A stretch of DNA of 38,674 nucleotides, taken from assembly GCA_002737705.1 (NCBI GenBank), contig NSIM01000015.1, forward strand, positions 1 to 38,674. Reading direction: 5' to 3'. Source of the stretch: Flavobacteriales bacterium. Lineage in GTDB: Bacteria > Bacteroidota > Bacteroidia > NS11-12g > UBA955. The position numbers and the translations under genes were made by a program. Shown here one piece after another: positions 1 through 38,674 of this stretch (position 1 is its first letter; each line of letters starts with the position of its first letter). Below the pieces are notes generated by a model. That model made no database searches, was not told the origin of the DNA, and saw only the letters and a list, made by a program, of their open reading frames with translations.

Positions 1-477
1 GGCCGTCATCAACATGGGGAAAATTTTATCGAGGTGATATGCACCTTCAATGACAGCGCGATATCCCGCCAAGTTGGCTTGAGAACTCAACACATCCATA
101 CTTTGGGCGCGAGAAATCCGAGGGATTGCATCCAAACTCAAAACTGAAATACCCGCTTTGTTAAAACCCTCAATGGGCTCAGGATTGCTGCGATGGTATA
201 TTTGACTCACCCAAACACAGCCCTTGGGCAATTGTTTGTATTGATCGGGTTCAGGCATATTTATCTGAACATACATTTCAGCGTTCACAAGTGCATTGCG
301 GGTCAACACTTCTGCCCCTGCTTCAACGTATAATTCATTCGAAAAATGGGATCCTATTCCAGCATGATCTTCAACCGAAACCAAATGCCCCATTTGGACC
401 AAGCTTCTAACAACCTGGGGTGTAATTGCCACCCTTTTTTCTCCGGGTCGGGTTTCTCTAAGTACAGCTATTTTCAC
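1..477 (-). CDS. pntA: NAD(P) transhydrogenase subunit alpha, N-terminal part (runs off left edge)
   Basis: The reverse strand encodes 159 residues, still open at base 1. The N-terminus has the KIAVLRET...GEKRVAITP pattern of the alanine dehydrogenase/PNT N-terminal domain. The segment PRISRAQSMDVLSSQANLAGYRA follows PntA rather than alanine dehydrogenase; it is the stretch before the NAD-binding domain, which lies outside the window. PntA is the NAD(H)-binding part of the membrane enzyme that uses the proton gradient to move hydride from NADH to NADP+. There is no ATG: an in-frame TAA lies three codons upstream, so the start must be GTG at 477 (or ATT at 480). A TATATTTG promoter box lies 25 nt upstream. 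PntB and the membrane subunits would be expected further left. Confidence 0.9.
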   Translation of the reverse strand, partial: MKIAVLRETRPGEKRVAITPQVVRSLVQMGHLVSVEDHAGIGSHFSNELYVEAGAEVLTRNALVNAEMYVQINMPEPDQYKQLPKGCVWVSQIYHRSNPEPIEGFNKAGISVLSLDAIPRISRAQSMDVLSSQANLAGYRAVIEGAYHLDKIFPMLMTA

Positions 478-502
478 AATGTATTATGTAGGTATTTATA
501 CG

Positions 503-510
503 CAAATATA
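503..510 (-). promoter_or_regulatory. Bacteroidota -7 box for pntA
   Basis: Exact TATATTTG (consensus TAnnTTTG) on the reverse strand, 25 nt before the pntA GTG start. A TTG lies about 16 nt further upstream as a possible -33 element. Motif match only. Confidence 0.45.
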
Positions 511-563
511 CATACCAATTTCTCATCAAGCCCTATTTTAATTGACTTTTTTGTTTGCACGCA

Positions 564-1589
564 CTACAGTTTGATAAACTTCAGTGCTCCAAAATTTGTG
601 TGAATAAAATACATGCCAGGAATCAAAGACCCTGCATCATATCGATTTAATCCAATGGATTTGAGGTAAAAATGTTGCCCCCTGCAATCCGTAATGTCTA
701 GGCATTCACGCGAATCAAACCCCATTAAAGAGAATTGATTTGCTACTGGATTGGGAAATAGATTGGGGACTTGATTCGGTAAAACATTATTGACCGCCAA
801 ACGAGCAATATAGCCATCTCTATACAGAATTTGGGTGGCCGTAAATTTGCCTGTTGTGCCACTTTGTGTGCCTTGTATCTCCATGACAGGAATCCGTTCT
901 TCTGTCGACAGCCACTTGTAAGAAACTACTTTACGTGGTATGGCAAATTTGCCCAATTGGGTAACAATGGTATCCACTTCATCAATAAAAACTTTTAATC
1001 GGAGCACATTTTTATATTCTTTGTAAGGGGTTTTAATTGTACCCCAAGCTTCTGCATTGTTGTATCGTTTTCCATTTTGAATCAAGGAAAAAAGATTGCC
1101 GGGAATCGAAAATTTAAAATTGAATGAACTGGTGTCTTTGTCACCGTAATTTAGGGGAAACTGATAAATTTCATCGTCATCTTTATACATCGAAGCCAAG
1201 GGGAATCCAGAATATTGATACCCTATTCCTTCTGCTTTAAACACCTTGCTTGAATTGGTATAAAATGAGTATACATTGGTCAAGGTAATAGGGCCTGCGC
1301 CTAAGGTATCTGCTGTTTTCTGGCCAATCTGACCAAAGAAATAAAAAGAATAGGGTGTTTTGGCTGCACTATAATATTTGCCAAGGGTTTGGGACAATGC
1401 TTTTAGCGCTGAGAAATCCCAAGTAATGCCAGCTCCACCCACCTCCCATCCCAAGGGTAAATTGAGAGGACTTGCAGAAGAAAAGCGCAACGTGTCGTTT
1501 GCCTTGGGCATTTGACTTGATGTAATGGTTGGCTGAGCTATACAAATGTTGGTGAGAAATCCCAATAAAAAAAATACAACCCGTTTCAT
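564..1589 (-). CDS. Secreted protein of unknown function with T9SS type A sorting tail
   Basis: 341 residues. The N-terminus (KRVVFFLLGFLTNICIAQ) is a Sec signal peptide likely cut after residue ~18. The C-terminus reads NLFPNPVANQF...GMYFIH...KFIKL, the Por-secretion tail that routes proteins through the type IX system and is removed at the cell surface. The roughly 240-residue middle is rich in Tyr, Phe and Thr and probably beta-sandwich. I do not recognise a catalytic motif, so the function is unknown. The longest open frame begins at a TTG (1598), but that codon lies inside an exact TATATTTG promoter box, so ATG 1589 is the start. It is transcribed divergently from recJ. Confidence 0.85.
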   Translation of the reverse strand: MKRVVFFLLGFLTNICIAQPTITSSQMPKANDTLRFSSASPLNLPLGWEVGGAGITWDFSALKALSQTLGKYYSAAKTPYSFYFFGQIGQKTADTLGAGPITLTNVYSFYTNSSKVFKAEGIGYQYSGFPLASMYKDDDEIYQFPLNYGDKDTSSFNFKFSIPGNLFSLIQNGKRYNNAEAWGTIKTPYKEYKNVLRLKVFIDEVDTIVTQLGKFAIPRKVVSYKWLSTEERIPVMEIQGTQSGTTGKFTATQILYRDGYIARLAVNNVLPNQVPNLFPNPVANQFSLMGFDSRECLDITDCRGQHFYLKSIGLNRYDAGSLIPGMYFIHTNFGALKFIKL

Positions 1590-1595
1590 AACAAA

Positions 1596-1603
1596 CAAAT
1601 ATA
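1596..1603 (-). promoter_or_regulatory. -7 box for the T9SS-exported protein
   Basis: Exact TATATTTG on the reverse strand ending 6 nt before ATG 1589. Transcription would begin at or next to the start codon, so the mRNA is probably leaderless or nearly so. Confidence 0.5.
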
Positions 1604-1676
1604 CAAATTTGCTGAATATTTTATCAGAAAAATTTGATTGTTACTCTAGGCATTATTCTCGATTTTTGCCAATACT

Positions 1677-3386
1677 ATGAAATACCAATGGCAGGCAAAG
1701 AAATTGCCCAATCAACATTTAATTGTGCCTTTGTCTGCCGAACTTAATATAAGCACCCCCATCGCTACAATCTTGGTTCAACGCGGTATAGATACTTACG
1801 AAAAAGCCGAAAAGTTTTTTCGACCCAAATTAAGCGACTTACACAATCCCTTTTTGATGCAAGACATGGATGTTGCAATCCACAGAATTCAACAAGCCAT
1901 CGACACGCAAGAAAGCGTATTGATTTATGGCGATTATGACGTGGATGGAACTACTGCAGTGAGTATCGTGTATTCGTATTTTAAACCCTTTTTGGAACGA
2001 ATCGCGTATTATATCCCCAACCGCTATACGGAAGGATATGGAATTAGTAAAGCAGGCTTAGAATATGCCGCCGAGAATGGGTTTGTTCTGATTGTAGTTC
2101 TGGATTGTGGTATCCGCTCAAATGACCTAATCGATTATGGCAATGCGTTGGGTTTAGACATTATTATCTGTGACCACCATTTACCTGGCAAAACATTGCC
2201 CAATGCATCCGCGATATTAAACCCTAAACGCAAGGATTGCGCATACCCATACAAAGAATTGTCGGGAGCTGGAATTGGATTCAAACTCATACAAGCCTAT
2301 AATTTGAAGCAAAAACTACCTGAGCAGGTGGTTTACGAATACTTGGACACTGTTGCCGTGAGCATTGCCAGTGATGTGGTTGATATGTGCGGAGAAAACC
2401 GAATCCTTACCTATTATGGCCTTAAAAAACTCTATGAAAATCCCAGTATTGGATTACAAGCCCTCCTAAACGAATCATCCAAAAAAGGATACTACACAGT
2501 TTCAGACATACTTTTTGGAATTGCGCCTCGAATCAATGCAGCAGGCAGAATATCCGATGCAAAAGCCGCTGTAAAATTGCTGATCGAAAAAGATTTCAAT
2601 ACAGCCAAAAAATATGCGAGTGTTCTTGCAGAACGAAACAGTGTTCGAAAAGAACTCGACATAGACATAACCCGTGAAGCCATCGCAATGGTACAAAACA
2701 GTGGTGATTTTGGCAAAAAATATAGCACAGTATTGCGTGGTGAATCTTGGTCAAGAGGCGTGATCGGAATTGTCGCCAGTAGATTGGTTGAACAATTTTA
2801 TAAGCCCACCATCATTTTCTCATTCAATGATGGTTTTTTAATTGGCTCGGCCAGAAGCATTAAAACATTTGATATTCATGAAGCAATCGGTGCCTGCGGA
2901 GAATTGGTAGTTCAGTATGGCGGACATAAATACGCGGCAGGATTGAGTATAAAAGCTGACGATTTCGACGCTTTTTCTAAACGATTTGAAGCCATCGTTC
3001 GAGAAACCCTTACACAAGAAGAATTAATCCCAGTTATTGAGTATGATATAGAAATTGATGTGGCCACCATCACTCCAGCCATGTTTAATATCCTCAAACA
3101 GTTGTCGCCTTTTGGTCCTGGTAACCCCATGCCCATATTTAGAAGTGATAATCTAAGCGCAAAGCAATCGGCAAGAGTATTAAAAGACCAGCATCTCAAA
3201 TTACAGATAAATTCCCCAAAAGGTGATATAGATTCCATAGGATTTGGCATGGCCGAATACCTGATGTCGGTTAGTGACCACCAGAAATTCAATGCTTGTT
3301 ATTGCCTCGAAGAAAATACTTACAATGGCAAAACGAGCATCCAATTGCGTATACACGATATCAAATCTCCGGATATTGTCGAATAA
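1677..3386 (+). CDS. recJ: Single-stranded-DNA-specific exonuclease RecJ
   Basis: 569 residues, normal family length. RecJ is a 5'-3' ssDNA exonuclease acting in recombination and in base-excision and mismatch repair in the cytoplasm. The DHH phosphoesterase motifs are intact: DYDVDG (86-91), DCG (143-145) and DHH (166-168), followed by SGAGIGFKL. The DHHA1 motif GGHKYAAG is at about 415, and the C-terminal third is the OB-fold. These carboxylates and histidines bind the two catalytic Mn/Mg ions. The start is the first ATG. The stop codon overlaps a following ATG (TAATG), so a downstream short frame could be translationally coupled. Confidence 0.97.
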   Translation: MKYQWQAKKLPNQHLIVPLSAELNISTPIATILVQRGIDTYEKAEKFFRPKLSDLHNPFLMQDMDVAIHRIQQAIDTQESVLIYGDYDVDGTTAVSIVYSYFKPFLERIAYYIPNRYTEGYGISKAGLEYAAENGFVLIVVLDCGIRSNDLIDYGNALGLDIIICDHHLPGKTLPNASAILNPKRKDCAYPYKELSGAGIGFKLIQAYNLKQKLPEQVVYEYLDTVAVSIASDVVDMCGENRILTYYGLKKLYENPSIGLQALLNESSKKGYYTVSDILFGIAPRINAAGRISDAKAAVKLLIEKDFNTAKKYASVLAERNSVRKELDIDITREAIAMVQNSGDFGKKYSTVLRGESWSRGVIGIVASRLVEQFYKPTIIFSFNDGFLIGSARSIKTFDIHEAIGACGELVVQYGGHKYAAGLSIKADDFDAFSKRFEAIVRETLTQEELIPVIEYDIEIDVATITPAMFNILKQLSPFGPGNPMPIFRSDNLSAKQSARVLKDQHLKLQINSPKGDIDSIGFGMAEYLMSVSDHQKFNACYCLEENTYNGKTSIQLRIHDIKSPDIVE

Positions 3387-3580
3387 TGACCGATGCAAAA
3401 CCCAAATATTCAGATATTGATATACCCCTCCAATACCCTAAATGCAAAATTTTTTTTTGCGACGCGGTTTTCGGCTAAATCAATTGCCAATATAAGAAGA
3501 TTCTTCAAGGTGTTTTGGCATTTCACAAAGTGGATGGTGAACCATTAACTGGCCCATATAAATTTAATTTTTTTCTTTAA
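3386..3580 (+). pseudogene. Possible degraded small gene coupled to recJ
   Basis: An ATG overlaps the recJ stop (TAATG) and opens a 30-codon frame ending in TAA at 3476-3478. After that stop the same frame stays open for 33 more codons and ends at TAA 3578-3580, sharing bases with the convergent stop of the next gene. The two halves together would give about 64 residues with one internal stop. A run of nine T (3450-3458) lies before the break and is a likely slippage site. I recognise no family. It may be a decayed gene, a short 30-residue peptide gene, or chance. Confidence 0.3.
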
Positions 3581-5166
3581 TCTGAATGCGTTGTTTTTAT
3601 AAACACGCGCACGTCATCGAGGCTGTCCAAGGTGTTTCCCTTAAAAAAAACCAATTCTTTATACAGGGTTAGACTACGCATCGTTTCTAAGGATTTATTG
3701 CCATCACGGCGTGCATGAAAATTATCCCAAAGAACAATCGTACCCTCAGGAAACCAATCGTTTTTACCACCCTCTTTACTATCCAAAGACCATAAATATA
3801 ATGCCCGTGACTCGGAAGGCCATTGAGAAACAGGCAAGGGATTTCCCCAATTTCCGAACTTGTCTATGGGATGCAATTGGCCATCTGCCGCCCAAGGATC
3901 GAAATTACAAAATACATTTACCATGGGCAATTGGTGGGAAAGCAAATTGTCTTTATAGGGAGATTTCGCAATAAAATTTAAAGCCTGTTCAATGGGATTT
4001 TGCAACAATTTATTTTCTTTTGGATTGAATAAGGAACCTGAGATAGGTGTTTTGTCATGGTGATTCATATTCCATGGATACGGCATTCCCGCACCAGGAA
4101 AAGCCAAAAAAAACATTCCTAAAACGACAAAATACTTTACAAGTCGATTCAACCACCGAATTTCAAGTCGCATCAATGTATCCAATACCTGATGGGCTAG
4201 CAATGCCATTATCGGTGAAACAACAACGAAAACACGCAACAAGCCATGTGAACCCATTGCACCTTTCCACCACAAGATACTGTGGGCTAAAAAGAAAAAA
4301 CTGAAAAGTGGCCACCACAACCACAATGCCATTTGATTTGCATTCGAAGGGGTTTTTTTTTGGATTCGTTTAAAAACATAAATCCCCAGTAAAATCATTG
4401 ATAAAAGAACCATCATTCCTACAATCATTCCCGCAATATGCTTTTGATTCAATGCGTAATACCAAAAGTTACCATGCCCTGCATCAAACCCCACACCTAT
4501 TTCTTGCTGGATATAAGGATTTTTGGTAACAATCCAATTCCAATGTCCATCGATGAGAGCCCCGACAATAGCATAAAGAAGAATGCCAATAAACGCAAAT
4601 GGCATTATTTTCCAACGATTTCTCAATGCAAGCATCAAAAGAATTGCTGCCAATAAAACGAACCCTTCACTACGAACCAAAGGCAAAAAAGAAGCCACTA
4701 TTGTGGCAGAAACCCAGCGCGCACTGGCAAATAAATAACATATTATAATCAATATGAATGCATTGCTTGGTTCGGTTAATGCAGAATGTACATTTGCCAA
4801 AACAATCGGTTGCCAAGCAAATAGAAATATAACCATCCAAGGATTCTTAAACCCCATTCTCCGGGCACTTAGGTATGTAATCCAAGCTGTTCCCACGATA
4901 CACAAATGGTTCATGAGCAAAACCCCATTGATTCCAAACCGGGCAAAAGGCAAAGCCATAAGGGTAAAAAAGGGTTTTCCCCATTGATCCAAAAGCAAAT
5001 TCGGGTGAAAAGGGGCCCAACGAGCATATAAAAAATGGTTCCAGGAATCTTGTCCTCCAGCAGGAACTTGGGCAAAATATGCCACCATGCCATTGACCAA
5101 CAATATTAAAAATACGGATACAATGGCAGCATTGCTATTGCGGCCCCATTTGAACCAGACATTCAT
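3577..5166 (-). CDS. Integral membrane glycosyltransferase-like protein (GT-C type)
   Basis: 529 residues with about ten hydrophobic segments and a soluble C-terminal part from about residue 385. The first periplasmic loop contains Asp40 in AGGQDSWNHFLYAR, and a later loop has the ALTEPSNAF pattern. An acidic residue in the first loop and this layout are typical of the GT-C fold (ArnT, PMT and relatives), which move sugars from polyprenyl-phosphate carriers on the outer face of the inner membrane. The substrate cannot be read from sequence. It is convergent with recJ; the two regions abut at a shared TTAA. Another polytopic protein family is possible, but GT-C is the best fit. Confidence 0.65.
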   Translation of the reverse strand: MNVWFKWGRNSNAAIVSVFLILLVNGMVAYFAQVPAGGQDSWNHFLYARWAPFHPNLLLDQWGKPFFTLMALPFARFGINGVLLMNHLCIVGTAWITYLSARRMGFKNPWMVIFLFAWQPIVLANVHSALTEPSNAFILIIICYLFASARWVSATIVASFLPLVRSEGFVLLAAILLMLALRNRWKIMPFAFIGILLYAIVGALIDGHWNWIVTKNPYIQQEIGVGFDAGHGNFWYYALNQKHIAGMIVGMMVLLSMILLGIYVFKRIQKKTPSNANQMALWLWWPLFSFFFLAHSILWWKGAMGSHGLLRVFVVVSPIMALLAHQVLDTLMRLEIRWLNRLVKYFVVLGMFFLAFPGAGMPYPWNMNHHDKTPISGSLFNPKENKLLQNPIEQALNFIAKSPYKDNLLSHQLPMVNVFCNFDPWAADGQLHPIDKFGNWGNPLPVSQWPSESRALYLWSLDSKEGGKNDWFPEGTIVLWDNFHARRDGNKSLETMRSLTLYKELVFFKGNTLDSLDDVRVFIKTTHSD

Positions 5167-5270
5167 TGGATACGAAGTTAAATAAAAAAGAATGTAAGTG
5201 AAGTCGGAAACTATATTCTAATCCCAATCAAAAAAGCGGAACAAAACTAGGGAGATTAAAGTTTTAATTT

Positions 5271-5294
5271 CTGCTCAATAGGCTGCTCAATAGG
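5271..5294. repeat. 12-bp tandem duplication across a stop codon
   Basis: CTGCTCAATAGG occurs twice in a row (5271-5282 and 5283-5294). The second copy contains the reverse-strand TGA stop (5289-5287) of the leucine-dehydrogenase-like gene. Confidence 0.9.
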
Positions 5295-6390
5295 TGCTTT
5301 GAACCAACATTATATCTTGTATTCGCTTTTGGGCATGCAAAATGGCAGCTTGCTGACTATTTACATTGTCCCGTTCTGATTTTTTGTAAATTTCAAGAAT
5401 GGTATTGTAAATATTTTCGGTTTGGGCCATTGCATTTTCACGAACATATCCATTGTATTCTGAATAAACATTGATTAACCCCCCGGCATTTATTACAAAG
5501 TCGGGAGCATAAATAATGCCACTTGATTTCAATGCATCTCCGTGTATTATTTCGTCTTCTAATTGATTGTTCGCTGCACCTGCAATAATCTGGCATTTCA
5601 ACTTGGGCAAAGTATCGTCATTGATAATCCCACCCAAGGCACAGGGAGCCAAAATATCAACATCTAATCCTATAATGTCTTCTGCACTTACTATAATAGC
5701 ACGGTATTTATTGGCAGCTATTTGTAAAGCAGCATCGTTAATATCTGCCACATAAAGCTTTGCATTTTCCTTGTGCAAATAATCTAAAAGGTGCATGCCT
5801 ACCTTGCCAATTCCAACGACAGCTATACTTTTACCAGACAAACTTTCATTTCCCCAAGCTTTTTTTGCCGATGCTTTGATACCCATATAAGTCCCATAAG
5901 CAGTAACTGGAGAAGGATCTCCACCACCACCCATACTTTCAGGCAAACCCACTACATGATCGGTTTCCATTTGAACGTATTCCATATCTTTGGTTGTGGT
6001 CCCAACATCCTCAGCAGTGATATATTTCCCGTTTAGATTATCAACATAACGACCAAATTTTCGCATCAATGCTTCTGATTTCATGGTTTTTGGATCTCCG
6101 ATGATGACCGCTTTTGCACCCCCCAAATTCAACCCTGCAATAGAGGCTTTATAAGTCATTCCTCTAGACAAGCGCATTGCATCCCTAATGGCGTCTTTTT
6201 CATGGGCATATTGCCACATTCGCGTGCCACCCAATCCGGGACCCAATACAGTGTTGTGAATCGCAATAATTGCCTTAAGTCCGGTTGCTTGATCTTGACA
6301 AAGCACAATTTGCTCGTGTTTTGTTTCCTCTAAATCCGCAAATAAATCAAAAGAAGTTGCAGACAGATTCTCAGTTTTAATATCGTCCAT
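5287..6390 (-). CDS. Leucine-dehydrogenase-type Glu/Leu/Phe/Val dehydrogenase
   Basis: 367 residues, matching the short octameric leucine/phenylalanine dehydrogenase class rather than the ~420-450-residue glutamate dehydrogenases. These enzymes interconvert branched-chain or aromatic amino acids and their 2-oxo acids with NAD. Visible motifs are GPGLGGTRMW (glycine-rich substrate loop), MTYKASIAGLNLGGAK with the catalytic lysines, the TAEDVGTTTKDM region, and a Rossmann motif VVGIGKVGMHL. A separate true glutamate dehydrogenase lies at 9995-11269, which supports a non-glutamate substrate here. An exact TATCTTTG box lies 12 nt before the ATG. A 12-bp tandem duplication covers its stop codon. 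Confidence 0.9.
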   Translation of the reverse strand: MDDIKTENLSATSFDLFADLEETKHEQIVLCQDQATGLKAIIAIHNTVLGPGLGGTRMWQYAHEKDAIRDAMRLSRGMTYKASIAGLNLGGAKAVIIGDPKTMKSEALMRKFGRYVDNLNGKYITAEDVGTTTKDMEYVQMETDHVVGLPESMGGGGDPSPVTAYGTYMGIKASAKKAWGNESLSGKSIAVVGIGKVGMHLLDYLHKENAKLYVADINDAALQIAANKYRAIIVSAEDIIGLDVDILAPCALGGIINDDTLPKLKCQIIAGAANNQLEDEIIHGDALKSSGIIYAPDFVINAGGLINVYSEYNGYVRENAMAQTENIYNTILEIYKKSERDNVNSQQAAILHAQKRIQDIMLVQSTY

Positions 6391-6402
6391 AAATTAATCG
6401 TG

Positions 6403-6410
6403 CAAAGATA
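6403..6410 (-). promoter_or_regulatory. -7 box for leucine-dehydrogenase-like gene
   Basis: Exact TATCTTTG (TAnnTTTG) on the reverse strand, 12 nt before ATG 6390. Confidence 0.45.
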
Positions 6411-6457
6411 TGAATAATTGGTAAAAAAAATTGTTTTAACTAGTGTATAAATGACAC

Positions 6458-7456
6458 TTACGTCAATGTGGGTATAGGTCTTGGAGAATATCTTGCTGCC
6501 ATTGAAGCGATTGCACGGATATGGTCTGGAGTAGTTCCACAACAACCCCCAACAATATTAACCCAACCTTCCTTACACCACTCCTCCAAAACAAGGGCCA
6601 TCCCCTCAGGTGTATCGTCGTATTCTCCAAATTCGTTGGGCAATCCAGCATTCGGATAACAACTAATAGGAACCCAAGCAACACGAGACAATTCTTCAAT
6701 ATACGGGCGCATTTGGGGTGCCCCAAGTGCACAATTTAATCCAACACTCAATAGATTGCCGTGTGAAATAGATATCCAAAATGCCTCGGGAGTCTGCCCG
6801 CTTAGGGTTCGCCCACTATTATCGGTGATGGTACCACTCACCATGACAGGAATGGTCAAACCACGTTCATCCTTAATTTCATTGATAGCAAACAATGCCG
6901 CTTTGCAGTTAAGGGTGTCAAAAACAGTTTCTACCAGTAACAAATGAACTCCTGCATCAATCAAAGCAATACTTTGCTCACGATAACAGGCCACCAAATC
7001 ATCAAAAGAAACAGCACGGTAACCCGGATTATTTACATCTGGCGATAAACTAGCCGTTTTATTGGTCGGCCCAATGGCGCCAGCCACAAAACGGGGTTTC
7101 TCGGGTGTTTTACGGGTGAATTCAGCAGCGGCCTCGAGTGCCAATCTTACAGCCTCGGTATTTAATTCCTTCACATAATCGACCATGTGGTAATCGAGCA
7201 TGGAAATCGAATTTGCATTAAACGTATTGGTTTCAAGGATATCTGCACCCGCATCCAAAAAAGCACGGTGGATGTCAGCAATAATTTCAGGTTGGGTAAG
7301 CACCAATAGATCATTGTTGCCTTGTACGGCGTGAGGGAAATCTGCAAAGCGGGTTCCACGGTAATCTGCTTCTGAGAATTTGTGTTTTTGTATCATGGTG
7401 CCCATGGCACCATCGATAATTAAAATACGTTCTTGAATGAGTGTTTGAATTTTCAT
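6458..7456 (-). CDS. metH: Homocysteine S-methyltransferase domain of (split) methionine synthase
   Basis: 332 residues corresponding only to the N-terminal homocysteine-binding barrel of cobalamin-dependent Met[11 protein letters not shown] (14-23), LETNTFNAN (74-82), [16 protein letters not shown] (207-221), the zinc ligand Cys242 in GLNCALGA, and Cys305/Cys306 in [10 protein letters not shown] are all present. The folate, cobalamin and activation domains are absent, so the rest of the enzyme must be a separate protein, an arrangement I believe is frequent in Bacteroidota. ATG 7456 overlaps the stop of the upstream gene (ATGA), implying translational coupling. A betaine- or S-methylmethionine-type methyltransferase is less likely, given the close match to MetH. 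Confidence 0.92.
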
Positions 7457-8343
7457 TGATTATAGAAAATTAGGTATTGATTTAAGGCTCTAGCCAATAA
7501 TGACAAGGCTTCTTCAGGGGTTATTTCATTGTTCGAGTTTAGGCTGGCTTCAACATCTACAGTCAATCCCACTTTTGAGGCCAACATCAGTGGTGAGGGA
7601 TTGGCAATTCCCTCTTTGTTGGGATAACGGAAAACAAGGTGGCCCTTTTTCCCTTTCTCGATTTTTGGGAAATAGGCCGATTGGGACAATCCATATTGGG
7701 GTTTCGTACTATAAAAAATCATGTCTGGATCGTCTTCGTAAAGAAATTTGACCGTTGAATTTTGCATGATGGCATTCGGTTTATTGCTGAATATTAAACC
7801 CAATACCGTCTCATTTAGGGCCGTATTTACGACTGTATCTTTGGGTATATAGACTACGAGTGCTTTGGATTTAAACGCGATATATACATTTTTATCTTTG
7901 CATTTGGCATAGTAATAATTGCCCTTGTCTACTGATAATGCAAGCAAGCCATTCTGGAAGGCTTGTTGAAAAAATATTTTAAACTTGGCTTCTGAACTGA
8001 GTGAAAGACAGAAAAAAATGCCCTCCTTCATTCCGAATACCAGCACATCAGAATACAAACCAATGCCAGGAGTTTTGGGGTCTTTGATTTTTTTGAATAC
8101 CGCCAAATGAGAAATGGTCTCTACAAGTGTGTCAATAGCCGCTGGCGGCTTGGGTGACTCAGAAAAATCTGATCGGAGCTGCTTGGTTTGAACGTGCAAA
8201 AACCAGTTCGATTGATCTGGAATGAGTTGCAAAAGTCTTGTTTTTGCATTGAAATTATAACTCAAGTAAAAACCCACAAGCAATACCGTCAACCCCACAA
8301 ATATCATTAAGGTAAATACAATTCTCCTAAACCCTTTATCCAT
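7453..8343 (-). CDS. Unknown membrane-anchored protein coupled to the MetH domain gene
   Basis: 296 residues. An N-terminal transmembrane segment (about residues 8-28, [20 protein letters not shown]) is followed by a ~265-residue domain predicted to face the periplasm. I recognise no family. The domain alternates beta-type and amphipathic stretches ([30 protein letters not shown]). The frame stays open upstream to 8511, but that part is low-complexity and crosses a promoter-like TTACTTTG (8352-8359), so ATG 8343 (protein start MDKGFRRI) is the start. Its TGA overlaps the ATG of the MetH-domain gene by 4 bp. The operon link is clear, but a functional link to methionine synthesis is not shown. 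Confidence 0.75.
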
Positions 8344-8465
8344 TGAGACTGCAAAGTAACAACACAGATACCAAAGTTTTAGAATTTCAGAAGCGATTGC
8401 GGTTGTTCGTCTGTCGGGCCGACAGGATAGTCGAAATAGAACGCAAACCCCCAACGAAAACCCAC

Positions 8466-8528
8466 AAACAACCAAAACGATTCCCCTAGAATAAGCCAAC
8501 GAAACCCTCAAACAAGCAAAACGATACC
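8466..8528. repeat. Imperfect 19-bp direct repeat
   Basis: AAACAACCAAAACGATTCC (8466-8484) and AAACAAGCAAAACGATACC (8510-8528) match at 17 of 19 positions with a 44-bp period. It may be a local duplication. Confidence 0.6.
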
Positions 8529-8681
8529 TTCCTTTATTGTTGGTATTGGGCCATCCATGGGCTTGTATTGATTGGAGCCATTATTGTCATGTCCAAAAGC
8601 AAAGTCTCCGCCAACCCAAAGGTGGGTAAACAACATTGAATTGTTGTTCCAAAGCCGACATCAACAATGTATAAGGGCTAA

Positions 8682-8795
8682 ATAAGTTCTTGCGCCGACA
8701 ATCTCATCCAAGAAGCGCTCAATGAGAGAACACGACAGACTTTTGGATTTGAGACACCAAAAGATACATTTAATTCGCTATTATTAAAGTACTAA
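8682..8795 (+). pseudogene. C-terminal remnant of an IS30-like transposase
   Basis: The forward strand reads ...QEALNERTRQTFGFETPKD followed by TFNSLLLKY and a stop at 8793-8795. This resembles the conserved end of IS30-family DDE transposases (LNxRPRKxLxFxTPxEVF). The frame is closed upstream by TAA at 8679-8681. Around 8540-8640 there is a further, frameshifted stretch that may derive from the central DDE region, but I am much less sure of it. There is no intact transposase and I could not define terminal repeats. Treat it as transposon debris. Confidence 0.5.
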
Positions 8796-8922
8796 TTTTT
8801 GCATTAGCAACTTGAAGCCACCCCTGAAGAAAGATGGTTTATCCGATGAAAATTTGAATAGATCCTATGTTTTGATCGACGTAAAACAATTGAATTGACA
8901 ATGCTGATTACTATCCAAAAAA

Positions 8923-8945
8923 AAAAGCGCCCACAGGGCGCTTTT
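8923..8945 (-). terminator. Rho-independent terminator of the Cys-rich protein gene
   Basis: A 10-bp perfect stem, AAAAGCGCCC and GGGCGCTTTT, with a 3-nt loop. Read on the reverse strand it is followed by a run of T, as expected downstream of the gene ending at 8967. Confidence 0.85.
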
Positions 8946-8966
8946 AAAGTACAGTTTTTTAGCTAT

Positions 8967-9302
8967 TTAGACTTTTTTACAGCAAGGCTTCTGACAATTT
9001 GGAGTTATACAAGATTTCTCTTCAGTGGCCGCACTTGAATTTGCTTCACTACCCCCACATTTTTGTTTGGCAGAACTAGCAGCAGAACCTTTTTTCTTAC
9101 AACACTCTTTCGATTTGGCAGTAGATTCAGATTTGCTACAAGAAGCTGCGGAGCCTTCTTTTTTGCAACAAGGTTTTGCAGAAGTAACTTCTACTTTAGC
9201 CACTTCAACAGAAACAGGACTTTGGGTATTAGAAGCCTGTTGTGCATGGGAAGACAACACAAAACCTGCGATGAACAATCCTAAAAGACATATTTTTTTC
9301 AT
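8967..9302 (-). CDS. Small exported cysteine-rich protein with CCKK repeats
   Basis: 111 residues. The signal peptide is about residues 1-20 (KKICLLGLFIAGFVLSSHA). The mature part is Lys/Ser/Ala-rich with paired cysteines: CCKK at 45-48, 67-70 and 107-110, plus single Cys at 55, 82, 98 and 103. The unit CCKKxGSAAS repeats with a 22-residue period (45 and 67). I recognise no family. The spacing suggests binding of soft metals or disulfide formation in the periplasm; that is inference. ATG 9302 is chosen over an upstream in-frame codon (9344), because an exact TATATTTG box lies between them and because the signal peptide starts at 9302. It has its own promoter and terminator. Confidence 0.7.
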   Translation of the reverse strand: MKKICLLGLFIAGFVLSSHAQQASNTQSPVSVEVAKVEVTSAKPCCKKEGSAASCSKSESTAKSKECCKKKGSAASSAKQKCGGSEANSSAATEEKSCITPNCQKPCCKKV

Positions 9303-9321
9303 GGTATTTATATTTACAAAA

Positions 9322-9329
9322 CAAATATA
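9322..9329 (-). promoter_or_regulatory. -7 box for the Cys-rich protein
   Basis: Exact TATATTTG on the reverse strand, 19 nt before ATG 9302, in the short gap after psd. Confidence 0.45.
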
Positions 9330-9334
9330 ACACA

Positions 9335-9991
9335 TTATTTCCATTTTGCAATCACGGTTTCCCCTCCAATTGTCTTTTGGCCAATTTCTACTGTAACGTC
9401 TGCGTTTAAAGGAAGATACACATCAATTCGAGACCCAAATTTAATGAATCCATATTCATCTCCTTTCGACAATTCGTCACCAGGCTTAACATAGCAAACG
9501 ATTCTTCTTGCCACAGCTCCGGCAATTTGTCTGAATAACACTTCTTTCCCATTCTCTTCCATTACTACCGAAGTTCTTTCATTTTCGGTACTGCTTTTTG
9601 GATGCCAAGCTACCAAATATTTTCCTTTAAAATATTTGTAATAGACCACTTTTCCAGAGATAGGAACGCGGTTTACATGAACATTCAACGGCGACATAAA
9701 AATACTGATTTGTCTGCGTCTATCCTTGAAATACTCCAATTCTTCAACCTCTTCAATTACAACAACCTGGCCATCCGCTGGGGCAATAATACTTCCAGGT
9801 TCTTGGGGTGTACTGCGGAGAGGGTTTCTAAAAAATTGAACAACCAGAACAAAGAAAATAAAGGAGAGAATCAAAAATATTGATGCAAAAAGGCTGTTTT
9901 CACCTGCCAAAAAACGAATCCCTGCATTGAATCCTATAAGAATTAACGCAGTAAATATGAGTATGGTAAATCCCTCCTTGTGTAAACGCAT
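9335..9991 (-). CDS. psd: Phosphatidylserine decarboxylase, short form
   Basis: 218 residues, the short class of proenzyme. It converts phosphatidylserine to phosphatidylethanolamine at the inner membrane. Two hydrophobic segments (about 8-30 and 33-53) anchor it. The conserved PADG is at 71-74, MSPLNVHVNR at 99-108, and the self-cleavage site is Gly186-Ser187 in FGSRIDVYLP; the serine becomes the pyruvoyl group. The start lies 3 bp after the stop of the glutamate dehydrogenase gene, so the two are probably co-transcribed. Confidence 0.93.
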   Translation of the reverse strand: MRLHKEGFTILIFTALILIGFNAGIRFLAGENSLFASIFLILSFIFFVLVVQFFRNPLRSTPQEPGSIIAPADGQVVVIEEVEELEYFKDRRRQISIFMSPLNVHVNRVPISGKVVYYKYFKGKYLVAWHPKSSTENERTSVVMEENGKEVLFRQIAGAVARRIVCYVKPGDELSKGDEYGFIKFGSRIDVYLPLNADVTVEIGQKTIGGETVIAKWK

Positions 9992-9994
9992 GAA

Positions 9995-11269
9995 TTAAAA
10001 AGATCCCCGAAGTTTTAAGGTGCTGGCAACCTTGTCCAAAGCGACAATATAAGCTGCGATTCTCATATCAACACTGTATTTTTCGCTGGTGGCATATACA
10101 TTGTCAAACGCTTGTTTCATCACCCGGTCGGCCCTGCGATTGACACGTTCCTCTGTCCAATAATACCCCAATCGATTCTGAACCCATTCGAAGTATGAAA
10201 CTGTAACCCCACCTGCATTTGCCAAGATATCGGGTACTACCAAAATCTTTTTCTCATTGAGAATATGGTCTGCTTCTGCTGTTGTAGGTCCATTGGCTCC
10301 TTCAACAATTAATTTCGCTTTAATACGAGAAGCATTTTCGGGGGTGATTTGGTCTTCCATAGCTGCGGGTACCAAAATATCACATGGCAATTCTAGTAAC
10401 TCTTCATTGCTAACTTTTACCCCCCCTTCAAAACCTTCTAGGGTTTTATTCTCACTTTGTTCAACATAAGCGATTGCCTTTTCAACATCAATTCCATCTT
10501 CATTAAAATAGCCACCAGTCACATCAGAAATTGCAACAATTTTTACTCCGATTTGGGCTATCAATTTAGCAGAAATACTGCCAACATTCCCGAATCCCTG
10601 GACGACACAAGTGGTTTTGGTTGGGTTCATCCCCAATTTCGCCATCGCGCTGCGGGTGCTCACCATAACCCCCCTACCGGTCGCTTCAACACGACCCAAA
10701 CTACCCCCCAAAATAAGGGGTTTCCCCGTAACAACTGCATAGGAATTGTGACCAGAAATTTTGCTAAATTCGTCTACAATCCAAGCCATTTCTTGGGCAC
10801 TTGTACCCATATCAGGGGCTGGAATATCTTTGTCAGGACCAAAAACATGCCTCATAGAAAGTGTATATGCACGCGTTATTCTTTCCAACTCCCCTTTACT
10901 CAAACAACGGGGATCACATTTAATACCCCCCTTAGCTCCACCAAAAGGAACATTGACCACTGCACACTTCCAAGTCATCCATGCCGCCAGGGCTTTTACC
11001 TCATCAACATTTACATCTAAACTATAACGAATTCCTCCTTTGGATGGCCCCAGATGTACACTATGCACAACCCGATAGGCTTCGAATACCCTTATTGTTC
11101 CATCATCCATTGTAACAGGAATATTTGCAGCAACCACTTTGTCGGGAACCCGCAAAACATTGGCGAATTGCTCATCCAAACCCAAAATATCTTTTGCTTC
11201 ATCGAAGCGCCTTTGCATACTCTCTAGTGGATTATACTGTGGTACTCCACTTTGATTTACGACTGTCAT
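9995..11269 (-). CDS. gdhA: Glutamate dehydrogenase
   Basis: 424 residues, the hexameric ~420-residue class. It interconverts glutamate with 2-oxoglutarate and ammonia. The substrate site shows KGGIRYS (78-83), catalytic Lys101 in WMTWKCAVV, and PFGGAKGGI (108-116). The Rossmann motif is VVQGFGNVGS, and ...DILANAGGVTVSYFEW is the typical late motif. NAD or NADP preference cannot be settled by eye. It is first gene of a probable two-gene unit with psd, and an exact TATTTTTG promoter box lies 28 nt upstream. Confidence 0.95.
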   Translation of the reverse strand: MTVVNQSGVPQYNPLESMQRRFDEAKDILGLDEQFANVLRVPDKVVAANIPVTMDDGTIRVFEAYRVVHSVHLGPSKGGIRYSLDVNVDEVKALAAWMTWKCAVVNVPFGGAKGGIKCDPRCLSKGELERITRAYTLSMRHVFGPDKDIPAPDMGTSAQEMAWIVDEFSKISGHNSYAVVTGKPLILGGSLGRVEATGRGVMVSTRSAMAKLGMNPTKTTCVVQGFGNVGSISAKLIAQIGVKIVAISDVTGGYFNEDGIDVEKAIAYVEQSENKTLEGFEGGVKVSNEELLELPCDILVPAAMEDQITPENASRIKAKLIVEGANGPTTAEADHILNEKKILVVPDILANAGGVTVSYFEWVQNRLGYYWTEERVNRRADRVMKQAFDNVYATSEKYSVDMRIAAYIVALDKVASTLKLRGSF

Positions 11270-11297
11270 TTTTTATTTGTTTTGCTTAAACACGCTG

Positions 11298-11305
11298 CAA
11301 AAATA
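11298..11305 (-). promoter_or_regulatory. -7 box for gdhA-psd
   Basis: Exact TATTTTTG (TAnnTTTG) on the reverse strand, 28 nt before ATG 11269. A TTTG occurs about 25 nt further upstream. Confidence 0.4.
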
Positions 11306-11346
11306 CATATTCCACAACTGGTTCATTCCACAAACTCATGATTGTG

Positions 11347-12738
11347 TTAAAAAATATACAATCTGGGCACTGAACTTTTTGCCATGCTTTTTACGTATCT
11401 GCGTATAAAATTCCACCGAAATCCTTTCCTAAATCGGGGCTTTACTGCAAACCAATTCATGGCCAATAAGGCAAAAAATCCGGTATTAACAGCAATCATT
11501 AACCCGTGATAATGGTCTATACAAATTCCCAAAATAACCATGGTTCTGGGAGTATTGTCGATCGTCAATAGTCTATATTCGTATGCCTGAGGATCCAATA
11601 CAAACCCTACCATTACAAAAATCAAAACCGCAACTGCATTTGAGACAATCAATGTTTTAAACCTATTAGTAGCATGCAGGTAATGCCCAAGGGGCGCAGA
11701 CAAAGCCAAACACAGTATAGCCGGCGTAATGAGGATAAAATTTTCTTTGAGTCCCGAAAAATCATTGCCAAAGATCCCTACAAATACAAAATTTGGGACC
11801 ATAATAATTCCCAAAATCATTAGCAAGGTGCCCAACGCCGAAAGCAACATATACCGGGCCACCAAATTCATGCGAAAAAGGTGATTCTCCCTGCCTAAAA
11901 TACGGCTGTGCAAAATGGTTCCGAAAGAATTGGCAAAAACCCAAAGGGTGTCTGCCATCAAAAAAGCATTCGCAAACACTCCAGCCTGGGCACTTCCGCA
12001 GCGACTGGCAACGAACCATAAGGGCAAACGGTATAAGAGAAATAACAATACGTGGCCAAGTTGCGACCCCAATCCCATCTGAAACATTTCCTTTGGAGGC
12101 AATGTAAATCCATTCACTCCTTTTAAATACCCACGGGTCTTCCAAACCGAAATAAGCCAAATTAAACCCGAGGAAAGAGCCAATATTGCCAATATTCCAT
12201 ATACATTGGGGTCTATCGCTAGGTCAATTTTCGTGGGAAACAAACCAGCCATGGGTGTAGATATTTTCTCAGCCGTGCCTGTGCCGAAAACAAAGAACAT
12301 CCCCAACAGACACAACTTGATGATTTCCAATCCCCATTGTAGAGGGTTTCGCCTATAAATCCATTCATTTGCTTGATAAATATTGTATTGAATATTCAAA
12401 CCGCCCAAAAACATCCCCTGCAAAAAAAGTACATGCAAAAAGTCTTGGGGAATATTTAGATACATACCCAATCTATAGCCAATAAATAAAACCAACAGCA
12501 ATGAAATCCATGCGGTGGGCAAAATGCGTTTTTGAGAATACCGAATCAACAAATTTGCCAAAGCAGATCCCGCCACCAATTCACTAACCATCAATATCAA
12601 CTGCAAATCGAGGAGCAAAATTGACAACTTTCCACGACCCTCAGATCCCAATAATCTAGAATATAAAACCACCACTGATCCGGCTGTAATGGCCTTTATC
12701 AACTGCCAACCAAAAGTTTTTACAGGACTATTTTTCAT
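11347..12738 (-). CDS. Polysaccharide flippase-like membrane protein (Wzx/MATE-type)
   Basis: 463 residues with 10-12 hydrophobic segments. It starts FGWQLIKAITAGSVVVLYSRLLGSEGRGKLS, the pattern of polysaccharide-biosynthesis flippases that move lipid-linked oligosaccharides across the inner membrane. The longest frame starts at TTG 12756, but ATG 12738 has a GGAG ribosome site about 10 nt upstream (within GGAAAGGAGTTGCCCAATG) and is preferred. It overlaps the 3' end of the asparagine-synthase-like gene by 11 bp and is the last gene of the glycosyltransferase-amidotransferase-flippase operon. The exact substrate is unknown. Confidence 0.8.
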   Translation of the reverse strand: MKNSPVKTFGWQLIKAITAGSVVVLYSRLLGSEGRGKLSILLLDLQLILMVSELVAGSALANLLIRYSQKRILPTAWISLLLVLFIGYRLGMYLNIPQDFLHVLFLQGMFLGGLNIQYNIYQANEWIYRRNPLQWGLEIIKLCLLGMFFVFGTGTAEKISTPMAGLFPTKIDLAIDPNVYGILAILALSSGLIWLISVWKTRGYLKGVNGFTLPPKEMFQMGLGSQLGHVLLFLLYRLPLWFVASRCGSAQAGVFANAFLMADTLWVFANSFGTILHSRILGRENHLFRMNLVARYMLLSALGTLLMILGIIMVPNFVFVGIFGNDFSGLKENFILITPAILCLALSAPLGHYLHATNRFKTLIVSNAVAVLIFVMVGFVLDPQAYEYRLLTIDNTPRTMVILGICIDHYHGLMIAVNTGFFALLAMNWFAVKPRFRKGFRWNFIRRYVKSMAKSSVPRLYIF

Positions 12739-14695
12739 TGGGCAACTCCTTTCCAATAAGTTCCTCTAAAAAACAGCCCATCGAAGCCCAACGAAACAAT
12801 GTCTGGGTATCCTTGGCTTGGTTAAATACTTTTTTTCTGAGGCTTATCGCCACAAAATCATCCAATTTTATTGAAAATATATACGGCTTCCAATCTTCCA
12901 AACAGCGCAATGTAAGCATATGTGCAGGAACTGTAAATCCTTTTTTATCGGTTCTCAAAATCAACTCTTTGGGCAACAGAGAATCATTCCAATTGTCAGA
13001 TTCTAAATCCTTGTCCCCTTTTAACGCCGCACGCAATATCCCTTTGGAATATCCGTTGTTTAACCGGTCTGTTAGAGGACTTTTTTGATTGTTTTCAACC
13101 TCTAACGGTTCATTGTTGAGCCATGTCTCAGCCAAAACATGGTCGTCGGCAAATGGGTTCCTACTTTCAATGCCACATGCCATTGAATTTCGGTCTTCAT
13201 ACCGCAACAATTGACCAAGGCAATCACCGTAATAATCGCCATGCATTAAGACCTGCAAATCGGTTTGAAAAACCCGACCCAAAAACGACCCTAGCGTTTT
13301 TTTAAGCCATTGTTTCGCTGCGGAAGAAAAAGAAATGGGCCATTTATGGTGGTGTTTCCAAAGAGACTTTCGCTCTTTCCAAAATGCGGCAGTATAATAA
13401 TGCGGATACCCTGCAAATAGCTCATCTGCACCCTGACCATTAAACAATACTTTAATACCTGTCTTTTGAACAGCCTCGCAAAGAACAAAATGGGCCAAAT
13501 TATTCCAGGCCACAGCTGGTCGTCGGGTTTTCCTGGTATACCTCAAAAGCAAATCTGATGTACCCATTGAAATATCGATCGGATGCCAAATACCTCCCTG
13601 TGAATGAACCACCATCTTCTGCCACATACTTTCATCTCCCTCGCTGCCGGGTGCGTTAATCGAAAATACATGAAATTCCGTTCCTTTGGGCAATATGCGT
13701 TTGGCAAAGGCAAGCAATGCTGCACTATCGATTCCCCCACTTACTGCAAAGCCAATCGGCACATCGCTGCGCAAACGCCTGGTGATGCTTTTCAATAATT
13801 GGGCTCTTAGTATAATTGGAGCCTTATTTACAAAGCTTTCCAACGCACTTTCTCTTACACCTAAAAGTGTCGCGTATTGCTGTTTTTTGATTGTTTGATC
13901 TTGGAGGGGATTGTACCAAACAACAAGCGATGATTCGACGGGACTTTCCCATTTGTGAGATTCAAAACACAGATACGTTGCCTTTGGGAGTTCTTGAATT
14001 CCTTGGAATAAAGAAATTTCATCTGATTTTCCAAATTCCAAATGCAAGTGAACGGCGAGGGCATGAACCCCATATTGCTTCAATCCAGATTGGTGCAATG
14101 CATGGTGCAACGCATAATCTTCACTGGCAAACCAAAGTGCATCCTTGTTGCATGCATAATACAAAGGCTTTACGCCCAGTCGATCCCGAACGAGATACAA
14201 TCGCTTGCATTCATCATCCCACAGAGAAAACGCAAAAAACCCATCCAGTCGTGAAAGGCAATCAGGTCCTTCCAATTTCCATAGCTCCAATAAAATTTCG
14301 GTATCCGTTTGGGAAGAATTGGGTAAGTTAAACTCTTCGGCAAGTTCTTTATAATTGTATATTTCGCCGTTAAGGCTAATCCAATATCGCCCACAATGAC
14401 TCTGCATGGGTTGGTGTCCTAGCTGCGATAGTCCCAATATTGACAACCTCCGATGCATCATCATCCCATGGGATTCTGAGTTGAAAGTTTCGATTGGGAT
14501 TGAGGGATTTTTGTCGCACCAGTGTAAATCTGTATCAGATCCATACAGCGAGATAGCAGGCCCATCAACAAAACCAATATATCCCTCATCGTCTGGACCA
14601 CGGTGTGCTAATTGCTGAGAAAAAGCGCTTCCAATACGCCGAATTTCTTTGGCATTAAATTTAGAAAACGCGATTACACCTGCTATTCCGCACAT
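12728..14695 (-). CDS. asnB: Asparagine synthase (glutamine-hydrolysing)-like amidotransferase
   Basis: 655 residues. The N-terminal Ntn glutaminase begins with catalytic Cys2 (MCGIAG), with HRGPDDEG at 31-38 and the NGEIYNY loop at 109-115. The synthetase domain has the ATP-pyrophosphatase loop SGGIDSAALL (319-328) and FNGQGADELFAGY. Enzymes of this class make asparagine or, in surface-polysaccharide loci, amidate sugar carboxylates. The neighbours (glycosyltransferase upstream, flippase downstream, both with overlapping ends) favour the second role; this is inference. There is a ~30-residue insertion after residue 44 (GPAISLYGSDTDLHW...). Its start overlaps the upstream glycosyltransferase gene by 13 bp. 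Confidence 0.92.
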   Translation of the reverse strand: MCGIAGVIAFSKFNAKEIRRIGSAFSQQLAHRGPDDEGYIGFVDGPAISLYGSDTDLHWCDKNPSIPIETFNSESHGMMMHRRLSILGLSQLGHQPMQSHCGRYWISLNGEIYNYKELAEEFNLPNSSQTDTEILLELWKLEGPDCLSRLDGFFAFSLWDDECKRLYLVRDRLGVKPLYYACNKDALWFASEDYALHHALHQSGLKQYGVHALAVHLHLEFGKSDEISLFQGIQELPKATYLCFESHKWESPVESSLVVWYNPLQDQTIKKQQYATLLGVRESALESFVNKAPIILRAQLLKSITRRLRSDVPIGFAVSGGIDSAALLAFAKRILPKGTEFHVFSINAPGSEGDESMWQKMVVHSQGGIWHPIDISMGTSDLLLRYTRKTRRPAVAWNNLAHFVLCEAVQKTGIKVLFNGQGADELFAGYPHYYTAAFWKERKSLWKHHHKWPISFSSAAKQWLKKTLGSFLGRVFQTDLQVLMHGDYYGDCLGQLLRYEDRNSMACGIESRNPFADDHVLAETWLNNEPLEVENNQKSPLTDRLNNGYSKGILRAALKGDKDLESDNWNDSLLPKELILRTDKKGFTVPAHMLTLRCLEDWKPYIFSIKLDDFVAISLRKKVFNQAKDTQTLFRWASMGCFLEELIGKELPNEK

Positions 14696-16158
14696 GTTGT
14701 GTTCAAGATTTTTTGGTAAGATCTGGTTAAAGTGCTGGCTACTGCGTCATACCCATAAATATTTTGGGCGTCTTGCGCGATTTCATTATACGGCGAATCA
14801 GGAAATATGCGCATACATTCTGAAAAGGTTGTTGACAAAGCGTCTTCATCTGCCACAGCAACAAGCAACCCATTGCGTTCGGGAAATATCATTTCAGGAA
14901 TACCTGCCACGTGGGTTGCGATTACAGGCAATCCGCAACAAAGGGCTTCTGAAATTACACAGGGGGCATTTTCCATCATTGAAAAAAGCACAAACGCGTC
15001 TGCCGCACGCATGGCATCTGCAACCCCTTGAATCGGCAAATTTCCAGTAAAAAAAACCTTGTCTTGGATATTCAAACTGCGAGACAACTGAATCATCGAT
15101 TGGTTATTGGCCCCCACCATCGTAAGTGTTGCATTGTTTTTATTGTCTATTTGAAATTGTGCAAATGCCCGTAAAATACCTTCTCCATTTTTTCGAACAT
15201 CCAAAGATGATACATGAATAAAGCGGTAAGGACCCGTTTTTTTTATGGCTTTGATTCCCGGGTGTTTTTTTGCATTGCTTTCTGCGTTGCGAACCCCCTT
15301 GCTTTCTGCGTTGCTTTCTGCAGGGTTTGCTGGGGCATCTTCTTTGGGATTGGGTTCCCTGTTTGGGATTGGGGTTTTATTAAAACTCACTTCCTCTACA
15401 TCAGAAATACCAGAGATAGGATAAAAAACCTTAGTATCCACTGCATTGCGAAACAAAACAAATGGCATTACAAAACAATTGGAAGCGGTTTGGGCAGATG
15501 AAATGGAAGGCAAAACATTGCCCAAATAGTGTTGCAAATCTTTCTGAGAAGAGTGGCTTACCGGTGCGGAAATTGTTAAAATTTTCCACAATCGTTTATA
15601 CATACTTTGAAATGAAATTGACCTTTTTGAAAAACCGTCTTCCACTATTTCATTGAAAATTGCCCAGTGCTCTGTAAGCCAAAGCGGTACACCAAGCCTT
15701 TTTATCAACCAAGGAACAATTCTGCCAATTTTATCGGCAGCATGAACATGGACAAGAACCGGATTGCCATGATTGCGCAAATACAACTGCAAAAATCTGC
15801 GGAGATAAACAGTATATATTACATGGTCAATGGGTTTAACTATTCCGTTCAATATTCGTGCAAATGGAGATATTTGATCACCGTATTGACCATCCCCAGC
15901 ATGTCCTATTGATCCAAATTGAGGAACTGGACACCATAATAATTGATACACCAAGGAGGAAGAATTAAGCGGAATTGCTTTTTTACCAAAAAAAGGATAC
16001 AAAGCACAGTGCAAGACATGTAAATTATATCCATGGCCCATTTTGGCATTGAACTCGGCAAAAGCATCGGCATGTCTGGCAATGAAATTTCCGGATGCTC
16101 CATTCGAAACCGATGGAAACCAACCCGCTAACCACAACACCTGTTTCGCCGTTTGCAT
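14683..16158 (-). CDS. Glycosyltransferase family 4-like (GT-B)
   Basis: 491 residues. The N-terminus VLWLAGWFPSVSNGASGNFIARHADAF fits the GT-B acceptor domain of family 4 enzymes, and the C-terminal domain has MENAPCVISEALCCGLPVIATHVAGIPEMI (about 394-423), including the E-x7-E nucleotide-sugar motif. It probably adds one sugar in the cytoplasm to a lipid-linked glycan. A low-complexity stretch (about residues 265-310) with NAES repeats and Asn, Glu, Lys and Pro is inserted just before the second domain. It is the first gene of the glycosyltransferase-asnB-flippase operon, with a TACTTTTG box only 4 nt before its ATG. Confidence 0.88.
   Translation of the reverse strand: MQTAKQVLWLAGWFPSVSNGASGNFIARHADAFAEFNAKMGHGYNLHVLHCALYPFFGKKAIPLNSSSLVYQLLWCPVPQFGSIGHAGDGQYGDQISPFARILNGIVKPIDHVIYTVYLRRFLQLYLRNHGNPVLVHVHAADKIGRIVPWLIKRLGVPLWLTEHWAIFNEIVEDGFSKRSISFQSMYKRLWKILTISAPVSHSSQKDLQHYLGNVLPSISSAQTASNCFVMPFVLFRNAVDTKVFYPISGISDVEEVSFNKTPIPNREPNPKEDAPANPAESNAESKGVRNAESNAKKHPGIKAIKKTGPYRFIHVSSLDVRKNGEGILRAFAQFQIDNKNNATLTMVGANNQSMIQLSRSLNIQDKVFFTGNLPIQGVADAMRAADAFVLFSMMENAPCVISEALCCGLPVIATHVAGIPEMIFPERNGLLVAVADEDALSTTFSECMRIFPDSPYNEIAQDAQNIYGYDAVASTLTRSYQKILNTTCAE
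15275..15321. repeat. 12-bp-unit repeat inside the glycosyltransferase gene
   Basis: TTGCTTTCTGCGTTGC occurs at 15275-15290 and 15299-15314, with a partial third copy (TTGCTTTCTGC) at 15311-15321. It encodes the in-frame NAES repeats of the interdomain insertion. Confidence 0.8.
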
Positions 16159-16162
16159 ACGG

Positions 16163-16170
16163 CAAAAGTA
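16163..16170 (-). promoter_or_regulatory. -7 box for the polysaccharide operon
   Basis: Exact TACTTTTG on the reverse strand, 4 nt before ATG 16158. If used, the mRNA would be leaderless. Confidence 0.45.
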
Positions 16171-16251
16171 AGCCGCCCAAAGCGGCTCTTCAAATTATTG
16201 ATCATTTATAAAATCATTCCAAGGCAAAATGAAAATTATTCAAAAAAAATC

Positions 16252-16259
16252 TATATTTG
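16252..16259 (+). promoter_or_regulatory. -7 box for tRNA-His
   Basis: Exact TATATTTG, 13 nt before the tRNA 5' end. No clear TTG-type -33 element is seen. Confidence 0.45.
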
Positions 16260-16272
16260 CAGCCCACAAAAT

Positions 16273-16347
16273 GGCGGTTATAGCTCAGGTGGTTAGAGCA
16301 CTAGCTTGTGGCGCTAGGGGTCGCCGGTTCAAGTCCGGTTAATCGCC
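16273..16347 (+). tRNA. tRNA-His (anticodon GTG)
   Basis: A full cloverleaf can be drawn: 8-pair acceptor GGCGGTTA with TAATCGCC, which includes the extra G-1:C73 pair unique to tRNA-His (G16273:C16347); D arm AGCTCAGGTGGTTAGAGC; anticodon stem CTAGC/GCTAG with loop TTGTGGC and anticodon GTG at 16308-16310; 5-nt variable loop; and a T arm with loop TTCAAGT. The 3' CCA is not encoded (CTC follows). Confidence 0.97.
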
Positions 16348-16350
16348 CTC

Positions 16351-16392
16351 AAAAAGCAAAAAAGCAGCGAAAATGCTGCTTTTTTGCTTTTT
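16351..16392 (+). terminator. Strong bidirectional terminator between tRNA-His and folE
   Basis: An 18-bp perfect stem (16351-16368 with 16375-16392; A/T-rich base, AGCAGC/GCTGCT top) with a 6-nt loop. It directly follows the tRNA and also lies downstream of the reverse-strand folE (ending at 16417), so it can serve both. Confidence 0.85.
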
Positions 16393-16416
16393 GGATTTAT
16401 AAAAACATTTCAACAA

Positions 16417-17091
16417 TTATCCACTGATATACTTCAACAATTCGGAACGGGAATCAGAATCCATGAATTTTCCATGAAAACTACACGTCACTGTCGAACT
16501 TGCAGTATCCTTTACACCCCGGCTGGCAACACACATGTGTTTGGCATCAATGATTACGGCAACATCCTGGGTATCCAAAACCTGCTTTAGTTCTTCAGCA
16601 ATTTGAACAGTCAAACGCTCCTGTACTTGCGGTCTTTTTGCAAAATAATCTACAATTCGATTGATTTTACTTAATCCAATTACTTTTCCACTGCTAATGT
16701 ATGCAACATGCGCATGGCCATAAATTGGCACAAAATGGTGTTCGCAGGTGCTGTAGAATTGAATGTTTTTCTCTAACAACATTTCAGCATATTGGTAATT
16801 GTTTTCAAACAATGTTGGCTCGGGCCTGTTTTTAGGATCCAACCCTTTAAATTGCTCATTGACAAACATTTTTGCCACACGAATAGGGCTTCCCTTTAAG
16901 CTTTCGTCCTCGAGATCCAAACCCAATACATGCATGATTTCTTTGAAATGTTTGGCGATCAATTCGATTTTTAGGGCATCGTCAATTGCAAACGCATCCT
17001 CACGCAAGGGCGTTTCTGATTTAATTGAAATGTGTGAATCACCCATTTCTTCCCAATGCTTGAGCATCTGATTTGCTAAATTCTTATCCAT
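16417..17091 (-). CDS. folE: GTP cyclohydrolase I
   Basis: 224 residues. It converts GTP to 7,8-dihydroneopterin triphosphate, the entry step for folate, tetrahydrobiopterin and queuosine. The zinc and catalytic residues are visible: Cys116 and His119 in STCEHHFVP (114-122) and Cys187 in KHMCVASRGVKD. The N-terminal ~40 residues are variable, as in the family. ATG 17091 overlaps the end of the upstream pterin synthase gene by 8 bp, so the two are co-transcribed and act in the same pathway. Confidence 0.97.
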   Translation of the reverse strand: MDKNLANQMLKHWEEMGDSHISIKSETPLREDAFAIDDALKIELIAKHFKEIMHVLGLDLEDESLKGSPIRVAKMFVNEQFKGLDPKNRPEPTLFENNYQYAEMLLEKNIQFYSTCEHHFVPIYGHAHVAYISSGKVIGLSKINRIVDYFAKRPQVQERLTVQIAEELKQVLDTQDVAVIIDAKHMCVASRGVKDTASSTVTCSFHGKFMDSDSRSELLKYISG

Positions 17092-17497
17092 TAAACTCTA
17101 CAAAATTACGTTGCGTTTCATACAATCTAACACCTAAATTAAATTTGGGATCCAGACGCAAGCGCAATTTTTGCCAAATCACCCAAACAATATTTTCAGC
17201 AGTCGGATTTAGGTCTTTAAAATCAGGGGTATCCAAATTTAAATTCTTGTGGTCAAACTTTTCAATGATTTCTTCTTCTATGTATTGCTTAAGAACCTTC
17301 AAATCGATCAAGTATCCGGTGAGCTCATCCATTTCTCCCTCAACGCGAACATGCAAATCGTAGTTGTGGCCATGGTAGTGTTCATTGTTGCACAAACCAA
17401 AAAATTCTCGGTTTTTCTCGTCGGTCCAGGAGGGGACATTCAAACGATGTGCTGCATTAAAATGTGCAGTTCGATACACTGCGACTCTTCGTTTCAT
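17084..17497 (-). CDS. 6-pyruvoyltetrahydropterin synthase / QueD-family protein (Cx5HGH type)
   Basis: 137 residues of the COG0720 family, which acts on dihydroneopterin triphosphate made by FolE, encoded by the next gene. Zinc ligands are His17 (AAHRL), His42 and His44. The catalytic Cys36 lies in CNNEHYHGHNY, that is, Cys-x5-HGH. In COG0720 the Cx3HGH form is QueD (queuosine) and the Cx5HGH form resembles eukaryotic-type PTPS (tetrahydrobiopterin), so this copy leans towards biopterin-type chemistry; activity is inferred. Asp82-His83 and Glu127 complete the site. A TATTTTTA near-consensus promoter lies upstream. An automatic annotation would probably call it queD. Confidence 0.88.
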   Translation of the reverse strand: MKRRVAVYRTAHFNAAHRLNVPSWTDEKNREFFGLCNNEHYHGHNYDLHVRVEGEMDELTGYLIDLKVLKQYIEEEIIEKFDHKNLNLDTPDFKDLNPTAENIVWVIWQKLRLRLDPKFNLGVRLYETQRNFVEFNG

Positions 17498-17614
17498 GGT
17501 TTGTCTGTTAAAAATACAATACTATATAAACGAAACGAAGAAAAAAAAGTTTGAACGAATGTGAAAATAATCCTTTAAGGATCCGATATAATAGCAGCAA
17601 TCCCTTTAAACCCC

Positions 17615-17622
17615 TAACTTTG
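17615..17622 (+). promoter_or_regulatory. -7 box for the small transaldolase gene
   Basis: Exact TAACTTTG, 5 nt before ATG 17628. A leaderless or near-leaderless transcript is implied. Confidence 0.5.
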
Positions 17623-17627
17623 TTCGT

Positions 17628-18284
17628 ATGAAATTTTTCATCGACACCGCCAATTTGGCACAAATCAAAGAAGCGAATGACCTCGGCATTTTGGATGGGG
17701 TAACCACAAACCCCAGCTTAATGGCAAAAGAGGGTATCTTTTCTACTGAGGCCGTCAATTCACATTACAAAGCCATTTGTGAATTGGTCAATGGGGATGT
17801 GAGCGCAGAGGTCATTAGCACCGATTTTGAAGGCATGGTTGCAGAAGGTGAAAAACTGGCTTCATTACATCCCAATATTGTGGTTAAAATACCGATGATA
17901 AAAGAGGGCGTAAAAGCCATTAAATATTTTCACAGCAAAGGTATTAGAACCAATTGTACCCTTATTTTTAGTGCAGGCCAAGCTATTTTGGCGGCCAAAG
18001 CTGGTGCTACCTATCTATCTCCATTCATTGGACGGATAGACGATATGAATTGGGACGGTGTGGATTTAATCGGACAAATTGCAGAAATATATGCCATACA
18101 AGGCTACGAAACCGAAATTCTTGCAGCAAGTATTCGAAGCCCATTGCATATTGTAAAATGCGCAGAAGCGGGTGCCCATGTTGTCACATGCCCCCTCAGT
18201 GCAATTCTTGGACTACTCAAACACCCCTTGACTGACCTTGGATTGGCACAATTCTTAGCCGATCACGCCAAAGGAAAAGCATAA
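17628..18284 (+). CDS. tal: Small transaldolase (FSA/TalC family)
   Basis: 218 residues, the short decameric FSA-like class. [10 protein letters not shown] and [13 protein letters not shown] (24-36) are family signatures, and Lys87 in VVKIPM is the Schiff-base lysine. In fructose-6-phosphate aldolase a Tyr sits in the motif (V/L)xPYxNRID; here it is SPFIGRID with Phe133, the state associated with transaldolase activity. So it most likely transfers a dihydroxyacetone unit in the non-oxidative pentose-phosphate pathway. Annotation as fructose-6-phosphate aldolase is the common alternative. Confidence 0.93.
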
Positions 18285-18402
18285 TCTGTATTGTGTTGAT
18301 TGGATTGTTCGCAATGACCCAATTCACTGAAGTGCCAGGTATGTTTTTTAAGCCGAGCCTGCATCCCATTGTTTACCCCCCAAAAAACCGCCTGCCCAAA
18401 GA

Positions 18403-18473
18403 GAGATCTTCTCCTCCAAGTGAGATCTTCTCCTCCAAGAGAGACCTTCTACAACAAGAGAGACCTTCGCTCC
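18403..18473. repeat. Four tandem 19-bp units at the 3' end of the GNAT gene
   Basis: Units start at 18403, 18422, 18441 and 18460 (GAGAYCTTCTCCTCCAAG-like). The first two are identical over 18 bp (GAGATCTTCTCCTCCAAG); the third and fourth diverge (GAGACCTTCTACAACAAGA, GAGACCTTCGCTCC). Units 3 and 4 encode the last residues (ERRSLLL) and stop of the reverse-strand gene; units 1 and 2 lie beyond it. Confidence 0.85.
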
Positions 18474-18946
18474 ATAATCACAATATCACGCCATGTTCCG
18501 TCGGGCATTTTCCCAATTTTATCCCGAAATCCGACCCTTCGAAATCCCTGTTTCTCATGCAGGCGAATGCTTGGAATGTTGTCGGGAAATATTCCTGATT
18601 GAAGTGTCCAAATGCCTTCTGATTCGGATACAAAGATGGCTTTGCACATCAGGGTATTGCCGATGCCTTTTCCTTGGAAATCGTTGTGAATGTATACACT
18701 AAGTTCTGCTACACCTTCAAAAACACACCGCTCAGAAACCGAACTCAAAGCAACCCAACCCACAACCTGATCTGCAAATTTAGCCACAAAACGCGTATGG
18801 GCTAGATGCCCACGATCCCAAGATTCCCAATGGGTTTCTACAGAATCGAAGGTTGCATTGCCTCCCAATATCCCCTGTTTAAAAATTGATACCACTTGGG
18901 GATAATGATCTTCCGTAAGGGTTTCAATGATAATTGAGATTGGCAT
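18449..18946 (-). CDS. GNAT-family N-acetyltransferase (phosphinothricin-acetyltransferase-like)
   Basis: 165 residues. The acetyl-CoA loop QGKGIG is at 91-96, with the preceding beta strand ELSVYIHNDF. The overall pattern (TFDSVETHWESW, RFVAKFADQVVGWVALSS, SIRLHEKQGFRRVG) matches the PAT/YwnH subgroup, whose members acetylate small amine substrates such as methionine sulfone or phosphinothricin. The real substrate is unknown. The last seven codons and the stop lie inside a 19-bp tandem repeat array, so the C-terminus may have been altered by repeat expansion. Confidence 0.88.
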   Translation of the reverse strand: MPISIIIETLTEDHYPQVVSIFKQGILGGNATFDSVETHWESWDRGHLAHTRFVAKFADQVVGWVALSSVSERCVFEGVAELSVYIHNDFQGKGIGNTLMCKAIFVSESEGIWTLQSGIFPDNIPSIRLHEKQGFRRVGFRDKIGKMPDGTWRDIVIMERRSLLL

Positions 18947-18995
18947 TTGTCTTAAATTTTAGTTACATCTCAACCAAAATACACAGATTGAAAAA

Positions 18996-19814
18996 TCAAT
19001 ACTGTTCTTTTTTATTGGGAAAATTACTTGCTTTCACATCAGCAATATAGTTCTGAACAGCACCCTGAATGGTTTCAAACAAATCGGCATATCGGCGTAA
19101 AAACCGTGGGCTAAATTCATTGGTAATACCCAACATATCATGCACAACCAGAACCTGCCCATCGACACCCGCACCTGCACCAATGCCAATGACTGGAATG
19201 TGCAAATTTTCGGCTACTCTTTGTGCCAATTTTGCAGGGATTTTTTCTAATACAATGGCAAAACAACCCGCTTCTTCCAATAACTTGCTGTCTGCTATCA
19301 ATTTCTCAGCCTCCTGGTTTTTCGTAGCCCGAACCGCATAGGTCCCAAATTTATAAATGCTTTGGGGGGTAAGCCCCAAATGCCCCATCACGGGAACACC
19401 CGCCGTTAAAATGCGTTTTATACTTTCCAAAACTTCTTCCCCACCCTCTAGTTTTATGGCATGTGCACCACTTTCCTTCATGATACGAATGGCAGAGACC
19501 AGGGCCTCTTTGCTATTCCCTTGGTAACTACCGAATGGCAAATCAACAACAACCAAAGCCCTGGCCACACCCCTCACCACGCTGCTGGCGTGGTAAATCA
19601 TTTGATCCAAGGTGATGGGCAAGGTAGTTTCATGTCCCGCCATCACATTAGAAGCGCTATCCCCTACCAAAATGACATCAATGCCTGCCTTGTCTACAAC
19701 CCTGGCCATCGAATAATCGTAAGCAGTAAGCATGGAAATTTTTTCCGCACGTTTTTTCATCTCGAACAAAACGTGGGTGGTAATTTTTTTTTCTTGCTTC
19801 TTGTGTAGACTCAT
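18996..19814 (-). CDS. panB: 3-methyl-2-oxobutanoate hydroxymethyltransferase
   Basis: 272 residues, normal length. PanB adds a hydroxymethyl group from methylenetetrahydrofolate to 2-oxoisovalerate, the first step of pantothenate (coenzyme A) synthesis. [36 protein letters not shown] (metal-binding Asp) and [10 protein letters not shown] are family signatures; AIKLEGG carries the conserved Lys/Glu and [15 protein letters not shown] the later motif. It is divergent from the lipoprotein gene at 19933. A TATATTTT near-consensus box lies just upstream of the ATG. Confidence 0.97.
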
Positions 19815-19932
19815 GTTAAAATATAGTTGCGGCGAATGTGTTGCAATGAAATTTGCCCGATAATAAAACGAAATCAGCGTAAAATGTCGAACTTTGCAAG
19901 GTATCCATGGACAAAAATAAGATTATTTATAA

Positions 19933-20931
19933 ATGAAACACCAATTGTTCAATCTTTGGTCAAAAGGCCTGTTCTTTATTGTTGGTTTAATGCTGTTAAT
20001 TTCAGCGTGTGAAAACGAAATATTGATTAATGCCAAATACAAAGAAACAATTGTTGTCTTCGCATTGCTAGACCCCAATGATACGATTCAATATGTCAAA
20101 GTAAACAAAGCCTACCTCAATAAAAGCAAAGGGGCATTAGAAACCGCCAAAATTTCTGATAGTTTATACCTTGATTCTACCCATGTCGAATTAAAGCGTA
20201 TTTCTACAGGTGAACAAATTGTTTTTCTGGCAGAAAACTCGATACAAAAAGACAGTGGAATTTTTGCCAACAACAAAAATATTCTGTGGGTCACCCGGGA
20301 AAAGATTTATCCCAATGAAGAATATGAAATCACGGTTAGCAATCCAATCAGCAAAACAAAAGCTGTTTCATACACCCGCACTGTCGGAACAGCAAAAATT
20401 AGGGCGCCATTCCAAGACCAAACAAATATTTTCAGCGTCGGCCCAGAATACATTACCATTTCGTTCAACGCGGCAAGCAACAGTTATGCGTATGATATTC
20501 AGTTTCATGTTTTTTACGAAGAAATAAACGCATTGGATTCGAACAAAAAAACCGAAAAGATGGCTACCTGGAAAATGGTCAACAATCTTTTGGTTGGCAA
20601 CAACGCTTCTCCCTTAAGGCAAATTCCACGACTCAGCTTTTTGCAATTTTTGCAAAATAGCATTGCTGCCTCACCGGGCTTGACACACAGAATAAAATGG
20701 GTCGGGGTAACCTTTTATGGAGGCAATCAAACCCTCTCAGATTATATTTCTGTCAATGAACCAAGCATCGGAATCGTGCAGAAACAAGCCGAATACACAA
20801 ATATTAATGGGGGTTATGGATTGTTTGCATCACGGTGTACACAGAAGGTTTGGAATGTCGCTATAGATGCGGCCTCTATCGCTTATTTACAGAAACATGT
20901 ATTAACCAAGTCGCTTAATTTTATCCGTTAA
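19933..20931 (+). CDS. Lipoprotein of unknown function, possibly DUF4249-like
   Basis: 332 residues. The signal peptide ends in a lipobox, LLISAC, with Cys26 as the lipidated residue. The rest is beta-rich. The layout (an early VFALLDPNDTIQYVKVNKAYL strand, a middle EKIYPNEEYEITVSNP stretch, a late INGGYGLFASR) resembles DUF4249-type Bacteroidota lipoproteins; I am only moderately sure. It probably sits at the outer membrane. The start codon follows a GAACTTTG promoter-like motif by ~35 nt. No operon partner is visible. Confidence 0.6.
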   Translation: MKHQLFNLWSKGLFFIVGLMLLISACENEILINAKYKETIVVFALLDPNDTIQYVKVNKAYLNKSKGALETAKISDSLYLDSTHVELKRISTGEQIVFLAENSIQKDSGIFANNKNILWVTREKIYPNEEYEITVSNPISKTKAVSYTRTVGTAKIRAPFQDQTNIFSVGPEYITISFNAASNSYAYDIQFHVFYEEINALDSNKKTEKMATWKMVNNLLVGNNASPLRQIPRLSFLQFLQNSIAASPGLTHRIKWVGVTFYGGNQTLSDYISVNEPSIGIVQKQAEYTNINGGYGLFASRCTQKVWNVAIDAASIAYLQKHVLTKSLNFIR

Positions 20932-21074
20932 TCTGAAAAAAAGGCAGTTTCTACCCAACAAAAAAGGTCTTTTCTGCCAAATTTGTTATTGATTCTGCCA
21001 ATTAGACAGTCAGCCATTGCAGATTGGTGAGTGGTATAGCGATTGCTGAATTGTGACAAAACAAATGAACTATT

Positions 21075-22991
21075 ATGAGTAAAATTATTGGAATTGATTT
21101 AGGCACAACAAACAGCTGCGTAGCCGTTTTAGAAGGTAACGAACCCGTTGTAATCGCAAACAGCGAAGGACGGAGAACAACACCCTCTATCGTAGCATTT
21201 ATGGACAATGGAAATGGAGAACGCAAAGTAGGAGATTCGGCAAAACGCCAGTCAATTACCAACCCCCAACATACCATTCAGTCTATCAAACGATTCATGG
21301 GTGAAAAATACTCAAGCATGAAAACTGAAATCGGTCGTATGACCTATGAAGTTGTGAAGGGTGAAAATGATACGGCCCGGGTAAAAATTGGTGACCGAAA
21401 CTATACTCCGCAAGAAATTAGCGCCATGGTACTTCAGAAAATGAAGAAAACCGCAGAGGAATATTTGGGTCAAGAAGTGACACGTGCAGTTATTACTGTA
21501 CCTGCATATTTTAACGATGCACAACGCCAAGCGACCAAAGAGGCTGGAGAAATTGCGGGATTGAAGGTTGAACGAATCATCAATGAACCCACTGCAGCCG
21601 CATTGGCCTACGGATTAGACAAAACCGATCGCGACATTAAAATAGCAGTTTATGATTTGGGTGGAGGAACATTTGATGTCTCTGTACTAGAACTGGGTGA
21701 TGGTATTTTTGAGGTAAAAAGCACCAATGGTGATACCCATTTGGGTGGGGACGATTTCGACCAAGTAATCATTGATTATTTGGCAGAAGAATTCAAATCC
21801 CAAGAAAATATGGATTTGCGAAAAGATCCCATGGCCTTACAGCGTCTGAAGGAAGCAGCCGAAAAAGCCAAAATCGAACTTTCAAGCAGCACCGAAACCG
21901 ACATCAATTTACCGTATATAACTGCGATGGATGGTGTTCCAAAACACTTGGTCCTAAAAATGAGTCGCAGTAAGTTTGAGCAATTGGCATCGAGTTTAAT
22001 TCAACGCACATTACAGCCCTGCAAACAGGCACTCAAAGATGCCCACATGAAACCCAGCGATATTGATGAGATTATTCTTGTTGGAGGTTCTACCCGCATT
22101 CCAGCCATTCAGAAATTGGTTGAAGATTTCTTCGGGAAAGCGCCAAGCAAAGGAGTGAATGCCGACGAAGCTGTAGCAGTAGGTGCAGCAATTCAAGGAG
22201 GTGTTCTAACAGGAGAAGTAAAAGACGTCGTATTATTGGATGTAACACCTTTGAGTATGGGCATTGAAACAATGGGTGGAATCATGACCCGGATGATCGA
22301 ATCAAACACAACGATACCCACCAAAAAGACCGAAACATTCTCAACTGCAGCAGACAATCAACCCTCTGTTGAAATCCATGTTTTGCAGGGAGAACGGCCT
22401 ATGGCAAGTGACAACAAGACCATTGGGAAATTTGTTTTGGATAGCATCCCTCCTGCACCCAGAGGAACCCCTCAAATTGAGGTAAGTTTCGACATCGATG
22501 CAAACGGAATTTTGAACGTCCATGCTAAAGATACCGCCACAGGCAAAGAGCAAAAAATTCGTATTGAGGCCAGCAGTGGGTTAAGTAAGGAAGACATCGA
22601 GAAGATGAAAAAAGATGCTGAAATGAATGCAGACGCAGACAAGAATCGTAAAAAAGAAGTAGATGCCATAAATACTGCTGACGCCCTGGTATTCAATACC
22701 GAAAAACAAATGAAAGAATATGGCGATAAAATTCCAGCCGATAAAAAAGAAGCCATTGAAATCGCTTTGGGTAACCTGAAAAAAGTATTGGTTGAAAAAG
22801 ATCTCGCTGGCATCGAAACTGCAACGGCTTCCTTAAACGAAGCATGGCAAGCGGCTAGCCAAGACATGTACAATGCCACAAATGGTAAGTCTGATGCGGG
22901 TTCAGAGGGCGAAGCACCAAATGCAGAGACCCCTCCATCAGGAACTGCTGGAGACCAAGTTCAGGATGTAGATTTCGAAGAGGTGAAATAA
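21075..22991 (+). CDS. dnaK: Molecular chaperone DnaK (Hsp70)
   Basis: 638 residues, full length. ATPase signatures are [14 protein letters not shown] (4-17), [19 protein letters not shown] and [18 protein letters not shown]. The substrate-binding domain has [16 protein letters not shown], and the C-terminus ends in the conserved acidic tail DVDFEEVK. DnaK binds and refolds unfolded proteins with DnaJ and GrpE, which are not encoded here. I see no CIRCE element upstream, so HrcA control is not supported. Two copies of TTCTGCCAA 21 bp apart (20972-20980, 20993-21001) lie in the upstream region. A 23-bp hairpin follows the gene. Confidence 0.98.
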
Positions 22992-23003
22992 CACTTCTCC
23001 CTA

Positions 23004-23056
23004 TCAAACTTAATACAAAGGGTGCTTTAATAGAGCACCCTTTGTATTAAGTTTGA
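23004..23056 (+). terminator. 23-bp perfect hairpin after dnaK
   Basis: Arms 23004-23026 and 23034-23056 pair perfectly over 23 bp with a 7-nt loop. The top contains AGCACCC/GGGTGCT. There is no T tract immediately after the stem, so it is either an unusual terminator or an mRNA-stabilising structure. Confidence 0.75.
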
Positions 23057-23102
23057 AGTGCTTTTTAAAACCCCAATCTATTTTTCCCCTAAGCAATAAA
23101 AA

Positions 23103-23747
23103 ATGATAAAAAACAGGGCATCGGAATTACGCTCCACTGTGTTTTTAATGGGCTTATGCTTTTGTATCATTTCTTGTTCAAACAATACCAGTGAAAATAA
23201 GGCTCCAGAAATTGATTTGGCCAATTTAGGACTGCCAGGAACAGAAACACCTGACGGTATCGCTCCGATACACTATACAGACACCGTGGGCAAAGATTTA
23301 TACGGAAAAGACAGTGTGAAAATGAGTGTTTTATTTCAATTGGCCGCGAATGACTTAGGCAAATCGTATCTCAACAAAAATGCAGAAACGTATTCTAAAT
23401 ACACCCTTCCAGCCATTGTAAAAGCCAATGGAGGACTTCCAAGTTACATCCAAAAATTGCAGTTGAAATTTTCTTCTGAACAAGAGAGCATCGTCAAAAT
23501 TCTAAGTGGTCCCATACACCGCATACAGCCTTTATTGGATGAAAAGGGCTTCGGAAACGGATGGTATTGCTTGATGCCCGTAAAAATATTTCGCAAAGAA
23601 AGTACAGAAATCAAGCAGGAAATGGGTTGGATGGGAGGTCAAACCCTAGATGAGGGGAAAACCATTTACTTTATTGACATCAGCAATATGCCGAAAGAGA
23701 AAATCATGCAAATTATGCCCGATTTACGTTGTGTTTTGGTAAAATAA
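23103..23747 (+). CDS. Lipoprotein of unknown function
   Basis: 214 residues. The lipobox is CIISC, with Cys25 as the lipidated residue. A short linker (NNTSENKAPEIDLANLGLPG) follows, then an alpha/beta domain of ~170 residues with a helical start (VLFQLAANDLGKSYLNKNAETYSKYTLPAIVKANGG) and a strand-rich end (GWYCLMPVKIFRK, TIYFIDISNMPKEKIMQIMPDL). I do not recognise the family; an NTF2-like cone fold is conceivable. It lies 46 nt after the dnaK hairpin and is probably transcribed separately. Confidence 0.65.
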   Translation: MIKNRASELRSTVFLMGLCFCIISCSNNTSENKAPEIDLANLGLPGTETPDGIAPIHYTDTVGKDLYGKDSVKMSVLFQLAANDLGKSYLNKNAETYSKYTLPAIVKANGGLPSYIQKLQLKFSSEQESIVKILSGPIHRIQPLLDEKGFGNGWYCLMPVKIFRKESTEIKQEMGWMGGQTLDEGKTIYFIDISNMPKEKIMQIMPDLRCVLVK

Positions 23748-23769
23748 GAACCCGTAATTATTGGGGTGA

Positions 23770-24564
23770 TTATTTGGTCGTTAAACGAACTTTGCGTCGG
23801 GTTGTTTTTTCAAATTTCCCTTCGTCAACCGCAGCAATACCTGTAACAGATTGGTCAACCAAAATTCGTCCACAATTCTCACAGTCTATGATGCGATAAT
23901 GTGCACGAATATCGCTGTGGCGTTGGGGAGGGATTTTGCTAAAGCAACCGCCACAAGAACCACGCATAATTGAAGCAACCGCAATGCCATTGCGCACATT
24001 CCCACGAATTCTATGGTATGCACGGTGCAAGCGCGGTTCTAATTTTGTTTCAGAACTAGACCGATCAAGCAGTATTTTTTCAATTTCTTCAGCGTTTTCT
24101 TTTTCAATTTCAACCAATTCTGATTTTTTGAATGCCAAATCATCTTGACGGGTTGATACTGCATTTTGGGTATTAACCAATACCTCTTGCTTCAATTCTA
24201 TTTGGCGTTCGAATTCACGAATCCGCTTTTCGGCTGACAAAATTTCTAAGCCAGCAATTTCCTTTTCCTTGATAATGGCATTGTACTCGCGGCTATTTTT
24301 GATGTTATTGAGCTGCTCGTCGTATTTTTCAATGAGGCGTTGGAAATCCTTGATGCTGTTTTTCTTTCCGCTGATTTCATGATTTAATTCATCTATTTCG
24401 GCAGAAATATGGGATACCCGGGTTTCAAAACCTGCAATATCATCCTCCAAATCAGACACTTCCATGGGTAATTCGCCCAATACAGCACGAAGATTGTCGA
24501 GCCGTGAATCGATCTGCTGTAATTTCCACAAATCTTTTAGTTTTTTATCGATGGTTACGTCCAT
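23770..24564 (-). CDS. Coiled-coil C4 zinc-ribbon protein (DUF164/CT398-like)
   Basis: 264 residues. Residues ~1-175 form a long, nearly continuous coiled coil. The C-terminus is a zinc ribbon with Cys204-x2-Cys207 and Cys228-x2-Cys231 (CGGCF ... CENCGR). Proteins of this layout are widespread in bacteria; CT398 of Chlamydia is a structural relative reported to bind sigma-54 and secretion components, but a general role is not established. It starts 1 bp after the stop of the Nif3-like gene; that pairing is common in Bacteroidota. It may bind nucleic acid or a protein partner. Confidence 0.9.
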   Translation of the reverse strand: MDVTIDKKLKDLWKLQQIDSRLDNLRAVLGELPMEVSDLEDDIAGFETRVSHISAEIDELNHEISGKKNSIKDFQRLIEKYDEQLNNIKNSREYNAIIKEKEIAGLEILSAEKRIREFERQIELKQEVLVNTQNAVSTRQDDLAFKKSELVEIEKENAEEIEKILLDRSSSETKLEPRLHRAYHRIRGNVRNGIAVASIMRGSCGGCFSKIPPQRHSDIRAHYRIIDCENCGRILVDQSVTGIAAVDEGKFEKTTRRKVRLTTK

Positions 24565-24565
24565 T

Positions 24566-25669
24566 TTATATTAAATAATCTATAGGGTTGGTGTTGGTCT
24601 CTGAGAAAATGGTTGCGAAATTAGGCAATTTTTCCGATAAAATTGTAGAAAACAATTCAATCGTGTATTTCTCACTTTCATAATGCCCAACATCACATAG
24701 CAACATCGATTGTTCTGCATCAAAAAATGCATGGTATTTGATATCGGAAGTGAGAAAAGCATCGGCTCCAGCACGCAATGCATCGGAAATTAAAAAGCTT
24801 CCCGCACCGCCACATATAGCGACTGTATTGATTTTTTTGGAAGCAATGGGAGTAAATTTGAGAACTTTTAGTTCCAAAGAATCCTTGATAAAGCGTAAAA
24901 AATCTTCGCTATCCAAGGGTTGGGACAATGTCCCAAAAATACCACTTCCAAATTCAGAATGCGTATTTTGTAAGCGAAGCCAATCATGGGCGATTTCTTC
25001 AAAAGGATGGGCTTGTTTTAACGCAGAAAAAACTTGCGACTTCAACCAAACTGGCACCAATACTTCAAGCCTTACTTCTTGAATCAATTCGCGCCTTCCC
25101 GCAATTCCCGTATATGGATGGGCTTCTTCATTGGGCCTAAAACTCCCATCGCCTAACCCAGAAAATGCACACTCATCATAATTGCCGATATGGCCAGCAC
25201 CTGCTAAAAAAAGGGCATTTTTAACCGCTTCGGATTGTTCTATGGGGACATACACAACCAACTTTTCGATTATTCCTGGCATAGGCCGCAATACCCCTGT
25301 GGGCAAAACACCCAATTTTTGGGCAATTTTTTGATTTACCCCCCCCCTTAACACATTGTCGAGATTGGTGTGGCAAGCATAAATGGCAATTTCATTGCGA
25401 ATTGCCTTCATCACTACCCTTTGGACATAATTACTCCCGGTAAATTGTTTCAATCCATCAAAAACAATAGGGTGATGCGCTATGATTAAGCTGCATCCTT
25501 TTGCAATGGCTTCGTCAATGACTGCTTCTGTGCTGTCAATACAGAGCAATGCTTTGCCAACCAATTTTTCAGGATCACCCACAATCAATCCACTATTGTC
25601 ATAAGACTCCTGTAAACACAAAGGAGCCACTTGCTCTAAAACAGAAACGATTTCACGAATACGCAACAT
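24566..25669 (-). CDS. Nif3-like dinuclear metal-centre protein (DUF34)
   Basis: 367 residues, the long form with a ~100-residue insertion between the two NIF3 halves. Metal ligands are visible: HHP at 65-67, HTNLDN (100-105), and DVGHYESEK near residue 328-336. Members form toroidal hexamers with two metal ions per subunit. The function is still debated (GTP cyclohydrolase I type 2 claims; roles in metal handling). It forms an operon with the zinc-ribbon gene. A GAAATTTG near-consensus promoter box (25677-25684) ends 7 nt before the ATG, back to back with the RlmI-like gene promoter. Confidence 0.93.
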   Translation of the reverse strand: MLRIREIVSVLEQVAPLCLQESYDNSGLIVGDPEKLVGKALLCIDSTEAVIDEAIAKGCSLIIAHHPIVFDGLKQFTGSNYVQRVVMKAIRNEIAIYACHTNLDNVLRGGVNQKIAQKLGVLPTGVLRPMPGIIEKLVVYVPIEQSEAVKNALFLAGAGHIGNYDECAFSGLGDGSFRPNEEAHPYTGIAGRRELIQEVRLEVLVPVWLKSQVFSALKQAHPFEEIAHDWLRLQNTHSEFGSGIFGTLSQPLDSEDFLRFIKDSLELKVLKFTPIASKKINTVAICGGAGSFLISDALRAGADAFLTSDIKYHAFFDAEQSMLLCDVGHYESEKYTIELFSTILSEKLPNFATIFSETNTNPIDYLI

Positions 25670-25696
25670 AATGATTCAAATTTCAGGGAATTCAAG

Positions 25697-25704
25697 CAAC
25701 TTTG
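25697..25704 (+). promoter_or_regulatory. -7-like box of the RlmI-like gene (decides the start)
   Basis: CAACTTTG matches TAnnTTTG at 7 of 8 positions. The first possible start (TTG 25702) lies inside it, so translation should begin at GTG 25714, 9 nt downstream. Confidence 0.35.
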
Positions 25705-25713
25705 CACACAGAA

Positions 25714-26883
25714 GTGAAAAAAGCCACCTTAAAATCTGGAAAAGAAGTTAGTATACTCAGAAAACACCCCTGGGTTTTTTCTGGGGCAATCAAAGACATG
25801 CCCGATACCACTGTGGGCGACTGGGTAAGGGTTTACGATAGCCAAAAAAATATACTGGGTGTTGGCCATGTTGGTGACGGAAGTATCGCCATACGCATGC
25901 TTGCATTTGAAGCCATTGAGCCATCGATTCAGTTTTGGAAAATGCGTTTGGAGAATTGTCTGAGGGCAAGAGAATTATTGGGTTTTGGACAAGTGAAAGA
26001 CAACAATGCATTCCGCTTGGCTCATGGGGAAGGCGATGGTTTGCCTGGTTTGATTATTGATATTTATAATGATTGTGCAGTACTACAAGCCCACAGTCAT
26101 GGCATGTTTAATTGTTTGGATGACATCGCCCAGGCATTGCAATTGATAGACAGATTAAGACTGTCAACCATATACAATAAAAGTACTGCTGCCATGCACG
26201 GACAATCCAATACAGATGGGTTTCTGCTGGGAGATTCACCCGAAACCATTGCCTTGGAAAATGGATTACAATTTAGGGTAAATTGGATTACAGGACAAAA
26301 AACGGGGTTTTTTTTAGACCAGCGCGACAACAGAGATTTACTTAGGAAATTTGCGAAAGGACGGAGTGTCTTGAATACTTTCTGCTATACAGGTGGATTT
26401 TCAGTGGCTGCATTGAAAGGAGGCGCAAGTGAAGTCTCCAGTGTTGATATAAGTGGAATTGCTGTCGCAATGGCCAATGAAAATGTGGGTCTCTTAAAAC
26501 TGAATGCAAACCAAAAGCATACATCGCGGGTTGCGGATGTGATGCAATACCTCTGTGAAGAAGAAAAACAATTTGATATCGTTGTGCTAGATCCCCCCGC
26601 TTTTGCCAAAAGCCTTGCAAAAAAACACAAGGCAGTGATGGGATATAAGCGTTTAAACTCCTTGGGTATTTTGCGGGTAAAACCGGGTGGGCTTTTATTT
26701 ACTTTTTCTTGCAGTCAGGTTGTAGATGATTCCTTGTTTGCCAATACAATTACCGCCGCAGGTATCGAAGCAGGTAGAAACTGCAGAATCTTATACCGAT
26801 TGGGACAGGGTGCCGACCATCCCGTAAATTTGTATCACCCAGAAGGTCATTACCTCAAAGGTTTGGTATTGCTGGTAGATTAA
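25714..26883 (+). CDS. Class I SAM-dependent 23S rRNA methyltransferase (RlmI-like)
   Basis: 389 residues from GTG 25714; the frame is open back to TTG 25702. Layout is PUA (about 1-75, KKATLKSGKEVSILRKHPWVFSGAI), a linking RNA-binding domain, and a Rossmann methyltransferase. Motifs are GFFLDQRDNRDLLR, NTFCYTGGFSVAAL (SAM motif I), DISGIAVAMANENV, VVLDPPAFAKS (motif IV, near residue 293) and LLFTFSCSQVV. The family methylates a 23S rRNA cytosine at C5 (RlmI in E. coli). The target base here is inferred. It lacks an ATG. It is divergent from the Nif3-like gene. Confidence 0.9.
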   Translation: MKKATLKSGKEVSILRKHPWVFSGAIKDMPDTTVGDWVRVYDSQKNILGVGHVGDGSIAIRMLAFEAIEPSIQFWKMRLENCLRARELLGFGQVKDNNAFRLAHGEGDGLPGLIIDIYNDCAVLQAHSHGMFNCLDDIAQALQLIDRLRLSTIYNKSTAAMHGQSNTDGFLLGDSPETIALENGLQFRVNWITGQKTGFFLDQRDNRDLLRKFAKGRSVLNTFCYTGGFSVAALKGGASEVSSVDISGIAVAMANENVGLLKLNANQKHTSRVADVMQYLCEEEKQFDIVVLDPPAFAKSLAKKHKAVMGYKRLNSLGILRVKPGGLLFTFSCSQVVDDSLFANTITAAGIEAGRNCRILYRLGQGADHPVNLYHPEGHYLKGLVLLVD

Positions 26884-26939
26884 TATTTTGCCAAATCAAC
26901 AAACAGGTTTGCCTCGGACAAGGTGTTGATTTTTGGTAT

Positions 26940-26968
26940 GGTTGTGCTGTTTTTGCAACCGCACAACC
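26940..26968. terminator. Hairpin between convergent genes
   Basis: GGTTGTGC (26940-26947) pairs with GCACAACC (26961-26968) across a 13-nt loop. It lies between the RlmI-like gene (+) and the LptF/G gene (-), which converge here. Confidence 0.45.
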
Positions 26969-26973
26969 CATTT

Positions 26974-28059
26974 CTATTTCTGAGCGAAACGATAAAATAC
27001 ATATGCAATGGGGGCAAACAATAGATTGGGCAACCATACAGCCAAATAAGGAATTATCCCCCCTGTTTGCCCGATTGAAATAAAATATTTACTAAAAAAT
27101 AAGAAGAATAAAATCACAAAAATCCCGATCCCCAGTGAGAACCCCAATCCACCGCGGGTTTTACGTCCCGCAACACTTACAGCAATAAGAACAAGAATAA
27201 AAGTCGAAAAAGGAGATGCATACCTTCGGTATAATTCGGTTTCAAGCAGATCTACATTTGAAGAACCCCGCAATTTTTCTTTGGCAATCATCGCGCGTAA
27301 TTCTGTTTGATTCAAACTCTGTACATCTTCCAATCGAAAGAAAAAATCGTCAGGATTAAATTGTATTAGGGTATCCAACTGGCTGTGATATTGTATTTTC
27401 TGGTTCCCATTGGGCAAAAAATCTCGCTGCCAAACCATTTCTAATCTCCATTTTTTTGTCTGGGGTGACCACCGAATAAACCGCCCAAACAGAGAGCTTT
27501 TCAATTCCTTTTCTTTGTATTCTTCCAGACTAACCCCCACACCAGAACTATCGTTGTTGTTAAAATATTCCATGTATAAAATTACCCCTGGCTTGATTTG
27601 TCTGAAAATGGTTGACTTTGCCTTCGAATAATAATCCCGCATATACGTATTTTCAAACCGCACCCGATTTTTATCGGTTACTGGAATCACCCAAGCATTC
27701 AACACATAACTTCCAAAGGCCAACAATGCAGAGGCAAGCATAAATGGAAAGAGTATCCTCCTAAACGACACGCCACCCGCCAACATGGCAATTATTTCTG
27801 TTCGAGAAGCCAGCCTTGACGTGAAATACAAGACGGAAATGAAAATAAAAATGGGGGAATAGGTATTCAACAAACTGGGAATAATATTGACATAATACAC
27901 CGAGAAAATTTCTTTCAAAGGCGCACTTTTTTCCAAAAAATCATCGAGTTTCTCGGCTACATCAAACACCATGATGATAACCACAAATAGCATTACCGTG
28001 ACAAAGAATGTTTGCAAAAACTTCTTGATAATATACCAATCGAGTTTGTTCATTTTCAT
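26974..28059 (-). CDS. LptF/LptG family permease
   Basis: 361 residues. It shows the family layout: N-terminal WYIIKKFLQTFFVTVMLFVVIIMVFDVAEK, two more membrane helices, a ~150-residue periplasmic beta domain (about 125-270), and three C-terminal helices with YRRYASPFSTFILVLIAVSVAGRKTRGG. LptF and LptG are the membrane parts of the LptB2FG ABC transporter that extracts lipopolysaccharide from the inner membrane. I cannot tell F from G. A TATCTTTG box lies 69 nt upstream. Its 5' end follows the tgt gene, but the promoter suggests independent transcription. Confidence 0.93.
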   Translation of the reverse strand: MKMNKLDWYIIKKFLQTFFVTVMLFVVIIMVFDVAEKLDDFLEKSAPLKEIFSVYYVNIIPSLLNTYSPIFIFISVLYFTSRLASRTEIIAMLAGGVSFRRILFPFMLASALLAFGSYVLNAWVIPVTDKNRVRFENTYMRDYYSKAKSTIFRQIKPGVILYMEYFNNNDSSGVGVSLEEYKEKELKSSLFGRFIRWSPQTKKWRLEMVWQRDFLPNGNQKIQYHSQLDTLIQFNPDDFFFRLEDVQSLNQTELRAMIAKEKLRGSSNVDLLETELYRRYASPFSTFILVLIAVSVAGRKTRGGLGFSLGIGIFVILFFLFFSKYFISIGQTGGIIPYLAVWLPNLLFAPIAYVFYRFAQK

Positions 28060-28128
28060 CGATTTTTTTTGATTATTTTCAAGACGGAAAAATGAAATAA
28101 CATTGTTTTACAAGGGCCAAGTCCTATA

Positions 28129-28136
28129 CAAAGATA
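28129..28136 (-). promoter_or_regulatory. -7 box for the LptF/G gene
   Basis: Exact TATCTTTG on the reverse strand in the gap after tgt, 69 nt before ATG 28059. Confidence 0.4.
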
Positions 28137-28151
28137 TGAATCGAACCCGTT

Positions 28152-29279
28152 TTAAGAGCGTTTTTGGTTCACTGTCTTGAGGATACTCTGCTTCCAAATA
28201 TGGAAATCACCAGCCAAAATTCGAATCCTTGCCTGACGAACCAACCACAAATAAAAACGCAAATTCTGGATACTCCCTATAATTGGACCCATCATTTCAC
28301 CCGATTGAAATAGATGTCTTACATAAGCCTTACTATACTCAGGACAAAGCAAAGAATCAAGGGGAGACAGGTCATCGGCCCATCGTTTATTTTTAATATT
28401 TATAATTCCTTCCTGTGTAAAAATGGTGCCATTCCGACCATTGCGCGTTGGCATCACACAATCGAACATATCAATACCCAAAGAAATGGAATGCAATATG
28501 TTTTCGGGTGTGCCAACACCCATTAAATATCTAGGCTTTTCGGGTGGAAGAATACCGCAGAGCAATTCAGTAATCCGATACATGTCTTCATGGGGTTCAC
28601 CTACACTCAAACCACCAATAGCATAGCCTTGGGCATCATACTTGAGAACATATTCAGCACTTTGTTTGCGTAAATCATCGTATACACTTCCCTGAATAAT
28701 CGGCATCAACGCTTGTTTATGTCCGTACAAAGATTCGGTTTCATGAAAGCGTTTAAAACACCGATCGAGCCAACGATGTGTCAAGTGCATCGATTTTTGG
28801 GCATATGAATACGCACAAGGATAGGGAGTACACTCATCAAATGCCATGATAATATCAGCGCCAATTACACGTTGAATATCGATTACTTTTTCTGGCGTAA
28901 ACAAATGGGGAGACCCATCGATATGGCTGGCAAATCTCACCCCTTCATCACTCAACTTACGGCTTTTGGACAGTGAATATACTTGATACCCCCCACTGTC
29001 TGTGAGCACCGGCCGATTCCAATTGCTAAACCCATGAATTCCGCCCGCCTTCTTTAAAATATCGAGACCCGGACGCAAATACAGATGGTAGGTATTGCCC
29101 AAAATAATATCGGCATTGATATCATTCTCATTGAGCAAAAAATTGCGGTGAACACCCTTAACTGTCCCCGCAGTTCCAACAGGCATAAAAATGGGTGTCT
29201 GAATTTGCCCATGGGCCGTATCAATTAAGCCAACCCTAGCCTTAGAAAAGGGGTCTTTATGTTGTAAAATAAAATTCAA
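28152..29279 (-). CDS. tgt: tRNA-guanine transglycosylase (queuosine), zinc site lost
   Basis: 375 residues. The catalytic core is intact: Asp94 in VLTDSGGYQVYSLS and the nucleophile Asp273 in GIDMFDCVMPTRNGRNG, which exchange anticodon guanine for preQ1. The zinc site expected as CxCxxC...H is not present: the region reads SPLDSLLCPEYSKAYVRHL with only Cys312, and the late His is Gln338 (GSIQNLRFYLW). Bacteroidota Tgt proteins commonly lack the CxCxxC cysteines, as I recall. Its ATG overlaps the porT stop by 4 bp (ATGA), giving tight coupling. It is the last gene of ubiE-porT-tgt. Confidence 0.95.
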   Translation of the reverse strand: MNFILQHKDPFSKARVGLIDTAHGQIQTPIFMPVGTAGTVKGVHRNFLLNENDINADIILGNTYHLYLRPGLDILKKAGGIHGFSNWNRPVLTDSGGYQVYSLSKSRKLSDEGVRFASHIDGSPHLFTPEKVIDIQRVIGADIIMAFDECTPYPCAYSYAQKSMHLTHRWLDRCFKRFHETESLYGHKQALMPIIQGSVYDDLRKQSAEYVLKYDAQGYAIGGLSVGEPHEDMYRITELLCGILPPEKPRYLMGVGTPENILHSISLGIDMFDCVMPTRNGRNGTIFTQEGIINIKNKRWADDLSPLDSLLCPEYSKAYVRHLFQSGEMMGPIIGSIQNLRFYLWLVRQARIRILAGDFHIWKQSILKTVNQKRS

Positions 29280-29968
29280 TTTTGGGCCATCAAAGAAATA
29301 CTAAACAATCGAGGGAAAATGGAGCCAATACTGCCAGAATAATAACTATTTGGCACACGAACCAAAGCATTGTTTAACCCATTAGACATCTTTAATTCCA
29401 ACGAAACATCTACAAACTCCAAACGAAATTCCATTCCCCCACCAAACTCATAATAATAGGTGTCTTTTTTGAGTGCTACCAAAGGTTTCGTATCTCCAAT
29501 CACAATATCTGCATTGCTCTGAAAATCATGAGACCACCGAACCCCCCCCAGCACATACATTCTGGTATTATTGGGCATACTGCTTCGGTACTTAAGGGTT
29601 ATTGGGATATCAAAAGAGATGGTTTCGATTTTGATGTTTGGTCCGGGAGAATGTTGCCAAGTATATTGTAAATTGCGTTGGTGAAGGTGAAGCATGGTAA
29701 GGGATTTAAGTTCCCAATATTTCCCGAAACGATAGGCTACAGAACCTCCAAATCCTCCCCCAGACTGACCTCCAGGACGAATACTTTGAATAGAATCTGT
29801 GCGTTGCCAAAAAACGGGATCCAATTCCATTTTCATTTTGGCATAGGTTCCTGCAAAGGCAATTCCCCAGAAAAAATGTTTGCGGTAATCCCGATTGTAA
29901 TCGCGGGGTTGGGCGCAAATTTTGCCCAAGAAAGCCATGATCAATATGAATGGAATTATTTTTCGCAT
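29276..29968 (-). CDS. porT: PorT-like outer-membrane beta-barrel protein (T9SS)
   Basis: 230 residues. It has a signal peptide (RKIIPFILIMAFLGKICAQ) and a beta-rich body with barrel strands such as GFGGSVAYRFGKYWELKSLTMLHLH and YYYEFGGGMEFRLEFVDVSLELK. A gene for PorT lies next to ubiE in many Bacteroidota, and the size matches. PorT is needed for type IX secretion, which exports the tailed proteins in this window. The identification rests on size, topology and context, so a related porin-like barrel remains possible. The frame extends to TTG 29983, but ATG 29968 begins the signal peptide. It overlaps ubiE by 13 bp. Confidence 0.75.
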   Translation of the reverse strand: MRKIIPFILIMAFLGKICAQPRDYNRDYRKHFFWGIAFAGTYAKMKMELDPVFWQRTDSIQSIRPGGQSGGGFGGSVAYRFGKYWELKSLTMLHLHQRNLQYTWQHSPGPNIKIETISFDIPITLKYRSSMPNNTRMYVLGGVRWSHDFQSNADIVIGDTKPLVALKKDTYYYEFGGGMEFRLEFVDVSLELKMSNGLNNALVRVPNSYYSGSIGSIFPRLFSISLMAQN

Positions 29969-30684
29969 GTATACATCGTACAAATACCAAATGTAAGGGG
30001 TTTAATTGAAACATTCTTAAAACCGACCGATTTGACGAGGCTTGAAAATTCTTCTCCTTCGGGAAATGCCTCCACACTTTGGGGTAAATAGGAATATGCA
30101 TTGGAACTTCTACTCAGTATTTTTCCCAAAAAAGGGAGAATATTCTTAAAATAAAACCAATAGAGTCTGCTAAAAATTGGATGGGATGGTTTGGAAAATT
30201 CCAATACCACCATCGCCATGCTGGGCTTAAGAACGCGGTACATTTCTGAGAGTCCGATCGACAAATTCTCAAAGTTACGCACACCAAAACTGACAGTAAT
30301 GGCCTCGAATGCGTCATTGTCAAAAGGCAATTTTTCTGAATCAGCCTGGATCAAGACTATGCGATTATTGCATTTTTTGCGCTGTAATTTAATTTGACCA
30401 CAATCCAACATCCCTTGGCTAATATCAATGCCAACAATACTTGAACCTTCAATCTTTGACAATTCGATTGCCAAATCTGCAGTGCCGGTTGCCACATCGA
30501 GTACGTATTTGGCACCCAAACCCTGCACATTTTTTCTTACTTTAGATCGCCATGAATAATCAAACCCCAACGAAAGAAAATGGTTCAAAAAGTCATATCG
30601 GGGAGAAATGTTATCGAACATCTCCTCAACTTGTTGTTTTTTTGAATCTCCGGAGGTCGGATTGGGTTTTACTTGAATCGCCAC
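29956..30684 (-). CDS. ubiE: Demethylmenaquinone methyltransferase
   Basis: 242 residues. Signatures are EEMFDNISPRYDFLNHFLSLG (near the N-terminus), LDVATGTADLAIEL (SAM motif I) and EAITVSFGVRNFENL. It methylates the quinone ring in the last step of menaquinone synthesis. The frame has no ATG: it begins with GTG 30684, 10 nt after an exact TATATTTG box. It is the first gene of the ubiE-porT-tgt operon. Confidence 0.95.
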   Translation of the reverse strand: MAIQVKPNPTSGDSKKQQVEEMFDNISPRYDFLNHFLSLGFDYSWRSKVRKNVQGLGAKYVLDVATGTADLAIELSKIEGSSIVGIDISQGMLDCGQIKLQRKKCNNRIVLIQADSEKLPFDNDAFEAITVSFGVRNFENLSIGLSEMYRVLKPSMAMVVLEFSKPSHPIFSRLYWFYFKNILPFLGKILSRSSNAYSYLPQSVEAFPEGEEFSSLVKSVGFKNVSIKPLTFGICTMYTCEK

Positions 30685-30694
30685 AATGAAAATA

Positions 30695-30702
30695 CAAATA
30701 TA
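30695..30702 (-). promoter_or_regulatory. -7 box for ubiE-porT-tgt
   Basis: Exact TATATTTG on the reverse strand, 10 nt before the GTG start at 30684. Confidence 0.5.
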
Positions 30703-30733
30703 CGCTCTTTTCTAAGCCACCAAAAAACTGAAA

Positions 30734-31324
30734 ATGGACATCAAGACCGCAGATTATATCGGGAGCTGGCAAAAAAATTCAGAAATGCCACACACTGCAT
30801 TGCCAGAATTTGCATTTATTGGCCGAAGCAATGTCGGAAAAAGTAGTCTTATAAACATGCTTACTCAGCGGAAAGGATTGGCAAAAACCAGCTCAACGCC
30901 AGGAAAAACGCAAAGTATTAATTTATTTCTGTTAAACAAGCAGATTCAGTTTGTTGATTTACCCGGTTATGGGTACGCCAAAGTATCCAAAGACAAACGT
31001 GAGGTTTTTGGAAAAATGATCAAGCATTACTTGCACGAAAGGGAGAATTTGTATTGTTTGTTTGTATTGATTGATTTGCGCATCAAACCGCAACAAATAG
31101 ACATCGACTTTATCAGCGAATGTGGGGAGCAGGACATACCCATAGCGTTGATAGGCACCAAGGCAGATAAACTCAAACCCGCGGAACTGGAGGCCAACAA
31201 AGCCGTCATCGACGCTGCACTATTGGAAGTGTGGAACGAATTGCCTCCTTTTTTTGTGAGTAGCTCAGAAACCAAAATGGGATTTAAGGAAATCTGGGCT
31301 TTAATCAAAGGCGCATTGCCGTGA
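30734..31324 (+). CDS. engB: Ribosome-biogenesis GTPase EngB/YsxC
   Basis: 196 residues. G1 is GRSNVGKSS (about 31-39), G3 DLPGYGYAK, G4 TKAD, and the C-terminal SSSETKMG matches G5. EngB assists assembly of the 50S ribosomal subunit. The start is the first ATG; it is divergent from ubiE with a 49-bp gap. The stop codon lies within an 11-bp tandem duplication. Confidence 0.95.
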   Translation: MDIKTADYIGSWQKNSEMPHTALPEFAFIGRSNVGKSSLINMLTQRKGLAKTSSTPGKTQSINLFLLNKQIQFVDLPGYGYAKVSKDKREVFGKMIKHYLHERENLYCLFVLIDLRIKPQQIDIDFISECGEQDIPIALIGTKADKLKPAELEANKAVIDAALLEVWNELPPFFVSSSETKMGFKEIWALIKGALP

Positions 31325-31336
31325 TATTGCCGTGAT
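31315..31336. repeat. 11-bp tandem duplication across the engB stop
   Basis: ATTGCCGTGAT occurs twice in a row (31315-31325, 31326-31336). The engB TGA (31322-31324) is in the first copy. Confidence 0.9.
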
Positions 31337-31409
31337 CCATTTTGGAGAATAGCATACGTAAATCCCTGAATTTTGCATTCATAAAGACCAACCCAGAATC
31401 AAAATTTTC

Positions 31410-31433
31410 TGCACAATGCATTGCACAATGCAT
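31410..31433. repeat. 12-bp tandem duplication next to a stop codon
   Basis: TGCACAATGCAT occurs twice in a row (31410-31421, 31422-31433). It lies 4 bp beyond the end of the reverse-strand lipoprotein gene at 31438. Confidence 0.9.
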
Positions 31434-31437
31434 TCTT

Positions 31438-31656
31438 TTATTCGGCTGTTTTTTTCAAATCCATTTCACAAATTGGACATTCCCCCGCTGTGGTATAGGC
31501 AGTATCTCCTTCGCATTTCATGGGACATTGGTATTTAATTGTTGCATCGGCTGTTGCAACTACCAATGATTGTTTGCTGTTGTTTCTTGTGCTGCTGCTG
31601 TTGCACGATGCAAAAATTGCGACTGCAATTAAAAAGACGAATGAGATTTTTTTCAT
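31438..31656 (-). CDS. Small lipoprotein with heavy-metal-binding domain
   Basis: 72 residues. The signal peptide ends in a lipobox, IFASC, with Cys18 lipidated. The C-terminal half is an HMBD-type domain, YQCPMKCEGDTAYTTAGECPICEMDL, with Cys44, Met46, Cys48, Cys60 and Cys63. Similar domains occur in copper and heavy-metal export systems, where they bind metal in the periplasm. No transporter gene is nearby, so the partner is unknown. Confidence 0.85.
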   Translation of the reverse strand: MKKISFVFLIAVAIFASCNSSSTRNNSKQSLVVATADATIKYQCPMKCEGDTAYTTAGECPICEMDLKKTAE

Positions 31657-31765
31657 TTTATAATCAATTTTTGAGTGAATAACCTGTTTTTTACGATTAC
31701 TGTTCCTGTTAGATTTGTTGTGCTGCTTACTACTCCTGTTTTGATTGACGATTTACATCTATTTG

Positions 31766-33112
31766 TTATTTCGTTTTAAATTCTATTTTATTGCCTGGTA
31801 TTAATTCGTAAAATCTTCTATTGTCATATACCAAATTTCCATTCACGAAAGTGTGTGTTACTTTGGCGTGGAAGGTTGTGCCTTCCAATGGCGACCAACC
31901 GCATTTGTATAAAATGTTTTCTTTATTTACTGTCCACGGTGAGTTTAAGTCAACCAGCGTTAAATCGGCAAAGTATCCCTTGCGGATAAATCCCCGTTTT
32001 TCAATACGGTAAAGTGTAGCAACATTGTGACACATTTTTTCGACAATTTTTTCTAAACTGATAAGTCCCTGTCTGTTAAATTCAAGCATGATGTTTAATG
32101 AATGCTGAACCATAGGAGCACCTGACATTGATTGAAAATAGGATCTTTGTTTTTCTTCTAATGTATGTGGTGCATGGTCGGTGGTGATAATATCAATCCT
32201 GTCGTCAAGCAATGCTTTGAAAAGCCCTTGTCTGTCTCTCTCGGTTTTTATGGCAGGGTTCCATTTTATTAAAGTTCCTAAACGCTGATAGTCTTTGTCT
32301 GAAAACCAAAGATGATGAATTGAAACTTCTGTGGTTATTTTTTTTTCTTCTAAAGGAATATTGTTTTGAAATAAATGGGTTTCGGCTTCGGTGGATAAAT
32401 GCAGAATATGCAGGCGTGCATTGTGTTTAGTTGCAAGTTGTATCGCTCTTTCGGTAGCCAGATAACATGCCTCTTCACTACGTATTAATGGATGGCATTC
32501 AATTGGAATATTTTCACCATATTTTGCTTTGTAAATTTTCTCATTTTCTTCAATTATTTGTTCTATTTCGGAATGAATAGCGATAATTGATTTGCAATTT
32601 GAAAAAAGCTTTTCCATTGTGTCGGGATTATCGGCAAGCAAATTTCCTTTTCCTGAAAAATAAAGCCCATCGTCTGAAACACCAATAAAATGAGAGGTGT
32701 CCATTTTTATTACTTCCTCAATATTTTTTCCATTCACACCCATGAAGAAACCGAAATTTGCTACAGATTTCTCTGATGCAATGCGATATTTTTCATTCAG
32801 GATTTCAGTTGTTAGTGTATTAGGAATTGTATTTGGCATATCAATAAATGAGGTTACTCCGCCTGCAACAGCCGCTTTACTTTCGGTGCTAATGTCGCCT
32901 TTATGCGTTAATCCGGGTTCACGAAAATGGACTTGAGCGTCAATCACTCCGGGAAACAAATATTTTCCTGTCGCATCAATTATTTGATAGTTAGAAGACC
33001 TTGGCAATTTTCCAATGGCGGAAATAATTCCATCTTCGATGAATACATCAGCGACAAAGTTTTTTCCTTCGTTGATTATATTGGCGTTTTTGATAAGTAT
33101 TGACGTTTCCAT
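31766..33112 (-). CDS. pyrC: Dihydroorotase
   Basis: 448 residues, class I amidohydrolase. It forms dihydroorotate from carbamoylaspartate in pyrimidine synthesis. ...DAQVHFREPGLTHKGDISTESKAAVAGGVTSFIDMPN... and ITTDHAPHTLEEK are typical. The usual HxH metal pair is here Gln60-x-His62, which I recall as usual in Bacteroidota. ATG 33112 is chosen over the upstream TTG 33121. The region around it is poorer in C/G runs than the genes before 31324, which could mean later arrival; by eye only. Confidence 0.93.
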   Translation of the reverse strand: METSILIKNANIINEGKNFVADVFIEDGIISAIGKLPRSSNYQIIDATGKYLFPGVIDAQVHFREPGLTHKGDISTESKAAVAGGVTSFIDMPNTIPNTLTTEILNEKYRIASEKSVANFGFFMGVNGKNIEEVIKMDTSHFIGVSDDGLYFSGKGNLLADNPDTMEKLFSNCKSIIAIHSEIEQIIEENEKIYKAKYGENIPIECHPLIRSEEACYLATERAIQLATKHNARLHILHLSTEAETHLFQNNIPLEEKKITTEVSIHHLWFSDKDYQRLGTLIKWNPAIKTERDRQGLFKALLDDRIDIITTDHAPHTLEEKQRSYFQSMSGAPMVQHSLNIMLEFNRQGLISLEKIVEKMCHNVATLYRIEKRGFIRKGYFADLTLVDLNSPWTVNKENILYKCGWSPLEGTTFHAKVTHTFVNGNLVYDNRRFYELIPGNKIEFKTK

Positions 33113-33211
33113 TTTATTCAAATAATTGAATTTTTTTTTCTCTTTTAACTCCTGTTTTATTTACACAATGCTGTCAATTTGATTCGGTTTTTCTTGAGGG
33201 AATAAGTCCAT

Positions 33212-33370
33212 CTAAATTTTGTTTAGTACTTCATTTGAAAGGTAGTTTCTTTTTGTTTCCAATATATTTTCCAACTCAACTTGATTGGTTAGCCATAATG
33301 GCAAAACCATGTAAATTAAATACCAATCTGGTATACTTCCAATGATATTTATGTCTGTGTGTATATTCAT
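33212..33370 (-). CDS. 52-residue ORF coupled to the XRE regulator; remnant or partner
   Basis: Its ATG overlaps the stop of the XRE gene (ATGA). The product begins NIHTDINIIGSIPDWYLIYM and ends NYLSNEVLNKI, then TAG. In the same frame, right after the TAG, an ATG opens 16 more codons (DLFPQEKPNQIDSIV) ending at 33161. The protein is not recognised. Two readings are possible: a real tiny protein, or the truncated end of a larger gene with a premature stop. Small XRE proteins of this kind often precede restriction-modification genes in Bacteroidota, so this may be the debris of one; inference. Confidence 0.45.
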   Translation of the reverse strand: MNIHTDINIIGSIPDWYLIYMVLPLWLTNQVELENILETKRNYLSNEVLNKI

Positions 33371-33672
33371 TTATTCTTTTTCTTCTTTAGGTTAATATTT
33401 TTCTCGGCCAACTGCATAGCTTCATTGGCAAATTTTTCATCTTTGACAACAGCATAAATCTGGTCGGCAAGCCAAAGGGTAAGTAACTCATCAGCGTTAG
33501 CTCTTAAAATGTCTGCTAAAACTGTTATCTGTTCTCGTTTAAGTTGTCGCAAACCCTTTTCAATTTTACTCAGTTGAGCAGTGTCCATTTCAAGCAATGG
33601 AGCTACCTGCCGCAAATACAAATTTTGCTTCTCTCTGAGAGTCCTGATTTTTTCACCAAACTGGCTGTTCAT
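33367..33672 (-). CDS. Small XRE-family helix-turn-helix regulator
   Basis: 101 residues. The XRE helix-turn-helix spans about 5-60 (FGEKIRTLREKQNLYLRQVAPLLEMDTAQLSKIEKG), followed by a helical C-terminus ending in a poly-lysine tail. This is the type of small regulator found beside methyltransferase or restriction genes in Bacteroidota, but no such intact gene is present. Its promoter region carries repeated motifs that could be its own binding sites. It overlaps the following tiny ORF by 4 bp. Confidence 0.9.
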   Translation of the reverse strand: MNSQFGEKIRTLREKQNLYLRQVAPLLEMDTAQLSKIEKGLRQLKREQITVLADILRANADELLTLWLADQIYAVVKDEKFANEAMQLAEKNINLKKKKNK

Positions 33673-33682
33673 CGTTTTAATA

Positions 33683-33710
33683 TTGACTTGTCAAATATTG
33701 GCAAATATAG
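33683..33710 (-). promoter_or_regulatory. Promoter and probable operator of the XRE regulator
   Basis: Contains an exact TATATTTG box (33709-33702 on the reverse strand, 29 nt before ATG). CAAATATTG/CAAATATAG repeat with a 10-bp period (33692-33700, 33702-33710), and TTGAC...GTCAA form a 5-bp inverted repeat with a 2-nt spacer (33683-33694). One helical-turn spacing suits paired repressor binding; inference. Confidence 0.45.
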
Positions 33711-34250
33711 TATACGTTTTCGAGTGCGTTAGCAAAAAATGGCTCTTTTGGTTTTGCCAGACAGACTGGTGTTGAGTTTCGTCAGTTTTTGAAAGAGCGC
33801 ATCATGAATCCCAGTGGCATGAAATATTTCCATTTCTGCAATTTTGATAGTTTGGAATTGGTGAATTATACGGTGCAGGAGTATGACAAAAAGCACGTCA
33901 TTGCCGACAATATTTATAACGGTGCGATGGGCGACAAAGGAGTTTATTCCAATGTTTTTGAGATGTTGTCATTGGACCAAATGCTACGAACGGATTATTT
34001 ATTGCATTCGGATATTAAAAATCAGATGGTAACGCCTCAAACGGGGGTGAGTGCGGATGCATTTTATGCCAATGGCTGGCGGGTGAAATGGATCAACGGT
34101 CAGAAATGGCGCTTTCACAACGGATGGTGGAAGGGTTTTAGGACCTATTATTGGCGATGTTTGGATGAGGAAAAGTGCTTTGTTTTTTTGACCAATAACG
34201 TACAAGGTCCATTTTTGAGAACCATCGACATGGTGGGGTTGCTGAAGTAA
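33711..34250 (+). pseudogene. C-terminal half of a serine hydrolase (beta-lactamase-type)
   Basis: The frame is open from just after a TAG (33708-33710) to the stop at 34248-34250, and reads SFGFARQTGVEFRQFLKERI...MNPSGM, then AMGDKGVYSNVFEMLSLDQ and HNGWWKGFRTYYWR. These match the C-terminal half of class C beta-lactamase-like serine hydrolases; HNG is the KTG-equivalent box. The N-terminal half with the SxxK nucleophile is absent: upstream lies the XRE promoter, so the 5' half was probably lost at the junction near 33710-33745. No good start codon exists. Function is presumably lost. Confidence 0.8.
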
Positions 34251-34264
34251 CTGATTCTCTTTGG

Positions 34265-34294
34265 TTGAATTCACCTTAGAAATTCCTATTTTTA
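34265..34294 (+). promoter_or_regulatory. Promoter of the giant secreted protein
   Basis: TTG (34265-34267) and TATTTTTA (34287-34294; 7 of 8 consensus bases) are separated by 19 bp. The ATG is 12 nt downstream. Confidence 0.4.
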
Positions 34295-34306
34295 CGAAAT
34301 TAATTG

Positions 34307-37300
34307 ATGGAAACGGATAAGATTTCAAGTGGATTTGGTCGCAGTTTACGATGCATTTTTACAGGGTTGGTATTGATGTTTTTTTTGCAATCGCCTTTGT
34401 TCTCTCAAGCCCCATCAACGGGTAGTTCAACTTCTGCTGTGGTGAAGTCAAAAATGCCGATGGCCATGCCGCTGGTGGATACGACCATCAAATGGGTTCA
34501 GTTGATGTTGTCGCCGCGGCCGAATTATTACGAAGTAAAACGCGCCTTTGAGCTACATTTTGGCGGCGTGGTACCATACAAAGGACAGGGGTATAAGGTT
34601 TTTAAGCGTTGGGAATATCGGGTGATCAATCATTTGGATAGTGCGGGTTATGTGAATTGGAATTTTGGTGTGATAGACGAGTTGGCCTACAATATTGTGA
34701 CTGGAAGTTCGGGTTCGGGTGGTGGTTCAGGTTCTGGCAGCGGTGGAGGCAGTGGCGGGCCCACCGGGGGCAAGCCGGTCAATGGTCTGAATGGCGGAAA
34801 ACCGGTGGCGCCTGCCACATGGTGCCCCACCGCCGGTAGGTGGTCGGCGGTGGGGCCCGTGAAGCACCCCTACAACCAATCATCGCAGCCCACAGGAACT
34901 GGTAGAATCAATGGAATTGCCTTTCATCCCACCGATACCAATACTTTTTTTGCCCTTGCACCCCAAGGTGGCGTTTGGAAAACCACAGATTATGGAGCCA
35001 ATTGGAGTCTGTTGTGGGGCGCAGGGAATGGGGCAAAAACATCGGCGACAACGCCTTCAAATCCTTTCTTGACAATTGGAGTGAGTTCAATGGTGGTGTC
35101 GTACAGAAATCCTGATACGATGTATATCGGTACTGGTGATCGAGATGCTGGAGACGCTCCAGGCTATGGGGTCTTGATGTCGTCCGATGGAGGAAAAACT
35201 TTTGTATCACGCAATTCAGGCTTTGGGAATTACCCAGTAAATCGTTTGGTGATGCATCCAAAAAATTCGGCAGTGCTGTTGGCAGCCAATAACTTAGGGA
35301 TTTCTAAGTCCACCAATTCTGGTAAAGATTGGACCCCCGCGAATCCCTTCTATAATATTTCTGCCAATTTTACAGATTTGGTTTATCATCCTTACAATCC
35401 AAACATTGTTTACGCCAGTGGGAATGGTACATTTTTTCGAAGTACAGACGGAGGAGATAATTTCACACAAATTTCAAATGGTTTGCCAACCACGGGAATG
35501 CAGAGAGGACAAATTGCAGTGTCAAAAGCAGATCGCAGTAGGGTTTACTTCCTTGTCGCCGCCGGGTCTCGTTTTCAAGGATTATATCTTTCCGTAGACA
35601 GCGGAATTAGTTTTGTTAAACAGACTACTTCCCCTGCCAATATTTTGGGATACAGTGAATTAGGGGACGACGGTTCCGGTCAAGCCTGGTATGATTTGGA
35701 TATTTCCGCCGACCCATATAATGCAAATACGGTATATGTGCATGGAATCAACATTTGGAAATCTACCGATGCCGGTGTCACTTTTACGATATGTGGACAT
35801 TGGGTAGGTTCAGGTGATGCCGATGACATTCATGCCGATCAGCATATTGGTGAATTTAACAATACGGGAAAAACCCTCTTCGCGGGAAATGATGGCGGCG
35901 TTTACTATTCAAAGAATGGGGGTAAGACTTGGGTCAATATAACCAATGGCATTCAGAATTCTCAAATTTACCGATTGGCAGTAGCCCAATCTACAGATGA
36001 TTTGGGTGCCCATGGATACCAGGATAATGGTTCAATGCAGCATGATAATGGCGAAGTGTTTACCTATTATGGCGGTGATGGGATGGATTGTGCGGTGGAT
36101 CCCAAAGATGAGCGATATGTCTATGGATCGTATGTTTTTGGAGATATTTATCGGGCGATCGAAAAAAATGAAATTGTCACAATTGCTGCAAATGGTGTAA
36201 ATGGTATCAATGAAGGCGGGGGTTGGTTAACGCCCTTTGTCTTGCAAGAAGGAAATCCCAATCGGATGTTTGCTGGATACAATAATATATGGCGCTGCGA
36301 CAGTGTGAAATCTAAAACCAAAATCGTTTGGACAAAGTTGACTGCTGGGTGGACGGGGAATGTGCGGGAAATCAAAAGCAGCACTTCAAACAAACGGCAT
36401 CTGTATGCAATTCGCGGAGATGGGAAAGTGTTTTTCTGCAGGAATTCAGAGGCTATATCACCCACATTTATTAACATTACACCGTCGAATTTTTCGTTAC
36501 GGACATTGGAAGTTGATCCGAAAGACACGAATAAAATTTATGGTGCTAGTACAACGGCAATTTATCAAAGTACAAATAATGGATTGAGTTGGTCGGCCTT
36601 GCCATTGACATCAATAAATGTAAAGGCGGGAATTAATTACGGGGTAATCACTGTGATAAAGGCAGATTCTAGTGCTTCCCCCACGGGATTGTACATAGCT
36701 ACTGATAGAGCAATGTATTATCACAATCCATCAACGGCATTAACGGATGAGTTTTCTAATGAGTTGCCGCTATGGATGCATATTACAGATATCGACATTT
36801 ATCATTCACCCAAGGGAAGGGATTACAGTTTTATTTACATCAGTACCTATGGTAGGGGTGTTTGGAAAAGTCCTTTGTTTGATGATGGTTCGGGTCTTTA
36901 TAAGGCAAAAATGTTTGCTTATGATTCCATTTTGTCGGTGGGTGGAAATTTGAAATTGCAGGAAAGAATTATTGCATCGGTCAATAATACTACACCCATT
37001 GAATGGTCGCTGACGCCCACAACGGGTTATAGTTGGACAAAGGGGAATGCCAACTCAGCCAATCCAGAATTGAAATTCACGAGTCCAGGGATTTATAATG
37101 TCTCACTGACAGCAAGAAGTTGTTTGGCATCCAATACCGAAACCAAAAAAGTATGGCTCCGCGTTTTTCCGAGCCCGGCATCGCCCAGTTGCTTGAGTAA
37201 AACCAATTATCAGACATCAAATTATGGCATTGGAATTTTTAAAGTGATACTGTCGGACAACCAGTTTGAATCTGGGACGTATTTTGATGATGGTGAGTAT

Positions 37301-38674
37301 TTGGATAAATCCAAAGACAAAGTATTTCGGGTAAAACCCAATGTGAGCTACTCCGTAAAAGTGAAAGTGGGACTTTACAACGCAGAGAATGTCCGCGTGT
37401 TTATTGATTACAACAACGATGGCAAGTTTCAATCTTATTTGGGTGAGGTATCTGCGCAGTTATCCGCAACTCCCTCGTCTTATGCGGATGTAAAAATTAA
37501 AACCCCTATCAACCTAAAAAAGAATCAGGGATTGAGAATGCGGGTAATCAGTGACTATAACAATATCGACACAACGGGTTGTGGTACCTGTGGATATGGA
37601 CAGGCCGAGGATTTTAGTTTGGTATATGAAAAAACCACTGCCAATTTCAAGGTGGATAAAACGGCTTTTTGTACTGGAGATACTGCGAGATTTACTGACA
37701 AGTCGGATGGTCTCATTGGACTATACGAATGGGATTTTGGTGCAGGTGCAGTGCCAGCGAAAGCAACGGGAAAAGGGCCTTGGACAGTGAAATACACGAG
37801 TCCAGGTTTTAAAACCGTAAAACTGCGATTGAATAACAGAGAAGATAGTTTGGTGAAAACATCCATTTTGGAAGTCATTGCTTTGCCCAATGGGATGGTA
37901 AGAGTCAAGGAAGGTGGTAATCCAATTTGTGAGGGAAATCGGTTGGTATTGGCCGTGTCCGACAATCAATCGTTGCCGCTGAAGTACAATTGGTTTAAAT
38001 TGGATTCTCCATGGAATTTATTGGTGTCGGATAGTTTATTTACGGTTGCAAAAATTTCATTGTCCGATTCGGGGAAATATGTAGCCGTTTTGGATCACCG
38101 CGGTTGTTTGGACACCACATCGGATTTGTCCTTGAAAGTTTGGGCTAAGCCACAGGCAAAGATTGGATATGATTACAATTATTCGCCATGCCTAAGAGGA
38201 AATAAATTTACATTTACAGATCAATCTTCGGTGTTAAATAGCTCGATTTCTTCGAGATCTTGGAATGCGGGTAGTCCAATTAAATCAAGTACTGTTGCGA
38301 CTTTTAGTCAGGTATTTACATCGGCGGGAAATCAAACTATACAATTGATCGTAGCCTCGGCCGAGGGTTGTTTGGATACAGAAACGGTTGTGGTAAAGGT
38401 GAAAGGGCATCCCGTATCTCAATTCACTTTTGCCAAAGCGGCGCAATGCGACAAAAATAACCGATTTGATATCGTGAATGCGAGTGTAAATCCGGTAAGC
38501 AGTGGGGGCGGTTCTTTGTTGTATATCTACGATTGGAAGGATGGTGTTTCGGGTGCTGATGTAGCCAATGCAAGTCACAATTTCTCGGGGGGTGGCAAAT
38601 ACAATGTCCAGTTGATTGTGAAAAATGCGGTTGGCTGCGCGGATACATCGTTCCAAATGGCTACGGTGGTAAAT
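34307..38674 (+). CDS. Giant secreted Asp-box propeller / GEVED / PKD protein (runs off right edge)
   Basis: 1456 residues, still open at the window end. Layout: signal peptide (about 1-38, ...LVLMFFLQSPLFSQA); a short unknown domain (to ~125); a Gly/Ser linker (about 131-155); Asp-box repeats of sialidase/sortilin type (about 190-860), for example WKTTDYGANW, MSSDGGKTF, FRSTDGGDNF, WKSTDAGVTF, YYSKNGGKTW, YQSTNNGLSW; a GEVED-like domain (about 970-1105, VFIDYNNDGKF ... CGYGQAEDFSL); then PKD or Ig-like domains (about 1108 onward, YEWDFGAGAVP, SDSGKYVAVLDHRGCLD). Such proteins are cell-surface or secreted adhesins or hydrolases; a T9SS tail probably lies beyond the edge. I checked the frame at several points and it is continuous. 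Confidence 0.9.
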   Translation, partial: METDKISSGFGRSLRCIFTGLVLMFFLQSPLFSQAPSTGSSTSAVVKSKMPMAMPLVDTTIKWVQLMLSPRPNYYEVKRAFELHFGGVVPYKGQGYKVFKRWEYRVINHLDSAGYVNWNFGVIDELAYNIVTGSSGSGGGSGSGSGGGSGGPTGGKPVNGLNGGKPVAPATWCPTAGRWSAVGPVKHPYNQSSQPTGTGRINGIAFHPTDTNTFFALAPQGGVWKTTDYGANWSLLWGAGNGAKTSATTPSNPFLTIGVSSMVVSYRNPDTMYIGTGDRDAGDAPGYGVLMSSDGGKTFVSRNSGFGNYPVNRLVMHPKNSAVLLAANNLGISKSTNSGKDWTPANPFYNISANFTDLVYHPYNPNIVYASGNGTFFRSTDGGDNFTQISNGLPTTGMQRGQIAVSKADRSRVYFLVAAGSRFQGLYLSVDSGISFVKQTTSPANILGYSELGDDGSGQAWYDLDISADPYNANTVYVHGINIWKSTDAGVTFTICGHWVGSGDADDIHADQHIGEFNNTGKTLFAGNDGGVYYSKNGGKTWVNITNGIQNSQIYRLAVAQSTDDLGAHGYQDNGSMQHDNGEVFTYYGGDGMDCAVDPKDERYVYGSYVFGDIYRAIEKNEIVTIAANGVNGINEGGGWLTPFVLQEGNPNRMFAGYNNIWRCDSVKSKTKIVWTKLTAGWTGNVREIKSSTSNKRHLYAIRGDGKVFFCRNSEAISPTFINITPSNFSLRTLEVDPKDTNKIYGASTTAIYQSTNNGLSWSALPLTSINVKAGINYGVITVIKADSSASPTGLYIATDRAMYYHNPSTALTDEFSNELPLWMHITDIDIYHSPKGRDYSFIYISTYGRGVWKSPLFDDGSGLYKAKMFAYDSILSVGGNLKLQERIIASVNNTTPIEWSLTPTTGYSWTKGNANSANPELKFTSPGIYNVSLTARSCLASNTETKKVWLRVFPSPASPSCLSKTNYQTSNYGIGIFKVILSDNQFESGTYFDDGEYLDKSKDKVFRVKPNVSYSVKVKVGLYNAENVRVFIDYNNDGKFQSYLGEVSAQLSATPSSYADVKIKTPINLKKNQGLRMRVISDYNNIDTTGCGTCGYGQAEDFSLVYEKTTANFKVDKTAFCTGDTARFTDKSDGLIGLYEWDFGAGAVPAKATGKGPWTVKYTSPGFKTVKLRLNNREDSLVKTSILEVIALPNGMVRVKEGGNPICEGNRLVLAVSDNQSLPLKYNWFKLDSPWNLLVSDSLFTVAKISLSDSGKYVAVLDHRGCLDTTSDLSLKVWAKPQAKIGYDYNYSPCLRGNKFTFTDQSSVLNSSISSRSWNAGSPIKSSTVATFSQVFTSAGNQTIQLIVASAEGCLDTETVVVKVKGHPVSQFTFAKAAQCDKNNRFDIVNASVNPVSSGGGSLLYIYDWKDGVSGADVANASHNFSGGGKYNVQLIVKNAVGCADTSFQMATVVN
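34824..34856. repeat. 12-bp GC-rich inverted repeat inside the coding sequence
   Basis: GCCCCACCGCCG (34824-34835) and CGGCGGTGGGGC (34845-34856) pair perfectly around a 9-nt loop, in codons ~173-184 of the giant protein. Confidence 0.8.

What the first reader, a model, noticed from the sequence alone, without database searches (positions are those of the whole stretch)
8967..9302. Exported cysteine-rich protein with CCKKxGSAAS repeats
A 111-residue secreted protein with ten cysteines, six of them in three CCKK pairs with a 22-residue internal period, its own promoter and a strong terminator. I know no family with this pattern. A role in periplasmic soft-metal binding is plausible. It is the kind of short gene that is often missed.
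Basis: partly seen in the sequence, partly recalled or inferred. Interest (0 to 1): 0.5.

Follow-up and report, generated by a model that had tools for sequence, protein, structure and literature searches.

The report
Exported cysteine-lysine protein beside psd
A short, probably exported protein rich in cysteine and lysine, found just behind a membrane-lipid gene in many relatives of this bacterium, probably soaks up toxic metals such as copper in the cell envelope; that role is inferred, not measured.

Summary
The gene is real: 111 aa (window 9302-8967, minus), signal-like N-terminus, ten cysteines in a tail made mostly of K/C/A/S/T/E/G. It is a conserved family matching no Pfam, NCBIfam, PADLOC or PDB entry above cut-off. 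All 14 same-genus genomes with psd found have it; 8 of its 10 mature Cys columns are invariant there, 7 of those with silent codon changes. It lies behind psd (phosphatidylserine decarboxylase), same strand, in 33 of 34 genomes of its GTDB family, 7 of 21 of a sister family, and the best-psd genome of 12 of 39 other families sampled in the class. It usually has its own promoter and terminator. Over 64 members K:R is 1062:11 with almost no large hydrophobics, as in metallothioneins. DsbB and VKOR were not found in 20 of 20 relatives, MNIO enzymes in 0 of 39. In one other family the homologue sits beside an HMA-domain gene in 6 of 6 loci (two genera). Best reading: an envelope thiol sponge for Cu(I)-like metals, working like SilE but with cysteine; metal binding is inferred. 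The psd link is firm, its cause unknown.

The parts
8967..9302 (-). Coding sequence, 111 aa, K/C-rich protein
   Evidence: homologues in 14 of 15 same-genus genomes counting its own
9243..9302 (-). Signal-peptide-like segment, residues 1-20 (SHA|QQ)
   Evidence: Read by eye; M1 K2 K3, G13, A20, Q21 among the invariant columns; only helix in the AlphaFold model, residues 4-20
9138..9170 (-). Repeat 1, CCKKEGSAASC, residues 45-55
9072..9104 (-). Repeat 2, CCKKKGSAASS, residues 67-77, 22 residues after repeat 1
8973..8984 (-). C-terminal CCKK, residues 107-110, without GSAAS
9322..9351 (-). Bacteroidota-type promoter: TTG (9351-9349), 19 nt, TATATTTG (9329-9322); its upstream part lies inside the end of psd
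   Evidence: motif conserved in 53 of 64 members
8923..8945 (-). Terminator-like hairpin, 10 pairs, then T run
9335..9991 (-). psd, phosphatidylserine decarboxylase, the conserved upstream neighbour
   Evidence: PF02666 E 3e-47; synteny
9995..11269 (-). Glu/Leu/Phe/Val dehydrogenase, upstream of psd in the conserved block
   Evidence: PF00208 E 4.1e-81
7453..8343 (-). DUF4836-like protein, downstream neighbour (ATG start at 8343 preferred to the TTG ORF start at 8511)
   Evidence: PF16120 E 3.1e-6, 26.8 bits against a cut-off of 27; synteny
6458..7456 (-). Homocysteine S-methyltransferase domain protein, next in the conserved block
   Evidence: PF02574 E 1.1e-99

Best explanation
The protein is exported by Sec and stays in the envelope as an unfolded, positively charged chain. 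Its ten thiols, partly in vicinal CC pairs followed by lysines, capture thiophilic metal ions, most likely Cu(I), possibly Ag, Zn, Cd or Hg, and so buffer them outside the inner membrane. It works like SilE, but with cysteine in place of His/Met. Shown here: conservation, place behind psd, own promoter and terminator, composition, lack of a predicted fold, and no DsbB or VKOR match. Inferred: export and location, reduced thiols, metal binding, which metal, and the physiological role.
For: Cys columns kept in the genus, with both Cys codons used at 7 of the 8 invariant columns. Composition of 64 members: Cys 8.5%, Lys 17%, K:R 1062:11 (22 other window genes: 1.54:1), Leu 0.16%, Phe 0.03%, no Trp; the window protein's tail has no Met or His, so thiols are its soft-metal ligands. 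Tetrahymena metallothioneins show the same lysine excess and few Leu/Ile (PMC1808422, passages). CC 97 against 25 and CCK 85 against 5 in shuffles of 41 representatives. AlphaFold: mean pLDDT 42.9, only the signal helix. No DsbB or VKOR match in 20 of 20 relatives; odd Cys number in 17 of 41. In family f30 the homologue lies divergently beside an HMA-domain (PF00403) gene in 6 of 6 loci, with an ACR_tran gene 3-4 kb off in 2. SilE is a precedent for a disordered periplasmic metal sponge (PMC5008109, abstract).
Against: No metal, expression or location data. Lys-Cys adjacency is not above what the composition gives (129 against 124, sd 9.7). The CC counts come from a set chosen to hold at least one CC. 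The HMA link is confined to f30 (two genera); the same HMM found none in the other loci then held, and psd itself is not a metal gene. HMA genes are present in 20 of 20 relatives anyway, so a chance neighbour is possible. Other non-psd copies showed no metal gene by eye. Other thiol-oxidising enzymes were not searched. The model rests on three sequences.
Confidence: 0.5

Rival explanations
1. Thiol redox protein or cross-linked envelope material: the CC pairs form disulphides within or between chains, and the protein is a sacrificial reductant or a disulphide-knit layer.
For: Vicinal cysteines and a flexible chain suit cross-linking. The tail is K/A/S/T/P-rich like structural proteins; two members give a weak Pfam 'New_glue' hit (best E 0.0037).
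Against: No DsbB or VKOR match in 20 of 20 relatives. Odd Cys number in 17 of 41 representatives. HMA-domain neighbours in f30 are not explained.
Confidence: 0.2
2. A psd partner: a cationic envelope protein that binds anionic phospholipid, or assists or reports on phosphatidylethanolamine synthesis, the cysteines being secondary.
For: The place behind psd holds in 33 of 34, 7 of 21 and 12 of 39 samples; the tail is strongly Lys-rich.
Against: It has its own promoter in most members. psd occurs without it in 14 of 21 f2 genomes and 27 of 39 sampled families, and it occurs away from psd. Cysteines are the best kept residues apart from the signal region.
Confidence: 0.12
3. Precursor of a modified, copper-binding peptide like the bufferins: thiols are changed by an enzyme before export.
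For: Bufferin precursors also have Sec signals and Cys motifs (PMC12452194, passages).
Against: The MNIO family PF05114 is found in 0 of 39 relatives, with the control genomes Caulobacter vibrioides and Deinobacterium chartae found. No modifying enzyme is among its syntenic neighbours. Other modifying enzymes were not searched.
Confidence: 0.03
4. Loosely constrained low-complexity chain with no specific role beyond, for example, cysteine or lysine storage.
For: Length ranges from 75 to 209 aa and linkers change fast; G089 carries expanded CQGHA-type repeats.
Against: Cys columns are held while linkers change; CCK 85 against 5 in shuffles; promoter, terminator and place are conserved.
Confidence: 0.07

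Closest known systems
SilE / PcoE periplasmic metal sponge
   Same: Small exported disordered chain with repeated short metal-ligand motifs (SilE: PMC5008109, abstract; PcoE recalled).
   Different: SilE uses histidine and methionine motifs; here the window protein's tail has neither, only cysteine. No sil/cus operon around it in this window.
Metallothioneins
   Same: Small, Cys-rich, CC motifs, Lys instead of Arg, few Leu/Ile (PMC1808422, passages).
   Different: Signal-like N-terminus, lower Cys density (8.5%), no CxC pattern, Lys-Cys adjacency not above composition, no match to any metallothionein model.
Bufferins (MNIO-modified copper-binding peptides)
   Same: Sec signal, Cys motifs, copper chelation proposed here (PMC12452194, passages).
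   Different: No MNIO enzyme in 0 of 39 relatives.
Csp1 copper storage proteins
   Same: Exported and thiol-rich (recalled).
   Different: Csp1 is a folded four-helix bundle (recalled); here no fold is predicted.
PG1828 family lipoprotein (NCBIfam NF050142)
   Same: One member (L123) scores 24.4 bits.
   Different: Cut-off is 50 bits, and the match covers residues 1-59, the signal and linker, not the Cys part.

Membership tests
Bufferin / MNIO-modified peptide | MNIO enzyme (PF05114) in the genome, normally beside the precursor | tested here: not met
   0 of 39 relatives including the own genome; 2 of 14 control genomes positive
Bufferin / MNIO-modified peptide | Sec signal on a Cys-containing precursor | tested here: inconclusive
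   Signal judged by eye only; cysteines present
Metallothionein | Match to a curated metallothionein model | tested here: not met
   No family for the window protein at E 1 in Pfam, none above cut-off in NCBIfam; none for 34 members in Pfam at E 0.01
Metallothionein | Cys-rich, Lys-over-Arg, hydrophobic-poor composition | tested here: met
   K:R 1062:11, Leu 0.16%, Cys 8.5% in 64 members
Metallothionein | Lysines preferentially next to cysteines (mammalian type) | tested here: not met
   129 against 124, sd 9.7 in shuffles
Metallothionein | Metal-thiolate clusters | not testable with these tools
   Needs titration or mass spectrometry
SilE / PcoE | His/Met metal-binding motifs | tested here: not met
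   No His and no Met in the mature window protein
SilE / PcoE | Disordered in the metal-free state | tested here: inconclusive
   Mean pLDDT 42.9, only the signal helix, but three-sequence alignment
Csp1 copper storage protein | Folded helical bundle | tested here: inconclusive
   No helix predicted beyond the signal; the Csp/DUF326 model was not searched separately, though the Pfam scan gave no such hit
PG1828 family lipoprotein | Score above the NCBIfam cut-off (50 bits) | tested here: not met
   24.4 bits in L123; 2 of 34 members at E 0.01; none for the window protein

The most novel reading that the evidence does not exclude
A class-wide, thiol-only envelope counterpart of metallothionein that guards phosphatidylethanolamine-rich membranes: psd makes the amine lipid that attracts copper, and the gene behind it makes the sponge that keeps copper off that lipid. 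That phosphatidylethanolamine binds Cu(II) is recalled; two paper searches gave nothing usable on it.
Probability: 0.1. Interest if true: 0.75.

Novelty: new variant of a known kind. Interest (0 to 1): 0.5.

Why it matters
If the reading holds, many members of this Bacteroidota class carry an exported, cysteine-only metal sponge that none of the profile libraries searched here names. Its fixed place behind psd lets one find it although the sequence changes very fast, and makes a link between phosphatidylethanolamine synthesis and envelope metal handling directly testable. It also shows how disordered exported proteins can be traced by position and residue type where alignment fails.

Tried and rejected
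Bufferin idea: set aside after 0 of 39 MNIO. Known domains: only sub-threshold hits, several on the signal or on low complexity; PADLOC 0 of 34 members; PDB none; plasmid collection no match. A DNA-level tandem duplication behind the protein repeat: none reported over the gene. Lys-Cys adjacency as a metallothionein sign: not above composition. The class profile search (140 of 395 genomes at E 0.001) is not used as a count, because many weak hits cover only the first 30-50 positions, i.e. the signal; I read 26 of its loci, fetched further ones, and used position behind psd instead. A phylum sample (148 genomes, E 1e-6) gave 3 matches: the own genome and two of the same class, one covering only positions 1-34. 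How many of the 148 lie outside the class was not shown, so absence elsewhere is not established. Non-psd copies outside f30 lie beside genes with no metal link visible by eye; AlaDh (L226) and DUF2807 (L225) were confirmed by Pfam. Searches for the family in print: ('CCKK'), listings only; none of the titles and abstract starts shown described it. Searches gave nothing usable on PE and copper.

Full report
What is there. The minus-strand ORF 9302-8967 encodes 111 aa: MKK, a hydrophobic stretch and SHA|QQ, then a tail with ten cysteines and sixteen lysines and no Arg, Leu, Phe, Trp, Tyr, Met, His or Asp (scripts count residues 22-111). CCKK occurs at residues 45, 67 and 107. The first two are followed by E/K-GSAAS and lie 22 residues apart; the third ends the protein, 40 residues further on. 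A TTG-N19-TATATTTG promoter begins inside the 3' end of psd, and a 10-pair hairpin with a T run starts 21 nt after the stop.

It is a conserved gene. Counting its own, 14 of 15 same-genus genomes have it; the exception, G007, also shows no psd, so an assembly gap is likely. The own genome has one copy. Over 14 genus members, 8 of the 10 mature Cys columns are invariant and a ninth is kept in 13 of 14; both Cys codons occur at 7 of the 8 invariant columns, so the identity is not just recent descent. In the nearest relative (G012, 74% identical) ECCKKKG has become ECSSMKG while SCSK has become SCCK; the mature total stays ten.

It is tied to psd. The order dehydrogenase - psd - Cys gene - DUF4836-like - homocysteine methyltransferase is kept in the genus and in several other genera of the family. 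I then read the DNA behind psd without asking for similarity: an ATG ORF of 50-230 aa with at least one CC within 900 nt, same strand. Among genomes drawn as relatives it is there in 33 of 34 psd-bearing genomes of family f1 (32 within 130 nt; G030 at 728 nt; missing in G028) and in 7 of the 21 f2 genomes fetched (G053 not fetched). In G028 the Cys gene stands apart from psd but still in front of a DUF4836-like and a methyltransferase gene (by eye). In three genomes of genus g5 (G030, G099, G106) a 207-aa ORF lies between. Over all 80 psd loci, 65 have the ORF (64 distinct proteins); 25 of these 80 loci had been fetched because the profile hit there, so only the figures 33 of 34 and 7 of 21 are free of that bias. 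Of the 64, 61 lie within 130 nt of psd, median 42.

Beyond the order. From the visible part of the psd list I took 39 further families of the class, and in each the genome with the best psd score. A stricter test (signal-like start, at least 3 Cys and one CC in the tail, Lys 8% or more, few hydrophobics, within 400 nt, same strand) is met in 12 of 39; one miss had only 248 nt behind psd. With all genomes fetched it is met in 13 of 39 families and 17 of 56 loci. The same test finds one ORF elsewhere in the 160,387 bp of these loci, both strands, and that one is itself 898 nt behind psd. Eight loci chosen because the profile hit them were left out. The arrangement is therefore not chance and is old in the class, but 12 families are not 12 independent events, most sampled families lack it, and copies away from psd exist.

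Own transcript. TAnnTTTG lies within 60 nt upstream in 53 of 64 members (40 shuffles: mean 2.95, maximum 6), and a hairpin with T run starts within 60 nt of the stop in 48 of 64 (mean 0.2, maximum 1).

What the tail looks like. In 64 members: Lys 17%, Cys 8.5%, His 1.3%, Arg 0.18%, Met 0.21%, Leu 0.16%, Phe 0.03%, no Trp; K:R 1062:11 against 1.54:1 in 22 other window genes. Five Tetrahymena metallothioneins hold 83 Lys and one Arg with few Leu/Ile, and the authors note the same asymmetry in mammalian ones (PMC1808422, passages). CC and CCK exceed shuffling (97 against 25, 85 against 5; 41 representatives of a set that required one CC), but Lys-Cys adjacency does not (129 against 124). AlphaFold sees only the signal helix (mean pLDDT 42.9, three sequences).

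The compartment. DsbB (PF02600) and VKOR (PF07884) have no match in 20 of 20 relatives; among 14 control genomes they are found in 6 and 3. 17 of 41 representatives have an odd number of mature cysteines. Both lean towards free or metal-bound thiols without proving it; other oxidases were not searched.

Neighbours that speak of metal. All six f30 genomes listed have the homologue divergently beside a gene with an HMA domain (PF00403 E 9e-13, 2.5e-12, 5.6e-10 in three). An HMM built from those three finds the other three at E 9e-39 or better, and no HMA gene in any other locus then held. In two of the six an ACR_tran gene, CusA-like by eye, lies 3-4 kb away. The six come from two genera, so this may be one event. 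HMA genes are general in the relatives (20 of 20).

What it most likely is. An exported, disordered, cationic thiol sponge for soft metals. It works like SilE, with cysteine for His/Met, and resembles metallothionein in make-up, but by the tests made it is a member of neither. The psd link is a firm observation without a firm cause. In E. coli psd is under sigma-E and CpxR (PMC8138132, passages), so envelope stress is one possible common theme; that paper does not mention copper (0 occurrences).

Limits. Signal peptides were judged by eye. Families with divergent psd were not sampled. Nothing about metal, redox state or location was measured.

Noticed in passing
window 8451-8528: Imperfect 22-23 bp tandem repeat (3.4 copies) in front of the DUF4836-like gene; it makes the TTG ORF start at 8511 doubtful.
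   Followed up: no
window 34304-38674: Open frame of at least 1457 aa running off the window end; signal-like start, and repeats that read by eye like a large exported repeat protein. Explains the apparent lack of long ORFs there.
   Followed up: partly
window 18399-18468: 19-bp tandem repeat, 3.7 copies, 88% matches.
   Followed up: no
window 5287-6390: A second Glu/Leu/Phe/Val dehydrogenase-type gene, 4 kb from the one beside psd.
   Followed up: no
L077, L051, L053: A 207-aa ORF with signal-like start, no Cys and coiled-coil-like sequence by eye lies between psd and the Cys gene in three genomes of genus g5.
   Followed up: no
L097, L100, L103, L105: In these f2 genomes without the Cys gene, psd is followed within 10 nt by a 198-aa gene that reads by eye like an SprT-type metalloprotein.
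   Followed up: no
L240, L248, L249, L250: Non-psd copies of the Cys-rich gene lie divergently to an ABC-permease-like gene in several genomes, by eye; a second recurring neighbour.
   Followed up: no
L004 and L027 (genome G003): Two near-identical copies of the Cys gene on two short contigs, probably strain variants in the assembly.
   Followed up: no
genome G009, C47:5408-6061: A second psd-like gene (57% identical to the window's) on another contig; what lies behind it was not read.
   Followed up: no
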